This document shows, piece by piece, positions 1-64,000 of a stretch of 64,000 bases of DNA. The translations under genes were made by a program, and so were the position numbers. The stretch's first letter is position 1. Each line of letters starts with the position of its first letter. Origin of the DNA: Luteolibacter sp. SL250 (GTDB taxonomy: Bacteria; Verrucomicrobiota; Verrucomicrobiia; Verrucomicrobiales; Akkermansiaceae); NCBI RefSeq assembly GCF_026625605.1, contig NZ_CP113054.1, positions 930,001-994,000 of the forward strand. Reading direction: 5' to 3'. Under the pieces are notes generated by a model that saw nothing but the letters and a program-made list of their open reading frames with translations, ran no database searches and had not been told where the DNA came from.

Positions 1-1
1 C

Positions 2-1606
2 GAGCGGGAGGTGAAACGCCGCCGTTCCTTCGCGATCATTTCGCACCCGGACGCGGGCAAGACCACGCTCACGGAAAAGTTCCTCCTCTACGGTGGCGCC
101 CTCAATCTGGCGGGTTCCGTCACCGCGCGGAAAAACCAGCGGGCCACCACCTCCGACTGGATGGAGCTGGAGAAGCAGCGGGGTATCTCCGTTTCCTCCA
201 CCGTCCTCCAGTTCGAATACAAGGACTGCGTGGTGAACATCCTGGACACGCCGGGGCACAAGGACTTCTCGGAGGACACCTACCGGGTGCTCACCGCCGT
301 GGACGCCGCGGTCATGGTGGTGGATGCGGGTAAGGGTATCGAAAGCCAGACACGCAAACTGTTCGAGGTCTGCCGCCGCCGTGGCGTGCCGATCTTCACC
401 TTCATGAACAAGCTGGACCGTCCGGCCCGGCCATCGCTCGACCTGCTGGACGAGCTGGAGAGCGTGCTCGGCATCGCCGCCTATCCGCTCAACTGGCCGC
501 TCGGTGACGGCCCCCGTTTCAAGGGCGTCTATGACCGCGAGCACAAGCAGGTCCACCTGTTCGAGCGGACCGTCCACGGCGCCTACCGCGCTCCGGTGAG
601 CGTGAAGGGCATCGAGGACGAGAGCGTGAAGAACGCCATGGATGAGAAGACCTACCAGCAGGTCTGCGATGAGCTGGAACTGCTGGAAGGCGCCGGTGCC
701 GACTTCGACATCTCCGCCGTGCTGGCCGGGGAACTCACGCCCGTCTTCTTCGGCTCCGCCGCGAACAACTTCGGTGTCCAGCTCCTGCTCGACCGCTTCC
801 TGGAACTTTCCCCGCCGCCGCTGGTGAAGGAAACCGAGAACGGCCCGATCAACCCCGCCTCGGAAAAATTCTCCGCCTTCGTCTTCAAGATCCAGGCGAA
901 CATGAACCCGAAGCACCGCGACCGCGTCGCCTTCATCCGCATCGTCTCCGGAAAGTTCGAGCGCGACATGAACGTGCTCAACACCCGCAGCGGGGAAAAG
1001 ATGCGCCTTTCCAACTCCCAGCGCCTCTTCGCCCGGGACCGGGAAACGGTGGACGATGCCTTCGCCGGGGATGTCGTCGGCCTCGTCGGCAACCACGACC
1101 TGCTCATCGGCGACACGCTCGCGGAGAGCAAGCAGGTCGTCTTCGATGAGATCCCGCGTTTCGCCCCGGAGTGCTTCTCCTGGCTGCACAACAAGAGCAC
1201 CGCGAAATACAAGCGCTTCCGTGATGGTCTGGCCCAGCTTCTCAAGGAAGGAGTCGCCAGCGAGTTCACCCTGCTGGAGCAGAGCGGTTCACAGATCCCA
1301 CTGCTGGGTGCCGTGGGTCCGCTCCAGTTCGAGGTGCTCCAGCACCGCCTGGAGGGGGAATATGCCGCCGAAACCCGCCTGGAGCAGGCGGATTGGTCCA
1401 TCGCCCGCTGGCTGAAGCCGAAGGAAGGCGACCCGCTGGCACCGGAGGCGCGTCCATCGCTCTCGCTCGGCACCACGCTGGCCCGGGATTCCAACGGCTG
1501 GCTCGTCGCCCTGCTTCCCAGCGAGTGGGCGTTCAAGACCTTCGCCGACAAGAACGAGGACTGGATCATTTCGGAACAGCCGTTCCCGCCGCCGGTGTCC
1601 GCCTGA
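2..1606 (+). CDS. prfC: Peptide chain release factor 3 (5' partial)
   Basis: Translational GTPase that recycles RF1/RF2 from the ribosome after termination. Counting from the GTG at 11, the G domain shows the P-loop HPDAGKTT (residues 12-19), DTPGH (79-83) and NKLD (133-136). The middle block NMNPKHRDRVAF is typical of RF3 rather than EF-G. About 530 residues, close to the usual 525-530. In other RF3 proteins the segment EVKRRRSFAII is preceded by roughly ten more residues, and the frame is open to the window edge, so the true start is probably upstream and the GTG at 11 is internal. No partner gene is visible on this side. Confidence 0.95.
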   Translation, partial: EREVKRRRSFAIISHPDAGKTTLTEKFLLYGGALNLAGSVTARKNQRATTSDWMELEKQRGISVSSTVLQFEYKDCVVNILDTPGHKDFSEDTYRVLTAVDAAVMVVDAGKGIESQTRKLFEVCRRRGVPIFTFMNKLDRPARPSLDLLDELESVLGIAAYPLNWPLGDGPRFKGVYDREHKQVHLFERTVHGAYRAPVSVKGIEDESVKNAMDEKTYQQVCDELELLEGAGADFDISAVLAGELTPVFFGSAANNFGVQLLLDRFLELSPPPLVKETENGPINPASEKFSAFVFKIQANMNPKHRDRVAFIRIVSGKFERDMNVLNTRSGEKMRLSNSQRLFARDRETVDDAFAGDVVGLVGNHDLLIGDTLAESKQVVFDEIPRFAPECFSWLHNKSTAKYKRFRDGLAQLLKEGVASEFTLLEQSGSQIPLLGAVGPLQFEVLQHRLEGEYAAETRLEQADWSIARWLKPKEGDPLAPEARPSLSLGTTLARDSNGWLVALLPSEWAFKTFADKNEDWIISEQPFPPPVSA

Positions 1607-1661
1607 GGCTGCCGCCGGATCATCCGTTGTCATCAGGGGGAACTGGTGCATCATTCCGCCG

Positions 1662-2180
1662 GTGGAAGGAAAGGACCATGCGGACTCCGGAGAGGCAGCC
1701 CGAAAGCGGGGCTGGTGGAGGCGCTGGCTGTGGGATCCCGTCGTAGGCCAGCTCAAGCAGGGGATTTCCCCTGACAAGCTGGGCTGGACCATCGGCGCGG
1801 GCATCACGCTCGGGATTTTTCCTGTCCTCGGTACCCGCGCCTGGCTCTGCCTGCTGGCTGGGTGGTGGTTCAAGCTGAACCAGCCGGTGCTGCATTCATT
1901 CAAGAGCCTCGTCTATCCGCTGCACGTCGCCTTGATCATCCCGTTCATCCACCTTGGGCAATGGCTGTATGGAAAGGAAGGGGTGCGCCTTTCATTCGAG
2001 TTCCTGCGCACCCAGTTCGCGGAGGATCCGTGGGGTTTCTGGCAGGAGTTTGGCTGGATCATCCTCCGCGCGGCCAGTGCGTGGTTGCTGGTCGCGCCGT
2101 TCGTCCTGGTCGCCGTGAAATTCGCCGTCACCCCCATCCTGCGGCGGGTGGGGCTGAAGGAAAAGCCGGAGAAGCCATGA
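1662..2180 (+). CDS. DUF2062 domain membrane protein
   Basis: 172-residue membrane protein with a GTG start. After a basic N-terminus (KRGWWRRW) comes the DUF2062 signature LGWTIGAGITLGIFPVLGTR, then three hydrophobic spans around residues 60-75, 85-105 and 135-155. DUF2062 proteins are small inner-membrane proteins of unknown biochemical role. The stop overlaps the next start by ATGA, so the two are probably co-translated. Family assignment is good; function unknown. Confidence 0.82.
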   Translation: MEGKDHADSGEAARKRGWWRRWLWDPVVGQLKQGISPDKLGWTIGAGITLGIFPVLGTRAWLCLLAGWWFKLNQPVLHSFKSLVYPLHVALIIPFIHLGQWLYGKEGVRLSFEFLRTQFAEDPWGFWQEFGWIILRAASAWLLVAPFVLVAVKFAVTPILRRVGLKEKPEKP

Positions 2181-3070
2181 AGTTCTTCCGGAGACCAATG
2201 GTGGCTTGGCGGAGCATCGGGGATGCCGGAGCATCTCCCGTGTTCCGGATGCTTTCCTCCATCATCGTTCCAGTGGTCTGCCTGCTCACCGGAGCCTGCA
2301 CCATGATCCCGGCTCCGGAGGTGAAGACCGTCCGCAATATCGTCTTTTCCCGGCCTGACTGGCCGAAACCGATGAAGGCTCATGTGGATCTGCCAAAGGG
2401 TGAAGGTCCCCATCCGGCGGTTCTCCTCCTCCACGGCGGCGGACTGGCGGACAGCGGCGGGCGCTGGCAGATGGGGGGCATCGCCGGAAGGCTGGCGCGG
2501 CGTGGCTACGTGGTGGTGAACTCCACCTACCGCACCGTGCCGAAGTACCAGCACCCGGTGCCGCTGGAGGATGTGCGGGAAGCGCTGCGCTGGATGAGGA
2601 GCGATGCCGGTGCCGCCCACGGCATCGACCCGCAGCGGATCGCGGTTTTCGGTTATTCGGCGGGCGGCTACCTTGCCTCGCTGGCGGCGCTCACCGAGCC
2701 GGCGGGGCCGACCCGGGTGAAGGCGATCGTCGCCGGTGGCGCACCTTCCGACATGATCTTCTATGCGGAGGGGGATCTGGTGCCGGAATATCTGGGAGGC
2801 CGCCTTTACGAAGTGCCGGAGCGTTTTTACGAAGCCTCCCCGGCGAACTACGTGACGAAATCCAGCCCGCCGATCTTCCTCTACTATGGTGCCAGGGATC
2901 GCCTCGTCAGGCCGGAGCATCCGTTGCTGATGGCGGAAACCTACCGGAAAGCCGGGGCACGCCATGAGGTGAGGGAAATCCCCCGCCTGGGCCACATCAC
3001 CACCTTCCTTTTCTCAAGCAGGGAGGTGGATGAAGCCATCGGCTTCCTCGATGGGGTGTTGAAGCAGTGA
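2177..3070 (+). CDS. Alpha/beta hydrolase lipoprotein, esterase-like
   Basis: Predicted outer- or periplasmic-face lipoprotein esterase, 297 residues. A lipobox LLTGAC puts the lipid-modified Cys at residue 41; a start at the ATG at 2249 would give a more usual 17-residue signal peptide. The hydrolase core has the oxyanion motif LLHGGG, nucleophile elbow GYSAGG (Ser161), probable acid Asp241 (GARDRLV) and His273 (LGHI). The layout matches BD-FAE/carboxylesterase-like enzymes that deacylate plant polysaccharides, but the substrate cannot be read from sequence. It overlaps the DUF2062 gene by 4 bp. Confidence 0.85.
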   Translation: MKFFRRPMVAWRSIGDAGASPVFRMLSSIIVPVVCLLTGACTMIPAPEVKTVRNIVFSRPDWPKPMKAHVDLPKGEGPHPAVLLLHGGGLADSGGRWQMGGIAGRLARRGYVVVNSTYRTVPKYQHPVPLEDVREALRWMRSDAGAAHGIDPQRIAVFGYSAGGYLASLAALTEPAGPTRVKAIVAGGAPSDMIFYAEGDLVPEYLGGRLYEVPERFYEASPANYVTKSSPPIFLYYGARDRLVRPEHPLLMAETYRKAGARHEVREIPRLGHITTFLFSSREVDEAIGFLDGVLKQ

Positions 3071-3084
3071 TGCTGTGGGAACCG

Positions 3085-3185
3085 TAGCTGCGGCGTCCCG
3101 CCGCAATTCTTTCTGGAGTTCACTCTGACTACGCAACATCGGCGGGACGCCGATGCCACGGCCTGCTGCGGGACGCAGCAGCCAC
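3085..3185. repeat. Palindromic GCGGCGTCCCGCCGC-type intergenic element
   Basis: Between convergent genes. CGGCGTCCCGCCG at 3091-3103 is matched in inverted orientation by CGGCGGGACGCCG at 3140-3152. A second hairpin, TGCTGCG-GGA-CGCAGCA, lies at 3164-3180. The structure could end transcription from both sides, although no T tract is present. It looks like a dispersed repeat family. Confidence 0.7.
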
Positions 3186-3194
3186 GCATGTCGC

Positions 3195-4172
3195 CTAACA
3201 CGCCAGCGGTGCCGCCAGCTTCAGCAACGTCTGGTCCAGCTTGTATTTCTGGTTCGCCACCGCGTCGATCGGCAGGTGACCGTAGGTTCCGTCGCGATAG
3301 ACCATGATGGCGTTCGTCTCCCCGCGGTCGAGGGCATCCACGGCGGCGACGGCGAACTTGTAGGCCATCACCCGGTCATGGACCGTCGGCGAGCCGCCGC
3401 GCTGCACGTGGCCCAGCACGGTGAGACGTGCCTCCATGCCGATGGAGTCGTTGATAAAACGCGTCAGATACTCGGACATCTTCACGCCCTCCGCGACCAC
3501 GGCGACGACATACTCCCGCCCCTGTCCGATCTCGTGCTTCAGCCGCGCCCCGATCTGGTCCAGATCATAGGGAATCTCCGGCACAAGGCAGACCTCCGCC
3601 CCGCAGGACAGGGCGCTGACCATGGCCAGGTAGCCGCAGTGGCGGCCCATTACCTCGATCACGAACGCCCGCCGGAAGGACGAAGCCGTGTCCCGGATGG
3701 AGTCGATGGACTGCCGGATGATGTTGAGCGCGGTGTCCACGCCCAGACAGTAGTCCGTCCCGGCGATGTCGTTGTCGATGGTGGCGGGGATGCCGGCGAA
3801 CGGCACGCCGAAGTCCGCGTAGAACTGATTCAGCGCGCGGAACGAGCCGTCGCCGCCGATGACGATCAGTTTTCCGACCCCGCGTGCCTTCAGGTTTTCG
3901 AACGCTTTCTGGCGGAAGCTGATGTCGAAAAACTCTTTCGAGCGGGAGGAGCGGAGGACTGTCCCACCCCGATGGAGGATCCCGGAAACGCGCTCCCGTG
4001 TGGCGGGGAAGATCTTGTTCTCGATCAGGCCGTTGAGTCCGTCGTAAATGAGGAAAGGCTCGTAACCCCGCTGTGACGCGTATTCCACCGCACATTTGAT
4101 CGCGGGATTCATGCCGGCGGAATCGCCACCGGAGGTCATGATGGCGAGGCCGGGCTTGTTCAGGGTGCTCAT
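3195..4172 (-). CDS. pfkA: ATP-dependent 6-phosphofructokinase
   Basis: Glycolytic kinase converting fructose 6-phosphate to fructose 1,6-bisphosphate. 325 residues, the size of short bacterial PFK. Motifs from the ATG at 4172: GGDSAGMN (15-22), GGDGS (107-111 region), PATIDND (129-135) with the catalytic Asp, MGRHCG (175-180) and HVQRGG (255-260). Gly after the Asp in GGDGS points to ATP rather than pyrophosphate as donor. An open frame continues upstream to 4376, but that extension has no family similarity. Single-gene unit facing the hydrolase gene. Confidence 0.95.
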   Translation of the reverse strand: MSTLNKPGLAIMTSGGDSAGMNPAIKCAVEYASQRGYEPFLIYDGLNGLIENKIFPATRERVSGILHRGGTVLRSSRSKEFFDISFRQKAFENLKARGVGKLIVIGGDGSFRALNQFYADFGVPFAGIPATIDNDIAGTDYCLGVDTALNIIRQSIDSIRDTASSFRRAFVIEVMGRHCGYLAMVSALSCGAEVCLVPEIPYDLDQIGARLKHEIGQGREYVVAVVAEGVKMSEYLTRFINDSIGMEARLTVLGHVQRGGSPTVHDRVMAYKFAVAAVDALDRGETNAIMVYRDGTYGHLPIDAVANQKYKLDQTLLKLAAPLAC

Positions 4173-4312
4173 GGGATCGTGGCAGGCATTTAAGCAGGTT
4201 GGGTGCCGGGTCTGCGCGAAATCCGGACTTTTCGTGAGGAAGTGGAAACGCCAGTGCCCCCGGGGAGGAGAGCAATTAATGCGTGTTTTTCCAACCGGGC
4301 GGGCCTTCCACC

Positions 4313-5614
4313 TCACGGGCCGATCCCGTGCTTCTCCGCAAAGGCTTCCGCACCCGCCGCGTCGGTCGTGCGCCATCGATCAAAGACCATCTTCATGGTC
4401 GAGGCGCGGGCTTCACCTTCGGGCATCGTGGCAGCCCACCGTGCCGCCGCTTCCGGTTGATGGTGGGCGAGCGTGAGCGCGTGGCTTTGCACGGCGGAAG
4501 TTTTGAAATCGGAGTCCGGTTGGCGCTCCAGCCATTCAGCGGCCGCCTTGTAGTCGGTCTGAGTCCAGTCTGACACCAGATCCGGGATCACTTTGGAAAC
4601 GATGGAGCGGTCGGTGATATTTTCGTCGATCCACCCGAGCCAGCGGGACGCTTCATCCTGGCGGACATTCCGCTGCACGCGGAAAATGTAGTCGGCCAGT
4701 TCCTTCTGAGAAAAACCCGCCGTGCCGATCCAGTCCACCGCCTCGTCAAAGCCGTGGTTGAAGGAGTTCGTGATGAGAGACATGTTCACTCCGAAGCGGA
4801 GACTGTCCTGCTCCTCCGCGTTGCCGAACGTGGGCAGATGATCGCGGAAGGCGGCCAGCGATTCCGATGCCTGGTCCAGCGTCCTCGCGCTGGAGGCGAT
4901 TGCCCCCGTTGCTTTTCCGATATCCTGGATTCCGAGTCCTTTGATCATCCGGAAGGCCAGCTCTGGCTCAGTCTGTCCCAAGGCACGCAACACCCGGTCC
5001 GTGATGATGTCCCTTTCCCGGTCGGAGAAAGTGGTGACATGGTCTTCGTACCAGCGGATCACTTCGTCCGGGGCTTCTGCGATTCCGCGTATCATCGCAT
5101 CCGAAGTGATTCTCATCTTCCATCCGGGATCACCGATGAGGGTGGGGCTGGCCGAGATGCTCCCGAGCGTCTCCAAGGGGTGCCTTTCCGTGAGGGATTC
5201 CAGCAACAGGCGGAGCAGGCTCTGGCGTGTTTCATCATCCAGCTCCGGAGCATTGAGGATTCCCGTGATGAGTTCTTTCATCTGCTCCGGTTCCAGCCCG
5301 GTGAGGCGCCTCTGCCAATCGAGCATCGCATCCCGCCGGGCATCCAGCGTTGCGAGGTCATCTTTCTCGGAAGAAGCCTCCAGTTCCTTCGCGAGTGCCA
5401 GCAGCCCAGCGAGGAGGGATCTGGTGTCGTTGGCTCCGGCGGGCCGCGGACGTCCCGTCTCTCCTCGAGGTTCCTCCGTCTTTCCGGATGGGACGGAGGC
5501 AGCCGTCGCCTTGTGCAGAGCCTCGCTGGCATCCCTGGTCTTTCCCCGGATGATTCGGTCCGCGGCGACTCCACCCGCCAGGATGATGACAGTCAGAATC
5601 AGTGCGGGTTTCAT
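4313..5614 (-). CDS. Secreted helical paralog, type B (second copy)
   Basis: 433 residues, last of four minus-strand genes joined by overlaps. N-terminal hydrophobic span (residues 1-20, MKPALILTVIILAGGVAADR), a polar Pro/Gly/Ser linker to about residue 65, then a long all-helical region of repeated 35-45 residue units, as in HEAT/TPR-like solenoids. It is homologous to the gene at 6894-8222: shared blocks are DYKAAAEWL, WAATMPEGEARAST and the C-terminal AFAEKHGI. The start overlaps the stop of the gene upstream (ATGA). No enzyme motif. Probably a membrane-anchored periplasmic interaction protein. Confidence 0.8.
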   Translation of the reverse strand: MKPALILTVIILAGGVAADRIIRGKTRDASEALHKATAASVPSGKTEEPRGETGRPRPAGANDTRSLLAGLLALAKELEASSEKDDLATLDARRDAMLDWQRRLTGLEPEQMKELITGILNAPELDDETRQSLLRLLLESLTERHPLETLGSISASPTLIGDPGWKMRITSDAMIRGIAEAPDEVIRWYEDHVTTFSDRERDIITDRVLRALGQTEPELAFRMIKGLGIQDIGKATGAIASSARTLDQASESLAAFRDHLPTFGNAEEQDSLRFGVNMSLITNSFNHGFDEAVDWIGTAGFSQKELADYIFRVQRNVRQDEASRWLGWIDENITDRSIVSKVIPDLVSDWTQTDYKAAAEWLERQPDSDFKTSAVQSHALTLAHHQPEAAARWAATMPEGEARASTMKMVFDRWRTTDAAGAEAFAEKHGIGP

Positions 5615-6897
5615 GGTCCCATGTAGGGGTTCTTCCTAAGTTCCTCGATGGACTTGCCGCGGAGTTCGGGATCCTTGATGCGCTCGGCCAGAGAAAGCAG
5701 TTTCTCCCTGCCGTAGGAGCTACCCAATATCATGAAACTGACCAGAATCTGATCGTTGCCCGTCTCCCCATGATAATGGACGGCCAGTTCATAGGCCTTT
5801 GCCCCCGCGCCCGCTCCGTTGTTGGCCAGACCGGCCAGCGCGGATCCCATCGTCGCGTCGGCTCTTTCAGGCGATTGCGTGGCGGCCCATGCGCGGAACT
5901 TGTCCAGTTCCTCCACGTTCAACCGGTTGCCCTCCACCAAATAGCGGAACTTGGTGGTCGCGGTGGCCGCCACACCCGAAAGTCGTTCCCTCGGGGTGGC
6001 TGCGACCTCATCCAGGTATCCATCGATGTTCCCATACCCCGGATGGGCCGCGAGGGATCTGATGGGGGAGGAAATGGCGGTGGCCTGATCGTCCGCAGGC
6101 AGCGTCGCCCGTATAAGGGCTCCGTAATTCGTCAGGGAAGGGTCAGGAAAGCCCCGCTTTCCGAGTTCCCCGGAGATGTTGAACCGCGTGATGATCCCCG
6201 CGCGTTGCGCTTCCGGCAACGCGGAGATGCGGGCTGTCGCCGCAGCGGCATCACTGCCGATGAGAACCTTCAGCATCGCCGCCTCCAGGGTCGTCCGGTG
6301 ATGGTTCTCTCCGGTCAGTGACTTTGAAGTGAAGTCCCCCGAGGATATTTTTCCATCCAGCCATGCGATGGCGGCGGCAGGATCCTTTCCCGCCCATCCC
6401 GAGAAGACATCGAACGTGAAATTGCCACTCAGAACCTCCGTGCCGCCCGGGCTGGTGAGGTGATCCAGCAGGGTCACCGGATCCTTGGCGGCAAGGACGG
6501 TGAGCACCTGCTCATTCATGGCCCAACGCTCGCGCACATCCACATCCAACGCGGCGATCTCCGCCAACGCGGCGAGCAGTTCCTCCGGAGTCATCTCCCG
6601 CAGCAGGAGTTCCGCCCGGCGCAGTTCCAGCTTGGCGAAGATCCCTTTGCTGGGCTGACCGTGGATTTCCGAAAGGCGTTGCCAGCCGATTTTAGGCTGA
6701 AGTTTCGGAATGTCGCGCGGGGGGCGACGGCTCCTTTCACTTCCGTCTGCCAAAAATGGATCCCCGTCATGGCTGCTTGCCCGCTGCAGGACAAGGAGTC
6801 GTTCATTGGCGGCCTGCAGTTCACCCCAACTCCGGCTGAGCCAGAGGCCGACAGCGGCCAGGGCCAGCGCGGGTGGGATGAAATGGATGGGTTTCAT
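5611..6897 (-). CDS. Secreted helical paralog, type A (second copy)
   Basis: 428 residues from the ATG at 6897; 40 more codons are open upstream but overlap the preceding gene heavily. N-terminal membrane anchor or signal (MKPIHFIPPALALAAVGLWL), a short coiled segment, then helical repeats. Homologous to the gene at 8238-9521 through REMTPEELLAAL versus QKMTAEELAVAL and YHGETGNDQIL versus YHESTGNDEIL. The start overlaps the upstream stop by ATGA, and its own stop overlaps the downstream start the same way. No catalytic motif recognised. Confidence 0.8.
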   Translation of the reverse strand: MKPIHFIPPALALAAVGLWLSRSWGELQAANERLLVLQRASSHDGDPFLADGSERSRRPPRDIPKLQPKIGWQRLSEIHGQPSKGIFAKLELRRAELLLREMTPEELLAALAEIAALDVDVRERWAMNEQVLTVLAAKDPVTLLDHLTSPGGTEVLSGNFTFDVFSGWAGKDPAAAIAWLDGKISSGDFTSKSLTGENHHRTTLEAAMLKVLIGSDAAAATARISALPEAQRAGIITRFNISGELGKRGFPDPSLTNYGALIRATLPADDQATAISSPIRSLAAHPGYGNIDGYLDEVAATPRERLSGVAATATTKFRYLVEGNRLNVEELDKFRAWAATQSPERADATMGSALAGLANNGAGAGAKAYELAVHYHGETGNDQILVSFMILGSSYGREKLLSLAERIKDPELRGKSIEELRKNPYMGP

Positions 6898-8222
6898 TTG
6901 ATCCCGTGTTTTTGAGCGAAGGCAGCTGCGGCGGCTTCGTCCTTGCCTTTCATTTCGCGGTGGATCCTTTTCAATGTGGCATCCCGCTCCTTGCCCGCCG
7001 GCAAGGTGAGCGCCCACTGGGCGGCGGTGTCCGGCTCGTAGGGTGCGACCGTTTCCGCATAGGCCTGGATGGCGGTGTTCTTCGACGGGCCGTCAGGCTC
7101 GGCGACCAGCCACTCACCGGCAGCCTTGTAGTCGTCGCGCGTCCATTGATTGACGATCTGCTTCACCTGTGATGCGGATTTCTCCGGAGGCAGGGTTTCG
7201 CTGACCCAACCGATCCACTTTGCCTTGTCCTCCGGTTTCGAGTTGTAGGTGATGCCATCGGAGAAAGCCTCCATTTCTTCCGGAGAGAGCTTGGCTGAGG
7301 CGACCCACGCGGTGGAACTCTCGAAGCCTTCCCCTGCCATCTGTGACGCGAGCTGGCTGAGCGCCTGTTGTGTGGCATGGGTTCTGCCGTCACCGGCGGG
7401 CAGTCCGGCCGCATATTCGCGGAAGGCCTCCAGAGTCGCGGTCCGCTGCGCGGGCGTCCGGGCGGCCTGCATGATGGCGTGCATCGGGCTGTAAGTCTCC
7501 GGCGAAGAACCGTCCGAAAGCTCCGCCAGCAACTGGAACGCCCGCTGCGGGTCGGTCTGCGCGATACCGGAGATGAGGTGCTGCTTCGCCTGTCCGGTGA
7601 TGAGATCGGAGTGCTTTTCCTTGTTCGTGCGCATCCACTCCAGGGCGGCATCCGGGTCTTTCTTCGCCCATTCCCCCAACGCGCCGGACACCATGTGCTT
7701 GCTCATCCGGTTGTCGGGAAAAAGGTCGGACGATTCCGTGAAGAGTTCGAGCGCGGTGCGGGGATGTTCCTTGGACAGGGTCATCACGGAGAAGCCGATC
7801 AGTCCTTGGCGGATCTCATCGCTCAGTCCCGGCGCGTTGCGGAACTCCGCGATCAGTGCCTTGAGCTGGGCGGAGTCCAGCGAGGTCATCCGGTCCATCA
7901 AACCCAGGATCCGCTCCTGGAAACCCTCCATGTCCGCGTTCGGATTCCCGCCCTGCTTCTGCATGGCTTCCATTTCCTTCGCGAAGGCGATGACTTCGGC
8001 TGCGGTCGCCTTGGCGGCGGCTTCCCGGTCCGGACGGCGGCGGTGTTCCGCGGCGGCTTCCGTTCCAGCGGTGTCCGCCCCGGTGGTGATGCCCAGCTTT
8101 TCCGCTTCCGCATGCAATGCCTTGCGCTCCGCCTGGATGGTGGAGATGCGGCCTTGGTTGCGCCAGCCGGCGAGGCCGATGGCGAGTGCGAGACCGGCGG
8201 TGATGGCAAGGGTTCGTTTCAT
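6894..8222 (-). CDS. Secreted helical paralog, type B (first copy)
   Basis: 442 residues. N-terminal span MKRTLAITAGLALAIGLAGW, a predicted coiled coil (IQAERKALHAEAEKLG, about 30-45), a charged linker, then helical repeats containing the recurring pattern WAxKDPDAALEWM. Closest relative in the window is the gene at 4313-5614 (DYKAAGEWL, WALTLPAGKERDAT, AFAQKHGI). It starts 15 bp after the preceding type A gene ends. Function unknown; the tandem arrangement suggests the A and B proteins act together. Confidence 0.8.
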   Translation of the reverse strand: MKRTLAITAGLALAIGLAGWRNQGRISTIQAERKALHAEAEKLGITTGADTAGTEAAAEHRRRPDREAAAKATAAEVIAFAKEMEAMQKQGGNPNADMEGFQERILGLMDRMTSLDSAQLKALIAEFRNAPGLSDEIRQGLIGFSVMTLSKEHPRTALELFTESSDLFPDNRMSKHMVSGALGEWAKKDPDAALEWMRTNKEKHSDLITGQAKQHLISGIAQTDPQRAFQLLAELSDGSSPETYSPMHAIMQAARTPAQRTATLEAFREYAAGLPAGDGRTHATQQALSQLASQMAGEGFESSTAWVASAKLSPEEMEAFSDGITYNSKPEDKAKWIGWVSETLPPEKSASQVKQIVNQWTRDDYKAAGEWLVAEPDGPSKNTAIQAYAETVAPYEPDTAAQWALTLPAGKERDATLKRIHREMKGKDEAAAAAFAQKHGIK

Positions 8223-8237
8223 CTCGGTGGCTGCGGG

Positions 8238-9521
8238 CTATTGGAGCTTCTTGAGCACTTCGGCCCGCTTCTTTTCATCACGGATTTTCCCGGCGAGTTC
8301 GCGGGATGCTTCCCTGTTGGAGCGTGCCGCCCATCCATCGAGGAACGTGGTCAGGATCTCGTCGTTACCGGTCGATTCATGGTATTGTCCGGCGAGCTTC
8401 GAGGCATTGGCGAATTGGTTCCGGTCATTGAATCCGGCCATGTCGGCCAGGGCCTTGCCCGTCGCTTTGTCCTCGGATCCCGGGGCCTGCGCGGCGGCCC
8501 ATGTCCGCATCTCATCGATCTGCACGGAGGTGACGGGCGAGGAATGATTCAGGGTGGAGAGGCGTCCCTGGGCCGCTCTGGTGACGATGGCGGCGCGTTC
8601 GGCCTCCGTGGCCTGGATGCGCTCCATGTAGGCGGTGACCTCCGCGTAGCCTTTCTCCGAGGCGAGCTTCGCCGCCGGTTGGCCAAGCGCGTCCGGCCTT
8701 TCCTTTTCGGATGCCTGTTCGCGGACCAGCTTGGCAAAGGCGGAGTGGTCCTTCTCCTTCACGTTGGAGAATTCATGATGCTTGAGAATCTCCCCGCGCT
8801 GATCCTCCGGCATTTCCGCGAGTCTGCGGGAAGCCTCTTCCGGATCCGAGCCGATGAGGAGGGAAAGCAGAGCGCCCTCGAACTGGGTGCGGGCCTGGCT
8901 TTTCCCATCCAGCGCCTTGCTGTCGAATTTTCCTTCCGCGATCCGGGCATCGAACCAGGCGGCCGCCGCCGTCTGGTCTTTCTCCGCCCACTGTTTCAGG
9001 GCGGAGGAAAGCTGCCAGCCCCAGATACCATTCCGGTCATTGAGCCGGGTAAGGAAGCGGTTGAGCGCAAGCTCCGGGTCCTTCTGCGCCAGGGGTCCGG
9101 CAAGCATCTGTTCCAGCATCATCTGTTCCTGCTCCGGCAGATCCAGTCCGGCGATCTCATCCAGCGCCACCGCCAGTTCCTCCGCGGTCATTTTCTGCAA
9201 CCGTTGCTGGAGGCGGATCATCGACTTCATGTCCGCCATGCCGCCGCCCCGCTGCATCTGGGCCATCTGCCCGGCGAGTTCCTTCCAATCGAACGGTTCC
9301 TCCTTCGGTGCGGCATTCTTCGCGGTGGTCCGGGAGCGCTCCGGTGTGGTCTGCGGTCGGTCGATGCCACCGCCGCCCGGACGGGACCGCTGCGCGGCTA
9401 TGCGGCTGCCGAGGTCCTTGTTCTCCGTCTCGATCCTGGAAATGGTCGCCGTCTGCGAACCGAGCCAGATGGCTCCGCCAATGGCGACGACGAGGGGAGG
9501 GAGTGTGGTCCCGGGTTTCAT
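8238..9521 (-). CDS. Secreted helical paralog, type A (first copy)
   Basis: 427 residues and the first gene of the four-gene unit. Hydrophobic N-terminus (MKPGTTLPPLVVAIGGAIWL), coiled coil ISRIETENKDLGSRI at about 27-41, then a helical repeat region with the block WAEKDQTAAAAWFDARI. Homologous to the gene at 5611-6897. No lipobox and no enzyme motif. The promoter must lie within about 300 bp upstream, where an inverted-repeat element is found. Confidence 0.8.
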   Translation of the reverse strand: MKPGTTLPPLVVAIGGAIWLGSQTATISRIETENKDLGSRIAAQRSRPGGGGIDRPQTTPERSRTTAKNAAPKEEPFDWKELAGQMAQMQRGGGMADMKSMIRLQQRLQKMTAEELAVALDEIAGLDLPEQEQMMLEQMLAGPLAQKDPELALNRFLTRLNDRNGIWGWQLSSALKQWAEKDQTAAAAWFDARIAEGKFDSKALDGKSQARTQFEGALLSLLIGSDPEEASRRLAEMPEDQRGEILKHHEFSNVKEKDHSAFAKLVREQASEKERPDALGQPAAKLASEKGYAEVTAYMERIQATEAERAAIVTRAAQGRLSTLNHSSPVTSVQIDEMRTWAAAQAPGSEDKATGKALADMAGFNDRNQFANASKLAGQYHESTGNDEILTTFLDGWAARSNREASRELAGKIRDEKKRAEVLKKLQ

Positions 9522-9593
9522 GGGTTCCTATCCTTTAAGCAGATGGAACTGGGAAGGGGAGAAGAAACTATGGGGTGTGACACGAAACGCGGA

Positions 9594-9757
9594 GACGGGG
9601 AGGTCGCGGAGAGAGGCGCGGAGTCGATTCTTTGAAATCAGTGAATCAGCGCAATCAGTGGTTATCCTTTCGGATCACGGACAGGGATCACCGCTGATTG
9701 TTCGGATCAAGAGGCGGCATTGGAAAACTCCGCGTTCCTCTCCGCGACCTCCCCGCC
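9594..9757. repeat. Long inverted-repeat element (about 164 bp)
   Basis: Fills most of the gap 9522-9823. Outer arms of about 31 bp: 9594-9624 (beginning GACGGGGAGGTCGCGGAGAG) is the near-perfect reverse complement of 9727-9757. Nested inside, AATCAGTGGTTATC near 9654 pairs with GATCACCGCTGATT near 9688. The result is a long hairpin with MITE-like shape. No coding potential, no transposase, and no clear target duplication seen. Confidence 0.75.
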
Positions 9758-9823
9758 TTTGGCTCGTTACAGAGACTCCGGTTCGCCCATCTCCGCTACG
9801 CTTCGATTGCGTTTCGTTTCCCC

Positions 9824-10738
9824 TCAAAGCCCGCGGTATTGCGCCGCCAGCCGCTTCGCCGTGGCGATGGTGTTGCGGTGCAGCTTTGCCGTGAACTCCG
9901 GCTGCCGGTTGTAGCCGCCGCCGTAGAGGATGGCCACCGGGATGCGGTTCCTGATGAACGCGGAAAGCAGCACCTCGTCCCGCCGCTGGATGTCCTTCAG
10001 GGAAAGGTGCATCTGGCCGAAGCGGTCGTTGCGGTGGTTGTCCGCCCCGGAGATCCAGATGACCAGATCCGGCGCGAAGTCATCCAGCGCCTTCGCCAGC
10101 GTGCCGAAAAGCTGCTGCAGATACATTTCCCCCTCCACATAGCGGATGGTCTCCACATCCAGGGAGCCGGTGATCTTCTTCGTCGGGTAGTTCTTCCCGA
10201 CGTGGATGGAGTAGGTGAAGACGCGCGGGTCATTTCCCAGGATGGCGGCCGTGCCGTTGCCCTGGTGCGCGTCCGTGTCCACCACCATCACCTTGATGGC
10301 GGGCTGTTTTTCCTGGAGGTCGCGGATGGCGATGGCGATGTCGTTGAAGACGCAGTAGCCTTCACCGTGCTCACTGAAGGCATGGTGGGTGCCGCCGGCC
10401 AGGCAGACGCCCACGCCTTCCTCCAGCGCGGCGTGGCAGGCCCGGCGGGTCGCCTCCACTTCCGTCGCGCTGCGCGCGAAAAGCTTTCCGTCCACCGGCA
10501 GTCCGAGCAGGATCTGCTCCTTCCGGTCCAGCGCGCCGGACTGGATCTTGCCGATGTAGTCCCGCTCATGCACCCGCTGGAGCAGATGGACGTCCGCCGC
10601 GCGCACGTCGATGATCTCCTCCGGCTTCAGGATGCCGCCCTCCAGTAGCATGTCCTTCGACACCCGGAATTTCTCCATCGGGAACGGATGGCCCGCCGGC
10701 AGGGCGAGTTCGAAATCCTGTGAGTAGAAGCAGCGCAT
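9824..10738 (-). CDS. Histone deacetylase family (AcuC-like) amidohydrolase
   Basis: Zinc-dependent deacetylase of the arginase/deacetylase fold, 304 residues. From the ATG at 10738: GGTHHAF with the catalytic His pair 118-119, DTDAHQGNG with zinc ligands Asp156 and His158, GADNHRND with the third ligand Asp233, and GGGY with Tyr276 for transition-state support. All catalytic residues are present. Bacterial members deacetylate acetyl-lysine (for example acetyl-CoA synthetase via AcuC) or small acetylamines; the substrate is not evident here. 27 more upstream codons are open but look non-coding. Stand-alone gene. Confidence 0.9.
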   Translation of the reverse strand: MRCFYSQDFELALPAGHPFPMEKFRVSKDMLLEGGILKPEEIIDVRAADVHLLQRVHERDYIGKIQSGALDRKEQILLGLPVDGKLFARSATEVEATRRACHAALEEGVGVCLAGGTHHAFSEHGEGYCVFNDIAIAIRDLQEKQPAIKVMVVDTDAHQGNGTAAILGNDPRVFTYSIHVGKNYPTKKITGSLDVETIRYVEGEMYLQQLFGTLAKALDDFAPDLVIWISGADNHRNDRFGQMHLSLKDIQRRDEVLLSAFIRNRIPVAILYGGGYNRQPEFTAKLHRNTIATAKRLAAQYRGL

Positions 10739-11321
10739 GACACCAGACTCACGGATGTTCCGCCGGGAGTCCAGAGACATTGCGCGGAATGACGGGACGC
10801 GGTCGTCGCATTGCCCCACCGGATGTGTTCAACCTCACATCCCCTGGCAGTCGGCTTGGATCCGGACCGTTTCATGGAATTTTCCGTTGTCCTGCCAGCT
10901 TGCGGAAGCGGTTGGTTTCCTGCCCGCCATGGTATGCCGGGCTTCTGCATGGTGGGTATTGAGCCGCTGTATGCTTTCATCCCGGGTCCCGTCGTTTCCC
11001 GTTCCATGGGGAGGCCGGAGCCGGGGGGATCGCCCGATCCCATATGGCAAAGTGACGGGTTGCTCGCGGACCGCATCCAGGTGTCCGCTTGTCTCCCGCA
11101 TCGTGGTAGATTGGCTGAGTTTTTCTCCGCATCGCCACCACACAGGCTTTTCATGCTCCATCAATCCAGAACCCGATGAGGAAGAGAATTGGATAATTTT
11201 ATTTAAGAAATCTTAATTTTTCTTATTTACTAACTGTTTTCCCAGGTTAGGGTCTTTCTTGCCCCGTGAAAGCAGGGTGCCCCCTTCCCTCCACCCCCAC
11301 CCGCGCGCCCCCCCGCACGCC
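10739..11321. other. Intergenic region without a recognisable gene
   Basis: About 580 bp between divergent genes. Open frames here have no family resemblance. The last 100 bp (from about 11185) are strikingly AT-rich compared with the surroundings and probably contain the promoter of the PEP-CTERM gene that follows. The rest may be decayed coding sequence. Confidence 0.4.
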
Positions 11322-12204
11322 ATGCAGTCGTACTGTACCCTCCTGTTGTCGGTTTTTCTGGCATCTCCCATGTCCGTCCTGGCGGCCATCTCCGTATCCG
11401 GTCCGACCACCGGATGGCTGGCCGTCCAGTACGCGGATGCCCCATCGGCGGATGCTTCCGGCGACCAGCAGAAGGGGTCGGCGGAAGGAGATATTGTGGG
11501 GGACGCGGCAAATCCTTCATTTTACACGGCTTTTGACGACGGAGGCACGGTTTCGCTCGCCGATGACGTGATCGGTTTCCGGGTCAGGCTGGCGGCTGAT
11601 GCGAATCCGGCGGGATCAAAGACCGTGGTATGGTTCGGCATCGATGCCAACATGGACGGCACGATGGACCTGTTCGCTGGTGCCATCGAAGATGACCAAA
11701 TCGGACTTTATGCGGTCGGGGCGGGGGCGAACGTCTCACCCGGCACGACCAGCATCCAGCACGGCACGCCACTTTATTCGGCTCCGGCCAGCACCTCCAA
11801 CTTTTCCTTCCTGCCCGTGACACCGACGATCGACCCGGGGCACGAACACGAATCTGGATGGAGGCTCGGGCGGAGCGAGAGCGACGGACCATTTCGTGAC
11901 GATGATCCTGCCTTTCCAGATTTTGGTCGATGAGGTGAACCGCCTGAATCTGGAGGGTGTGGGGGGAGGATTCAGTGAGGACACTCCCATCCGCTACCTG
12001 GTCGCCACCAGCAACCAGCCGAATGCCATGAACCAGGATGTGAACGGGACCGGCGGGAACTACAACACCCAGACGACGTGGTTGCAGCTCGGTGCGCTTT
12101 CTTCCGCGACATCGGTGTCGGGCCCGATGGTTCCCGAGCCGGCGGTGGCCCTTCTGGGATGCCTTGGCGCCAAGCTGCTCCTTCTCCGTCGGCGGCAGAG
12201 ATGA
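11322..12204 (+). pseudogene. PEP-CTERM exported protein, frameshifted
   Basis: Two frames together make one plausible protein. Frame 1 from the ATG at 11322 has a signal peptide (MQSYCTLLLSVFLASPMSVLA) and a domain with DANMDGTMDLF. It should continue as TNTNLDGGSGGASATDHFV, but that sequence lies in the +1 frame, which ends with the PEP-CTERM signal VPEPAVALLGCLGAKLLLL plus RRRQR. Removing one G from the GGGG run at 11837-11840 joins DPG directly to TNTNLDGG. Either a recent inactivating insertion, a slippage site, or an assembly error. Intact homologs are sorted by exosortase to the cell surface. Confidence 0.72.
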
Positions 12205-12330
12205 CGCGCCGGAGGCGGCGGATGGAACTTCCGGCGAACCGGGCTGCCTCCCTTTCCGCCACCTCCCCGGTCCCACAGAAATCCGCGCTCCGTCCTTGAT
12301 TCCCGGCTGTGGATTCCCGACGCTTCCTCC

Positions 12331-12693
12331 GTGTTTCAGATCGTCTTCAATGAAATCAGCGCGGCGGAGATCTCCGCCTTGGGCACGCTCGAGCAGCTCG
12401 AGCTGCTGGAGGAGTTCAAGGTTTCCCAGAAGGACCTGGAGACGTTGAATGGTGAGCGCTTCGGCAAGATCGAGCGGGACGGCAAGATCCTCTACCGCTT
12501 CCGGGCGAAGGACTACCGGATCTATTTCTCCGTGAAGGAAGGCTCCGTGATCGTCCACCGGGTGCTGCACAAGGGGACGTTCTCCGATTTCCTTTTCCGC
12601 TCGAAGATGCCGCTCGGCGAGGACGAGGAGCTGGCGAAGTCGAAGCATTTCTGGAAGCTCATCGACGAGGGCCGGAACGCGAAGCGTCTGTGA
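12331..12693 (+). CDS. RelE/ParE-like toxin, orphan
   Basis: 120 residues with a GTG start. The segment KIERDGKILYRFRAKDYRIYFSV has the basic strand-rich core of RelE/ParE-superfamily toxins (small mRNA interferases or gyrase inhibitors), with conserved R and Y positions in the centre. The C-terminal helix SKHFWKLIDEGR is an extension. No antitoxin gene is adjacent: upstream is the broken PEP-CTERM gene and downstream a 188 bp spacer. It may be a housekeeping relative or a solitary toxin. No ribosome binding site is obvious, so the exact start is unsure. Confidence 0.6.
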   Translation: MFQIVFNEISAAEISALGTLEQLELLEEFKVSQKDLETLNGERFGKIERDGKILYRFRAKDYRIYFSVKEGSVIVHRVLHKGTFSDFLFRSKMPLGEDEELAKSKHFWKLIDEGRNAKRL

Positions 12694-12735
12694 TGCGGCT
12701 TGTGGCTTCTTCTTTTGGAACATGGATTGGCCGGA

Positions 12736-12806
12736 CTGGGACCGCGGGATTCATCCCGCCCCATGGAATCCGGCGAAACCAAGCGGAATGAATTCCGCGG
12801 TCCCAG
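12736..12806. repeat. Palindromic GGGACCGCGG element
   Basis: In the spacer after the RelE-like gene. Left arm 12736-12754 (CTGGGACCGCGGGATTCAT) pairs with right arm 12788-12806 (ATGAATTCCGCGGTCCCAG) with a single mismatch. It may serve as a terminator for the upstream gene, but no T tract follows. Confidence 0.7.
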
Positions 12807-12881
12807 CCAAGATCCGACGTGATCGAGTGACTCCGTTCATTTGATGCTGACAGCCGGGATTGGCCGCTGCATTTTCCGGAA

Positions 12882-13568
12882 ATGAGATGGCTCGGTCTGC
12901 TGCTGGCGCTGGCGGTTGTGGGGGGCAGTTGGTTCATGTTTCACCGCTCCGGCGAGAAGTTGGAGGTGCTGGAGAACCGCATCGACGCGCTGCTGGAGTC
13001 CGGCGACCAAGAGGTGGAGATCCCCGGCCTGGAGCATGAGATCCACTCACTGGAGACCACCCGTACCTTCAATGGTATCCTGCTGGCCATCGGCAGTGCG
13101 GCGTTCCTGGGTACCCTGTTCGTGACCTTCATTCTGCCAAGCTGGGCCAGCCGCGTTTCCCAATCCGTCTATGGCAGCAACGCGGAAGTGGACGATCCGG
13201 CCACCCTCCGGGAAGCCCGGGCGCTGGTGGCGAAAGGGGAGTATGAGGCGGCCATCGCCACCTTCCGGAAAGCGGTGGAGGAGGATCCCGCCAACTGCAT
13301 GCCGTGGACGGAGATCGCCCGCATCCACTCCCGCCACCTCGACCAACCGGCGGCAGCGGTGGCCACCCTCAATGAGGCGCTCGCTTCCCGGGACTGGCCG
13401 CAGGAGGAGCAGTCCTTCCTCCTGTTCCGTCTCGCGGACCTTTACAATGAGGATCCGCAGGGCAGGGGGCAGGCGGTGGCGATGCTGCGGCGGGTCATCC
13501 AGTCGTTCCCGGATTCCCGCCATGCCATGAACGCCCGCCAGCGGCTGAAAGAGTGGGGAGTGGCCTGA
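12882..13568 (+). CDS. Membrane protein with TPR domain
   Basis: 228 residues. Transmembrane span at 1-20, a coiled segment KLEVLENRIDALLESGDQEV (26-45), a second transmembrane span around 67-88, then a soluble C-terminal half with TPR helices: LREARALVAKGEYEAAIATF, followed by DPANCMPWTEIARIHSRHL and a third repeat ending at SRHAMNARQRL. Such proteins scaffold envelope complexes. The stop lies 7 bp before the comEC start, so co-transcription is likely. Confidence 0.75.
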   Translation: MRWLGLLLALAVVGGSWFMFHRSGEKLEVLENRIDALLESGDQEVEIPGLEHEIHSLETTRTFNGILLAIGSAAFLGTLFVTFILPSWASRVSQSVYGSNAEVDDPATLREARALVAKGEYEAAIATFRKAVEEDPANCMPWTEIARIHSRHLDQPAAAVATLNEALASRDWPQEEQSFLLFRLADLYNEDPQGRGQAVAMLRRVIQSFPDSRHAMNARQRLKEWGVA

Positions 13569-13575
13569 TCATTCC

Positions 13576-15837
13576 ATGGCCGGCCCGTCCATGATTTCCT
13601 CGATGAAGGACCGCGCCGGGAAGTTTTCCGGACGCCACCCCCTGTTCGCGGTGGCATGCGTGGCGGTCTGTGCGGTGATCGCGGCGGACTGGCATTGGGC
13701 GGTGGGTGGGCTGGTCGCCATCATCGGCGGAGGCATCGGATGGTTTGCCGGAAAGCCGGGGCGGGGGTTGGTCTGGTTGGTGTGTGGGTTGGCCGCCGTC
13801 GCCGTGTTCGCGGTGCGGAATGAGAGCCGCCTGCGGGCGGAAAGGGGATTGGTGGACACGGGCGGACGGTATGAAGCCGTCATCCTGGCGGACGCGAAGG
13901 GCGGTCAGGGCCGGTGGTCGGCTCCCGCCCGCATTTCCGCCGGGCCATGGAAAGGCACCCGGATCCAGTGGGAAGGCTCGGGTGACCTGCCGGTGGCCGG
14001 GTCCTCTGTCCGCGGGGGAGGGAATTTCGTGGAACTGCGGGAGCCGCGGAACCCGGAGGAGTTCGACGAGGCCCGGTGGCTGCGCAGGAAGGGAGTGGCT
14101 GCGGTTTTCCGCTCACGGGACAATGCGGTCCACACCGGCCCGGCCGCGGCCTTCGGGGCGGCGGTCCGTGCGGGATTCCGGACGGCGGTCACCGAAGGGC
14201 TGGAGGAGGATTCGCGGCAGGCGAAGGTCATCCGTGCCATCGTCATCGGGGAGTCACCGGCGGATGCGGACGAGCTGGTGGCCGCGTTCCGCAACAGTGG
14301 AACGCTCCACATTTTCTCTGTCAGCGGCATGCACGTCGCCATGGTGGGCGGCATCGCGTGGTTCGTCCTCCGGCAACTGCGGGTCTCCCGCCGCCTGGCC
14401 GTGCTGCTGATCGTGCCGTTGGTCTTCGGCTACTCATGGATCACCGGGAACAGTGCCCCCGCAGTCCGCTCCGCCTGGATGATGGCGGTTTTCCTCCTCG
14501 CTTTCAGTTTCCGGCGCCAGCCGGACCTGCTCAATGCACTGGGTGCGGTGCTGCTGGCGGCGATGCTGTGGGACGGGAACCTGTTGTTCCAGCCGGGGGT
14601 TCAGATGTCCTACGGGGTGGTCGCCGCCATCGCGGTGGGCACGGCATGGGCGTCCCGGTGGTTCGGGTGGATGGCGGAAAAGGACGAGTATCTGCCGGAC
14701 AGCCTCATCACCGGGTGGCAGGCGCGCTGGCTCCTGTGGCGGAAACGGCTGGCCACCTCGCTCAGTGTCTCCACCGCCGCCTGGATCGGCTCGACCCCGC
14801 TGGGTATCTGGCACTTCGGACTGGTCACTCCAGTAGCGCTGATCGGCACGCTCGTCCTCGGATTTCCGGTGACGCTCATGCTGGGGGCGGCGTTGTTTTC
14901 CGCCGCGCTCCATCCCCTCTCGCCGCGAGCCGCCGGATGGATCAACGTGGGGAATGGAAAGGTGGCGGACACTTGTGTGGTTCTGGCGCAGGGGCTGGCC
15001 GCCATTCCCGGGTCCCATTTCACGACCAAGCCGTCCGGCGAGCCGATGCTGCTGGTCTATGACCTCGACTACGGGGCCGCCGCCGCGTGTTTCTCCGGGG
15101 GGCGGGAGGGCGCGGTGCTGCTGGACTGCGGGGATCCGCGGGCGTTCCGCTTCCGGGTCGCGCGGTCCCTGCGTGGCGTGGGGATCGAGCCGGATTCCGT
15201 GGTCATCAGCCAGCCGGACGGCGGGAGCCTGGGCGGTGGGTCCGATGTGTGGGAGGCATTCCCCATCCGCCAGGCATGGCTTCCCGTCGAAAAGGCCCGC
15301 AGCCCGGTCTTCCGGGAATGGTTCCGAGATGGCCCGGCGGCCGGGGTGAAAATACTCAGGGCGGGAGAGGTGGATGAACTGCCCCTTCCGGATGGTGCGC
15401 GGCTGGAGGTGCTGCATGTGCCGGACCCCGCCGCCCAGAATGCACGGTCATCGAGCCGGGTCGCGGTTTTCCGCCTGCACTGGCGGGGCTGGAAGCTGCT
15501 GCTGACGGGGGACGCCGGGACCATGGCGGAAAACCGCATGCTGGCATCCGGCAGGGACCTCTCCGCGGATTTGGTCATCTCCGGGCGGCACCCATCCGAT
15601 CCCACACTGGGCGCGGTGTTTCTGGATGCGGTGAGGCCGCAGGCCATCCTCGCCTCCCATTCGGAGTTTCCCGGAACGGAGCGGCTGAGTCTCCGGCAGG
15701 TGGAGTTCTGGGAATCCCGTGGCATCACCGTGGTGCATCAGGGGAAGACCGGCGGCGTCACCATCCGCGTGGATGGCAACGGGGATCTGCTGCTGGAAGG
15801 ATATGTGGATGGCTCCGTGGTCAGGCTCAGGCGTTGA
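13576..15837 (+). CDS. comEC: ComEC/Rec2-family DNA uptake channel
   Basis: Inner-membrane channel for transforming single-stranded DNA. 753 residues. N-terminal spans at about 20-80, a soluble OB-like domain (about 90-190), the competence domain with the signature HIFSVSGMHVAMVGG near residue 245 and about eight spans to residue 470, and a C-terminal metallo-beta-lactamase-like domain (about 490-745) with LLLTGDAG. The usual HxHxDH metal motif is not evident: the corresponding region reads VVISQPDGGSLGG, so the nuclease activity proposed for this domain may be absent. No other competence genes are in the window. It converges with trmB, overlapping by 11 bp. Confidence 0.9.
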   Translation: MAGPSMISSMKDRAGKFSGRHPLFAVACVAVCAVIAADWHWAVGGLVAIIGGGIGWFAGKPGRGLVWLVCGLAAVAVFAVRNESRLRAERGLVDTGGRYEAVILADAKGGQGRWSAPARISAGPWKGTRIQWEGSGDLPVAGSSVRGGGNFVELREPRNPEEFDEARWLRRKGVAAVFRSRDNAVHTGPAAAFGAAVRAGFRTAVTEGLEEDSRQAKVIRAIVIGESPADADELVAAFRNSGTLHIFSVSGMHVAMVGGIAWFVLRQLRVSRRLAVLLIVPLVFGYSWITGNSAPAVRSAWMMAVFLLAFSFRRQPDLLNALGAVLLAAMLWDGNLLFQPGVQMSYGVVAAIAVGTAWASRWFGWMAEKDEYLPDSLITGWQARWLLWRKRLATSLSVSTAAWIGSTPLGIWHFGLVTPVALIGTLVLGFPVTLMLGAALFSAALHPLSPRAAGWINVGNGKVADTCVVLAQGLAAIPGSHFTTKPSGEPMLLVYDLDYGAAAACFSGGREGAVLLDCGDPRAFRFRVARSLRGVGIEPDSVVISQPDGGSLGGGSDVWEAFPIRQAWLPVEKARSPVFREWFRDGPAAGVKILRAGEVDELPLPDGARLEVLHVPDPAAQNARSSSRVAVFRLHWRGWKLLLTGDAGTMAENRMLASGRDLSADLVISGRHPSDPTLGAVFLDAVRPQAILASHSEFPGTERLSLRQVEFWESRGITVVHQGKTGGVTIRVDGNGDLLLEGYVDGSVVRLRR

Positions 15838-16513
15838 CCGCCTTCCGCCCGCGCAGGCGGAACATCACTTTTCCCTCAGCCTCCCACTGGAGCTGGAAGT
15901 CTGTCTTCGGATAGAAAAACGTGTCTTCCTCCCACTCCAGGCGCTCGAACCTGCCGAACACCGCGACTTTTTCCTCCGCCCACGCGAAGTATTCTTCGTG
16001 ATCGGTCATGAAAAGAAACTCGCCGCCCGGGACCAGTCCGCTCCACACCGCTTCCAGAAATTCCTGCTGCACGATGCGACGGCGGCGGTGCTTGAACTTC
16101 GGCCACGGGTCCGGGCAGAGCAGGTGCAGGCGGGAGATGGACTCCGGTGGAAGGATCCACTCGACCGTATAGCGGCTCTCCAGCCGCAGCACCCTGCAGT
16201 TCGTGAGGCCGCGCTTCGTCGCCTTCTTGCAGACCTTCCGCACCCGCCCCAGCAGGCGCTCCACGCCCAGGAAGTCCCGCTCCGGATGGTGCGCCGCCAT
16301 TTCCATGAGAAAGGAGCCATCGCCACAGCCCAGGTCCACCTCCAGCGGCCTGTCCCCATGCACCAGGGCGGATTTCTCCAACCTCCGGAAATAGTGCTCC
16401 GGAACGAATTCGCTCGCCATCGCGGGGCGGGGGAGGATGTTGAGAGGCTGGGAATCGCTCACGGGGAAATCAACAACCTCCAAATGGTCCTTCCGCAACC
16501 CCAAATCCACCAC
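15827..16513 (-). CDS. trmB: tRNA (guanine-N7-)-methyltransferase
   Basis: SAM-dependent enzyme forming m7G46 in tRNA variable loops. 228 residues from the GTG at 16513. Motif I is EVDLGCGDGSF; the TrmB hallmark PDPWPKFKHRRRR follows, then FLFMTDHEEYF. The first 30 residues are unlike other TrmB proteins; an internal ATG at 16420 (MASEFVPEHYF) could be the real start and would give 197 residues. Its 3' end overlaps comEC tail-to-tail. Confidence 0.93.
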   Translation of the reverse strand: MVDLGLRKDHLEVVDFPVSDSQPLNILPRPAMASEFVPEHYFRRLEKSALVHGDRPLEVDLGCGDGSFLMEMAAHHPERDFLGVERLLGRVRKVCKKATKRGLTNCRVLRLESRYTVEWILPPESISRLHLLCPDPWPKFKHRRRRIVQQEFLEAVWSGLVPGGEFLFMTDHEEYFAWAEEKVAVFGRFERLEWEEDTFFYPKTDFQLQWEAEGKVMFRLRGRKAVNA

Positions 16514-16621
16514 AAGGCCTAACTCCCGCTTGACGCTGTTTCCCTTCCACTCCTAGCCTTTCCAGCCGACGGGTGGCTTCTCTGGCCGCCTCTCGCGACC
16601 CAACTCCCAATCTTCCAAACC

Positions 16622-17086
16622 GTGGACCTCCAGGAAATCCGCCGAATCGTCGAACTCATGAACGAGCACGGGCTCACTCATTTCGACCTCACCAAGAAGG
16701 ACTTTCACCTCAAGCTGAAGAAAGGCGCGGACCTGGATGATCTCCGTGGCCTCCTTTCCGCGCTCCCTGCCCAGCAGGCTGCTGCTCCGGTCCACGTGGC
16801 TGCCGCCGCCACCGCCCCATCCTCCTCCACTCCGGCCGCTCCTGCCGCCGAAGGCACCGAGATCACTTCACCGATGGTCGGTACCTTCTACCGCAAACCA
16901 GCTCCGGACGCACCGAACTTCGCGGAAGTCGGCACCGCCGTTTCCGAAGGCCAGACCCTCTGCATCATCGAGGCGATGAAGGTCATGAACGAGATCAAGG
17001 CCGAGAAATCCGGCACCATCTGCGCTGTGGTCGCCGAGGACGGAAAGCCCGTCCAATACGGCGACGTCCTCTTCCGCATCAAATGA
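16622..17086 (+). CDS. accB: Biotin carboxyl carrier protein of acetyl-CoA carboxylase
   Basis: Carries the biotin of acetyl-CoA carboxylase, the first step of fatty acid synthesis. 154 residues with a GTG start. N-terminal domain DLQEIRRIVELMNEHGLTHF, an Ala/Pro-rich linker (about 55-80), then the biotinyl domain with SPMVGTFYRKPAPDAPNF and the biotinylated lysine in EAMKVMNEI (near residue 120). Followed by accC after 55 bp that contain a repeat element. Confidence 0.96.
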   Translation: MDLQEIRRIVELMNEHGLTHFDLTKKDFHLKLKKGADLDDLRGLLSALPAQQAAAPVHVAAAATAPSSSTPAAPAAEGTEITSPMVGTFYRKPAPDAPNFAEVGTAVSEGQTLCIIEAMKVMNEIKAEKSGTICAVVAEDGKPVQYGDVLFRIK

Positions 17087-17096
17087 GTTTGCCGTT

Positions 17097-17134
17097 TTCT
17101 CTTCCTGAAAACTGAAAACTGAAAACCAGCAAAC
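17097..17134. repeat. CTGAAAACTGAAAACCAGCAAAC repeat, solo copy
   Basis: Occupies the accB-accC spacer. GTTTGC and GTTTTC at the left pair with GAAAAC and GCAAAC at the right. The right half (17104-17134) is nearly the same sequence as the arms that flank the four-helix-bundle gene at 55.7-56.2 kb, so it belongs to the same dispersed family. Confidence 0.75.
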
Positions 17135-17141
17135 TTCCTCC

Positions 17142-18491
17142 ATGTTCAAACGCGTCCTGGTCGCCAACCGCGGCGAAATCGCCCTCCGCATCATCCGCGC
17201 CTGCCGCGAACTCGGAGTTGAATCCGTCGCCGTCTATTCCGAGGCGGATGTCGATTCGATGCACGTCCAGCTCGCGGACCAGGCGGTCTGCATCGGGCCG
17301 GCCTCCAGCAAGGAATCCTACCTCAAGGCGGACCGCATCATCGCCGCCGCGGAGGTCACCGGCGCGGAGGCCATCCACCCGGGCTACGGATTCCTGTCCG
17401 AGAACGCCCGCTTCGCGGAAATCTGCGAAACGTCCGGCATCAAGTTCATCGGACCGTCCGCCAAGGTCATCTCCATGATGGGGGACAAGGCGACCGCCCG
17501 TGCGACCGCCATCGCCAACAATGTCCCGATCACTCCGGGATCTGACATCATGCCTACCGCTGAGGAAGCGCTGGCGAAGGCGAAGGAGATCGGTCTGCCG
17601 GTCATGATCAAGGCGACCGCAGGTGGCGGTGGCCGGGGCATGCGCCCCTGCTTCAAGGAAGAGGACTTCATTTCCCTGTTCCGCGCCGCGTCCAACGAGG
17701 CGATGGCCGCCTTTGGCAACGGCGAGTGCTATCTGGAGAAGTTGGTGCTCAACCCGCACCACATTGAGTTCCAGGTCATCGCGGACTCCCACGGCAACTT
17801 CATCCATCTGGGTGAGCGCGACTGCTCCATGCAGCGCCGCAACCAGAAGATCATCGAAGAGTGCCCGTCCCCGCTTATTTCCCCGGAGCTCCGCGCGCGG
17901 ATGGGCGAGGCCTCCGTCAACCTGATCCGGAACATCGGTTACCAGAACGCCGGAACCATCGAGTACCTCGTCGATGAGGCGGGCGAGAATTTCTACTTCA
18001 TGGAGATGAACACCCGGATCCAGGTGGAGCACCCGGTGACGGAGGAGGTCATGGGCTGCGAGCTCATCAAGGAGCAGATCCGCGTCGCCGCGGGTGAACC
18101 GCTTTCCCACCACGTTCTCCAGGCCCAGCCGCGCGGCCACTCCATCGAGTGCCGGATCAACGCGGAGGATCCCTACAACAACTTCACCCCCAGCCCGGGC
18201 AACATCGACCTCTGGTACGCCCCCGGCGGCAAGGGCGTCCGCGTGGATACCCACGTCTATTCCGGCTATACCGTCCCGCCGCACTATGACTCGATGATCG
18301 CCAAGCTGATCGTCACCGGAGCGACGCGTGAGATCGCCATCGCCCGGATGAACCGCGCACTCGGAGAATTCATGATCCGCGGGATCAAGACCACGATCCC
18401 CTTCCAGCAGGAGATCATCAACCACCCGGACTTCAAGAGCGGCAACTACGACATCGGCTGGGTCGCCCGCTACCTGGAGCAGCGGAAGTAA
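17142..18491 (+). CDS. accC: Acetyl-CoA carboxylase, biotin carboxylase subunit
   Basis: ATP- and bicarbonate-dependent carboxylation of biotin on AccB. 449 residues, the standard length. N-terminal domain FKRVLVANRGEIALRIIRA, ATP-grasp loop KATAGGGGRGMR (about 158-169), HIEFQVIAD, ERDCSMQRRNQKIIEE and the metal/catalytic EMNTRIQVEHPVTE, then the C-terminal GHSIECRINAEDP. All signature residues are intact. Partner of accB immediately upstream; the two are probably one operon. Confidence 0.97.
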   Translation: MFKRVLVANRGEIALRIIRACRELGVESVAVYSEADVDSMHVQLADQAVCIGPASSKESYLKADRIIAAAEVTGAEAIHPGYGFLSENARFAEICETSGIKFIGPSAKVISMMGDKATARATAIANNVPITPGSDIMPTAEEALAKAKEIGLPVMIKATAGGGGRGMRPCFKEEDFISLFRAASNEAMAAFGNGECYLEKLVLNPHHIEFQVIADSHGNFIHLGERDCSMQRRNQKIIEECPSPLISPELRARMGEASVNLIRNIGYQNAGTIEYLVDEAGENFYFMEMNTRIQVEHPVTEEVMGCELIKEQIRVAAGEPLSHHVLQAQPRGHSIECRINAEDPYNNFTPSPGNIDLWYAPGGKGVRVDTHVYSGYTVPPHYDSMIAKLIVTGATREIAIARMNRALGEFMIRGIKTTIPFQQEIINHPDFKSGNYDIGWVARYLEQRK

Positions 18492-18556
18492 GGAAAAGTA
18501 AGGAGGGAGGACATTGCGGCTTTGCCGCTATGTCCGCTTCGCTCCCATTCCTGTCC

Positions 18557-18652
18557 TCCGGCTGCAACCGGAACTCAAAGCAAAAAGCTCCGGCTGCAAC
18601 CGGAACCCAGAATCCAAAGCTCCGGCTGGTGCCGTAACCCGAGCAAAGGCCG
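18557..18652. repeat. Three tandem 32-bp repeats
   Basis: Between accC and thiE. Copies start at 18557, 18589 and 18621, each beginning TCCGGCTG, with a period of exactly 32 bp. The first two share TCCGGCTGCAACCGGAAC; the third is decayed. Each intact unit holds a short palindrome (CCGG...CCGG). No spacer structure of a CRISPR. Confidence 0.75.
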
Positions 18653-18667
18653 CCCCGTTCCCATTCC

Positions 18668-19294
18668 ATGTCTCTCTCCTCCGCCCGTCTCTATTGCATC
18701 CTCGACCTGGACTATGTCGCGCAAACGGAGGCCGTGCGGGTGACTTCCCAACTGCTGGAAGGCGGTGCGGATGTCCTCCAACTCCGGGGCAAGAACCACG
18801 ACGTGGAAACGATCCGGAAGGTCGGGCGATTGCTGCTGCTCCTTTGCCGTGAGGCGGGTGTGCCTTTCATCATCAACGACTACCCGGACCTGGCGGCGGA
18901 ACTGGACGCGGATGGCGTCCACATCGGCCAGGATGACGGCTCACTGGCCAAGGCCCGTGCCGTGGTGGGTGAGGGGAAGATCATCGGCCGCTCGACCCAT
19001 TCGCTCGAGCAGGCCCGAACGGCCCTCGCTGCGGGGTTCGACTACATCGGCTTTGGTCCGCTGTTCCCCACCCCCACCAAGCGCGGCAGGCCGGGCATCG
19101 GGCTGCTGAACATTTCGTTCATGGAGGAGGAGATCGGCTCGAAGATCCCGGCGTTCTGCATCGGGGGGATCACCCCGGCAACGCTGCCGGAGGTGCTCGC
19201 CGCTGGCGCGCGCCGCATCGTCGTGGTTTCCGCGTTGCTCCGGTCCCCGGACATCCGTTCCGCCACCCATCAATTCAAAACACTCCTAGCCTGA
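18668..19294 (+). CDS. thiE: Thiamine phosphate synthase
   Basis: TIM-barrel enzyme joining HMP-diphosphate and thiazole phosphate to give thiamine phosphate. 208 residues. Markers: QLRGK near 38-42, FIINDYPDLAAELDADGVHIGQDD (about 75-98), GRSTHS (about 112), DYIGFGPLFPTPTK (126-139) and CIGGITP (about 165). No TPP riboswitch or other thi gene is next to it. A PfkB-type kinase follows 8 bp later, which may point to a shared transcript. Confidence 0.9.
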   Translation: MSLSSARLYCILDLDYVAQTEAVRVTSQLLEGGADVLQLRGKNHDVETIRKVGRLLLLLCREAGVPFIINDYPDLAAELDADGVHIGQDDGSLAKARAVVGEGKIIGRSTHSLEQARTALAAGFDYIGFGPLFPTPTKRGRPGIGLLNISFMEEEIGSKIPAFCIGGITPATLPEVLAAGARRIVVVSALLRSPDIRSATHQFKTLLA

Positions 19295-19302
19295 TTCCAT
19301 CC

Positions 19303-20241
19303 ATGTCCACATCATCCGCAGTCATCATCGGCGGCACCATCGCCATCGACCACGTCAAGACCCCGAACGCCGAAGCTGCCAACCTGCTGGGTGGTTCCGC
19401 CTCCTACGCCTCCATCGCGGCCTCCTACTACACTTCGCCGGTCCATCTGGTGGGCATCATCGGCAAGGATTTCCCGAAGGAACACGTGGAGCTTTTCAAT
19501 GCGAAGGGCATCACCCTCGACGGGGTGGAGCGCTCCGAGGGCGACTCTTTCTCCTGGTCCGGTGAGTATCATGAGAACATGAACGACCGCACCACCCGCC
19601 AGGTGGACATCAACGTCCTGGAAAACTGGTCGGTCAAGGTTCCCGCCACCATCGCGGACGCACCGGTGGTCGTGCTGGCGAACATGTCCCCGGAGAACCA
19701 GCTCCAGATGCTGGACGCCTGCACCGGCGCGAAGTTCGTCGTCGCCGACACCATGGACCTCTGGATCGCCATCGCGAACGAGAAGCTTCATGAAGTGCTC
19801 AAGCGCATCGACCTCCTCGTCATCAATGAAAGCGAGGCCCGCGAGTTCGCTGGCACCAGCAACCTCGTCGTCGCCGGCCGCCGCCTGCTCGAAAAGGGAC
19901 CGAAGCACGTGGTCATCAAGCTGGGTGAGTTCGGAGCCATCCTCTTCACCGCCAATGGCACCTCCTGCCCGCAGCTTTTCCGTTGCGCCGCCTTCCCGCT
20001 GACGGAAGTCGCCGACCCCACCGGGGCAGGCGATTCCTTCCTCGGCGCGCTCGCCGGTTACCTCGCGTCCACCGGTAAATCCGAGTATTCCTTCGAGGAT
20101 ATCCGGCAGGCCATTGTCCAAGGCTCAGTGGTGGCATCCTTCACCTGCGAGGCATTCTCGACCCGCCGCCTCCAGACCCTCAGCCGCACCCAGATCGACG
20201 AGCGCCTCGCGTTCCTCAAATCGATCACCCATTGGCCATGA
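19303..20241 (+). CDS. PfkB-family (ribokinase superfamily) kinase
   Basis: ATP-dependent kinase for a sugar or nucleoside, 312 residues. N-terminal IIGGTIAIDHV, substrate lid GGSASYASIAA, and C-terminal PfkB signature DPTGAGDSFLGALAG with catalytic Asp in the anion hole (near residue 242-245). NESEA and VVIKLGEFGA are also typical. It follows thiE closely; substrate cannot be inferred, though close Verrucomicrobial relatives are simply called PfkB-family sugar kinases. Confidence 0.88.
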   Translation: MSTSSAVIIGGTIAIDHVKTPNAEAANLLGGSASYASIAASYYTSPVHLVGIIGKDFPKEHVELFNAKGITLDGVERSEGDSFSWSGEYHENMNDRTTRQVDINVLENWSVKVPATIADAPVVVLANMSPENQLQMLDACTGAKFVVADTMDLWIAIANEKLHEVLKRIDLLVINESEAREFAGTSNLVVAGRRLLEKGPKHVVIKLGEFGAILFTANGTSCPQLFRCAAFPLTEVADPTGAGDSFLGALAGYLASTGKSEYSFEDIRQAIVQGSVVASFTCEAFSTRRLQTLSRTQIDERLAFLKSITHWP

Positions 20242-20540
20242 CAATGTAAAGTCCGCGAAATGCGTCCGATTAAGGTCAAAATGGAACAGAATTTTGGTGG
20301 TGATTTTGGTGAATTTTATATAAATCATTCTTGTTCAATGAATTGAATGGAGTGAGTTCTGCGGCGAAAAATTGAAAAATACCGCCGTGGTCTTCAATTT
20401 TTTACTTGCTGCCGAGGGATGCCCCCTGCATGGTAACTGGCGAAAGCTTCATTGCGGCTAGGATAGTTTACGAAAACGTCACGGCCCAAAAAACCCTTAG
20501 AACTCGACAAACTCCCTCTCACATTCGAAATCATCCGCAC
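20242..20540. promoter_or_regulatory. AT-rich upstream region of the TIGR02597 gene
   Basis: About 300 bp without a convincing gene. Base composition drops sharply (runs such as GAATTTTATATAAATCATTC near 20310-20330), as expected for a strong promoter and long leader ahead of a secreted protein gene. No defined -35/-10 pair or operator can be assigned with confidence. Confidence 0.35.
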
Positions 20541-21569
20541 ATGAAATCAATCCTTTCATATTCCCTCCTGGCCGCGGCAATGGCTGCAGGTGTGGCCACC
20601 GCCCAGACGACGGCGACGACTGGACCAGTCGGCTATATCACTCTTGGCAACCAAGGTTCGGCCACTGCAGTTCCAGCAAACACTGACGTTGTAGTTTCCA
20701 GTCCTCTCCTTCGTTCGGCTGAATTTGCCGGGTTGGTGGCGAGTGTTTCTGGTAATACTATCGAGGTGTCCGGGGCGCAGGGTTGGACCTCTACTCAGTG
20801 GACCTCGGATGCTTCCAAGCCTTATTTGCTATACTCGGCTAGCGGAGCCCAAGAAGGTCTGAGTGCGATCATTACTGGGAGTTCCGGAAGCTCCCTGACG
20901 GTAACGGTGGTTGACGGTACTCTCAGTGGTCTTGCCGCTGGCGATAAGTTGAAAATCATCCCAGCTTGGACGGTCAAATCCTTCATCAGTCCTGCTTCTG
21001 TTCCTCCAGGAACTCAGTTGTTTGCTTATGCCGGAACTGCTGCTGGTATCAACGTTTCGCCCACTCACATTATGGCATCTACGGGTACAACTTGGGTGTT
21101 TACCCTTGGCGGTACGGGAACCGCTGATAACTTCATCGTTTATCCGACTGAATCACTGGTTCTTCGAACAGGTGCGAATCCTGTAACTAATCTCGTTCTC
21201 AGTGGTGAGGTTCCGACTTTCAAGCATCGCACAACGCTCTCCAAGCTTAGTGCGGCAGGAACTGCCCAAGATATTCGGATCGCTTATACAAGTCCTGTGA
21301 ATCAGCCTTTGCTCGCAAGTGGCTTGGGAAATGCTGCCGGTGACCAGCTTTTCATCTATGATAATGCTGTAACAGGTCGCAATAAGGCTCCGAGTCAGAT
21401 TATGACCTTTACCGGTTCAGCTTGGGTGGGTACCTTTGGTCCTCTCACTGGAAACCAAAACACATATGAACTGGTTGGCGGTCGTGGATACGTTTATCGT
21501 GCCGCAGCATCCACGCCTCAAGGAATTCGAGAATGGTCTAGTTCTCAGGCCTATCTCCCTTCTCTCTAA
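20541..21569 (+). CDS. Exported protein of the TIGR02597 type
   Basis: 342 residues with a signal peptide MKSILSYSLLAAAMAAGVATAQ. The mature part starts PVGYITLGNQGSATAVPANT and has the recurring blocks of the Verrucomicrobial TIGR02597 family as I recall it: SGNTIEVSGAQGWT, GDKLKIIPAWT, GTQLFAY, FKHRTTL, and a C-terminal GRGYVYRAA. Likely a beta-rich cell-surface or matrix protein. Codon use is visibly richer in A/T at third positions than in neighbours. It lies 35 bp before a PEP-CTERM gene with similar composition. Alternative upstream start at 20406 is rejected because the signal peptide begins at 20541. Confidence 0.78.
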   Translation: MKSILSYSLLAAAMAAGVATAQTTATTGPVGYITLGNQGSATAVPANTDVVVSSPLLRSAEFAGLVASVSGNTIEVSGAQGWTSTQWTSDASKPYLLYSASGAQEGLSAIITGSSGSSLTVTVVDGTLSGLAAGDKLKIIPAWTVKSFISPASVPPGTQLFAYAGTAAGINVSPTHIMASTGTTWVFTLGGTGTADNFIVYPTESLVLRTGANPVTNLVLSGEVPTFKHRTTLSKLSAAGTAQDIRIAYTSPVNQPLLASGLGNAAGDQLFIYDNAVTGRNKAPSQIMTFTGSAWVGTFGPLTGNQNTYELVGGRGYVYRAAASTPQGIREWSSSQAYLPSL

Positions 21570-21604
21570 AGAAGCGCAAATTTGATCACAATTTTTCGAA
21601 AACT

Positions 21605-22237
21605 ATGAAAAAGTTGCTTATTACGACGTTCGGTCTGATGGCCGGTTGGAGTGCTGCAAGTGCTGCGACGGTGTTCCAATTCAATGAAGCATTCTCCGGT
21701 GGCATTTCCTCGAACCTCTCCAACGCTGCAGGTGTGGCTGCGACAAACGGTCTCTTTTGGGGCATCATCATCGATAAAGATGGTGGCTCCCTTTCACAGA
21801 CCACCTTTGATCCTATCGTTCCGACTTTCAGTGCTGTAGTGGCACTCACGGCTGGAGGCGCTGCAACTGACGCAATCGTTGTGTTTGCTGATACGTTCAC
21901 TGCTGATCAAAGCTTCGGTGGTGCCTTCACTGATGTTGGAGGTACGACAGGAACTTCTGGTGGTGTTTCTGCTATCACGGTCAATTACACCAATGGTATT
22001 CTGGCAGGACAGACCTTCCAGCTTATCTGGTTTGACTCCGTTACCAAAACTGCTGGGGTGCTTTCTTCTTCGGAATTTGTTCTTCCTGCCGATGCTGGTA
22101 ACGTCGTGACTGTCGATGATGTTTTCATTGGCGCAGATCCGATCCGAGCTGCGACGGGCATTACATTCATTCCCGAGCCATCCACAATGCTTCTCGGTGC
22201 GTTTGGTGCCCTTGGTCTCCTTCGCCGCCGCCGCTGA
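21605..22237 (+). CDS. PEP-CTERM sorting domain protein
   Basis: 210 residues: signal peptide MKKLLITTFGLMAGWSAASA, a Gly/Thr/Ala-rich beta domain, and the C-terminal tripartite signal IPEPSTMLLGAFGALGLL followed by RRRR. Exosortase cleaves at this signal and places the protein on the surface or in the matrix. It shares the lower GC of the preceding gene, and both end at the strong terminator downstream, so they are probably one transcript. Confidence 0.88.
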   Translation: MKKLLITTFGLMAGWSAASAATVFQFNEAFSGGISSNLSNAAGVAATNGLFWGIIIDKDGGSLSQTTFDPIVPTFSAVVALTAGGAATDAIVVFADTFTADQSFGGAFTDVGGTTGTSGGVSAITVNYTNGILAGQTFQLIWFDSVTKTAGVLSSSEFVLPADAGNVVTVDDVFIGADPIRAATGITFIPEPSTMLLGAFGALGLLRRRR

Positions 22238-22261
22238 TTGCGGAAGCGTTGAACAAATCTC

Positions 22262-22296
22262 AAAAGGCGGGCTTCGGCCCGCCTTTTTTGTTTTTG
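22262..22296 (+). terminator. Rho-independent terminator
   Basis: Stem AAAAGGCGGGC with loop TTCG and matching GCCCGCCTTTTTT, then a T-rich tail. It lies 25 bp after the PEP-CTERM stop. Very stable UUCG tetraloop. Confidence 0.93.
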
Positions 22297-22344
22297 AGGG
22301 AAGAGTGTGCCGGGGGCATTGGGATTTGGGTGAGGCTCAGGGGT

Positions 22345-22555
22345 CCTACATTCGGGAGAAATCCAACCGCAGATGAACGGGATGGACGCAGATGAACGGG
22401 ATGGACGCAGATGAACGTCAGGATGGATCTAAAACCCGGGTCCGAACCGCAACTTCGACTCCAAAAGTCCGAGGCGTAAGATAAAAGCAAAGATTTTGCG
22501 TTCATCTGCGGTTGAAAAATGCACGTATCAGGGAACTGCCCATCCCTAATGTAGG
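22345..22555. repeat. Palindromic element with internal 19-bp tandem repeats
   Basis: Fills the gap 22297-22711. CCTACATT (22345-22352) and CCAACCGCAGATGAAC (from about 22363) pair with GTTCATCTGCGGTTG (about 22500-22514) and AATGTAGG (22548-22555). Inside, CGCAGATGAACGGGATGGA repeats at 22368 and 22387 with a partial third copy at 22406. No gene is seen in this stretch. Confidence 0.7.
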
Positions 22556-22711
22556 GGGCGTTGGGTGGGGCTTGATTCGCTTTTCTTGGAAAGGGCTGAT
22601 GCAATGCTCTTATTCCGCGAGGATTGTGGGGTGGTAGCTTGTTCGGAGAGGCGGAGAGGATGTTTCCATTGCTTGCTTGCGTGGTAGGAAACGAGCGTTG
22701 AGAATCCGGGC

Positions 22712-23929
22712 ATGTTCACGCCGAAGTGGAAGAAAGAGGCGAAGCTGCTCGCGAAGGGCGGGCGGAAGTTTGTGAATTACAAACGGGATCTGCTGAAGCC
22801 GGAGCGGGTGGACGAGATCGAGTCGCGGCTGGACGATCTGCTGAAGGCGATCAAGGCGAATGACCCGAAGAAGGCCGCGGAAGCCGGGAAACAGCTCCGG
22901 GCGACCTGTGAGAATTCCCTGAAATACGAGAAGCCGGTGGGTTGGCTGGAGGAGAACGTCGAGGTGATGTTCGTCGCCATCGTCATTGCGCTCGGCCTGC
23001 GGGCCTATTACCTGCAACCCTTCCGGATCCCGACGGGATCCATGCAGCCGACGCTGAACGGCATTGTCGGCACCTCGCTCAAGCAGGAGGAATGGCCGTC
23101 GTTCCCGCAACGGATGGTGGAGTTCGTCCTCCGTGGCAGGAGTTACGTCAAACTGGAGAACAAGGAGGACAAGCAGGTGCTTTTCATGGACCGCGGCTCG
23201 CTGATCGCGACGACGGATGTCCAGAAGTTCCACTTTTTCAGCCGTGGTGCGATTGTCTGTGCGGACCGCACGTTGATTCCGCTGCCGGCTCCGGGAAATC
23301 CCTGCCAGAGCGCGGGTCTGGCCCAAGCAGCCGTTGTGGCCCGGCAGAATGGCGGGGTCCTCCCCAAGGGGACCGTTCTGTGTGAAGGCTACATCGATAC
23401 CGGCGATCTCGTGCTGGTGAACAAGTTCTCCTACCACTTCCGGAAGCCGAAGAGGGGCGAGGTGTTTGTTTTCGACACCATCGGCATCAAGGGCATCCGC
23501 GAGCGGAGCGGGGACCAGGCGGACGGCTCCCACTACATCAAGCGGCTCTGCGGAGTTCCGGGGGACACGCTTTCGATCGATACCCCGAATCTGCTGGTGG
23601 ATGGAAAGGTGGCGCAGGAGCCGGGCATCCAGCGGGTGGCCAACGGTACACCACCTCATCCGAAGGTAGGCTATGTCCTGGCAAGCGGGGAAGATGTCCG
23701 TCCGGGGCAGAGTCTCCCGCCACGGCAGTACCTCAGTCACTCCGCCAGCCCTCTGGCTCTGGCCGCGGACGCGCCGAGGGGCATGCGCGAGTATGCGGCC
23801 CTGGGTGACAACACGCGCAACTCCCTGGATTCCCGCTATTGGGGGAGCGTCAAGGAGTTCAACCTGGTGGGGCCGGCGTTGTTCTCCCTCTGGCCGATCA
23901 CCACGGGGCATTGGGGGCTCATCCACTGA
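22712..23929 (+). CDS. lepB: Signal peptidase I
   Basis: Membrane serine protease removing Sec/Tat signal peptides. 405 residues, longer than most. A cytoplasmic extension (1-80, coiled and basic) precedes a single transmembrane span (about 84-101). Catalytic Ser110 is in RIPTGSMQPTL and the general base Lys277 in SHYIKRLCGVPGD. Box C reads GDLVLVNKFSYHFRKPKRGE. About 110 residues between the Ser box and box C exceed the usual spacing. C-terminal GDNTRNSLDSRYWG is intact. A squalene/phytoene synthase gene begins 4 bp after the stop. Confidence 0.94.
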   Translation: MFTPKWKKEAKLLAKGGRKFVNYKRDLLKPERVDEIESRLDDLLKAIKANDPKKAAEAGKQLRATCENSLKYEKPVGWLEENVEVMFVAIVIALGLRAYYLQPFRIPTGSMQPTLNGIVGTSLKQEEWPSFPQRMVEFVLRGRSYVKLENKEDKQVLFMDRGSLIATTDVQKFHFFSRGAIVCADRTLIPLPAPGNPCQSAGLAQAAVVARQNGGVLPKGTVLCEGYIDTGDLVLVNKFSYHFRKPKRGEVFVFDTIGIKGIRERSGDQADGSHYIKRLCGVPGDTLSIDTPNLLVDGKVAQEPGIQRVANGTPPHPKVGYVLASGEDVRPGQSLPPRQYLSHSASPLALAADAPRGMREYAALGDNTRNSLDSRYWGSVKEFNLVGPALFSLWPITTGHWGLIH

Positions 23930-23933
23930 CAGT

Positions 23934-24764
23934 GTGTCCGTTTCCTCCGAGATCACCCGCCGTGCGAAGTCAAATCTGGCTTTCGCGCTGAGCATCCTGC
24001 CAAGGGAACGGCGGGAGGACATGGTGGTCTTCTATGCCTTCTGCCGGACCATGGACGATATCGCGGATGATCCCGCGATGGAGGCGTCCGCCCGTTCCGC
24101 CGCCTTGCGGGGATGGAGGGAAGGACTGGAACACGGATTTCCAGCGCCCGGGGAGTTCGAGCGGGAGGTCGTGGATATGCGGGACAGGAACCATGTTCCG
24201 AACGACCTGCTGCTGGCGATCATCGACGGCTGCGAGATGGACCTGAAGCCGCAGCGCTTCGGAACCTGGGAAGATCTCGAGCGGTACACCTGGAAGGTGG
24301 CCTGCGCGGTGGGCCTGGTGTCCGTCCGCTTGTTCGGCTGCCAGGATCCGGTGTCGGACCGGTATGCGGTGGCGCTGGGGCATGCCCTGCAACTGACCAA
24401 CATCCTGAGGGACATCGGGGAGGATCTTTCGAACGGGCTGCGGATCTATCTGCCGCTGGCGGACCTTTCTCGCTTCCAGTACACGGAGCGGGATCTGGTG
24501 GGGCGTGTCCATGATGGGCGCTTCCTCGCGCTGATGGAGTACGAAGCCGGGCGGGCGGAAATGTATTTCAAGGAGGCGGAGGAATGCCTGCCTGCCATGG
24601 ACCGGGAGTCGCTGCTCCCAGCCCGGATCATGGCGGAAATCTATCACACCCTGCTGGTGAAGATGCGTGCGGACGGGTTCCGGGTTTTCGCGAAGCGTTA
24701 CGCCATCTCCAAGGCGCGGAAATTGACAATCCTTTCGAAGCATCTGATTGCACGGAAGCGATGA
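23934..24764 (+). CDS. Squalene/phytoene synthase family enzyme (HpnC/HpnD/CrtB-like)
   Basis: Head-to-head condensation of prenyl diphosphates. 276 residues from a GTG at 23934, chosen because an SVSSEITRRAKSNLAFAL N-terminus matches the family and the preceding gene stops at 23929. First Asp-rich motif DDIADD (41-46); second NILRDIGED (about 156-164) followed by GLRIYLP. Sequence style resembles the presqualene diphosphate synthase HpnD of hopanoid pathways, but without hpnC or hpnE beside it a carotenoid role is equally possible. Probably co-transcribed with lepB. Confidence 0.85.
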   Translation: MSVSSEITRRAKSNLAFALSILPRERREDMVVFYAFCRTMDDIADDPAMEASARSAALRGWREGLEHGFPAPGEFEREVVDMRDRNHVPNDLLLAIIDGCEMDLKPQRFGTWEDLERYTWKVACAVGLVSVRLFGCQDPVSDRYAVALGHALQLTNILRDIGEDLSNGLRIYLPLADLSRFQYTERDLVGRVHDGRFLALMEYEAGRAEMYFKEAEECLPAMDRESLLPARIMAEIYHTLLVKMRADGFRVFAKRYAISKARKLTILSKHLIARKR

Positions 24765-24799
24765 ATCGAATAATCTGTGCAATCATCCGTTTCATCATT

Positions 24800-25258
24800 A
24801 TGAAAAAAATCTTCTTTTGTTCCATGGCGGGAGCGCTGCTCCTCAGTTCCTGCACCCAGTACCAAGCACAGGGAGCCGGCGTGGGAGCCTTGGGTGGAGC
24901 GGCGGTGGGAGCGCTGGCGGGAAATGATCGTCGCGATGTCGCCACCGGAGCCATCGTCGGTGCCGCGCTGGGTACCGGGATCACCGCCGCCCAGGAGAAC
25001 GCCCGCAACCGTTCGACGCCTCCAGACGGTTACTATGATGACCGGGGCGGCTATCGTGGGGATTACCGGGACGACTATCGTCAGGCTCCTCCGGAGCGCT
25101 CCACGCCCCGGCAGGACTATCCCTACGCGGAGCGGACGGGCAGTCCGAAGCGGGTGATCAGCCCGTATCCGCCGTACAACGTCATCGATGTGGACGGCTT
25201 CCGTTCCGGCCAGCTTGCGAAGGACCCTTCCAACGGGAAAATTTTCCGCATTCCTTGA
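24800..25258 (+). CDS. Glycine-zipper lipoprotein
   Basis: 152 residues. Lipobox LLLSSC with Cys near residue 18. Then a glycine-zipper stretch GAGVGALGGAAVGALAG and VGAALGTGITAAQ (about 25-65), a Tyr/Arg/Asp-rich low-complexity part (DDRGGYRGDYRDDYR), and a C-terminal segment ending DPSNGKIFRIP that is conserved in small Verrucomicrobial lipoproteins. The glycine zipper suggests membrane-inserted helices as in SlyB/YMGG-type outer-membrane lipoproteins. The ATG at 24800 is preferred to the earlier ATG because the n-region KK directly precedes the hydrophobic core. Confidence 0.75.
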   Translation: MKKIFFCSMAGALLLSSCTQYQAQGAGVGALGGAAVGALAGNDRRDVATGAIVGAALGTGITAAQENARNRSTPPDGYYDDRGGYRGDYRDDYRQAPPERSTPRQDYPYAERTGSPKRVISPYPPYNVIDVDGFRSGQLAKDPSNGKIFRIP

Positions 25259-25379
25259 GCGGTTTCACCGGATCAAGCATGCCGGTGGGCGGAGAAGCGT
25301 CTGACTGCGCGAGAAAAGCCGTTGTCATCGCTGGTGCGAACCGCTAAAAGCGGAGTTGCAAGAGTCAAAACCCCGTAAG

Positions 25380-26432
25380 ATGGCATCCCGCCCCCGTATT
25401 TTTCCTGCATTCCGCAGCCTCCTCGCGTTGGTCGTGGCTGTGTGTACTTATGCGCTGGCGGTGCCATCCTTGATGGCGCAGGGCTGGCAGGTCACCAAGA
25501 TCGAGGGCCGCGACTATGTGAGCATCGAGAGCGTCAAAAAGTTCTACGGCTTCCAGACGGCGGAGAAAAAGGGCAACTCGATCGTCCTCAAGTCGCTCGA
25601 TAAGACCGGGAAGAACGGCATCATCATGCAGCTCCAGATCGGTTCCCAGGAGTGCCTGCTGAACAAGGTGAAGTTCATCTTCACCCATAATGTGGAGTCG
25701 GGGGGAAGCCTCGGCCTGATTTCGCAGATGGACCTGATCAAGCTGATCGAGCCGGTGCTGCGCCCCAACTTCATCCCGAATGCGGGCGACTTCAGGACCG
25801 TGATCCTGGATGCCGGACACGGGGGCAAGGATCCCGGCGCGACAAACCCGCTGGGAACGGAGGCGAACTACAATCTCTCCCTTGCCGGGCGGATCAAAGG
25901 CTTGCTGGAGAAGCAGGGCTTCCGCGTCATCCTCACCCGCAGCACCGACCGCTATTATTCCCTGCAGGAACGGGTGGAGATCGCGAACGCGGTGAAGGAG
26001 AACTCGATCTTCATCAGCCTGCACTTCAACTCCGGTGGACGTGACGCCCGCGGCATTGAGACCTTCACCCTTTCCCCACCGGGAGTCGCCCATTATGGAG
26101 CCGGCTTCAAATCGAGCGATGCGTTCGCCCGCAGGGGCAATGAGCATGACTCCGCGAACATTGCCCTGGCCACGGCCGTTCATGGATCGATCCTCCGCGA
26201 GCTGCGGGAAAACACCTTCGACCGCGGCATCAAGCGCGCGAGGTTCAGCGTGCTCAGCGGGATCCGTCACCCGGCCATCCTTTTCGAGGGAGGCTTCATG
26301 AGCCACCCGTATGAGGCGAGGCTGATCGCGAATGAAAAATACCAGATCGCGCTGGCGAATGGCATTGCCACCGCGATCCGCAAATACCAGTTCGCGGTGA
26401 CCCGGATGCCCGCTTCCAAGCCGAATCCTTGA
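25380..26432 (+). CDS. N-acetylmuramoyl-L-alanine amidase (Amidase_3)
   Basis: Zinc amidase that removes stem peptides from peptidoglycan, needed for cell separation. 350 residues. Signal peptide ends near SLMAQG (about 35). An N-terminal domain of about 100 residues (YVSIESVKKFYGF) resembles copper-amine-oxidase-like/AMIN-type wall-binding folds. The catalytic domain has zinc ligands His147 (DAGHGGKDPGA), Glu161 (TEANYNL) and His215 (SLHFNS), plus the catalytic Glu in EGGFMSH. A TTG 24 bp upstream would also give an open start. Confidence 0.9.
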   Translation: MASRPRIFPAFRSLLALVVAVCTYALAVPSLMAQGWQVTKIEGRDYVSIESVKKFYGFQTAEKKGNSIVLKSLDKTGKNGIIMQLQIGSQECLLNKVKFIFTHNVESGGSLGLISQMDLIKLIEPVLRPNFIPNAGDFRTVILDAGHGGKDPGATNPLGTEANYNLSLAGRIKGLLEKQGFRVILTRSTDRYYSLQERVEIANAVKENSIFISLHFNSGGRDARGIETFTLSPPGVAHYGAGFKSSDAFARRGNEHDSANIALATAVHGSILRELRENTFDRGIKRARFSVLSGIRHPAILFEGGFMSHPYEARLIANEKYQIALANGIATAIRKYQFAVTRMPASKPNP

Positions 26433-26440
26433 GCCGGTAA

Positions 26441-27295
26441 TCAGGCAGCCGGTGGAAGCTGCCCTCCACCGAGGATCGCTTCCGTCATCCGCAGGGCTTC
26501 GAGGTTGGTCCTGACGCTGTGGACACGATGGAGCAGGACGCCTTTTTCCCTGCCCAGCGAGGTGAGCGCGGCGGTCGGCCATTCGCGTGCCTCCAGTGCG
26601 GTTTCACCGAGCAGAACCCCGAGGAATGACTTCCGGGATACCCCCAGCAGCAGCGGGCGGTTGTGAGCGGCCAGATCCCCGAGAGAACGCAGCAGGGCCA
26701 GGTTGTGATCCAGGGTCTTTCCGAAGCCGATGCCCGGATCGAAGCAGAGTGCCTCCGGATGGATCCCGGCGGATGTCAGCGAAGCGTGGCGTTCCTCGAA
26801 AAACCCACGGATCTCCCGGACCACATCCCCGTAGGTGGGGGCCAGTTGCATGGTGCGCGGCTGGCCCTGCATGTGCATGACCACCACGCCGCATCCGCTG
26901 GCGGCACACACCGCCACCATCGCCGGATCCCGCAGACCGCAGACGTCATTGACGATGTCCGCCCCGGCGGTGAGCGCGGCTTCCGCCACGGCAGCCTTTG
27001 AGGTGTCGATGGAGATCCATCCGTCCCATTCCGCCCGCAGCGCGCGGATGATGGGGGCCGTCCGGGCGATTTCATCCTGTTCCGGGACCTCCGCGGCACC
27101 AGGGCGGGTGGACTCTCCGCCGATGTCGATGATCTCCGCGCCTTCGGAGATCATCCGCCGGGCGTGCTCCATGGCCGTGCCGGGGCCGTTGTTGAGACCT
27201 CCGTCCGAGAATGAATCCGGGGTCGTGTTCAGGATGCCCATGATCCGTCCGCGGCGGCTCAGGTCCATGGGATGGCGGCGTGTTCTCCAGATCAT
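26441..27295 (-). CDS. folP: Dihydropteroate synthase
   Basis: Condenses p-aminobenzoate with dihydropterin diphosphate in folate synthesis; the sulfonamide target. 284 residues. Signatures: IMGILNTTPDSFSDGG (18-33), IIDIGGESTRPGA, VNDVCGLRDP, CFDPGIGFGKT and LGVSRKSF. TIM-barrel enzyme, all motifs intact. Single gene, convergent with the amidase (8 bp apart) and divergent from the secreted protein gene at 27349. Confidence 0.95.
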   Translation of the reverse strand: MIWRTRRHPMDLSRRGRIMGILNTTPDSFSDGGLNNGPGTAMEHARRMISEGAEIIDIGGESTRPGAAEVPEQDEIARTAPIIRALRAEWDGWISIDTSKAAVAEAALTAGADIVNDVCGLRDPAMVAVCAASGCGVVVMHMQGQPRTMQLAPTYGDVVREIRGFFEERHASLTSAGIHPEALCFDPGIGFGKTLDHNLALLRSLGDLAAHNRPLLLGVSRKSFLGVLLGETALEAREWPTAALTSLGREKGVLLHRVHSVRTNLEALRMTEAILGGGQLPPAA

Positions 27296-27348
27296 GTGTT
27301 AGAACTGGCTGCTTGCAGTCCAGCAGCGGCGCGCCTAGTCTGGCCGCC

Positions 27349-27930
27349 ATGATCCGGATCGCAAACTGGAAAATCGTATGGGTTTCCCTGTCTCTGCTTG
27401 GTGGCCACGCATCCGCCAACGAGCTGGACGCGGTCGATGGCCCGAACGTCCGGGTGATGAAGAACGAGGATGGCGGACAGACGATTTTCAGCCGCTCTGC
27501 GGACAAGCGGACCCTCACCAAGAAGACCTTCAAAGGCGGCAACCTCGCCATGGTCGCCATCTACCGGATGGATGTGCATGGCAACCCGATGAGCTGCAAG
27601 ATCATCGACGGCCAGCAGAACGAACTGTTCAAGGTCAGCTATGGCTATCACCGGGAGACCGGACAACTTCTGGAGGAGCGCATGTTCGACTCCCGCGTGA
27701 AGCGGATCAACAAGGACACCGGAAAGGAACAGCCGGTCCAGCGCCTGATCTACCTCCCTGATCCCCAGGGCAACCGCGGCCAGCCCATCGCCATCAATCT
27801 CCTGCCCGGCAAGAAATTCCAAGACGTCTTCGGCGAGAAGAGCACCGCTCTGGACGCGAATCCGTTCGATGATGGAAAGGCGGCGAGGCCCGCGAATCCG
27901 AATGCGCGCGGTGTGGGCAGGGGCAACTGA
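27349..27930 (+). CDS. Secreted protein of unknown function
   Basis: 193 residues from the ATG at 27349, with a signal peptide MIRIANWKIVWVSLSLLGG ending near HASA. The mature part has VRVMKNEDGGQTIFSRSADKRTLTKKTF and MDVHGNPMSCKIIDGQQNELFKVSYGY, which look like short beta-hairpin repeats similar to MORN/YD-like units. No catalytic motif. The next gene begins 12 bp after it, so they are likely co-expressed. Confidence 0.7.
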   Translation: MIRIANWKIVWVSLSLLGGHASANELDAVDGPNVRVMKNEDGGQTIFSRSADKRTLTKKTFKGGNLAMVAIYRMDVHGNPMSCKIIDGQQNELFKVSYGYHRETGQLLEERMFDSRVKRINKDTGKEQPVQRLIYLPDPQGNRGQPIAINLLPGKKFQDVFGEKSTALDANPFDDGKAARPANPNARGVGRGN

Positions 27931-27942
27931 TCCGGAGAGACC

Positions 27943-29262
27943 GTGCTTTCTCCAAAGACGCTGCTCCCCATTCTGATCGGCACCGCGGTCGGAGCCGGAG
28001 GTATTTTCCAGGGACTCCAGTGGAGGGCGGTTGGTGGATCCGCGGGGGACGCCGGCGGGCTTGAGAACCAACTCCGGATCGCCACGGAGGAAAACAACAT
28101 CCTCCGCCGTGAGAATGAATCTCTGCGGTCCCTTGCCCAAGGGGGAGGGGAAGTCTCCGTGCCCCAGGAACTGGTGGACCGCGTCGAAAAGGAATTCGGC
28201 CTCCGCTTCAAATCCACCCCGGTGGTCCACCGCATCAGCAATGATGATCTGCGGGAGAGGATCTCGGCATCCTTTGAGAGTGGCTTCGGGCCGGGCGGGC
28301 TGGACTACCGCCAGGAGGCGTATGGCTTGATCGGCTGGTTGATGCCGGAGGACAAGCTGCTGGTGCAACTCACCGCGGTGAGATCCGTCGGCGCGCGCGG
28401 CTGGTTCGATGGTGAAACGGGTGAAGGCTGGCTGACGGACCGGTTCCAGATGGAGAATGTCCCGGACCAGGCGGCGCTGCTGCGGGTGGTGGTGAGGATC
28501 CTCCTCCACCAGAATTTTCCTCCTCCGCCGGAGTATCCCGGTGATGACGCCGCGCGTGCCCGGGAGGCCCTGCACCAAGGCGCGGCTTCCGCCAGCGAAG
28601 CGAAGTACTACGCGGAGCAGGCGAGGATGAGCGGCTTCATTCCCATGGCGGATACGTCGGAGACGGAGCGGGTCATGGACCAGTTGTCCCCCTTCATCCA
28701 GGAACTGACGATGTTTCCCCTGACGGATGGCGCGGCCTATGTGAACGCACTGAAGGGCGAAGGTCCGGAAAAGCTGGCGGACGCATTGCGGAATCCGCCG
28801 CGGACGACCAAAGCCATCCTCATGCCGGGTTCCGACGTCAACGAGCCGGAGCTTCTAGGGATGCCCGCCGTGGAGATGGAGCCATTCATGAGCGACAGGG
28901 CCGGGGAACTCGGCCTGCGCCTATGGCTGGAGGCTCTGGGGGATGCTGGTGCCGCGCTGGAAATCTCATCCGGCTGGAAGAACGACCGCTATCTGTTTTT
29001 CCCGGAGAGCGAGACCCAGTCCGCGGTCGTGTGGGACGTCGTCCTGGAGTCGAAAGAGGTCGCCGACCGATTCCAGGAGGCGGCTTTGAACCACGTCTCG
29101 GCCACGGCCATGAAAGAGGATGTTCCCGCGCTGGACCAGCCGGTGGAGGCGCTCAACAAGCGGTTCCTGATGGTCTCGCGGGTCGGAGATGACCGGGTCC
29201 GTTTCCTCAACACCGTGAAGAAGGAGACGGCCCTCGGCCTGAAAGGCTCAGGAGCGCCTTGA
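27943..29262 (+). CDS. Membrane-anchored protein of unknown function
   Basis: 439 residues with a GTG start. An N-terminal span (about 6-24, LLPILIGTAVGAGGIFQGL) is followed by a coiled coil (NQLRIATEENNILRRENESLRSL, about 45-65). The soluble domain contains RAREALHQGAASASEAKYYAEQ and, near the C-terminus, NDRYLFFPESETQSAVVWDVV and VGDDRVRFLNTV. It resembles substrate-less or unusual periplasmic peptidase-like proteins, but no HExxH or Ser triad is visible. Overlaps the 3' end of the convergent cytochrome c gene by 15 bp. Confidence 0.65.
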   Translation: MLSPKTLLPILIGTAVGAGGIFQGLQWRAVGGSAGDAGGLENQLRIATEENNILRRENESLRSLAQGGGEVSVPQELVDRVEKEFGLRFKSTPVVHRISNDDLRERISASFESGFGPGGLDYRQEAYGLIGWLMPEDKLLVQLTAVRSVGARGWFDGETGEGWLTDRFQMENVPDQAALLRVVVRILLHQNFPPPPEYPGDDAARAREALHQGAASASEAKYYAEQARMSGFIPMADTSETERVMDQLSPFIQELTMFPLTDGAAYVNALKGEGPEKLADALRNPPRTTKAILMPGSDVNEPELLGMPAVEMEPFMSDRAGELGLRLWLEALGDAGAALEISSGWKNDRYLFFPESETQSAVVWDVVLESKEVADRFQEAALNHVSATAMKEDVPALDQPVEALNKRFLMVSRVGDDRVRFLNTVKKETALGLKGSGAP

Positions 29263-29811
29263 TAGGGCGAATATCCCTCCACCGGCGGCTGCCGCCACGA
29301 TGGCGATCCACAACCACGCCGGTGGACCGGAGCTGGCCTCCAGATCATCATACCTGCCCGTGGATTCCCGCTTGGCCTGGGCGGTAGGGGACGGGGTGAT
29401 GAGGTCCGCCACGGTGAGCGGGCCGTTTCCCGCGTCTTTCCTTACTTCCGCCACCTCTGCGGCGGTGATGGCGGGGGCATCATTGCCGAATGACGAACGG
29501 ACGAATGTGAGTACCGTGGCGATGTCTTCGTCCGACTGGTGGCCGAGCGCCGGCATTCCACCGGGGAAGTGATAGTCCACCCCTTTTACCTTGATCGGTC
29601 CCTGCAGCCCCAGCAACTGGATCAGGATGAGGTTCCTGGCGGGTCCATTGACCCATTCGGAGCCAGCCAACGGTGGTCCCAGATTGGTTCCTTCCCCGCT
29701 CTGACCGTGGCAGGCGGCGCACAGCGTGTATTTGGAGAATCCCTCATTGCCGGAGGCAGGGATGGAGGATAGCGCGGAGGCCAGAAGGAGGGCTGGAAGT
29801 GCTTTTGGCAC
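29248..29811 (-). CDS. Membrane-anchored c-type cytochrome
   Basis: 187 residues with a GTG start and a signal peptide ending near SIPASG. One heme c site CAACH (about residues 32-36) within YTLCAACHGQSGEGTNLGPPL, and an axial Met candidate in FPGGMPAL. The C-terminal span WLWIAIVAAAAGGGIFAL plus SRRS anchors it in the membrane. Monoheme class I fold, likely an electron carrier to a terminal oxidase or to the dehydrogenase-like proteins nearby. No oxidase genes are adjacent. Confidence 0.87.
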   Translation of the reverse strand: MPKALPALLLASALSSIPASGNEGFSKYTLCAACHGQSGEGTNLGPPLAGSEWVNGPARNLILIQLLGLQGPIKVKGVDYHFPGGMPALGHQSDEDIATVLTFVRSSFGNDAPAITAAEVAEVRKDAGNGPLTVADLITPSPTAQAKRESTGRYDDLEASSGPPAWLWIAIVAAAAGGGIFALSRRS

Positions 29812-29849
29812 GGGGAAGCGAAGAGGAGGTGGAAAGCGATGCGGAAAAG

Positions 29850-29884
29850 AAAAAGCCGGAGTCCGTAGGGAACGGACTCCGGCC
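29850..29884 (-). terminator. Rho-independent terminator of the large propeller gene
   Basis: On the minus strand, CCGGAGTCCGT, a short loop and ACGGACTCCGG (29856-29866 and 29872-29882) are followed by CTTTTTCTTTTCC. It sits about 20 bp past the stop of the gene ending at 29903. Confidence 0.9.
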
Positions 29885-29902
29885 GGTGATTGTTTCAGGA
29901 GC

Positions 29903-32900
29903 TCAGTTTGCTTTCGGAAGCGCCGGAGGATTCTTCGGATCGTAGGGGATCGGCTTCGGACCCGGCTTCTGGGCCTTCGGTTCCTTCTGCAGTGAGGAGA
30001 GCCATGCCACGAGATCGCGGACTTCGGCCGGTTTCAGCAGATACTCCATCGGCGGCATGGCGGATGCGACGGGCGGGATCTCGGCGAGATCGGCCTTTTT
30101 CACACGGTAGACCTTGCCGGAGACATTGATGTCCAGGTGGTCGGCGGTTTCTTCGGCCAACATGCCACCCAGCGTCGTCTTGTCCTTGAACGTCACGCTG
30201 ACCACGCCGAAGCCGGGAGCGATCTTCGCGCTCGGCTGGACGATTGCTTCGAGGATGTAGTGATTGTCGTGGCGCTTGCCCATGCCGAACAGGTTCGGAC
30301 CGGCTTCACCGCCTGCGGCGTGGCTGTCATCGCTGGCGCGGTGGCAGCGCATGCACTGGCCGCCCGGGTGGGACGAGAACAGCGAGAAGCCGTTCTTCGC
30401 GTCACCGCCCTCGAGGGCGATGTTCCACTTGGTGAGTGGGTCGGCGTTTCCGGCGATGGCCTTGTCGAAGGCCGCGACGGCGGCGGCGACGGCGGGATCC
30501 TTGCGCGTTTTGGCGCCTTCCAGCAGTTCGATGGCGGAGGCGGACTTGCCTGCGGCGGCCTGAAGGGCGGTGAGGTGCTTCACGAAGAACGCATCCACTT
30601 CCGTCCCGGGGATGGTGGCCAGGATGGTCCATGCCTTCTGGGAGCGTTCGGCGTTCTTGGAATCCGCAGCCGTCTGCAGCGGAGCGATGGCTCCCTGGGG
30701 ATCACTTTTGGAAAGGCCGGTGAGCGCGGAAAGAGCGACTTCATTCGCGGGATCCGTGGCGATTTTCGCCAGGAACGCGTTGAGATCGGCGGGCTTGCGC
30801 TCCGCAAGCAGTTCCAGGCCCTTCGCCCGGGCCTCCGCAGGCACCTTGTCATTCGTGATCAGGCTGCGGAGCGTGCCTTCGTCGAGCGATTTGGTGTCCA
30901 GTTTGTAGTGTTCCATGAAGCCGAGAGCGGCGGTCAGGATGAACCCGTCCTGCTTCAGGAGACCTGGCAGCGCCGCGTTGAGCGTCGGCTGGATGTCCTT
31001 GACGTCACGCGGAGGCAGCGGCCGGAAGTTGCCGGTGAGCTGGTCGTTGGTGTGTGGCTCCGTCCAGATGGAGATGAGGCGCAGCGCCTCTTCCCGCACT
31101 TCCTTCGGCATGTCCGCGTTCTTCGCCACGTTCAGCACGCGTTGGAGGTTCTGCGCGTCACCGATGCGGAACGAGTTGTGGATCAGGCGGCGCAGCATGA
31201 ATGGCGTCCATTTCCGCGCCTCCAGGTTGTCGAGCAGCTTGGCGGCTTCCGGCCGTTGGGCGACCAGATCGTTGTCATAGATCGCACGGACGGCTTCGTC
31301 GGAAACGGTGGGGTCGGAGTCCAGGGCCATCAGCGAGACCTTGGGGTCATGGAGGCGGCGCAGGGCCACCACTGCGGCGAGGCGGACTGCGGGGGAGTTG
31401 TCATCTTTCAGCGCGAAGATCTGGGCTCCTTTCCGGCCGAGCAACTCCAGCGCATAGATACCGGCGTGGCGGAGGAAGACATCCTTGTTGTTGTTCTCGC
31501 GGAGCATCTCACAGATGGTGCTGAACTGGCCGATGGAACCCAGGCGGCCGATGGCGATGGCGGCCTCAGCCCGGACGCGGAGGGATTTGTCCCTGGTCAG
31601 CACGCCGAGTGGCAGTTCATCTCCAGGAACGCCTGCCGAGGCGATCGCGCGGATTGCCTGAACGCGGGTTTCCTCATCGTCATTCTCGAGATACCGGGCG
31701 ATCACCTGCGCGGCGGTCACCCTGGAACGGATGTCTGGCAGAGTCCCGAAGCCATCGCTGGAGGGGGAGGGGACCGCACCGCGGCGGGCCAGGATTCCCA
31801 GACCCCAGAGGCCGTGGATGCGCTCGGTCTGTTCGACGGAAAGAACGGCGTCGGTGAAGGTCTTGAGGGCTTCCGGTTTCCGGGAAATCGCGATTTGCGC
31901 GCGCAGGCGGACCCGGAGGTCCGGGTGGCGGAGCAGCTTGAGGCACTCCGCCGCGCTGAGCTTGTCGATGCCTTCCTTGATCAGCTTGCCGGCTTCGGCG
32001 GCTTCCTTCGCGCGCCAGGTCTTGTCACCAGCGCTGAGAGCCAGGATCCGGCCCTTGTCGTGGGAGGTCCAGCCGTTCATGAAGTCGCTGATGAGCAGTT
32101 TTCCGTCGTAGGAATATTCCACATCGGTGACGCCCACACCCCAGACCAGCTTGCGGTTGTCGGTCATCTCCATGCCCGCGCCGCTGGGCTTCATCTCGAA
32201 GGAGAAGATGCCGGAGTTCGTGCTGCCGCCACGGTAGTCGGTGATGATGAAACGGTTCGCTTCGGTTTCCAGGAAACCGGTGCCCGGGTGGTAGGCGAGG
32301 CCGGACGGGCCGGCGGTGAGGTGGGCGACCGCTGGGATGATGTAGGCAGGCTGCGTGGTGTTCTGGAGGTGCCACATCTTTTCGTCCATCCAGCGGCTTG
32401 GCGGGTGGATGGCCAGACCGATCTGGCGGTGGAAGGTGTGCATCGTCTGGTGCTCCATCTGCCAGCCGGTGTCTCCACCTTCGACCAGATAGACGACGCG
32501 GGCGGCGTCGCCCTGGTCGGAGTTGTTGTCCACCGAGAACGGGTTGCCCAGCGCGTCGAAGGCGATTTCCTTCGGATTGCGGAGACCGGTGTGGAAGATC
32601 TCGAAGCCGGTGCCGTCCGGTTCGAAGCGGAAGGCGACGCCTTCGTTCGGGTAGTGGTACTTTTTGCCCTCCTTCGTGGTGAAGCTGAGGCCACGGTCAC
32701 CGCAGGTGCCGTAGATGCGGCCATCCGGGCCGAGCGCGAAGCCGTTGAGGTCGTGGCCGGAGATCGACACGCGGACGCCGAAGCCGTCTTCCACGACCTT
32801 TTTCTGGTCCGCCACGCCGTCTCCGTTTTCATCCCGCAGCGCCCAGATCTTGGGAATACAAGCGAAGTAAGTCGTGCCTTCGAAGGCGAAGACGCCGGCA

Positions 32901-33847
32901 CCGGTGCCATCGAGGACGTCGTTGAAACCATCCGCGAAGACGGTGGAGGTCTCGTAGACCCCGTCGCCGTCCTTGTCCACCAGCTTGCGGACGAGTTCGG
33001 ACTTCTCCGTCATCGACTGGATGCTGACTTTCTCTTTCCACTTGTCGTGCATCTTCCGGCGGTCGCCGGTGGTCTGGCTCTGCAGGTCGTCCAAGTACCA
33101 GTAGAGGTGCTCGCGGTTGTCCTGGACGCCGAAGCGGAAGCGGTGGGTTTCCGAGATGAAGATGTTGTTCTGCTCGTCCACGGCGAGCGCGGTGGGGGAG
33201 ATGGTTTTCTGATCCTTCCAGTCCGCGATGACCTTCAGCGTCGTGTTTTCCGGGATAGTCACGCCGGGCATGTTCGGGTCGTTGACCAAGCCCGGGGAGT
33301 AGGCTTTGCCGCCGCGGGTGCTGGCGGGGAACTTCTGGTTCGGGTAGTCGGTGAAAATGAAATGGTCCGCGGCGATGATGCCCCAGGCTCCCTTCGCCTC
33401 ATCAAGGATGCGGATCTGGGCTTTCTTACCCTTGAAGTCGCGCACATCCCAGACGGTGGCGCGCATTTCCAGATCGTTCTTGCCGACCGCTTCGCGGACG
33501 ACCTTGCCATCCACCAGCAATTGGACGGCGGTTTTGCCAGGCTGGTTGCCGCCGCCGACGAGGAAGGCGATGTAGGGCTCAGGAAGCGTGATTTCCGCGG
33601 AAGTCAGGGAGCCGGTCGCGTCATCGCCGCCATGGGCTGAGATGACCAGATACTCACCGGAGTAGCCTTTGAACTCGCTCTTCATCTCCTGGGTTTTGCC
33701 GGAAACCGGAGCGACACCGAAGGCCTTGCCTTCAAATTTCCAGTCATCGAAACCGTCGCTGTTGAAGGTCTGGAAAACTTTGGTGGCCGCGTGCAGCGGG
33801 GTGGTGACCGCCACGGTGGCGACGAGCGATTTGACGATTCGATTCAT
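29903..33847 (-). CDS. PVC-type propeller / HEAT-repeat / cytochrome c protein
   Basis: Secreted 1314-residue protein. Signal peptide MNRIVKSLVATVAVTTPLHA. Order: an N-terminal beta domain (25-185), a glucose/sorbosone-dehydrogenase-like propeller (about 195-640) with PTALAVDEQNNIFISE and LRNPKEIAFDALGNPFSVDN, HEAT repeats (about 690-1130) such as DKSLRVRAEAAIAIGRLGS, and a C-terminal heme domain with CMRCH near residue 1166 and GPNLFGMG. The set matches the PVC-type heme-binding proteins common in Planctomycetes and Verrucomicrobia, thought to oxidise sugars or polysaccharide breakdown products; the substrate is unproven. A Pro/Lys-rich tail ends it. Start at 33847 chosen for the signal peptide; 85 open codons upstream are discarded. 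Confidence 0.9.
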   Translation of the reverse strand: MNRIVKSLVATVAVTTPLHAATKVFQTFNSDGFDDWKFEGKAFGVAPVSGKTQEMKSEFKGYSGEYLVISAHGGDDATGSLTSAEITLPEPYIAFLVGGGNQPGKTAVQLLVDGKVVREAVGKNDLEMRATVWDVRDFKGKKAQIRILDEAKGAWGIIAADHFIFTDYPNQKFPASTRGGKAYSPGLVNDPNMPGVTIPENTTLKVIADWKDQKTISPTALAVDEQNNIFISETHRFRFGVQDNREHLYWYLDDLQSQTTGDRRKMHDKWKEKVSIQSMTEKSELVRKLVDKDGDGVYETSTVFADGFNDVLDGTGAGVFAFEGTTYFACIPKIWALRDENGDGVADQKKVVEDGFGVRVSISGHDLNGFALGPDGRIYGTCGDRGLSFTTKEGKKYHYPNEGVAFRFEPDGTGFEIFHTGLRNPKEIAFDALGNPFSVDNNSDQGDAARVVYLVEGGDTGWQMEHQTMHTFHRQIGLAIHPPSRWMDEKMWHLQNTTQPAYIIPAVAHLTAGPSGLAYHPGTGFLETEANRFIITDYRGGSTNSGIFSFEMKPSGAGMEMTDNRKLVWGVGVTDVEYSYDGKLLISDFMNGWTSHDKGRILALSAGDKTWRAKEAAEAGKLIKEGIDKLSAAECLKLLRHPDLRVRLRAQIAISRKPEALKTFTDAVLSVEQTERIHGLWGLGILARRGAVPSPSSDGFGTLPDIRSRVTAAQVIARYLENDDEETRVQAIRAIASAGVPGDELPLGVLTRDKSLRVRAEAAIAIGRLGSIGQFSTICEMLRENNNKDVFLRHAGIYALELLGRKGAQIFALKDDNSPAVRLAAVVALRRLHDPKVSLMALDSDPTVSDEAVRAIYDNDLVAQRPEAAKLLDNLEARKWTPFMLRRLIHNSFRIGDAQNLQRVLNVAKNADMPKEVREEALRLISIWTEPHTNDQLTGNFRPLPPRDVKDIQPTLNAALPGLLKQDGFILTAALGFMEHYKLDTKSLDEGTLRSLITNDKVPAEARAKGLELLAERKPADLNAFLAKIATDPANEVALSALTGLSKSDPQGAIAPLQTAADSKNAERSQKAWTILATIPGTEVDAFFVKHLTALQAAAGKSASAIELLEGAKTRKDPAVAAAVAAFDKAIAGNADPLTKWNIALEGGDAKNGFSLFSSHPGGQCMRCHRASDDSHAAGGEAGPNLFGMGKRHDNHYILEAIVQPSAKIAPGFGVVSVTFKDKTTLGGMLAEETADHLDINVSGKVYRVKKADLAEIPPVASAMPPMEYLLKPAEVRDLVAWLSSLQKEPKAQKPGPKPIPYDPKNPPALPKAN

Positions 33848-34123
33848 GCGGGATGGGTTGGAGAGTTGAAGAACTAATGCCGCGTTTCCCGGTTGCCAAG
33901 GAGGGAGTCGGGGCGGAATCGCGGGTTCCGGAGGCTGCCGGGCCCCATTATACCGGCGGAAAGCGCGGAACCTTCGCCGTTTTCCGCAAAATTTCCCGGA
34001 AAATGGGCATTCGGAAAGGCTGAGACGGCGATGATTGGTTTTCTTCTCCTTCTGCCGGTTCAGTTGTCCGCCGGATGCGGATTTTGATTGGGGAAAACCC
34101 ACCTTCCGGATAGGTCCGGGAGC

Positions 34124-36427
34124 ATGCGGTTTTCCCTGTTCCTTCTGCTGTCATCGGTGCTGGCCCATGCTTCGGAGCCGGCTTCCGGATTCCGTCCGGA
34201 CAAGCTTGGAGAGATGGATGCGGCGGTTGAGCGCACTATCTCTGAAGGAAAGATCCCCGGCGGCGTCCTGTGGCTGGAAACCAGGAACGGACGGCATTCC
34301 AAGGCGTTCGGCCAACGGGCGGTTGTGCCAGCGCGCGAAGAGATGACGGTGGACACCGTTTTCGACGCCGCTTCGCTGACGAAGGTGGTGGCAACCACCA
34401 CGGCGGTCATGAAGCTTCATGAGGGAGGAAAGATCGACCTGGAGGAGAAACTTGTCAGCTACCTGCCGGAGATGGGAGAGGGGGGAAAGGCGGCCATCAC
34501 GGTGAGGCAGTTGCTGACCCATACTTCCGGCCTGCGGGCGGGGATTTCCTCCCGGGGCGACTGGAGCGGCCTGGCCGGGGCCTTGGGGGAGATCCGGAAA
34601 GAAGAGCCGACGGATGTTCCGGGTGGCGCCTACCGTTACAGTGACATCAATTTCATCCTGTTGGGGGCCATTGTGGAGCGGGTGACCGGGGAAGGGCTGG
34701 AGGTCTTCTGCGCGCGGGAGATTTTCACACCGCTGGGCATGACGCGGAGTGGATACCTGCCCAAGGTGGCGGCGGACACCGCCCCTACGGAAAAGCTGGC
34801 GGATGGCACCGTCCTGCGGGGCGTGGTGCATGACCCCACCGCCCGGAAAATGGGAGGGGTGGCGGGTCACGCCGGCCTCTTCACCACGGCGGAAGACCTG
34901 GCGAAGTTTTCCCGGATGATGCTCTCCGGTGGTGGAACCATCCTGAAGCCCGAAACGGTCAGGTTGATGACCTCCGTGCAGACGCCGGACTGGCTCCCCC
35001 GGCGCGGCCTGGGATGGGACATCGACTCCCCCTACACCGGGTTGCGGGGGAACCTGCTGCCCATCGGCGGATATGGCCATACCGGATGGACGGGGACCAG
35101 CCTGTGGATCGATCCATTTTCCCGGACCTTCATCATTTTCCTGTCGAACCGGAACCATCCGTCCGGCGGCAACTCCCTCCTCCTCCAGCGGGAACTGGGG
35201 ACGCTCGCGGCCCAGGCGGTGGCGGACTACAATTTCCTCTACGTTCCGGATGCCCTGCCGGTGGATCCGAAGAAAAACCTGCCCCCGGCGGTGGCTCCGG
35301 TGCCGGTCCTGAACGGCATCGATGTTCTGGAGCGCGAGGGCTTCGCCCGACTGAAGGGCATGAAGATCGGACTGGTGACGAATCACACGGGTCAGGACCG
35401 GGGGCGGAAGTCCACCATCGATTTGCTCCACAAGGCGGATGGGGTGGAGCTGAAGGTTCTGTTCAGCCCGGAACACGGCATCCGCGGCGAGCAGGACCAT
35501 GAGAAGATCACCGACACGAAGGACCAGGGAACGGGGCTTCCGGTGAAGAGCCTCTACGGGAAAACCCGTAGTCCCCTGCCCGCGGATCTGGAGGGCCTGG
35601 ATGCGCTCGTTTTCGACATCCAGGACATCGGCTGCCGGTTCTACACCTACATCTCGACCATGGCGAACTGCATCGAACAGGCTGGGAAATCGAAGTTGAA
35701 GTTCATCGTGCTGGACCGGGTGAACCCCATCGGCCCGGCGGTGGAGGGGCCGGTGCTCACGGAGGAGCGGAGTTTCATCGCCACCCATGAGATCCCCGTG
35801 CGGCATGGCATGACGGTGGGGGAGTTGGCGCTGATGATCAACGGCGAGCGGAAGTCCGGCGCGGAGGTGGAGGTGGTGAAGTGCGAAGGCGCCGGGCTGC
35901 AGTGGTATGACCGCTGCGGGCTGCCATGGAGGAACCCGTCACCGAACATGCGGAGCCTGGAGGCTGCCACCCTCTATCCCGGCGTGGGGCTGCTGGAGTT
36001 CTGCGACATCAGCGTGGGACGGGGGACGGATGCGCCTTTCTCGTTGGTGGGAGCGCCGTATGTCGATGAACTGAAGTTCGCGGGGGAACTGACCCGGGCC
36101 GGACTGCCGGGCGTCGGGTTTGTGCCTGTCCGGTACACCCCGGTGGCCAGCGTGTTCAAAGGGAAGGAATGTGGCGGAGTCCGCATCCAGATCACGAACC
36201 GTGACGCATTCCGGTCGGTGGACCTGGGGGTGGTGATGGCCTCGGCCTTCCACCGGCTTTACGGAAAACAGGCGGGAATTTCCAAGATACTCAAGCTGAC
36301 GGGGGACCGCCCGACGGTGGACGCGATCCTTGCGGGGAAGAGCCTGGATGAGATCCGCGTGGCGTGGGAGCCGGGGTTGCGGGCCTTTTCCGCGGTGCGC
36401 GCACCCTATCTTCTCTATCCGCGGTGA
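34124..36427 (+). CDS. Serine hydrolase fused to DUF1343 (NamZ-like exo-muramidase)
   Basis: Secreted 767-residue two-domain protein. Signal peptide MRFSLFLLLSSVLAHA. The beta-lactamase/class C penicillin-binding domain (about 25-385) has SLTK (Ser84, Lys87), YSD (172-174) and GHTGWTG as third motif. The DUF1343 domain (about 400-767) has LVTNHTGQDRGRKSTIDLL, VLFSPEHGIRG, VFDIQDIGCRFYTY and RPLxxS-like elements. DUF1343 members such as Bacillus NamZ remove terminal MurNAc from peptidoglycan. Together they suggest cell-wall turnover or scavenging in the periplasm. The ATG at 34124 is preferred over an upstream TTG because of the signal peptide. Confidence 0.9.
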   Translation: MRFSLFLLLSSVLAHASEPASGFRPDKLGEMDAAVERTISEGKIPGGVLWLETRNGRHSKAFGQRAVVPAREEMTVDTVFDAASLTKVVATTTAVMKLHEGGKIDLEEKLVSYLPEMGEGGKAAITVRQLLTHTSGLRAGISSRGDWSGLAGALGEIRKEEPTDVPGGAYRYSDINFILLGAIVERVTGEGLEVFCAREIFTPLGMTRSGYLPKVAADTAPTEKLADGTVLRGVVHDPTARKMGGVAGHAGLFTTAEDLAKFSRMMLSGGGTILKPETVRLMTSVQTPDWLPRRGLGWDIDSPYTGLRGNLLPIGGYGHTGWTGTSLWIDPFSRTFIIFLSNRNHPSGGNSLLLQRELGTLAAQAVADYNFLYVPDALPVDPKKNLPPAVAPVPVLNGIDVLEREGFARLKGMKIGLVTNHTGQDRGRKSTIDLLHKADGVELKVLFSPEHGIRGEQDHEKITDTKDQGTGLPVKSLYGKTRSPLPADLEGLDALVFDIQDIGCRFYTYISTMANCIEQAGKSKLKFIVLDRVNPIGPAVEGPVLTEERSFIATHEIPVRHGMTVGELALMINGERKSGAEVEVVKCEGAGLQWYDRCGLPWRNPSPNMRSLEAATLYPGVGLLEFCDISVGRGTDAPFSLVGAPYVDELKFAGELTRAGLPGVGFVPVRYTPVASVFKGKECGGVRIQITNRDAFRSVDLGVVMASAFHRLYGKQAGISKILKLTGDRPTVDAILAGKSLDEIRVAWEPGLRAFSAVRAPYLLYPR

Positions 36428-36494
36428 GGTGAGTTGCGTGCTTGCGGGTGGCGGAGTGTTCGCATAGACCTGTAGTGAACCACAAATAAAGATC

Positions 36495-37388
36495 ATGGAC
36501 TGGAAGGATCGCGAGGGGAGCGGGAACATGGAAGACGCACGGGGCCGGACCGGAGGAGGTGGCGGATTCGGTGGTGGTGGCGGCGGGATGTTCGGCATCC
36601 TCACGCTGATCGGGCGGACCTTCGGGATCAAAGGGATCCTGGTCGCCGTGGTCGCCGGGGTTGTTCTGTGGAAATGCGGCATCATCAACCCTCTCCAGCT
36701 TTCGGGTGGTGGCTCCGGCGGAGGGAGCGAGTGGGCGGAGACACCGGCGGACAAGGAAAGCTACGAGTTCGTCAGCCGGGTGCTCAGAGGCACGGAGAAA
36801 GTGTGGCAGGCTGAGTTCGCCCGGCATGGCATGCAGTATGTCGAGCCGAAGCTGGTGGTCTTCCGAAGCAATGTCGCCACCGCTTGCGGCACCGGCAGCG
36901 CGGCGATGGGGCCTTTCTACTGTCCCGCGGACCAACAGATCTACATCGATCTGAGCTTCTTCGATGAGCTGGCGAGGACGTTCAACTCGCCGGGGGATTT
37001 CGCCCAAGCTTACGTGATCGCCCACGAGGTTGGCCACCACGTGCAGAAGTTGCTGGGCGATTCCGACAAGGTGTCGGCGATGCGCGGCCGCCCGGACTAC
37101 AACCAGTATTCCGTGCGGCTGGAGCTCCAGGCGGACTTCTATGCCGGGATGTGGGCGCGGCAGTCGGTGGAGTATTTCAACCTGGACAAGAGCGACATCG
37201 AGGAGGCGATGCGCGCCGCGAACGCCATCGGTGATGATGCGATCCAGAAGAAGCAGCAGGGCAAGATCGTCCCCCATGCCTTCACCCACGGAACTTCGGA
37301 ACAGCGCATGAGGTGGTTCAAGAAAGGCCTCGACAGTGGAAAGATGGAGGACGGCGACACGTTCTCGATGCCCTACCAGAGCCTCTGA
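36495..37388 (+). CDS. Neutral zinc metallopeptidase (YpfJ family)
   Basis: 297 residues. A Gly-rich N-terminus (GGGGGFGGGGGGMFG) precedes a transmembrane span (about 42-60, GIKGILVAVVAGVVLW). The peptidase domain has AMGPFYCPADQQIYIDLSFF and the zinc motif HEVGHH (177-182), followed by RLELQADFYAGMWA, whose Glu is the likely third ligand. Matches the YpfJ/KPN_02809 neutral zinc metallopeptidase family of unknown target. Membrane-bound with the catalytic part probably in the periplasm. Confidence 0.9.
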   Translation: MDWKDREGSGNMEDARGRTGGGGGFGGGGGGMFGILTLIGRTFGIKGILVAVVAGVVLWKCGIINPLQLSGGGSGGGSEWAETPADKESYEFVSRVLRGTEKVWQAEFARHGMQYVEPKLVVFRSNVATACGTGSAAMGPFYCPADQQIYIDLSFFDELARTFNSPGDFAQAYVIAHEVGHHVQKLLGDSDKVSAMRGRPDYNQYSVRLELQADFYAGMWARQSVEYFNLDKSDIEEAMRAANAIGDDAIQKKQQGKIVPHAFTHGTSEQRMRWFKKGLDSGKMEDGDTFSMPYQSL

Positions 37389-37410
37389 CCCAGTTTTCCC
37401 AAACCCATTC

Positions 37411-38502
37411 ATGAACCGACGTCCATTCATCAAACTCGCCGTGGGGGCCTCGCTGGCCTCCGTCTATTCCAGAGCCCAGGAAGCGCAGGCGGAGCCGAAG
37501 AAGCTCGGCTGGGCGCTGGTGGGCCTCGGTTCGCTCAGCAAGAACCAGATCGCGCCCGCATTGCTGAAGTCGAAGCATTCCAGGCTGGCGGCCGTGGTGA
37601 CGGGCACTCCGGCGAAGGGCGTGGAGTGGCGGGAGAAATACGGCCTTGCGGAGAACAAGGTCTACAATTACGAGAATTTCGACAAGATCATCGAGGACAA
37701 GGACGTGGATGTGGTCTACATCGTCCTGCCGAACTCGATGCACCATGAATACGTGCTGCGCGCGGCGAAGGCGGGCAAGCATGTCTTCTGCGAGAAGCCG
37801 ATGGCGAACACCGCGAAGGAGTGCCGCGAGATGATCGCCGCCTGCGAGAAGGCAAAGGTGCTGCTGGGCGTGGCCTACCGCTGCCAGTTCGAGGCGCACC
37901 ACCTGGAGGCCATCCGTTTCGGGCGGGAGAAGGTGTTCGGCGCCCTGAAGCATGTGAACGCGGAGTTCGGCTTCAAGATCGGGGATCCGAAGCAGTGGCG
38001 CCTGCGCAAGGATCTGGCGGGTGGCGGAGCGCTGATGGATGTGGGTGTCTATGCGCTCAACGCCTGCCGCTATCTGACGGGCGAGGAACCGGTGGAAATC
38101 TCCGCGCTGGAGACGAAGACGGACCCGGTGAAGTTCGCGGAGGTGGATGAAACCATCACCTGGCAGATGAAGTTCGCCTCCGGGATCACGGCGAACTGCA
38201 TGACGACCTACAATTTCAACGGTGCGAACAACTTCACCGTGACGGCGGAGAAAGGCCGCTACGGGATGGGCCCTGCCTATGGCTACAGCGGCCAGACCGG
38301 GTGGACCTCGGACGCGAAGGTTCCGTTCGCCTTCCCTCCGTCCGACCACTTCGTGCTGGAGATGGATGCCTTTTCGGAAGCCATCATCAACGGCAAGCCG
38401 TTCGCGGTTCCGGGTGAGGAAGGACTGAAGGACCTGCTGGCCGTGGAGGCGATCTACCGTTCGATCAAGAACGGCAAGCCGGAGGCGGTTGAAAAGGCGT
38501 GA
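37411..38502 (+). CDS. Gfo/Idh/MocA family oxidoreductase, Tat-exported
   Basis: 363 residues. The N-terminus MNRRPFIKLAVGASLASVYS fits a twin-arginine signal (RRPFIK), so the enzyme probably folds with its NAD(P) in the cytoplasm and is exported. Rossmann motif GWALVGLGSLSKNQIAPAL (about 30-48), then the catalytic region CEKPMANTAKECREM with EKP lysine, and the C-terminal GFO/IDH barrel sheet. Similar to glucose-fructose oxidoreductases and sugar dehydrogenases with tightly bound cofactor. Substrate unknown. Lies 22 bp after the metallopeptidase gene. Confidence 0.88.
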   Translation: MNRRPFIKLAVGASLASVYSRAQEAQAEPKKLGWALVGLGSLSKNQIAPALLKSKHSRLAAVVTGTPAKGVEWREKYGLAENKVYNYENFDKIIEDKDVDVVYIVLPNSMHHEYVLRAAKAGKHVFCEKPMANTAKECREMIAACEKAKVLLGVAYRCQFEAHHLEAIRFGREKVFGALKHVNAEFGFKIGDPKQWRLRKDLAGGGALMDVGVYALNACRYLTGEEPVEISALETKTDPVKFAEVDETITWQMKFASGITANCMTTYNFNGANNFTVTAEKGRYGMGPAYGYSGQTGWTSDAKVPFAFPPSDHFVLEMDAFSEAIINGKPFAVPGEEGLKDLLAVEAIYRSIKNGKPEAVEKA

Positions 38503-38531
38503 TCGAGCGAAAGTCGTGGTAACTTCGCTGC

Positions 38532-39782
38532 TCAGGCAGGTGCACAGATCTTCCAGATCGCGAAGGCTGCGGAGGCGGCGCAGGCGGCGAGCGCCAGTGA
38601 ACCACCGATGCGGTCGGTGAGCGTGGACTGCGGGCGGTTGACCGAGGAGGACTTCGGGAAAACGATCGCGGCGTACACCATGCCCGCGACCAATCCTCCG
38701 GCGTGCGCGGCGTTGTCGATGAAGCGGTGCCCGATCAGGCCGATGACGGCTGTCAGGAACACGGCGGCGGCCAACCTCCTGCGGGCGGAGCGGGGGACGA
38801 GCCGTGCATGCAGGGTTTCGAAGACCAGCAGGAAGCCCAGCCAACCCATGAGCCCGCCGGATGCGCCGACGGAGTCGGCGTTCCTGAGGAACTGGGCGGA
38901 TGCCTGTCCGCCGACGACCGCGGAAAAGAGGAACACCATCGGCAGGTGCGGCCACCGGGCGAACACCTCCAGCCGTTTGCCCAGGTAGAGGAGGGCGGCG
39001 GCATTCATCAGGAAGTGGATGGGATGCCCGTGCATGAACGGGGCCGTGAAAAGCCGCCACCATTCCCCGGCTCGGTAGGCATCTTTCACCAATCCAGCGG
39101 CCTTGATGCTGGATTGCGGCCCGTCCGGGAGAAGCTGGGCAAGCCCGACAAGGGTGATCAGTCCGAGGAACACATAAGTGAACGGGGCTTTCTGCCGCTC
39201 CAGCCATGTCTCGAACCGCATGGCAGGGACCGCTTCGGAAAGACCGGCCGGGGTGCTGAAACGGCCCTGCTCGTTGTAGCGTTTCCGCGCCTGGTACCAC
39301 GGGATCAGGACGAACATCACCAGGAACAGGAAGCCGATCTCAATGAAGCCATGGTTGAGCGTGGCGCGGAGCGCCTTGCCCATTGAGTCCAGCGCACCGA
39401 AGGACGAGGTGCCGCTCACGAGGCGGTATTGGCCGAAAAAGACCCAGGCGAAGACGATGCTGAAAAACGTCAGCCCCCTCCGCAAACGGGAGGTGTAGTG
39501 ATCCAGATCACCGCGTGCCCACTTCGCCCGGGATGCGGACACGGCATCATTCAGGGCGGGGACTTCCTCCGGGAGCACCATCCGCGGCGTTTCCGGAGTC
39601 CAGACCAAGGAGACATTACCCCCTTCGTCGGTGAGGACCGCCTGGGAAAGCTCCTCCGGGGAGGCGCAAAGCGTGCGCTTGTCCTTGGAGTCGGCCCATC
39701 CCCAGCCCCCCGGTGCCTCGGGGAATGCGGTGTCACGCGCCCAGACGGGCATCGTGGGGGTATCGGCGGCGGGATCGTTCAC
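38532..39782 (-). CDS. Rhomboid family intramembrane serine protease
   Basis: 416 residues. A soluble N-terminus of about 100 residues (ALNDAVSASRAKWARGDLDH) precedes the membrane part. First spans at about 105-130 and 145-165, then the rhomboid core: HGHPIHFLMNAAALLYLGKRLE, nucleophile in GASGG (near residue 305) and catalytic His in DNAAHAGGL (near 360). The Ser-His dyad is intact. Located 13 bp downstream of secG and probably co-transcribed. Physiological substrates cannot be predicted. Confidence 0.9.
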   Translation of the reverse strand: MNDPAADTPTMPVWARDTAFPEAPGGWGWADSKDKRTLCASPEELSQAVLTDEGGNVSLVWTPETPRMVLPEEVPALNDAVSASRAKWARGDLDHYTSRLRRGLTFFSIVFAWVFFGQYRLVSGTSSFGALDSMGKALRATLNHGFIEIGFLFLVMFVLIPWYQARKRYNEQGRFSTPAGLSEAVPAMRFETWLERQKAPFTYVFLGLITLVGLAQLLPDGPQSSIKAAGLVKDAYRAGEWWRLFTAPFMHGHPIHFLMNAAALLYLGKRLEVFARWPHLPMVFLFSAVVGGQASAQFLRNADSVGASGGLMGWLGFLLVFETLHARLVPRSARRRLAAAVFLTAVIGLIGHRFIDNAAHAGGLVAGMVYAAIVFPKSSSVNRPQSTLTDRIGGSLALAACAASAAFAIWKICAPA

Positions 39783-39795
39783 GCCGCTGGAAGCG

Positions 39796-40335
39796 TCACT
39801 GCCCCTCCGGTTTTTCTGTTGGAGCCGGCGCAGGCGCGGATTCCGGAGCAGGTGCTGGGGCCGGAGCAGTTGCTTCGGGAGCAGGGGCGGGTGCCGGTGC
39901 TTCCGGGGCAGGAGCCGGAGCGGGTGCCTCGGGAGTGGCGGGCGTTACCGGAGCGGGTGCCGTTTCAGGAAGGTCGTCGGTGAGGGATTTGGGCTTTTCC
40001 GCTTCAGCGGGAACCGCCGGCGCTTCAGCAGCGGGCTTGGCGGACTTCGGAGCGAGCAGGGAGTTCTTCCGGTTCTGGAAGCCGATGAGGATCGCCAGCA
40101 GGAGGCTGAGGATGAAGAACGCCGAAGCGAGATAGACCGTGCCGCGTTGCAGGACGTTGGTGGTCCGGGCACCGAAGACCTGGTCGGTCACGCCCGCACC
40201 GAAGGCGGCGCCGAGACCCTCCTGTTTCGGGCGCTGCATCAGGATGACGAGGGTCATCAGGACGCAGACGAAAACAAACACGACGAGCAACAGGTTGATG
40301 CTGATCGAGAGGTAATTGATCGCGGCGAAGGTCAT
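39796..40335 (-). CDS. secG: Preprotein translocase subunit SecG with Pro/Ala-rich tail
   Basis: Accessory subunit of the SecYEG channel. The first 75 residues are a normal SecG: two spans (about 8-30 and 65-85), LMQRPKQEGLGAAFGAG and the VFGARTTNVLQRGT loop. From about residue 95 to 179 there is a cytoplasmic or periplasmic extension almost wholly of Ala, Pro, Glu and Thr (APAPAPEAP-type repeats). The total of 179 residues is more than twice the 75-110 usual for SecG. First gene of a secG-rhomboid unit. Confidence 0.9.
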   Translation of the reverse strand: MTFAAINYLSISINLLLVVFVFVCVLMTLVILMQRPKQEGLGAAFGAGVTDQVFGARTTNVLQRGTVYLASAFFILSLLLAILIGFQNRKNSLLAPKSAKPAAEAPAVPAEAEKPKSLTDDLPETAPAPVTPATPEAPAPAPAPEAPAPAPAPEATAPAPAPAPESAPAPAPTEKPEGQ

Positions 40336-40447
40336 GGGCGGCGGACTATGATGGTCGTTCCGGGGCTTGTAAAGCGGGGTTTTTCCGCCGGATTCCGGCT
40401 TGAAATCATGGTTTGATCCGCCTCAGGCCGGGCTTGCGGGGTGACAA

Positions 40448-41464
40448 ATGCCTCCTATAAAGGCGGTCATGCGTGAGATTTTCGCTTCGGTCCGTGTGAG
40501 GGGCATTCTGCGTCTGGCGGTGGCGGCATGCGGCCTGCTGGCCATCCAGCCCGCCGCCGGGGCGGAGGTCGGTGAAACCCAGGTCCTGAAATGGAAGGAC
40601 GGAAAGAAAGCCGTTTTCCTGCTCGCCTTCGATGACAGTTGCCCGACCCACCTCACCAACGTGATCCCGGAGCTGGAGAAGCGGAGCATCGTGGGGAATT
40701 TCTACATTGTCCCCGGGAAGGGAACCCTGCCCCCGAAAAAGGCCCAGTGGGACAAGGTGGTGTCCAGTCCAGTCGTCGCGCTGCAGAACCACACGTTCAC
40801 CCACGTGGGTGCGACCGATGTCGCCCAACTGGATGAGGAGTTCGCCAAGGCGAACGAAGCGATCAAGGCCTTCACCCCCGGGAAGAAATGGCCGCGGTTG
40901 ATCGGCTACGGCCAACCCGGCGGAGTCCCGTGGAAAGTGTCCAAGGAAGAGGTGGCCACACTTCTCGCAAAGCACCACCTGGTGGAGCGTCCTCCCTTCT
41001 GGGGGCCTCCCATCCACCAGAAGTCCGCGGAGGAATGCGTCGCCACCATCGACAAGGCGTTGGCGTCCGGGGAGATGGGGCACCTCGACATGCACGGGGT
41101 GGGAGGAGATTGGCTGGTCACGCCGGTGGAGTGGTTCACCGCCATCCTGGACAAGCTGGATGCGGAAAGGGAGAACCTCTGGGTCGCTGACGTCGTCCAC
41201 TACATCCAGTACAAGAAGGAGCGCGAAAGTGCCGAGGTGAAGGTGCTGCAAACCGTCCCGCGTGGCATCCGGCTCACCCTCACCACGAAGGAGGATCCGG
41301 CATTCTACGACCTGCCGCTCACTCTCGAAACCACCGTCCCAGCCGATTGGAAAGCCTGCACCGTCAAGCAGGGGGAACTGGAGAAGACGGTGGCGGTGAA
41401 GGACGGTCTCGTTCGCTATGATGCCGTCCCCGGAGCCGGGGAGATCCGCCTGCTGGCGAAATAA
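40448..41464 (+). CDS. Secreted polysaccharide deacetylase-like protein
   Basis: 338 residues. Signal peptide around RLAVAACGLLAIQPAAGA. NodB-like fold motifs: FDDS (catalytic and metal Asp pair) and NHTFTHV (HxxxH metal ligands), then LDMHGVGGDW near the C-terminal side. Deacetylates GlcNAc or similar acetylated sugars, in the periplasm. C-terminal 90 residues form an extra beta domain. A start at the ATG at 40469 is also possible. The gene for a HupE-like protein follows after 16 bp. Confidence 0.83.
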   Translation: MPPIKAVMREIFASVRVRGILRLAVAACGLLAIQPAAGAEVGETQVLKWKDGKKAVFLLAFDDSCPTHLTNVIPELEKRSIVGNFYIVPGKGTLPPKKAQWDKVVSSPVVALQNHTFTHVGATDVAQLDEEFAKANEAIKAFTPGKKWPRLIGYGQPGGVPWKVSKEEVATLLAKHHLVERPPFWGPPIHQKSAEECVATIDKALASGEMGHLDMHGVGGDWLVTPVEWFTAILDKLDAERENLWVADVVHYIQYKKERESAEVKVLQTVPRGIRLTLTTKEDPAFYDLPLTLETTVPADWKACTVKQGELEKTVAVKDGLVRYDAVPGAGEIRLLAK

Positions 41465-41480
41465 CTTTCCCCATCCATTC

Positions 41481-42602
41481 ATGAACCTCTTCCGTATCCT
41501 CATCCTTTCGCTGGGGCTGTTGCTGGCCATCCAGGCTCCAGCCGCCGGCCACGTCATCGACGCCGTGGAGTTCGAATTCCAGGCGGACGAAAAGGAATGG
41601 CGCCTGCTCGGCGAGGTGGACATCGCCTTCATGCTGCCGGAGATGCGGGGCGTGCCGGACGGGCTGCCGCTCAGCCGGGCGAAGACCCTGCAGGCACCTC
41701 CGGAGGAACTCGCCCGCTACCGCCGCGAGACGGAGAGCCAGCTCCGGAAAATGCTGTCCCTCAGCTACAATGACGAAACGGTCCCTTGGCGGATTGAGTT
41801 TCCGGATTTCAAGAAGGTGCCCTTTGATCTTCCTGAGGACGCGGGGGATACCGCGCTGCTTTCGGTGAAAATCATCGCGGATGCCAAGCCGGGGCCGGGC
41901 AGGCTGGTGGCCCACTGGGAGGATGACCTGGAGTCTGAGTTCATCGCGGTGTTCGATGAAGCGGGTGGCCCGGTGGTGACCGCCGCACCAGGCGGCTCGA
42001 CGGTACTGTTCCGGGTGGACGGGGCAGGGGCGGTGGAGCCGCCGAAGACGCGGCTCTCAGAGTGGCTGGTCTCCGGCTTCCACCATGTCATCCCCCTCGG
42101 GCTGGATCACCTGCTGTTCATCCTCGGGCTGTTCCTGATGGCGCCGAAATGGAAGCCGCTGGTGGGCCAGTCGCTGCTTTTCACGTTGGCCCACTCGGTG
42201 ACCCTCGCGCTGGCGGTCTTCGGTGTGATCTCCCTGCCCGGGAAATGGGTGGAGGTGGCCATCGCCGCCAGCATCGCCTTCATCGGCTTCGAAAACCTGT
42301 TCGTCCGCAGACTGGGCAGGCAGCGGGTGATCCTCGTTTTCCTGTTCGGGCTCATCCACGGCTGCGGCTTTGCCAGCGTGCTCGGTGAGAAGCTGGAGGG
42401 AGTGAAGGGGAAAGCCCTCGCACTGCCACTGGTGGGGTTCAACCTGGGGGTGGAACTGGCCCAGATCACCGTTCTGGCCGCCGCATTCCTCCTGCTGTGG
42501 CCTTTCCGCCGGTGGACGCGTGAGATACAGACGGGCGGTTCCATCGTGGTCGCGCTGTGGGGCGTGAAGTGGGTCATCGAGCGGGCGTTTTTCGGCGCTT
42601 GA
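41481..42602 (+). CDS. HupE/UreJ-family membrane protein
   Basis: 373 residues. A signal peptide (MNLFRILILSLGLLLAIQAPAAG), a periplasmic N-terminal domain of about 160 residues, then six or so spans. The membrane part starts with FHHVIPLGLDHLLFILGLFL, where HHVxxGxDH is the family signature, followed by FTLAHSVTLALA and LFGLIHGCGFASVL, whose histidines may bind metal. Homologs are linked to nickel/cobalt uptake for hydrogenase or urease, neither of which occurs in this window. ATG at 41481 chosen for the signal peptide. Confidence 0.82.
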   Translation: MNLFRILILSLGLLLAIQAPAAGHVIDAVEFEFQADEKEWRLLGEVDIAFMLPEMRGVPDGLPLSRAKTLQAPPEELARYRRETESQLRKMLSLSYNDETVPWRIEFPDFKKVPFDLPEDAGDTALLSVKIIADAKPGPGRLVAHWEDDLESEFIAVFDEAGGPVVTAAPGGSTVLFRVDGAGAVEPPKTRLSEWLVSGFHHVIPLGLDHLLFILGLFLMAPKWKPLVGQSLLFTLAHSVTLALAVFGVISLPGKWVEVAIAASIAFIGFENLFVRRLGRQRVILVFLFGLIHGCGFASVLGEKLEGVKGKALALPLVGFNLGVELAQITVLAAAFLLLWPFRRWTREIQTGGSIVVALWGVKWVIERAFFGA

Positions 42603-42638
42603 TCCCCGGTCGCGGGCCGGACCATCGTCGTTGCGCCG

Positions 42639-43850
42639 ATGAAGGAAATGCTCGCCGAACTCGAACGCTGGGGATCCGATGTGATCTTCGGCCGGGCGAA
42701 GGGTTTCCGCGCCGCGATGATGCGGATGGCGATGACCACGCTTTCGGGCGTGTTCCGCCTGCTGGTGCAGACGCGTCTGGCGCTTTTCCGCACCGGGTGG
42801 AAGCCGCAGAGGCACCTTGGCACCCTCGTCATCTCGATCGGCAACATCACCGTCGGGGGGACGGGAAAGACCCCGGTGACGGAGTTTCTGGCAAAGACAC
42901 TGCGCGACCGCGGGCGGCGCGTGGCGATCCTCTCGCGCGGCTACAAGAGCAAGAAACTGGACCGGCCCCAGAAGTGGCGGCACCGGGACGGCTCCCAGGT
43001 GGACCCGGAGAAGATGCCGAAGATCGTCTCCACCGGTTCCGCCCTCCTGCTTGACTCGAAATACGCGGGGGATGAGCCGTTCATGCTGGCGCGGAACCTC
43101 GATGGCGTCTCCGTGGTGGTGGACAAGGACCGGGTCAAAGGCGGGCGCTTCGCCATCAACGAACTGGACGCGGACACCCTGGTGCTGGATGACGGCATGC
43201 AATATCTGAACCTCGCCCATGGCATCGACATCGTGCTGGTGGACGCCGGGTCGCCATTCGGCACGGAGGCGCTGCTGCCGCGCGGTACCCTGAGGGAACC
43301 GCCGAAAAACCTCCGCCGGGCGAGCTACATCTTCCTGACGAAGTGCGACGGCACCTCCAACGAAGCGCTCATCAAGCGCATCCGGAAATACAACCGGACC
43401 GCGGAGGTCGTGGAGACCACCCACGGGCCGATCTATCTGGAGAACCTGTTCACCCGTGAACGCAAGCCGCTGCATTTCCTGAAGGGGAAATGGGTGGCCG
43501 CCATCAGCGCCATCGCGGTGCCGGAAGCGTTCGAGCGCTCTGTGGAGAAGCTGGGCGCGCGGGTTGAGGTGCGGCGGCACTTCTCCGACCACCACCGGTT
43601 CACCCGCAAGGATGTGGACCAGTTCATGCAGCGCTGTGTGGAGCGGGACATGGATCTGATGATCACCACGGAAAAGGACGCGGTCCGCTTCCCGCGTCCC
43701 ACCGAGCTGAACGTGCCGATCTTTTTCCTGCGGATCGAGGTGGAGATCCTGAAGGGCAGGGAAGTGTGGGACAGGATGATCGACCGGCTGTGCGATCCCC
43801 AGCCGCCGCTGGAGCAGGCCTTGAGGAACCGGAATGCCTACCGTCCCTAA
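42639..43850 (+). CDS. lpxK: Tetraacyldisaccharide 4'-kinase
   Basis: Phosphorylates the lipid A precursor disaccharide at the 4' position, on the inner membrane. 403 residues. N-terminal membrane-associated helix (about 20-50, MRMAMTTLSGVFRLLVQTRL), then the Walker A GGTGKTP in SIGNITVGGTGKTPVTEFLA (near 70-80), ILSRGYKSK, LDDGMQYLNLAHGIDIVLVD and TTEKDAVRF near the C-terminus. Its presence supports a lipopolysaccharide-bearing outer membrane. Confidence 0.94.
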   Translation: MKEMLAELERWGSDVIFGRAKGFRAAMMRMAMTTLSGVFRLLVQTRLALFRTGWKPQRHLGTLVISIGNITVGGTGKTPVTEFLAKTLRDRGRRVAILSRGYKSKKLDRPQKWRHRDGSQVDPEKMPKIVSTGSALLLDSKYAGDEPFMLARNLDGVSVVVDKDRVKGGRFAINELDADTLVLDDGMQYLNLAHGIDIVLVDAGSPFGTEALLPRGTLREPPKNLRRASYIFLTKCDGTSNEALIKRIRKYNRTAEVVETTHGPIYLENLFTRERKPLHFLKGKWVAAISAIAVPEAFERSVEKLGARVEVRRHFSDHHRFTRKDVDQFMQRCVERDMDLMITTEKDAVRFPRPTELNVPIFFLRIEVEILKGREVWDRMIDRLCDPQPPLEQALRNRNAYRP

Positions 43851-44007
43851 CAGACGCGCTCATTCCCTCTTCCCTTCCTGATAGGTGGACGATCCGGATG
43901 CCGTTATATTCCAACCCGGAATCGGCGTCCTTCCGGTGGTCGCGTCGTCCGCGCCGCTGGATCCGGAAGCCCGGAAGCAGGACACCGTCCGACCCACCGC
44001 ACACGTC

Positions 44008-45405
44008 ATGGATACCGACATCCGCGTCTCCGCCTCAGAGCTTTTTTTACTGCCTGTCACCACCCGGGTGCCGCTGAAATTCGGTGGGGAAACACTGACC
44101 TCCATCACGTGTGCACGTGTCCGGTTGAGGGTGGAGAGGACGGATGGACGTGAAGCCGACGGGTGGGGTGAGACGCCTCTCAGCGTCCAATGGGTATGGC
44201 CGTCGGCACTCTCCTATGAGGAGCGCCATACGGCGTTGTGCGATTTCTGCCGGCAGCTTGCCCGGGCATGGCCACAATTTCCCAATCAAGGGCACGCGAT
44301 GGAAATCGGGCATGACTTCATCGAAGATGAATTGGGCCGCCAACTGCGGATCTTCAATGATCAGCGCCCGGAGGGATCCACCATGCCGTGGCTCGCGGCA
44401 TTGGTCTGTGCTTCGGCCTTTGATCTTGCCCTGCATGATGCTTACGGAGTGGCCAACGATGTGGCCACCTACGAGACCTACCGGGCTCCATGGATGAGCC
44501 GCGATCTGTCCACCTACCTGAGTCCTGCGGAGGATCGTGGGGATCTGTCTTTCAAGGGGAGGTTTCCGGCTGACTTCCTGCTCCCCCAGCGGCGGGACGA
44601 GCTGATGGCATGGCATCTGGTGGGCGGCCTGGATGCGGTCGATGAAACGGACCTTTCCGGGGACGAGCCGGAGGATGGTCATCCGGTGACCTTGGTTGAC
44701 TGGATCCGCCGGGATGGACTGAAAGCCCTTAAAATCAAGCTCCGCGGAAATGACCCGGAGTGGGATTACCAGCGGCTTCTGCGGATCGGCAGGGTGGCGC
44801 TGGAAATGGGGCTTCTCTGGCTCACGGCGGATTTCAACTGCACGGTGACGGATCCCGCTTGCGTCACGGGTATCCTCGACCGCCTGAGGGATGAGGAACC
44901 TGGGGTGTTCGCGCTGATCCTCTATGTGGAACAGCCTTTCCCCTATGAGCTCGATGAACATCCCATTCCCGTCCATGCCGTGGCTTCACGGAAGCCCCTG
45001 TTTCTGGATGAAAGCGCCCACGATTGGCGGAACATCCGCCGGGGACGGGAACTGGGATGGAACGGTGTGGCGCTCAAGACCTGCAAGACCCAGACCGGCG
45101 CGCTCCTCAGCCTGTGTTGGGCCCAGGCCCATGGGATGACACTCATGGTGCAGGACCTGACCAATCCCATGCTGGCCCAGGTGCCCCATTGTTTGCTGGC
45201 CGCACACTCCCCCACGATCGCCGGTGTGGAAACCAACGCCATGCAGTTCTATCCGATGGCATCGGAGACGGAGGCAAGGATTCATTCCGGACTCTACCAG
45301 CGGCGGAATGGCACCATCGACCTCCGCAGTGTCAGCGGTCCAGGCTTCGGACTGCGCGTGGATGAAATCCGGAGACACCTTCCTCCTCCGGAAAGCATCG
45401 GCTAG
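44008..45405 (+). CDS. Enolase-superfamily enzyme (mandelate racemase/muconate lactonizing type)
   Basis: 465 residues from the ATG at 44008. N-terminal capping domain VPLKFGGETLTSITCARVRLRVE, then a TIM barrel: GLKALKIKLRGND with KxK bases, TADFNCT (metal Asp), LYVEQPF (metal Glu), FLDESA (third metal ligand) and GVALKTCKTQTGALLSL (C-terminal lysine). Such enzymes abstract an alpha-proton from carboxylates, usually sugar acids or dipeptides. The longer length than MR/MLE norms (about 370-400) comes from inserts around residues 115-240. An open frame from 43885 adds 41 codons without similarity. Confidence 0.85.
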   Translation: MDTDIRVSASELFLLPVTTRVPLKFGGETLTSITCARVRLRVERTDGREADGWGETPLSVQWVWPSALSYEERHTALCDFCRQLARAWPQFPNQGHAMEIGHDFIEDELGRQLRIFNDQRPEGSTMPWLAALVCASAFDLALHDAYGVANDVATYETYRAPWMSRDLSTYLSPAEDRGDLSFKGRFPADFLLPQRRDELMAWHLVGGLDAVDETDLSGDEPEDGHPVTLVDWIRRDGLKALKIKLRGNDPEWDYQRLLRIGRVALEMGLLWLTADFNCTVTDPACVTGILDRLRDEEPGVFALILYVEQPFPYELDEHPIPVHAVASRKPLFLDESAHDWRNIRRGRELGWNGVALKTCKTQTGALLSLCWAQAHGMTLMVQDLTNPMLAQVPHCLLAAHSPTIAGVETNAMQFYPMASETEARIHSGLYQRRNGTIDLRSVSGPGFGLRVDEIRRHLPPPESIG

Positions 45406-45467
45406 CAAGGAGTCTCCATCACCAGTGGGCGTCTCGTACGTGGTGTGAGGGGGGCACCCTCACCCGC

Positions 45468-46976
45468 TCACGGAGCCTTGTTCACCTGGTACCAAGCCTT
45501 CGCGCCTAGCAAGCTGTTGCCGGACTTTGAGCGCAGGGCGCTGAGATCGAGCAGGTGCAGGTACTTTTCCTTCAACGGACCGTCTAGATCGAGGGTGAGC
45601 GTCCTGCCATCCCCTGAAAGCGTCGCTTTGGCGGGCAGCTTCGTTTCATCGATTTTCGGCGAACCGTAGTTGGCGTGATACTTGTAAGTATGCCGCTTCG
45701 CGCTGACGCCGCCGGTGGTGGACGGGTCCACGGGTTCAGAAAAGGTGACGGTGAAGCCGGATTGCGTCGCCTTCACACCGGCGATGGAGAAGAACGGCTT
45801 TCCGTTCCATTTCACGCGGGTGATTCCGAAGGAACCGGCCCAGGAGAGGGCGGTCTTGCCGACGTAGAGGGAACCATCCTTGCCGAAGGCCAGGCGGTTG
45901 TTGCCGATGCCGAGCGGGGAGCCGTCGAGGAAGGGAACCAGGGCGGTCTGGAGTTGTCCGGAAACCTCGTCATCCAGCACGCGGACGAGCCACGGTTGGT
46001 TCATCTCGCCGATGAGGGTCTGCCGGTCGAACTCCTTGGGAAAGGCTCCGTCCGGGATGATGACCGGCTCGGTGGGGGAGTTGGCCAATTCGCCTTGCGG
46101 CATGTAGCCGACGGCGGGGGTTTGCATGCGGTCGAGTTCATCCGCGGAGATCTTCATCGGATCCCGTCCGTCCCAGTCCTTGCGCCAGATGAGGGAGGCG
46201 GGGTGCCCGTAGAAGCCGTCCTTTTTGATCTCGTAGAGCGGGCTTGTGGGGCGCCAGTCGCCCTGGTTGTCCGTGACAAGGAGGCGGCCACGGGCGTCGA
46301 AGCCAATGCCGTTCGGCGAGCGGAATCCACTGGCCCAAGGCTCGGAAGTCCTGCCATCGGCGGAGAGCTTGATGACCCAGCCGCGGTAGGGCACGCGGGA
46401 GTACATCCGGCCCGCCAGCTTGCTGTTTTCCTTCCAGTTCTTCCCGTCCTTCATCTGGTTGAAGTCCGCCTGGCCGATCTTGGAAAACTCGCCACGGACT
46501 TCCGGGCGGATAGGGGCACCGTTCGAGGCAGCTCCCAGCACGATGAACAGCGAGCCGTCCTTGTCCCGCACTGGACCGTAGGCGAATTCGTGGTAGTTCC
46601 CCGTCATTCCAAAGCCGTCGAAGAAAGTCTCGTAACGCTCGGCCTTCCCGTCCTTGTCGGCATCCACCAGGCGGGTCAGCTCCGCCCGCTGCATCACCAG
46701 CAGGCTTCCGTCCGCCTGTGGGAGCATGCCCAGCGGCTCCTGAAGGCCACTGGCAAAAAGGGACCAGGATTTCCCGGCGGGGTCATAGATCATGACCTCG
46801 CCCCGGTGGAAGGCGGCGGCGAGTTTTCCGTCCGGCAGCGCTGCAAGCGCACCAACCTGTGGGTCGATTCCCGCAGGGTTCGGGAGCGCCTCGAGCGTGA
46901 AGTGGTCCGTCCATGTGTCCGCCAGTGCGGGAGCGACGGACAGCCCGGCGAGGGCGATGAGGCGGGTAAGGATCAT
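45468..46976 (-). CDS. Secreted propeller protein, glucose/sorbosone-dehydrogenase-like
   Basis: 502 residues, signal peptide MILTRLIALAGLSVAPALA. Repeated propeller blades such as GALAALPDGKLAAAFHRGEV and FGKDGSLYVGKTALSWAG, plus SGFRSPNGIGFDARGRLLVTDNQGD. The C-terminal 100 residues form an extra beta domain (VKATQSGFTVTFSEPVDPST). It lacks a heme site itself; the overlapping upstream gene encodes the cytochrome c. The pair is a split version of the fused propeller-cytochrome at 29903-33847. Probably oxidises a sugar-derived substrate in the periplasm. Confidence 0.83.
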   Translation of the reverse strand: MILTRLIALAGLSVAPALADTWTDHFTLEALPNPAGIDPQVGALAALPDGKLAAAFHRGEVMIYDPAGKSWSLFASGLQEPLGMLPQADGSLLVMQRAELTRLVDADKDGKAERYETFFDGFGMTGNYHEFAYGPVRDKDGSLFIVLGAASNGAPIRPEVRGEFSKIGQADFNQMKDGKNWKENSKLAGRMYSRVPYRGWVIKLSADGRTSEPWASGFRSPNGIGFDARGRLLVTDNQGDWRPTSPLYEIKKDGFYGHPASLIWRKDWDGRDPMKISADELDRMQTPAVGYMPQGELANSPTEPVIIPDGAFPKEFDRQTLIGEMNQPWLVRVLDDEVSGQLQTALVPFLDGSPLGIGNNRLAFGKDGSLYVGKTALSWAGSFGITRVKWNGKPFFSIAGVKATQSGFTVTFSEPVDPSTTGGVSAKRHTYKYHANYGSPKIDETKLPAKATLSGDGRTLTLDLDGPLKEKYLHLLDLSALRSKSGNSLLGAKAWYQVNKAP

Positions 46977-47842
46977 CGGAAGCGGAAGGTGAGGGTGAAG
47001 GAGGACGCATCCGCCGGGGAGAGGGTGAGGCGGTTCTTGTCCCAGGTGCCGGCGTCGCTGGTGATCTCCACCGACTTGTCCGCCGGGAACTCAAGCGTGA
47101 GCGGGGAGGTGGGAGCGGGTGAGAGGGTGAGGTGGCGGACGAAGCCACCCGCAACGGGTGTGAATCGTTCGGTGACGTCCCGTTCGCCGATGGTGTAGCG
47201 GAACAGGGGCAGGCCGCCGTCCATGTCATAGCCATGGAATCTGGGCGTGCCGTCAAAGAGGGGGGCGGCCTCCGTGTAGCGGACAGTGCCTTTGATCTTC
47301 GCCAGCGAGCTGCCGTTGCCTTTCCAGTAGGGGTAGCCCTCGAGGAAGCCGCCCGTCCACGCATAGCGCAGTCGGCAGGCCCCCGCGTCCCAGCAGAGGG
47401 AGGTCTGGTCATCGAGCGCGATGGCGATGGCCGCCGGACCGGCGTTCGGCAGGAAGATCCGCTGGACCTGTGGCCGAGCGGCCTGGGTCGGGGAGTGGGC
47501 GAAGGGATCGCCTTTCTCGACCTTCTTTTCCTTCACGCCTTCCGCGATGGCCATCATGTGGGCGTGGATGGCCCTCAGTCCGGGTTCCCCCACATGGACC
47601 ATGGAGGGCATGTCCACCGCGCCGGGACGCTTTTTGCCAGGGGCGACAGCCCATTTCACGAAGTCATCCGGTTTGCCGAGGTAGAGCTTGCGGATCTCCA
47701 CCAAGGAAGGACCGACCAGTGATTGGTCCAGAAGGTGGCAGGCTGCGCAGTTGAGGGTGTGGAGGCTGGCTCCATCCGGAGGGCTTTGCGCGGGGCAGAG
47801 GGTTGAGGCGGCCAGGAAGGCGGCGGAGAGATGCGGTTTCAT
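46973..47842 (-). CDS. Secreted c-type cytochrome with C-terminal beta domain
   Basis: 289 residues from the ATG at 47842, with signal peptide MKPHLSAAFLAASTLCPAQS. Heme site CAACH (about residues 31-35) within LNCAACHLLDQSLVGPSL, with a Met ligand candidate in VDMPSM. The second half (FLPNAGPAAIAIALDDQTSLCWDAG onward) is an immunoglobulin/galactose-binding-like domain seen in PVC proteins, giving ERFTPVAGGFVRHL. Stop overlaps the propeller gene start (ATGA), implying translational coupling and a two-protein complex. Confidence 0.85.
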   Translation of the reverse strand: MKPHLSAAFLAASTLCPAQSPPDGASLHTLNCAACHLLDQSLVGPSLVEIRKLYLGKPDDFVKWAVAPGKKRPGAVDMPSMVHVGEPGLRAIHAHMMAIAEGVKEKKVEKGDPFAHSPTQAARPQVQRIFLPNAGPAAIAIALDDQTSLCWDAGACRLRYAWTGGFLEGYPYWKGNGSSLAKIKGTVRYTEAAPLFDGTPRFHGYDMDGGLPLFRYTIGERDVTERFTPVAGGFVRHLTLSPAPTSPLTLEFPADKSVEITSDAGTWDKNRLTLSPADASSFTLTFRFR

Positions 47843-47928
47843 CAAACAGGGATGCAGGAAATCATGCCGGGCGCGTCGCGGCGCGGTGTGAGGAAACGGC
47901 GCGGAGGGTGGGAAGATTTCAGTGGAAA

Positions 47929-48393
47929 TCAATCCAGCCGGGCCTCAAGCGCGGGAGTCCACAGGTGCGTGACGATCTCCTCCTGCGCGGCTTCCATCGC
48001 CTCCCGTTCCGCCGGGTCCGCATCCTCATGGCCTGCGAGGTGCAGCAGTCCGTGGACAAAGTAGCGCAGAAGCTCGCGGGCGAGCGGCTCGCCATACTCC
48101 GCGGCCTGGCGTTCCGCCACCTCCACGCCGATGACGATCTCCCCGTGGTGGAAGGTGATCACGTCCGTCGCACCCTCGATGTCCATGAACTCGCGGTGGA
48201 CGCGGTCGCTCGTTTCATCATCGACGAGGGCGACTTCCAGCGTGGCCAGGAACGAAAGAGGGCTGTCCTGCTGGGAAGCGCGGGCCAGGGCAAGGGCGGC
48301 TGCCTCACAGGCGATGCTTTCGTAAGCGGTCAACCATGCCTCGGGGACCTCGATGGCTTCCTGGTTGTTGCCGATGATGATCTCAAGCGACAT
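47929..48393 (-). CDS. ybeY: Endoribonuclease YbeY
   Basis: Metal-dependent RNase in 16S rRNA 3' maturation and ribosome quality control. 154 residues from the ATG at 48393. Typical elements: NxxxRxxD replaced by DDETSDRVHREFMDIEGATDVITF, then HGLLHLAGHED. His114 and His118 match the zinc ligands; the third position, normally His six residues later, is Asp124. Bacteroidetes YbeY proteins show a similar change, so activity is likely kept. Lies 25 bp downstream of a PgpH-type gene, as in many genomes. Confidence 0.9.
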   Translation of the reverse strand: MSLEIIIGNNQEAIEVPEAWLTAYESIACEAAALALARASQQDSPLSFLATLEVALVDDETSDRVHREFMDIEGATDVITFHHGEIVIGVEVAERQAAEYGEPLARELLRYFVHGLLHLAGHEDADPAEREAMEAAQEEIVTHLWTPALEARLD

Positions 48394-48418
48394 GGGTTTG
48401 GTGTTGGGACGGGAGTTT

Positions 48419-50092
48419 TCAGACGCTCTCCAGCCGCTGGGTGCGGCCGCCGCGGGTCTGGTCCGCCTTGTCCGTCGGGGTGGCGGGCCGCTGGATGTCG
48501 GACGCGCGCTTTCCGCCCGCGGTGGTGTCATCCTTCGGATAGTCGATCCGGGTGTGCAGCATGCTGCGCAGGGTGCTGGCGAAGCTGTCCTTCACCGCCG
48601 CCAGTTCCTGCAGGGTGAGCGGGCACTCGTTGAGCTGGTTGTCATTGAGGCGGGAGCGGACGATGTCCTCGACGAGCTGGCGGATCTTCGCCGGGGTGGG
48701 TTTCTGGAGACAGCGGGAGGCGCTCTCGATGCCGTCCGCGAGGGAGATGATGGCGCTTTCCCTGGTGCTGGGGCGGGGACCCGGGTAACGGAAGTTTTTC
48801 TCGCCGATCTGGGGCAGGTCCTCCGGGTTCTCCAGCTTGCGGTCCACCTTGTCGAGTTCGGCCTTTTTCTGCTCCTGCGCGCGGCGGTAGAAGTAAGCCA
48901 CCAGGGAATCACCGTGGTGTTCCTGGATCACGTCGATGATCCGGGGGTTCAGCTTGTGCTTCACCGCCAGATCGACCCCGTCCTTTACGTGGGCGATGAT
49001 GATGAGGGCGCTCATCGTCGGTGTCAGCGCATCATGGGGGTTCTCACTCCCGTCGTGCTGGTTTTCGATGAAATAGGTGGGTTTCTTCAGTTTGCCCACA
49101 TCATGGAAATAGGAACAAACCCGGCACATCGGGGCGTTCGCGCCGATTTTCTCGGCGGCGGCCTCGGCGAGTGATGCGACGACGAGGCTGTGGTGGAAGG
49201 TGCCGGGAGCCTCAAGCTGCATCTGACGCAGCAGCTTGTGGTTCAGGTCGCTCAATTCCAGCCAACTGATGTCCGTGGTGAGGCGGAAGAAGCCTTCGAA
49301 CACCGGAAGAAGACCGCTGATGAGCAGCGCGGTCACCACGCCCGTGCCAAACACGGCGGCGCAACCCTTGCCAAGCAGCCGGAGACCGTCCGCGGCCTGC
49401 GGGCCGAAGGCGGATGACATATCCAGCCTGCCGAGGATGAAGACCAGAATGAGCGTCACCGCACCCACATAGAGACCCGCGCGGAGGAGCTGCACCCGCT
49501 TGCGGATGCGTTCCGTCAGCACCACGGCGGTCATCCCGCCGACCAGGCTGACGATCAGGAAGCCGATGACATCCGCCCTTGGCACGAACAGACAGCCGAT
49601 GAAGCTGACGAACACGGTGGAGAAGGAGCCCACGTTCCGGCCCAGCAGGACGCTGTGCAACATCGGCACAAGCGCGAAGGGGATGAACAGGAAGCTGAAT
49701 GCCTCCGGAAGGGAGGCGGATGTATTGAGGGAAAGCACCACCCGGACGATGGCGAGATGGCCGATGAGCCCTCCCAGAACGAGGATGACCCGGCTGTTCC
49801 GCTGGCAGGAATTCACATGGCTCTGGTGGAACATCACCAGCGCGGTGAGGGAGATGACCGCCGCGTACATCCCGCCCTTGACGGGGTTGTCCGCGAAGGT
49901 GGAATCCACCGGGGCTTGGATCACCATCACGGCGATGGTCACCACAAAGGTGGCGTAGAGGGACAGGCGAACCCAGAAACTCTCCTCCAATGCCTGGATC
50001 ACAGGGTTCTCACTGTGGACACGGCGTTTTTTGCCGGACGACAGCCCTTGTCGGGCGAGACGCCAACGTTTGATTGCGTTGAGAAAACCCAC
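48419..50092 (-). CDS. 7TM-HD phosphohydrolase (PgpH-like, c-di-AMP related)
   Basis: 557 residues from a GTG at 50092. Seven or eight spans (about residues 40-290), then an HD domain: HHSLVVASLAEAAAEKIG, YFHDVGKLKKPTYFIENQ, IIIAHVKDGVDLA, IIDVIQEHHGDSLVAYF and SAIISLADGIESASR. Firmicute PgpH hydrolyses cyclic di-AMP to pApA. Here the large extracellular 7TMR-HDED domain is missing: the protein opens with a transmembrane segment. Upstream codons to 50299 overlap a terminator and are rejected. Neighbouring ybeY supports the family assignment. Confidence 0.87.
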   Translation of the reverse strand: MGFLNAIKRWRLARQGLSSGKKRRVHSENPVIQALEESFWVRLSLYATFVVTIAVMVIQAPVDSTFADNPVKGGMYAAVISLTALVMFHQSHVNSCQRNSRVILVLGGLIGHLAIVRVVLSLNTSASLPEAFSFLFIPFALVPMLHSVLLGRNVGSFSTVFVSFIGCLFVPRADVIGFLIVSLVGGMTAVVLTERIRKRVQLLRAGLYVGAVTLILVFILGRLDMSSAFGPQAADGLRLLGKGCAAVFGTGVVTALLISGLLPVFEGFFRLTTDISWLELSDLNHKLLRQMQLEAPGTFHHSLVVASLAEAAAEKIGANAPMCRVCSYFHDVGKLKKPTYFIENQHDGSENPHDALTPTMSALIIIAHVKDGVDLAVKHKLNPRIIDVIQEHHGDSLVAYFYRRAQEQKKAELDKVDRKLENPEDLPQIGEKNFRYPGPRPSTRESAIISLADGIESASRCLQKPTPAKIRQLVEDIVRSRLNDNQLNECPLTLQELAAVKDSFASTLRSMLHTRIDYPKDDTTAGGKRASDIQRPATPTDKADQTRGGRTQRLESV

Positions 50093-50232
50093 GGTGGCTT
50101 GGAAGGCGGTTGCAGTCGCGGGCTGGCACGGGGCCGTCTCGCGTGGGGGGACCCTACGCCCCTTTCCAAGCCTTGGCAATGGGCAAATCCGGACGCCCGG
50201 AGGCTCGGGAAACGGTGGTCTGCCGCAAAGAA

Positions 50233-50262
50233 GAAAGGCCGGATCAGGTGATCCGGCCTCTC
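50233..50262 (-). terminator. Rho-independent terminator
   Basis: AGGCCGGATCA at 50236-50246 pairs with TGATCCGGCCT at 50249-50259. On the minus strand it is followed by a T-rich run (TTCTTCTTT). It closes the small lipoprotein transcript that ends at 50296. Confidence 0.85.
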
Positions 50263-50295
50263 GGGTTTGATGGGAAAGTGATCCTGTCGGATCAA

Positions 50296-50616
50296 TCATT
50301 TCTGCTCGCGAGTCTTGTCCGCCTCGTTCTCGATCGCGTCGGCGGCTTTCTCGGCATTGTCCCGTGCGGCATCCGCGGCCTTCTCGGCATTGTCGGCTGC
50401 GGCGGGGTCGGTTTTCTTGAGGGCATCCGCGGTGTCTTCTGCGGCATCTGCGGCTTTCTCAGCATCCTTGCGGACCGTATCCGCCTGTTTTTCAAGGGTG
50501 TCCGCCTTGTTCTCGAGAGCGTCCTCGCGCATGTTTTCCTGCTTGGAGTCACACGAGGTGAACAGGAAAGCTGCCGCGCTTGCTCCGAGGATCTGGGTGA
50601 TGATGGTGGTTTTCAT
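50296..50616 (-). CDS. Small coiled-coil lipoprotein
   Basis: 106 residues from the ATG at 50616. Lipobox AFLFTSC with Cys near residue 21, then an almost pure Ala/Asp/Glu/Lys helical repeat (AEKAADAAEDTADAL, NAEKAADAARDNAEKAADAI). Like Lpp and other small helical lipoproteins, it could tether or space the outer membrane. No close functional assignment. Monocistronic, with its own terminator. Confidence 0.78.
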   Translation of the reverse strand: MKTTIITQILGASAAAFLFTSCDSKQENMREDALENKADTLEKQADTVRKDAEKAADAAEDTADALKKTDPAAADNAEKAADAARDNAEKAADAIENEADKTREQK

Positions 50617-50814
50617 GGTGGTATAGTCGGTTGGTCGCCGGGTAGGCCGGTTTGAGGAAACTAGTTGCAGGGAGTGTGCCGTGCCTGTTTTCAATGACTT
50701 ACGTGTCAAATGTGGCGATTTTCCCGTGCGCGATGCCTCCGGGTTCATGCTTTATGCAAGCCGGTGCCGATCGTCCGTGATTGTCTTTCGGTCCGGGTTG
50801 TGATCTCTGATGCC

Positions 50815-51825
50815 ATGTCTTGGAAAACTCCGTTGGTCTGGTTGCTGGTATCGGGCGGGATGGCCACCGCGCAGGCGGTGCTGATGCCCGAGGGAATGAA
50901 AAAGGATGTGGATGGCCTGTTGGCGCAGTATCCCGCGCTGAGACCCGCGTATTATGGAAAAGGGAAGGATGCGCTCTCCCAGGCGCAGGATGCGGAGGGA
51001 TTCATCGGCTCCCCGGACGCGGAGTTCATGCGCGCGGCCACAAAGCTGAGATGGGTGCACATTTTCAGTGCGGGCATCGACAAGCAGCGGGAACTCCCAC
51101 GTTTCCAGGATAACAGCCTGACCGTGACGAGTCTGAAGATCCAGCAGGGGCCGGAGATCGCGGACCACGCCTTCGCCCTGCTGCTCGGCCTGAGCCGGAA
51201 CATGGCGGCGTACTATGCCGCGCAGGAGCAGGGGGAGTGGATCAAGTCTTCGCGCGAGGGGATGCCGCTCATCGAGCTGCGCGGCAAAACGATGCTCATC
51301 ATCGGCTACGGCGGCATCGGCACCCAGGTGGGTGAGCGGGCGCGGGCTTTCGGGATGAAGGTGCTGGCGGTGGATGACAAGGACATCCCCCTGACGGTGA
51401 CGGTGGACCGGTTCGGCAAGCCGGATGAGCTGGATGCGATGCTGCCGGAGGCGGATGTGATCGTCAGTTGCGTGCCCCATACCCCGGAGACGGACGGGAT
51501 GCTGGGCAAGCAGCAGTTCGGGAAAATGAAAAAGGGCGCCTATTTCATCAATGTCTCCCGCGGCAGGATCGCGGACACCGCCGCCTTGGTGGAGGCGTTG
51601 CAAAGCGGCCATCTCGCCGGAGCGGGGCTTGATGTGGTGGATCCGGAGCCTTTGCCGGAGGACAGCCCGCTGTGGAAGATGCCGAACGTCATCATCACAC
51701 CCCACATCGCCGGTGTGTCGGACGCCCGGAGCGCGCGTTCCAATGAGCTGATCCTGGACAACATCGTGCGGTTCACGAAAGGGGTGCCGCTCAAGAACCA
51801 GGTGGATGCGGTGAAGGGCTACTGA
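50815..51825 (+). CDS. D-2-hydroxyacid dehydrogenase with export signal
   Basis: 336 residues, NAD-dependent. An N-terminal hydrophobic stretch (MSWKTPLVWLLVSGGMATAQA) reads as a signal peptide, unusual for this cytoplasmic family. Rossmann site LIIGYGGIGTQVGERARAFG (about 167-186), substrate Arg in NVSRGRIADT, Glu in VVDPEPLPEDSPLW and catalytic His in ITPHIAG. Closest to glyoxylate/hydroxypyruvate reductase-like enzymes. Followed 2 bp later by a membrane protein gene. Confidence 0.87.
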   Translation: MSWKTPLVWLLVSGGMATAQAVLMPEGMKKDVDGLLAQYPALRPAYYGKGKDALSQAQDAEGFIGSPDAEFMRAATKLRWVHIFSAGIDKQRELPRFQDNSLTVTSLKIQQGPEIADHAFALLLGLSRNMAAYYAAQEQGEWIKSSREGMPLIELRGKTMLIIGYGGIGTQVGERARAFGMKVLAVDDKDIPLTVTVDRFGKPDELDAMLPEADVIVSCVPHTPETDGMLGKQQFGKMKKGAYFINVSRGRIADTAALVEALQSGHLAGAGLDVVDPEPLPEDSPLWKMPNVIITPHIAGVSDARSARSNELILDNIVRFTKGVPLKNQVDAVKGY

Positions 51826-51827
51826 CC

Positions 51828-52244
51828 ATGCAAGAGTGGATTCCGCGTCGGAGGCTTCATCGCCGGGTGTTCATCGCCGCCGGCATCTACAACATCGCAT
51901 GGGGGCTGTTCGCCACGGCGGACCCCCAGTGGTTGTTCCGCTTCGCGGGTATGCCGCCGCTGAACCACCCGCAGATCTACGCCTGCCTGGGCATGGTCGT
52001 CGGCCTGTATGGCATCCTCTATCTGGAGGTGGCGCGGGTGCCGGAGCGGGGCTGGTTGCTCGCCGCGGTGGGGCTTGTGGGGAAAGTCCTCGGTCCGATC
52101 GGTATGGCGGTGCTGATTTTCCAAGGCACCTGGCCGCTCCGGTCGGCCATCCTCTGCCTGACGAACGACCTCATCTGGTGGATCCCGTTCGCACTTTACC
52201 TGCGGGATTCCTGGAAGCCGTTCCGGGAATCCCTGGGGAAATAA
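51828..52244 (+). CDS. Small integral membrane protein
   Basis: 138 residues, about four spans: RVFIAAGIYNIAWGLFA, IYACLGMVVGLYGILYLEVA, WLLAAVGLVGKVLGPIGMAVL and RSAILCLTNDLIWWIPFALYL. No family name recognised; similar short proteins occur widely in Bacteroidetes and Verrucomicrobia. Directly downstream of the dehydrogenase gene, so likely in the same operon. Confidence 0.65.
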   Translation: MQEWIPRRRLHRRVFIAAGIYNIAWGLFATADPQWLFRFAGMPPLNHPQIYACLGMVVGLYGILYLEVARVPERGWLLAAVGLVGKVLGPIGMAVLIFQGTWPLRSAILCLTNDLIWWIPFALYLRDSWKPFRESLGK

Positions 52245-52259
52245 TCCCGCTGGAGCCGG

Positions 52260-53303
52260 TCAGACCTCGAGAGCGGGCGGCGGTGGGCTGACGACGGGGG
52301 CGATGGCGGCCATCGCTTCCTCGATCTTCGCGTTGATCCGGTGCTCCGCGGTTTCCACACCGACGCGGATGGCGTTCTTCACCGCCAGTGCGGAGGAGGA
52401 ACCGTGGGCGATGATGACCACGCCATTCACCCCCAGCAGCGGGCTGCCGCCGTAGGTTTCATAGCTGCTCTTTTCCTTCAGCGCCTTGAACGCGCCTTGG
52501 GCAAGCACGGCTCCGGCGATCCGCAGCGGGTTGCCCTTGATCTCCGCCTTGAGCCACTTGGAGACGGCCTTGGCGGTCGCTTCCACGCTCTTGAGGACCA
52601 CGTTGCCGACGAAGCCGTCGCAGAGGACGACGTCGAGCTGCGTTTCGAAAAGGTCGTGCCCCTCGACATTGCCGATGAAATCGATGCCCGGGGTGGCCTT
52701 GAGAAGCTTGAAGGTTTCCTTGGTGAAGGCGGTGCCTTTCTCGTCCTCCTCACCGTTCGACATGAGCCCGATCTTCGGGCTCTTCACGCCCAGCACGTGC
52801 CTGCAGAAGGCGGTGCCCATGACCGCGTAGGCGACGAGGTGTTCTGGCTTGGAGTCGGGATTCGCGCCGGCGTCCAGGATGTGGCAGAGGCCGTGCTCGT
52901 TCGGGATCGCGGAGGCGATGCCCGCGCGGTCCACGCCTTTCAGCGTGCGCAGCTTCAGCGTGGCGGCGGCGACGGCTCCACCGGTGTTGCCGGCGGAGAC
53001 GAAGGCGTCCGCCTTGCCTTCCTTCACCATGTCCATCGCGATGCTGATGGAGGACTGCTTCTTCTTGCGCACGGTCTTCGCGCCCGGCTCCGACATGCCG
53101 ATGACCTCGGAGGCGTGGACGATGCTGACGCGCTTGTCGTTCAGGTTGAGGCCGTGTTTCTCGCACTCCGCCTTCAGGATGGCTTCATCCCCGACGAGAT
53201 AGAGGTGGGTGAGTTTCGGGTAGGCGGCGAGGGCGTCCTTTGCCCCTCCGATGTTCACGGCGGGGGCGCGGTCACCGCCCATGGCGTCGAGTGCGACTTT
53301 CAT
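52260..53303 (-). CDS. plsX: Phosphate acyltransferase PlsX
   Basis: Makes acyl-phosphate from acyl-ACP for phospholipid synthesis. 347 residues. Starts MKVALDAMGGDRAP, with FVSAGNTGGAVAAATLKL, LDAGANPDSKPEHLVAYA, FIGNVEGHDLF, VVLCDGFVGNVVLKSVE and LLGVNGVVIIAHGSSSALAV. All motifs intact. Third gene of the conserved yceD-rpmF-plsX cluster. Confidence 0.96.
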   Translation of the reverse strand: MKVALDAMGGDRAPAVNIGGAKDALAAYPKLTHLYLVGDEAILKAECEKHGLNLNDKRVSIVHASEVIGMSEPGAKTVRKKKQSSISIAMDMVKEGKADAFVSAGNTGGAVAAATLKLRTLKGVDRAGIASAIPNEHGLCHILDAGANPDSKPEHLVAYAVMGTAFCRHVLGVKSPKIGLMSNGEEDEKGTAFTKETFKLLKATPGIDFIGNVEGHDLFETQLDVVLCDGFVGNVVLKSVEATAKAVSKWLKAEIKGNPLRIAGAVLAQGAFKALKEKSSYETYGGSPLLGVNGVVIIAHGSSSALAVKNAIRVGVETAEHRINAKIEEAMAAIAPVVSPPPPALEV

Positions 53304-53405
53304 ACGGATTCAAGATGGCCGGTGGCCGGAAAAAGCATACGAAAAATCACCGCGCAGGGAAGATTCCCGGCGCGGCAATTTTGAAAATAAATCTGTTGCC
53401 AGATT

Positions 53406-53588
53406 TCAGAGTGCCTCCACTTCGACCACCTGGCGGCCGCGGTAGTTACCGCAGGAAGGGCAGGCGATGTGCGAAGGAACGCGGCTGCCGCAGTCGGGGC
53501 AGCTCTTGAAGATCGGTGCCTTCCAGCGTTTTGCGCCTTGGCGCATTTTCTGACGGCTTTTGGATTGGCGGCGCTTTGGTACGGCCAT
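53406..53588 (-). CDS. rpmF: 50S ribosomal protein L32
   Basis: 60 residues, a normal bacterial L32: MAVPKRRQSKSRQKMRQGAKRW, then a zinc ribbon with CPDCG and CPSCG (about residues 34-52). Lies 12 bp after the yceD homolog and about 100 bp before plsX, the classic gene order. Confidence 0.97.
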   Translation of the reverse strand: MAVPKRRQSKSRQKMRQGAKRWKAPIFKSCPDCGSRVPSHIACPSCGNYRGRQVVEVEAL

Positions 53589-53600
53589 GGTCGTGTTCTG

Positions 53601-54101
53601 TTAAGGTTGGTCCTTTAGGTCGAGAGAATCGAGAGCTGACCAGCGGTCGTCGCTCCCGGCGCGGGGCGGAGTGGGTAGACCATCTTCCCCCGGCTTGTCC
53701 ACTGATAAATATCGGGAATCGATTTCGCAGGGTTCCGGCTCGTCCGCTTCGTCGATCCGCGGGTCGGCCGGGAAGTTGATCAGGATCTCCTCCCGGAGGG
53801 CTTCCGTGGCATCGATTTCCCCTTGATTACCAATCTCCAGCGAGATCGCCGCTCCATCCAGCGCGATGGTTTTGATGAAGCGTTTCAGCGTCACCACGCA
53901 CGTAAATTCAAAAGGTGCGGAAATCGAGCCGGTGAGCAGCAATTCCGAGCCGAAACGGTGTGCCCACAGGTCATAAACCAACGGTCCGGTGGCGGTGGCA
54001 TCATCCTCCGGCAGGTCGAAAACGGTTTCCGGCAGCTCTCCGGAATAGGCTTTCCCCTCTTCCGGCAAGCTACCAAGTTCGATCAGCAATCGCTTGTTCA
54101 T
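53601..54101 (-). CDS. YceD family protein (DUF177)
   Basis: 166 residues from the ATG at 54101. Core: SISAPFEFTCVVTLKRF (matching the conserved CxRCL-like strand, but with one Cys only), and EEILINFPADPRID near residue 120. YceD proteins are associated with 23S rRNA accumulation and always sit before rpmF. An upstream open extension to 54179 is not family-like. Confidence 0.85.
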   Translation of the reverse strand: MNKRLLIELGSLPEEGKAYSGELPETVFDLPEDDATATGPLVYDLWAHRFGSELLLTGSISAPFEFTCVVTLKRFIKTIALDGAAISLEIGNQGEIDATEALREEILINFPADPRIDEADEPEPCEIDSRYLSVDKPGEDGLPTPPRAGSDDRWSALDSLDLKDQP

Positions 54102-54625
54102 GGCGCTATCGTAACCCGGCTTCTTGCCCCGCCAAGTCAAACTCCCACGCCCACCCTTGGCCGTCCGTCCTCCGGTCACCTGTCCTGGTGGAGGATCCGC
54201 CCCGCGGACTCAAAATTTTTGAGGCTAAATATCAGGCTTTTGTCAGGAAAACCGGCCCCCGATGGAGTGACGGAGGAAAGCGGAGCGGAATCTTTTTCAA
54301 AAATCCGGCAGATCCCGTTGGCGCGCCCCCGGAACGAAAAATTTTCCACCCCCTAGACCTGCCTCCCACCCCCTCCCTGGATGCCCGATCTTCCTACAAC
54401 CAGCGACGGATTGGCAATGTGCATGCACCTGCCTCACTACCATATGTTGTATTGTGAATAATTTGTTAATACCAAATGAGCAAACCTGATCCCAAATCGC
54501 ATTGACCCGGCACCGTGACTGCTATCAGTATCTCCCCCCGGCGCGCCGAACCTTCTCCTAAGATTCCGGACGCGCCGGAGGGACCTCCTCCACAAGCACC
54601 ATCACCCGATTTTCACCCACGTCAA
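54102..54625. promoter_or_regulatory. Promoter region of nrdB, possible NrdR box
   Basis: Divergent spacer of about 520 bp with no gene. Around 54437-54452 the sequence CTACCATATGTTGTAT resembles the NrdR operator consensus, a near-palindrome around ATAT, but is imperfect. Downstream GTATTGTGAATAATTTGTTAATAC (54450-54473) is AT-rich and may hold the -10 region. NrdR control of class I reductases is well known; here it is only a candidate. Confidence 0.35.
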
Positions 54626-55714
<1,089 letters not shown>

Positions 55715-55730
55715 GCCGCGATGCGCGTGA

Positions 55731-55761
55731 GTTTGCTGGTTTTCAGTGTTCAGTTTTCAGG
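55731..55761. repeat. Left inverted repeat of the four-helix-bundle cassette
   Basis: GTTTGCTGGTTTTCAGTGTTCAG followed by TTTTCAGG. It is the reverse complement, with two differences, of 56178-56207 on the other side of the gene, and is the same family as the repeat in the accB-accC spacer at 17097-17134. Confidence 0.85.
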
Positions 55762-55778
55762 AAGAGAGAAGAAACAAG

Positions 55779-56162
55779 ATGGCGATAACGACCTTTGAGG
55801 ATCTGGAAGTTTGGAAACGCGGGTGCCAGCTCGCGGTGGATGTCTGTGTGCGGACCCACGATTCCAAAAACTACAATCTCAAGGACCAGATGCAGCGCGC
55901 CGCCATCTCCATTCCCTCGAACATCGCCGAAGGTGCCGAGCGCGACAGTGAAGGAGACTTCGTCCGCTTCCTGCGCATCAGCAAAGGTTCCTGCGGCGAA
56001 CTGAGAACCCAGCTCTACATCAGTGAGTGCGTCCAGAAAGCCCTCGGCCAACCGCCCACCGAAAACTCCCGCGAGATGATCAAGGAGACCCGCGAAATCT
56101 CCGCGATGCTCCAGGGTCTCATCCGCAGCATCACTTCCCGCCGCCAGCAAGATTCCCGATAA
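55779..56162 (+). CDS. Four-helix-bundle (S23/intervening-sequence) protein
   Basis: 127 residues from the ATG at 55779. Family hallmarks: FEDLEVWKRGCQLAVDV, DQMQRAAISIPSNIAEGAER, FVRFLRISKGSCGELRTQL and a last amphipathic helix. Such proteins were first found in 23S rRNA intervening sequences and form pentamers of four-helix bundles; their role is unknown. Here the gene lies in the nrdB-nrdA spacer bounded by inverted repeats, suggesting a cassette that entered the operon. Confidence 0.92.
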   Translation: MAITTFEDLEVWKRGCQLAVDVCVRTHDSKNYNLKDQMQRAAISIPSNIAEGAERDSEGDFVRFLRISKGSCGELRTQLYISECVQKALGQPPTENSREMIKETREISAMLQGLIRSITSRRQQDSR

Positions 56163-56177
56163 CCCGCTCTGCTATTC

Positions 56178-56207
56178 CCTGAAAACTGAACACTGAAAAC
56201 TAGCAAC
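56178..56207. repeat. Right inverted repeat of the four-helix-bundle cassette
   Basis: CCTGAAAACTGAACACTGAA continuing to AACTAGCAAC. Mirrors the left arm at 55731-55761. The arms enclose about 470 bp with one gene; no transposase is present. Confidence 0.85.
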
Positions 56208-56247
56208 TGCAGCCCACTGTTCACCGATCCTTCCCTTACCTCACCAT

Positions 56248-59200
56248 ATGTACCGCTCCCTTAACCTCAACGAAGACCTGGCCCTCAAACAGGTCGTCAC
56301 CGACCGCTTTTCCCTCGAAGACCGTGGCTTCGCCTGGCGCGAAGTCCTCCCTTCGGAAAAGCGCAATCCCATCCCGGACATCACCATCACCCGCGGCACC
56401 ACCGACACCCACTTCTCCCTGGAAGACGTCGCGGACGCCATCGGTGACTCCCTCACCGACCTCCTCATTTCCCGCAGTGAGGACGAGAAATCCATCTTCT
56501 CCGACGTCAACCGCAAGTTCGTCTCCGACGTCGCCCACTCCGTCGCCTCCTTCCTCACCAAGTCCCTGGACGACGGCGGCCGCCTCCGCCTTTCCGAGGG
56601 CGACCTCTACCTCCTCATCGAAAAGGCCCTCCTCGAGAACGAGGCCTACGACGTGGCGAAGTCCCTCGCCTTCCGCCGCTCCCTGGAGAAGACCGGCTCC
56701 GTCGATGTCAACGCCAACCCCCACGCCCTCCCCGTCCGCCTGATCCGCCGCAGCGGCAACGTCGTCCCGTGGTCGGAGACCAAGATCGAGATCGCCGTGC
56801 GGAAGGCCTTCCTCACCATCAAGGAAAACCCGGAGCCCGCCGTCGAGGTCGCCAAGGCCGTCACCGACCGCGTCCGTTGCGGTGACTCCTCCTTCGTCCA
56901 CATCGAGGACGTCCAGGACATGGTCCAGGAGGAACTCATGCGCCAGGGCCACTTCAAGGCCGCCACCCACTACGTCCGCTACCGCGACGAGCGCGCCCGC
57001 CTCCGCCGCGAGGAGGAGGAAAACACCGACGACGCCAACCAGGAGTTCATGATCACCGTCATCACGGATGACGGCCAGTCCTCCTTCTGGGACGGCAGTG
57101 AGTTGCGCAAACGCATCGCCTACGCCTCCATCGGCCTCGACATCGACATGCCGGAAGCCGAGATCGAGCGCGAGCTCCGCCGCTCCGTCGGCAGTGAGAT
57201 CTCCGAAAAGGACCTCAAGAACACCATCATCCTCAATGCGAAGGCCCTCATCGAGAAAGACGCCGACTTCGACAAGTTCGCCGGCCGCATCCTCCTCTCC
57301 TACATCTATGAGGAAGTCCTCGACTGGAGCATCCAGCGCGACGGCATCGACAAGCTCAAGGCCGCGCACAAGGCCGCCTTCAAGAGCTACCTGAAACACG
57401 GCGTCGCCATCAAGCGCCTCCACCCGGAGATCCTGGAGGCCTACAACCTCGACAAGCTCGCGGAAGCCTTCGACCCCACCGCGGACCTGGACTTCGACTA
57501 CCTCGGCATCCAGACCATGTATGACCGCTACCTCATCGTGGACAAGACCGGGGCAAAGCAGCGCCGCATCGAGACGCCCCAGTTCTTCTGGATGCGCGTC
57601 GCCATGGGCCTCTTCAAGAAAGAGGAAACCGCCCGGGAGGACTGGGCCATCCGCCTTTACAACCTCTACAAAGGCCGCCGCTTCTGCTCCTCCACGCCCA
57701 CCCTCTTCAACTCCGGCACCCTCCACAGCCAGCTTTCCTCCTGCTACCTCTACAAGGTGGACGACTCCATCGAGTCCATCATGCAGCGCGGCATCGCGGA
57801 AAACGCCTACCTTTCCAAGTGGGCCGGCGGCCTCGGTGGATCATGGACCGCCGTCCGCGGCACCGGCGGCTACATCCAGGGCACCAATGGCGAGTCCCAA
57901 GGCATCATCCCGTTCCTGAAGCTCCACAACGACCAGCTCGTCGCCGTCAACCAGGGCGGGAAACGCCGCGGCTCCGGCTGCGCCTACCTCGAGACCTGGC
58001 ACAACGACATCGAGGACTTCCTCGAGCTGCGGAAAAACACCGGTGACGAGCGCCGCCGCTGCCATGACATGAACACCGCCAACTGGATCCCCGACCTCTT
58101 CATGAAGCGCATGGAGGACCGGGAACAGTGGACCCTTTTCCGGTCGAACGAGGTCCCGGACCTCCACAACCTCTACGGCCAGGCCTTCGAGCGCCGCTAC
58201 ACGGAGTACGAACAGATGGCTGCCGATGGCAAGATCTGGGGCCGCCAGTTCCCCGCCCTGGAGCTCTGGAAGAGCATGCTCAAGATGCTGTTCGAGACCG
58301 GCCACCCATGGATCACCTTCAAGGATCCCTGCAACGTCCGCTCCCCGCAGGACCACGTCGGCGTCATCCACTCGTCCAACCTCTGCACGGAGATCACGCT
58401 GAACACCTCGGATGAGGAAACCGCCGTCTGCAACCTCGGCTCCGTCATCCTGGACACCCACATCACCCGGGACGGCGCCCTCGACCATGAGATGCTGAAG
58501 GAGACCATCACCGTCGCCATCCGCGCCCTGGACAACGTCATCGACATCAACTTCTACCCCACCACCGCCGCCGCCACCGCCAACAGCCGCCACCGCCCCA
58601 TCGGCATGGGCGTCATGGGCCTCCAGAACGCCCTCTACAAGCGGAACCTCGCCTTCGCCTCGGACGCCGCCGTCGAGTTCAATGACGAGTTCATGGAAGC
58701 CATCGCCTACTACGCCTACAGCGCCTCCAGCGACCTCGCCGCGGAGCGCGGCACCTACTCCACCTACAAGGGGAGCAAGTGGGACCGCGGCCTCATGCCA
58801 CAGGACACCCTCGATCTCCTCGAGGACGAGCGCGGTCGCAAGATCGACGTCCCGCGCGGCGGAAAGATGGATTGGTCCGTCGTCCGGGAAAAGATCGCGA
58901 AGAACGGCATGCGGAACTCCAACGTCCTCGCCATCGCCCCCACCGCGACGATCTCGAACATCACCGGCACCACCCCCTGCATCGAGCCGAACTACAAGAA
59001 CCTCTACGTGAAGTCCAACCTCTCCGGCGAATTCATTGTCCTTAACCGGGAGCTCGTGCGGGATCTGAAAAAAGCCGGCCTCTGGAACCAGGAAATGGTG
59101 GATGAACTCAAATACTTCAAAGGAGAACTTGAGGACATCGATTGCATCCCCGCCGAAATCAAGAAGAAGCATAAGACCGTCTTCGGCATACCGTTCGAAT

Positions 59201-59529
59201 ACATCATCGACGCTGCCGCCCGCCGGCAGAAGTGGATCGACCAATCTCAGTCGGTGAACCTGTTCCTCGCCACCCCGGACATGAAGACCCTCTCGCACAT
59301 GTATCGCCGCGCTTGGGACAAGGGCCTCAAGACTACCTACTACCTCCGCACTCTCCAGGCCAACGACAGCGAATCGTTTACTGGGAAAGTCGTGAAAGAT
59401 ATCCGCGGCTTCATGGCCGGTGCCACCGCCCCGGCAACGGCTCCGAAGCGGGAATACACCGCGGAAGAGAAGAACGCCTGCAGCATCGATGCGATGCTGA
59501 ACGGCGGGACGTGTGAGGCTTGCCAATAA
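56248..59529 (+). CDS. nrdA: Ribonucleotide reductase alpha subunit
   Basis: Catalytic subunit, 1093 residues, close to the roughly 1040 of the chlamydial protein and much longer than E. coli NrdA (about 760). The extra N-terminal 380 residues contain ATP-cone domains (about 45-140 and 165-255, with SGNVVPWSETKIEIAVRKAF) for dATP/ATP activity control. Catalytic residues: Cys499 (SSCYLY), Asn711-Cys713-Glu715 (SNLCTE), Cys728 (AVCNLG), the Tyr pair 1031-1032 (TTYYLR) and the C-terminal thiol shuttle Cys1089/Cys1092 (GTCEACQ). Forms the enzyme with NrdB at 54626. Confidence 0.96.
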   Translation: MYRSLNLNEDLALKQVVTDRFSLEDRGFAWREVLPSEKRNPIPDITITRGTTDTHFSLEDVADAIGDSLTDLLISRSEDEKSIFSDVNRKFVSDVAHSVASFLTKSLDDGGRLRLSEGDLYLLIEKALLENEAYDVAKSLAFRRSLEKTGSVDVNANPHALPVRLIRRSGNVVPWSETKIEIAVRKAFLTIKENPEPAVEVAKAVTDRVRCGDSSFVHIEDVQDMVQEELMRQGHFKAATHYVRYRDERARLRREEEENTDDANQEFMITVITDDGQSSFWDGSELRKRIAYASIGLDIDMPEAEIERELRRSVGSEISEKDLKNTIILNAKALIEKDADFDKFAGRILLSYIYEEVLDWSIQRDGIDKLKAAHKAAFKSYLKHGVAIKRLHPEILEAYNLDKLAEAFDPTADLDFDYLGIQTMYDRYLIVDKTGAKQRRIETPQFFWMRVAMGLFKKEETAREDWAIRLYNLYKGRRFCSSTPTLFNSGTLHSQLSSCYLYKVDDSIESIMQRGIAENAYLSKWAGGLGGSWTAVRGTGGYIQGTNGESQGIIPFLKLHNDQLVAVNQGGKRRGSGCAYLETWHNDIEDFLELRKNTGDERRRCHDMNTANWIPDLFMKRMEDREQWTLFRSNEVPDLHNLYGQAFERRYTEYEQMAADGKIWGRQFPALELWKSMLKMLFETGHPWITFKDPCNVRSPQDHVGVIHSSNLCTEITLNTSDEETAVCNLGSVILDTHITRDGALDHEMLKETITVAIRALDNVIDINFYPTTAAATANSRHRPIGMGVMGLQNALYKRNLAFASDAAVEFNDEFMEAIAYYAYSASSDLAAERGTYSTYKGSKWDRGLMPQDTLDLLEDERGRKIDVPRGGKMDWSVVREKIAKNGMRNSNVLAIAPTATISNITGTTPCIEPNYKNLYVKSNLSGEFIVLNRELVRDLKKAGLWNQEMVDELKYFKGELEDIDCIPAEIKKKHKTVFGIPFEYIIDAAARRQKWIDQSQSVNLFLATPDMKTLSHMYRRAWDKGLKTTYYLRTLQANDSESFTGKVVKDIRGFMAGATAPATAPKREYTAEEKNACSIDAMLNGGTCEACQ

Positions 59530-59663
59530 TCAAGCCATTACCTTGATAAATTATGTGACAATCACTTATGAGCAAATCTGAAAAAAGAGAATCGAAAGAA
59601 TCCCGGTTCTATTTTTGAAGAGTGTAAAAAAATGAAGAGCACACCCAGATTTGGGTGTAAAAA
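59530..59663 (+). promoter_or_regulatory. AT-rich leader with start-codon-proximal hairpin
   Basis: 134 bp spacer where base composition switches from GC- to AT-rich. ACACCCA (59641-59647) and TGGGTGT (59652-59658) form a perfect 7-bp stem with a 4-base loop, 5 bases before the ATG at 59664. GTGTAAAAA-ATG occurs twice (near 59619 and 59655). GTGACAATCAC near 59555 is a second small palindrome. The hairpin could hide the ribosome site or be an operator. Confidence 0.5.
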
Positions 59664-60887
59664 ATGGACTCTATCACAAAAATTCATCAACCCTATAATA
59701 GAGAACAAAAGGCGCTTGAGTTAGAGCAAGCGTTCTCTCCTTCGTCCCCAATTTTAGAAAAGCAGTTCTTTGCGGGTAGGATCAGTGAAATCGATGAGGT
59801 AGTCGATTCAATCAATGAACGAGGACAGCATGTAATTGTCTATGGGGAAAGGGGGGTCGGTAAAACGTCGTTTTCAAATATTATAGGTAAGGAGCTCATA
59901 GGAGTTTTTCCTGTTAAGGTAACTTGCAATCGAAGTGATTCCTTCAAAAATATATGGGGGAAGGCATTTGCGAAAGTAAAGTTTGAGAAGAACTCAGTTG
60001 GAGTTGGTTACCTCCCCGTTAATACGGTAGAAGAGCTTCAATTAGACCTTTTTCTGCCTGAAAGTGAAAATGTCTCTCCGTTAGATATTCAACTAATTCT
60101 TGAAAAGGTCGAATTTAACTTACTATTTATTTTTGATGAATACGACTCCATTATAGACCCTGATATTCTGCGAAAAATGGCAGATACAATCAAGGCGCTG
60201 TCGGATAACGCTCCTAAGATCACCGTGATGATAGTGGGTATAGCGGACAATGTCGCTGGTTTAATTGGAGCTCATCCATCAATCGAGAGATGTATGAGGC
60301 AGGTGTTAATGCCTCGTATGTCTGATTCGGAATTAGATTTAATTATTAGCAGGGGCCTTGATTTCCTGGGATTCGGAGTTCAGCCGGAAGTAAGGGCGAG
60401 AGTGGTGAAGTTGTCGCAAGGCTTCCCTCATTTTACCCACTTGCTTACTAAGCAAGCAGCAAAAGCTACTATCGAAGATGGTGCTTTTACGATTGGATCC
60501 GAGCAATATGCTAGAGCTTTGGTGGCTAGCGTTGCGAGAGTTGATGAGTCAATCCGTTTGGTCTATCAACAAGCAACTTTTTCAACCAAAGATAAATCTA
60601 ATTTTGAGGCCGTTCTATGGGCTTGTGCAAATTCTGCATCCGATGAGCATGGAACCTTTAGTACGAAGGATGTCGTTTCTTCATTTGAAATTCTCACTAA
60701 GAAATCGGCTAAATCTGAATCTCTTTCATATCATGTGGGTAAGTTATGCTTAAAAGAGCGTGGATGCGTCCTTCATAGAGTGGAAGCAGGAAAATATGTG
60801 CGTTTCAGATTCGTTAATCCACTCTTTAGGGCTTATGTAAAGATGAAATATGAATCGGTGGTGAATGTGAGAAAATTGAGATTTTGA
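59664..60887 (+). CDS. ORC/Cdc6-like AAA+ ATPase with C-terminal winged helix
   Basis: 407 residues. Walker A GERGVGKTS (61-69) after FFAGRISEIDEVVDSINERG, Walker B LLFIFDEYD (153-161), sensor-1 MIVGIADN (189-196), and the sensor-2/arginine-finger region HPSIERCMRQVLMPRMSDSE (204-223). C-terminal residues about 330-400 (SYHVGKLCLKERGCVLHRVE, then FVNPLFRAYV) form a winged-helix DNA-binding module. Resembles nSTAND/ORC-type ATPases of defence islands. Its AT-rich codons differ sharply from all neighbours, suggesting lateral transfer. Pairs with the deaminase 23 bp downstream; probably senses or assembles with it. Confidence 0.82.
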   Translation: MDSITKIHQPYNREQKALELEQAFSPSSPILEKQFFAGRISEIDEVVDSINERGQHVIVYGERGVGKTSFSNIIGKELIGVFPVKVTCNRSDSFKNIWGKAFAKVKFEKNSVGVGYLPVNTVEELQLDLFLPESENVSPLDIQLILEKVEFNLLFIFDEYDSIIDPDILRKMADTIKALSDNAPKITVMIVGIADNVAGLIGAHPSIERCMRQVLMPRMSDSELDLIISRGLDFLGFGVQPEVRARVVKLSQGFPHFTHLLTKQAAKATIEDGAFTIGSEQYARALVASVARVDESIRLVYQQATFSTKDKSNFEAVLWACANSASDEHGTFSTKDVVSSFEILTKKSAKSESLSYHVGKLCLKERGCVLHRVEAGKYVRFRFVNPLFRAYVKMKYESVVNVRKLRF

Positions 60888-60910
60888 TCTATTGAGGTAA
60901 TCATATTATT

Positions 60911-62548
60911 ATGTCAGATATTTCATACACTCTTTTTCAGGAATCCAAGCATCCTACTGAATTGGTGTTTGGACTTGTTTACCCATTGGGAATCGAACGT
61001 GAAAGCTTGATTCAAGCATTGCGGGAAGAATTGAGTTTATATGGATATGATCTCAAGCATATCAGGATAAGTTCATTTCTTGCGAGTGCGAAATCAAAAG
61101 ATCCAGATTATAACTTTTCTGGAGATTATTTGAGGAGTCGCAATCTGATGAAGGCCGGGAACGAAACACGCGCCCTTTTCTCTGATGATATTCTGATGAG
61201 GTTGGCAACTTGGGAAATAAGGCAGTTGCGGAAGCAGGGGGTTCCTGCAAAACAGCAAGGGAAAGCAACCTCGATCAGAAAGGTCGTTTATCTGATCGAT
61301 TCAATTAAAAATCGAGCAGAACTTGAGTTTCTCAAGGGAATATATGCAAATGGGTTTTATCTGCTAGCATTAAATTCTCCAAAAGAAAGGCGCCGAGCTT
61401 TCTTGCTTACCAAGCGTGGCACTATAAATGAGAAGCAGGCACTCAAGCAAGTGAATGACTTAATGGATCTAGATCAAGATGATATAGATGGGCATGGTCA
61501 AGAAGTTGGGAAAGTTTTTCATTTGGCGGATTATTTTTTAGACGGAAACGCAGATGTCTCAGGTATTCAGGTCCGATTGGATCGATTTTTGAGAATGGTA
61601 TTCAACGATCCGTTTGTAACTCCGACTTTTGAAGAATATGCTATGCACGTTGCATATACCGCTGCGACCAAGACGGCGGACTTGTCAAGGCAGGTGGGGG
61701 CGGTTGTGGCCCAAAATCAATCTATACTATCGCTTGGAGCGAATGAGGTTCCTAAATTCGGAGGAGGCACTTATTGGCCATATACAGATGCAAGAGGAGT
61801 TGTTTTGGATTCTCCCGGAGGAAGGGATTACAAAAGGCTTTACGAGCCTAATAAGGCTGAAATTCAAGATATAAAACTTCAGTTGTTTGAAGGCCTTACA
61901 CAGGCGGGATTGATTAAGAAGACTCCATTAGCGTTGGGAGATGACCAGAAAAAGAAATTTAATGCGGTCATCGCGAAAACTCGGATTGATAGTTTGACCG
62001 AGTTCGGAAGAATGTTGCACGCGGAGATGGATGCCTTATTAGAATGTGCTAAACGGGGAGTTGCTACCGCGGATACGGAGATGTACGTGACAACTTTCCC
62101 ATGTCATAATTGTGCAAAGCATATCATAGGTGCAGGTGTTTCGCGTGTGGTGTATATTGAACCTTACCAGAAAAGCAAGGCCCCGGAGTTTCATGACGAT
62201 TCATGTGAATATTTAGATAGTCCTGGAAGTGGGACGATGTCGGAGCGATTGGTATTTACTCCGTTTGAGGGATTGGGGCCGCGCTATTATATGATGCTAT
62301 TTTCAATGATGCTAAGTCCGGGTGCTGAGAAAAAAAGAAGAGGTGAAGGAGGTAAGAAGCTCATATTTGATAAGGCTAATGCTGTTCCAAGGCTGAAGAT
62401 GCTTCCTCAGAATTATCTGCAATTAGAGGAATATGTGCTTCATGAGTTAGAGTCTAGTTTGGAGCCGAAAGCTGGAGGCTCAAGAGGCGCTAGGCGTTCT
62501 AAGCCTTATCTGAAGAAGGGGCGTAGGCATGGTGCGCAAAACAAATGA
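60911..62548 (+). CDS. AvcD-like deoxycytidylate deaminase with N-terminal kinase-like domain
   Basis: 545 residues. N-terminal domain (about 15-235) resembles the nucleotide-kinase-like part of AvcD/dCTP deaminase defence proteins: ELVFGLVYPLGIERESLIQA, where the P-loop lacks the usual GK(S/T). The C-terminal cytidine-deaminase fold (about 240-520) has the zinc/catalytic motif HAE (370-372, LHAEMDALLECAKRG) and PCHNC (397-401, zinc Cys398 and Cys401). Family members deplete dCTP during phage infection. Located directly downstream of the ATPase, in the same AT-rich composition. A basic C-terminal tail (KPYLKKGRRHG) may bind nucleic acid. Confidence 0.82.
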   Translation: MSDISYTLFQESKHPTELVFGLVYPLGIERESLIQALREELSLYGYDLKHIRISSFLASAKSKDPDYNFSGDYLRSRNLMKAGNETRALFSDDILMRLATWEIRQLRKQGVPAKQQGKATSIRKVVYLIDSIKNRAELEFLKGIYANGFYLLALNSPKERRRAFLLTKRGTINEKQALKQVNDLMDLDQDDIDGHGQEVGKVFHLADYFLDGNADVSGIQVRLDRFLRMVFNDPFVTPTFEEYAMHVAYTAATKTADLSRQVGAVVAQNQSILSLGANEVPKFGGGTYWPYTDARGVVLDSPGGRDYKRLYEPNKAEIQDIKLQLFEGLTQAGLIKKTPLALGDDQKKKFNAVIAKTRIDSLTEFGRMLHAEMDALLECAKRGVATADTEMYVTTFPCHNCAKHIIGAGVSRVVYIEPYQKSKAPEFHDDSCEYLDSPGSGTMSERLVFTPFEGLGPRYYMMLFSMMLSPGAEKKRRGEGGKKLIFDKANAVPRLKMLPQNYLQLEEYVLHELESSLEPKAGGSRGARRSKPYLKKGRRHGAQNK

Positions 62549-62570
62549 ATAACTATTTTTGAAAATTTAA

Positions 62571-62598
62571 TTGACATTGCGATAATAACATATATATT
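62571..62598 (+). promoter_or_regulatory. Strong sigma-70-like promoter
   Basis: TTGACA at 62571-62576 and TATATT at 62593-62598, spacer 16. Consensus -35 and near-consensus -10. It starts a new transcript after the deaminase gene, at about 62605. Confidence 0.7.
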
Positions 62599-62606
62599 TA
62601 TTGCCG

Positions 62607-62798
62607 ATGAAACCAGTCCTGCGATCTTCTCTTTCTCCTGCATTTGTTGAAAAATTTGATCAAGCGCCTAAAAGTAAATCATCAACTTACCAAGATACCG
62701 TTAGGTATTTTAGTGGTTCCATAGACACAAGAAATTCAAATTCAAAAGATGAAGTGTCACGTCTTGGTGTGGATCGAATCAGATCTCCTAAGAGATAA
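62607..62798 (+). CDS. Possible small protein or the body of a small RNA
   Basis: ATG at 62607 gives 63 residues (MKPVLRSSLSPAFVEKFDQA and on to LGVDRIRSPKR), Ser/Lys-rich and of no known family. The ATG is almost at the predicted transcription start, so translation would be leaderless. With promoter at 62571 and terminator at 62822 the transcript is about 250 nt, so this might equally be a regulatory RNA, as AvcI is for AvcD. Coding status unproven. Confidence 0.35.
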   Translation: MKPVLRSSLSPAFVEKFDQAPKSKSSTYQDTVRYFSGSIDTRNSNSKDEVSRLGVDRIRSPKR

Positions 62799-62821
62799 TA
62801 TAAGTGATAATCTTATTGAAG

Positions 62822-62857
62822 ATGCAAAGGCGGTCATGCGTCTTTGCATTTTTTTTG
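62822..62857 (+). terminator. Rho-independent terminator
   Basis: ATGCAAAG (62822-62829) pairs with CTTTGCAT (62842-62849), extended inside by GCG/CGT, then a run of eight T. Ends the short unit after the deaminase gene. Confidence 0.88.
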
Positions 62858-63018
62858 AGGGTTCATGTCAGGTTGTATATCTGATATGCGAGATCATCCG
62901 ACGAATTATTTCGGGCATCAGTCTGTGCAGTCATGCTTGGTGTTGCTATAAGTGGTGGTGTCATTCTTGCAGGTTTCCTGCATGCGGGGCCGGTTTATTT
63001 CGAGACGAAGCCGACTAG

Positions 63019-63400
63019 GTGCCAGACAGCAACTTTCTATGAGAACAGCTGGAGAGGGGGTGATAAACACCACACCTATCGGTATCTCTCAAGTCGACCA
63101 GCTACCATATCGGTTGGAAACCCGTTTTCCATAGGCGGATTCGGCCGCACATTGCCTGCCAACAAGCATGAGCAGCTCAAGACGAGGGAAATGTGTCCGT
63201 GGCGATCAGGTCGGGTCGTCTCTGTGAAGCCATGAAGAGGTGTTAGATGGAACCTGTACGAAGGAGAGTAGGGCCCACGGGAAGTGGGTTGCTGCTATAA
63301 GGATTATCCATCGCGACAGCACCAATACCGTGGTTTGTAAAAATCTCGTGGCGTTAACAGGGCGCTATGAAAGCGGCAGCGTTGGATTTTCCCCTTATTC
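63019..63400 (+). mobile_element. Possible 5' fragment of a group II intron or other structured RNA
   Basis: The stretch 62858-63415 has no convincing gene. From GTGCCAGACAGC at 63019 it holds many paired segments and phrases such as GTGAAGCCATGAAGAGG and GATGGAACCTGTACGAAGGA (about 63222-63265), which remind me of the domain I part of bacterial group II introns that precedes the reverse transcriptase. No reverse transcriptase frame or domain V/VI follows, so it would be a truncated remnant. Recognition by memory only. Confidence 0.3.
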
Positions 63401-63415
63401 CGTCCGATGGGAATG

Positions 63416-64000
63416 TCATTCCCTCTCCAGCGTCTCATGGACCGTCTTCACCAACTGCTCATCCAGTTTGAGCGAGCTGGCCAGACGGCGGAGGAAGAGG
63501 TGCTCCGAGGGTGAGTCCAGGTCGATGGCGGTGAGGGCGGCGCCGTAGATCTCGCTGGCTTCCTCCGGGCCGTTGGCCAGACCGGCGATGTGCTCGACGG
63601 TGGGCGGGGCGTTGAGGGCGCTGGTGAGCCGCGCTTTTTCCGCAGGCTCCACCGGGGCCTGGTCGATGGCACCGGCCAGGGCGGTCATTTCGATGCTGTC
63701 GATGGTGCCGTCCGCCGCCGCGGCGGCGATCATCGCGAGGATCATCTTCATCGGCAGCTCGCCGGTGACCTTCACCTGCACGGCGGCCACCTCCAGATTC
63801 GCCGGCAGCGGCGGGGGAGGGGTGGCCGGGGCGGGTGCCGGGGTCGCGGGAAGCGCGGCCGCCGTCTGGGAAACCTGCTGGCTCTGCTGCCACTTCTGGT
63901 AGGCGTAGTAGCCTATCCCCGCCAGTGCCGCCATGCCGCCCACCTTCACCGCGTTTTTCTGGATCTTGCTCCGCGCCTTGGAATTCATCAGCACGGAAAC
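63416..64000 (-). CDS. DUF533 (YebE/TerB-like) protein, 5' partial
   Basis: At least 192 residues. A membrane-proximal hydrophobic part (VKVGGMAALAGIGYYAYQKW), an Ala/Pro linker, then a TerB-like helical domain: MILAMIAAAAADGTIDSIEM, where ADGTID matches the DUF533 acidic loop, and EIYGAALTAIDLDSPSEHLFLRRLA. The frame stays open to the window edge and full-length relatives have more N-terminal residues, so the start is probably outside; internal GTG 63994 or ATG 63988 are alternatives. Inner-membrane protein of unknown role. GC-rich, thus core genome again. Confidence 0.8.
   Translation of the reverse strand, partial: VSVLMNSKARSKIQKNAVKVGGMAALAGIGYYAYQKWQQSQQVSQTAAALPATPAPAPATPPPPLPANLEVAAVQVKVTGELPMKMILAMIAAAAADGTIDSIEMTALAGAIDQAPVEPAEKARLTSALNAPPTVEHIAGLANGPEEASEIYGAALTAIDLDSPSEHLFLRRLASSLKLDEQLVKTVHETLERE

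What the first reader, a model, noticed from the sequence alone, without database searches (positions are those of the whole stretch)
59664..62548. Two-gene AAA+ ATPase and AvcD-like deaminase cassette: candidate anti-phage system
An ORC/Cdc6-like ATPase with Walker A and B and a C-terminal winged helix precedes by 23 bp a deaminase with HAE and PCHNC motifs and a kinase-like N-terminus. AvcD/dCTP deaminases are known anti-phage nucleotide depleters, normally controlled by a small RNA (AvcI) and not by an ATPase. ATPase plus deaminase recalls RADAR (RdrA with an adenosine deaminase), but here the deaminase is of the cytidine type. Both genes are AT-rich against a GC-rich chromosome. Together they may be a distinct, ATPase-gated variant.
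Basis: partly seen in the sequence, partly recalled or inferred. Interest (0 to 1): 0.88.

Follow-up and report, generated by a model that had tools for sequence, protein, structure and literature searches.

The report
Swappable defence genes beside ribonucleotide reductase
A known kind of phage-fighting enzyme that destroys a DNA building block lies next to an ATPase that elsewhere mostly travels alone; the two do not look like a matched pair, but they sit at a spot behind a ribonucleotide reductase gene where related bacteria carry different, often defence-like, genes.

Summary
ATPase 59664-60887 and deaminase 60911-62548 are intact, 23 bp apart, on an AT-rich insert. The deaminase belongs to the known anti-phage dCTP deaminase (AvcD) family. 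The ATPase model (pLDDT 95) resembles Orc1/Cdc6 and archaeal AAA+/STAND ATPases.

The proposed ATPase-gated system is not supported. None of 134 loci with this ATPase shows the deaminase, and none of 29 other deaminase loci shows the ATPase. Of 145 genomes of the window's family, only the window's own has both. The ATPase is mostly a lone gene, found among other places in the P2 defence hotspot.

The unexpected result is the site. The insert starts right behind nrdA. In relatives the same spot often holds other AT-rich cargo: 14 of 20 sites are at or below 50% GC, against 3 of 80 control stretches. PADLOC models match proteins at 13 of 21 hand-picked sites (CBASS, AbiD, AbiU and others). A same-genus genome keeps the right flank (353 nt, 97% identical) with different cargo; another genus has a dCTP deaminase there without the ATPase. 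So this looks like a defence-cargo hotspot holding two independently mobile genes, plus a possible 63-aa third gene.

The parts
56248..59529 (+). nrdA-like ribonucleotide reductase large subunit (1093 aa): conserved left flank. Name recognised from the sequence, not from a family search
   Evidence: ORF; 84-89% identical copies in five relatives; DNA similarity to the relatives ends at about 59525-59530.
59530..63434 (.). variable AT-rich insert (cargo) between nrdA and the right flank shared with G495
   Evidence: GC 40-43% in 60001-63000; G495 shares 63435-63787 at 96.9% nt identity (353 nt) but has other cargo in between.
59640..59659 (.). short inverted repeat ACACCC-N6-GGGTGT just before the ATPase start; meaning unknown (operator or start-site hairpin)
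   Evidence: listed there as a minus-strand terminator-like site.
59664..60887 (+). AAA+/nSTAND1-type ATPase with ORC/Cdc6-like fold, 407 aa
   Evidence: Pfam PF20703 28.9 bits against cut-off 27.1; phrog_6841, unknown function, 4e-49; model pLDDT 95.3; 2qen Z 21.6 and 2qby_A Z 19.9.
60911..62548 (+). anti-phage dCTP deaminase (AvcD family), 545 aa, catalytic HAE and PCHNC motifs
   Evidence: NF041025 409.4 bits, cut-off 400; PADLOC dCTPase 3e-145; Pfam dCMP_cyt_deam_1 1.5e-17.
62571..62598 (+). sigma-70-like promoter match TTGACA-16-TATATT (11 of 12)
   Evidence: The scan found no more such sites than shuffles (8 against 7.7), so this is suggestive only.
62607..62798 (+). 63-aa ORF, candidate third gene of the insert (or part of an RNA)
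   Evidence: Codon score 0.227; its other two frames 0.092 and -0.112; 63-codon in-frame stretches of the deaminase (part of the training set) at least 0.156, one out-of-frame set at most 0.085. No plasmid match, no Pfam match.
62818..62857 (+). hairpin with T-run, looks like an intrinsic terminator
   Evidence: Fold of 62605-62862 (z -2.19) and sequence; the consensus scan does not list it.
63416..63994 (-). right-flank gene (function not determined)
   Evidence: ORF; 63435-63787 is 96.9% nt identical in G495.

Best explanation
The two genes are separate defence cargo that share one AT-rich insert at a cargo hotspot directly behind nrdA. SHOWN by comparison: the deaminase belongs to the anti-phage dCTP deaminase family with intact motifs; the ATPase family mostly stands alone and recurs at phage accessory-gene sites; neither was found with the other elsewhere; the nrdA-3' spot carries different AT-rich cargo in many relatives, with defence-model matches at many of the sites tested. 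INFERRED mechanism: on phage infection the deaminase is released from an inhibitor and converts dCTP/dCMP to dUTP/dUMP, starving phage DNA synthesis, as in AvcID. In AvcID the inhibitor is an RNA lost when the phage stops host transcription; here there is no room for such an RNA between ATPase and deaminase, so the inhibitor, if any, is more likely the ~250-nt unit just downstream (RNA or 63-aa protein). The ATPase is most likely an independent exclusion gene that acts as an AAA+/STAND switch on the invading replicon, perhaps binding DNA through its C-terminal domain (weak inference). No promoter match was found between nrdA and the ATPase, so read-through from nrdA may drive the genes (untested).
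For: Deaminase family. No pairing: 0 of 134 ATPase loci with a deaminase and 0 of 28 deaminase loci with the ATPase by profile search; G432 likewise by tblastn; ATPase in 2 of 145 and deaminase in 3 of 145 family genomes, both only in the window's genome. ATPase not operonic: nearest called ORF on the same strand in 41 of 76 loci downstream and 44 of 76 upstream. ATPase as phage cargo: P2-like region between replication endonuclease and portal (hotspot described in PMC9122126, passages), lambdoid site between antitermination gene and holin, cluster N central variable region in Kevin1 (PMC6544188, passages). Hotspot: 14 of 20 sites with the 2 kb after nrdA at or below 50% GC against 3 of 80 same-genome control stretches, 17 of 20 lower than all four of their own controls; PADLOC matches at 13 of 21 chosen loci; G495 keeps the right flank with other cargo; G432 has a deaminase right after nrdA.
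Against: No expression, phage or enzyme data. The 23-bp spacing makes co-transcription of ATPase and deaminase likely (although two weak promoter-like matches, 9 of 12, overlap the gap at 60876-60904 and 60884-60912), and a unique new operon could still be functional. ATPase neighbours on chromosomes show no defence enrichment that I could see (lists capped at 25 families), which weakens a defence role outside phages. The 21 loci given to PADLOC were picked by eye from 45; 8 gave nothing, and several hits are to generic kinase, helicase or methyltransferase models. The hotspot is not general: 5 of 15 same-genus and 7 of 13 sister-genus sites have a first kilobase above 50% GC, some with ordinary genes, and in one genus four sites (L213, L215, L225, L227) share the same ordinary-GC gene after nrdA.
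Confidence: 0.78

Rival explanations
1. ATPase-gated deaminase: the two genes form one system in which the ATPase senses phage and switches the deaminase on (RADAR-like logic with a dCTP deaminase).
For: 23-bp spacing, same strand, no terminator match in the gap; no space for an upstream AvcI RNA, whereas 19 of 28 other deaminase loci have at least 190 bp without a called ORF of 80 aa there, some limited by the contig end.
Against: No second example in 134 ATPase loci or 28 deaminase loci, G432 or 145 family genomes. Two weak promoter-like matches overlap the gap. Lack of upstream space is not special: L110 and L111 also have a gene 31-38 bp upstream, neither of them this ATPase.
Confidence: 0.08
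2. Deaminase plus a small downstream regulator: the 62605-62857 unit (RNA or 63-aa protein) is the antitoxin or partner, replacing the upstream AvcI RNA. Compatible with the main explanation.
For: Promoter match 11 of 12 and a hairpin with T-run bracket it; codon score like the two genes; seven similar deaminases (L009, L016, L161-L165; L162 and L163 nearly the same) have a 49-80 aa ORF at or overlapping the deaminase stop with a WPxWK motif.
Against: The window's ORF lacks that motif and is not clearly related to it: against six such proteins the score beats shuffles for two (L164 p 0.002, L009 p 0.012; uncorrected for eleven comparisons) and not for four. No homologue found on plasmids or elsewhere in its own genome. 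Equally similar deaminases L109, L110, L111 and the partial L172 lack the motif. The region shows no similarity to the flanks of 28 deaminase loci beyond one 12-nt match.
Confidence: 0.25
3. The ATPase is not a defence gene but a replication, partition or regulation factor of mobile elements that came along.
For: Orc1/Cdc6, RuvB and TnsC are among its nearest folds or profile matches; present on plasmids, 260 bp from a ParB-family gene in one; chromosomal neighbours of no common kind.
Against: No recurrent replication or transposition partner in the neighbours tested; sits at phage accessory sites where defence genes are known to lie.
Confidence: 0.35
4. The ATPase belongs to a transposition module (TniB/IstB/TnsC-like).
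For: TnsC and MuB structures among the matches (Z about 15).
Against: No recurrent transposase partner: no Pfam family in more than 3 of 90 or 2 of 82 neighbours, IS1-type transposase in 2 of 82.
Confidence: 0.02

Closest known systems
Anti-phage dCTP deaminase / AvcID (AvcD toxin, AvcI RNA antitoxin)
   Same: Same protein family over most of the length, same catalytic motifs and an N-terminal P-loop-like stretch without a Walker lysine.
   Different: Only 23 bp upstream of the gene, so no AvcI between it and the ATPase; candidate small unit downstream; the NF041025 match ends at residue 466 of 545 (the PADLOC match at 524).
Phage cargo ATPases (phrog_6841; Kevin1 gp30; the Salmonella/E. coli P2-region ATPase annotated 'nSTAND1 domain-containing NTPase')
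   Same: Same ATPase family; Kevin1 gp30 34% and the Salmonella P2-region protein 28% identical by tblastn; similar size; single gene.
   Different: Those stand alone in phages; here the gene shares a chromosomal insert with a deaminase. I did not search the literature for tests of them beyond the passages named.
RADAR (RdrA ATPase with RdrB adenosine deaminase)
   Same: Only the idea of an ATPase gene beside a deaminase gene.
   Different: Deaminase is of the cytidine/dCMP type; no RADAR model among the matches; pairing not conserved.
Known defence hotspots (P2/P4 hotspots, PMC9122126; core defence hotspots of Pseudomonas, PMC10250203, listing only)
   Same: A fixed spot with exchanged defence cargo.
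   Different: Here the anchor is the end of nrdA, in an unnamed family; no description of it appeared in the listings.

Membership tests
Anti-phage dCTP deaminase (NF041025) | Whole-protein score above the curated cut-off | tested here: met
   409.4 bits against 400.
Anti-phage dCTP deaminase (NF041025) | Catalytic motifs HAE and PCxxC | tested here: met
   Residues 370-372 and 397-401, invariant in alignment A8; PCxxC also kept in the alignment.
Anti-phage dCTP deaminase (NF041025) | Deaminates dCTP/dCMP and protects from phages | not testable with these tools
   Needs enzyme and plaque assays.
AvcID type III toxin-antitoxin | AvcI RNA encoded just upstream of the deaminase (the upstream position is recalled, not read; a transcript slightly under 300 nt was seen in PMC10511110) | tested here: not met
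   Only 23 bp between ATPase stop and deaminase start. An RNA elsewhere, e.g. downstream, is not excluded.
RADAR | Adenosine-type deaminase with RdrA ATPase | tested here: not met
   Deaminase matches dCMP_cyt_deam_1; no adenosine-deaminase or RADAR model among matches to E 1. That PADLOC-DB holds RADAR models is recalled, not checked.
nSTAND1 NTPase (Pfam PF20703) | Score above gathering cut-off | tested here: met
   28.9 against 27.1, a narrow pass.
TniB/IstB/TnsC transposition ATPases | Conserved partner transposase | tested here: not met
   No family recurs in more than 3 of 90 or 2 of 82 neighbours (172 of 232 neighbour ORFs tested).
TniB/IstB/TnsC transposition ATPases | Shared fold | tested here: inconclusive
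   TnsC rows at Z about 14-15, below Orc1 and 2qen/2fna at 20-22.
Chromosomal defence hotspot | Conserved flank with interchangeable defence cargo | tested here: met
   defence matches at 13 of 21 chosen loci. Not seen at all sites of the family.

The most novel reading that the evidence does not exclude
In this lineage the deaminase has given up the upstream AvcI RNA and is controlled by a protein or RNA from its own insert: the 63-aa downstream gene (perhaps a fast-evolving counterpart of the WPxWK small protein that follows related deaminases) or, less likely, the ATPase. At the same time the nrdA-3' spot places such nucleotide-depleting cargo in the ribonucleotide reductase transcript, tying defence to dNTP supply.
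Probability: 0.15. Interest if true: 0.75.

Novelty: new member of a known kind. Interest (0 to 1): 0.42.

Why it matters
The claimed new two-gene system does not hold, which saves effort. What remains is useful: a defence-cargo hotspot behind nrdA that can be mined in the window's family, a widespread single-gene ATPase family carried at phage accessory sites with no assigned function in the libraries searched, and a conserved small protein behind one group of anti-phage dCTP deaminases that could be an antitoxin or partner.

Tried and rejected
Viral-contig scans with the single proteins found nothing; alignments were needed. Rfam gave no match at E 1 in 59400-63500. RADAR, TniB/TnsC and an upstream AvcI were considered and rejected as above. 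A similarity of the window's 63-aa ORF to that of L109, which I saw by eye, failed the shuffle test (score 17, shuffle mean 24.3). Repeats at the insert ends gave no obvious attachment site, and I saw no shared motif past the nrdA stop codon by eye. A search for the WPxWK small protein in 288 genomes of the phylum gave one weak match (E 3.9e-4), with no deaminase recognised by eye in its 3-kb locus. The 20-23 kb GC dip holds ordinary-looking ORFs. Unequal or dropped rows: L081 has no single ATPase ORF and was left out of the neighbour counts (79 of 80 used; 76 had a called ORF downstream and 76 upstream); 8 of the 15 plasmid records with the ATPase were not fetched; viral loci contain near-duplicates (e.g. 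L162/L163, L168/L169, L151-L154); 172 of 232 neighbour ORFs went to the family searches, whose lists show only the 25 leading families; L112 has a broken deaminase frame, and L114 gave no ORF by my rule although a stop-free frame shows; L172 is partial. Of the nrdA sites, 45 of 103 were fetched (15 of 18 same-genus, 13 of 14 sister-genus), L212 has only 300 bp after nrdA, L191 only 925 bp, and L217 is largely masked; control stretches were taken for 20 genomes at places I chose arbitrarily.
Full report
OBSERVATION. The deaminase scores above the curated cut-off of the anti-phage dCTP deaminase family (409.4 against 400), matches PADLOC dCTPase at 3e-145 and Pfam dCMP_cyt_deam_1. HAE and PCHNC are invariant in a five-sequence alignment with near relatives. 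Its N-terminal P-loop-like stretch lacks the Walker lysine, as do the relatives aligned. The ATPase passes the Pfam nSTAND1 cut-off narrowly (28.9 against 27.1), matches phrog_6841 of unknown function (4e-49), and gives an AlphaFold model with mean pLDDT 95.3 whose best structural matches are 2qen (Z 21.6, rmsd 6.6, 324 aligned), 2fna_A (Z 20.4, rmsd 7.3, 322 aligned), 1w5t_A and 2qby_A (Z 19.9, rmsd 7.4 and 8.5), i.e. archaeal AAA+ ATPases and Orc1/Cdc6 proteins (Foldseek ranks 2qby_A first). Neighbouring Z values are ties.

PAIRING. With 44 viral contigs and ten other loci this makes 134 ATPase loci; a deaminase profile finds none in them, and the ATPase profile finds none in 28 other deaminase loci (13 viral, 9 from plasmid or phage records, 6 from the same phylum). 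Flanks were up to 4-6 kb and often shorter. Among 145 genomes of the window's family the ATPase occurs in 2 and the deaminase in 3, both only in the window's own genome. In G432, of another genus, a deaminase (33% identical) lies right behind nrdA, followed by a gene that reads as a DNA methyltransferase, without the ATPase (the methyltransferase is named by eye). In G015 and G274 the deaminase lies beside genes that read as type I restriction-modification genes (the two hsdM-like proteins are 78% identical; names by eye). So the deaminase changes partners.

THE ATPASE FAMILY. It behaves as a lone gene: the nearest called ORF is on the same strand in 41 of 76 loci downstream and 44 of 76 upstream. 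In 172 tested neighbours no Pfam family occurs in more than 3 of 90 or 2 of 82 and no PADLOC family in more than 2 of 90 or 1 of 82; a partner without a model would be missed. In phages it lies at accessory-gene sites: between replication endonuclease and portal in P2-like elements, the region described as a defence hotspot in PMC9122126 (passages); between antitermination gene and holin in lambdoid prophages; in the central variable region of mycobacteriophage Kevin1 (PMC6544188, passages, calls gene 30 an orpham whose study may inform immunity); and between tail genes and an integrase in a Gordonia phage. In E. coli it is rare: 9 of 5,426 genomes match the Salmonella gene, and I looked at three of the nine. 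Phage exclusion is its likeliest role, but the mixed chromosomal neighbourhoods argue for caution.

THE SITE. DNA similarity to relatives ends at the nrdA stop. The nrdA end was found in 103 of 145 family genomes; 45 downstream stretches were read. In 20 genomes with control stretches from the same genome, the 2 kb after nrdA (925 bp in L191) is at or below 50% GC in 14, against 3 of 80 control 2-kb stretches, and lower than all four own controls in 17 of 20; L197, L198 and L199 are not. A first kilobase at or below 50% GC is seen in 10 of 15 same-genus and 6 of 13 sister-genus sites. Other sites show ordinary genes, and in another genus four sites (L213, L215, L225, L227) share one ordinary-GC gene there. 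From 21 of the 45 sites, picked by eye, I gave 30 proteins to PADLOC: 13 sites have a match at 1e-5 or better: kinase-like plus helicase-like (L183), AbiD 3e-68 and a type II methyltransferase (L184), NsnA-like (L186), HNH effector-like (L187), PD-T4-6-like kinase with LmuA-like N-terminus (L189, reads as SIR2 plus kinase), DrmA, weak (L190), PDC-S60 and CHAT (L192), CBASS cyclase 3e-80 with TIR effector 1e-85 (L193), LmuA/ThsA-like (L195), PD-Lambda-2_B (L203), CARF protein (L206), AbiU (L218), REase (L224). Eight have none (L185, L191, L194, L197, L205, L220, L221, L228). G495, same genus, shares 353 nt from window 63435 on at 96.9% identity, with the kinase/LmuA-like gene in between: the same slot, different cargo. 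Listings of three paper searches showed no description of this site.

A POSSIBLE THIRD GENE. Behind the deaminase lie a promoter match of 11 of 12 (no excess of such matches over shuffles in the region), a 63-aa ORF whose codon score (0.227) resembles that of the two genes and exceeds its other frames, and a hairpin with T-run (not listed by the scan). Seven similar deaminases have a small ORF at the deaminase stop with a WPxWK motif; the five of these searched have no Pfam match above a cut-off (best E 0.0086). The window's ORF is not clearly related to it, and equally similar deaminases in L109, L110, L111 and L172 lack it.

MECHANISM. AvcD-type deaminases deplete dCTP/dCMP and are set free when phages shut down host transcription and the AvcI RNA decays (PMC10511110: abstract and first of seven parts of the text, and passages). 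The window's protein should act the same way (inferred). There is no place for AvcI between ATPase and deaminase, so control may come from the downstream unit, or be absent. The ATPase probably works alone. Whether the genes share a transcript with nrdA is untested; no promoter match lies between nrdA and the ATPase, while two weak ones overlap the gap before the deaminase.

VERDICT. Real genes and a real defence context, but on present evidence not a new two-gene system: two independently mobile genes in a swappable slot.

Noticed in passing
window 59530-63434 and loci L183-L187, L189-L228, L232: The spot right behind nrdA is a cargo hotspot in the window's genus and a sister genus, with CBASS, AbiD, AbiU, kinase, SIR2-like and other defence-model matches at many sites.
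   Followed up: partly
L009, L016, L161, L162, L163, L164, L165 (just after the deaminase stop): A small protein of 49-80 aa with a WPxWK motif follows one group of anti-phage dCTP deaminases; five of them matched no Pfam family above cut-off. Possible antitoxin or partner.
   Followed up: partly
L109 1466-7509 and L111 1686-11968: Two relatives carry the deaminase beside genes that read as type I restriction-modification genes (hsdM, hsdS; in L111 also an hsdR-like gene by eye); in L111 a DUF6161 protein lies between hsdS and the deaminase.
   Followed up: partly
L013 911-2649 (G251): An ATPase relative is followed, with overlapping stop and start, by a 192-aa ORF that contains an R-X4-H motif (RNDMIH), which looks HEPN-like by eye.
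   Followed up: no
window 20406-22237: A GC dip (49-55%) with a 387-aa ORF and a 210-aa ORF ending in a PEP-CTERM-like sorting signal (read by eye); not defence-like.
   Followed up: partly
window 55746-56162: A 138-aa ORF between the nrdB-like and nrdA-like genes that looks like a four-helix-bundle (23S rRNA intervening sequence) protein by eye.
   Followed up: no
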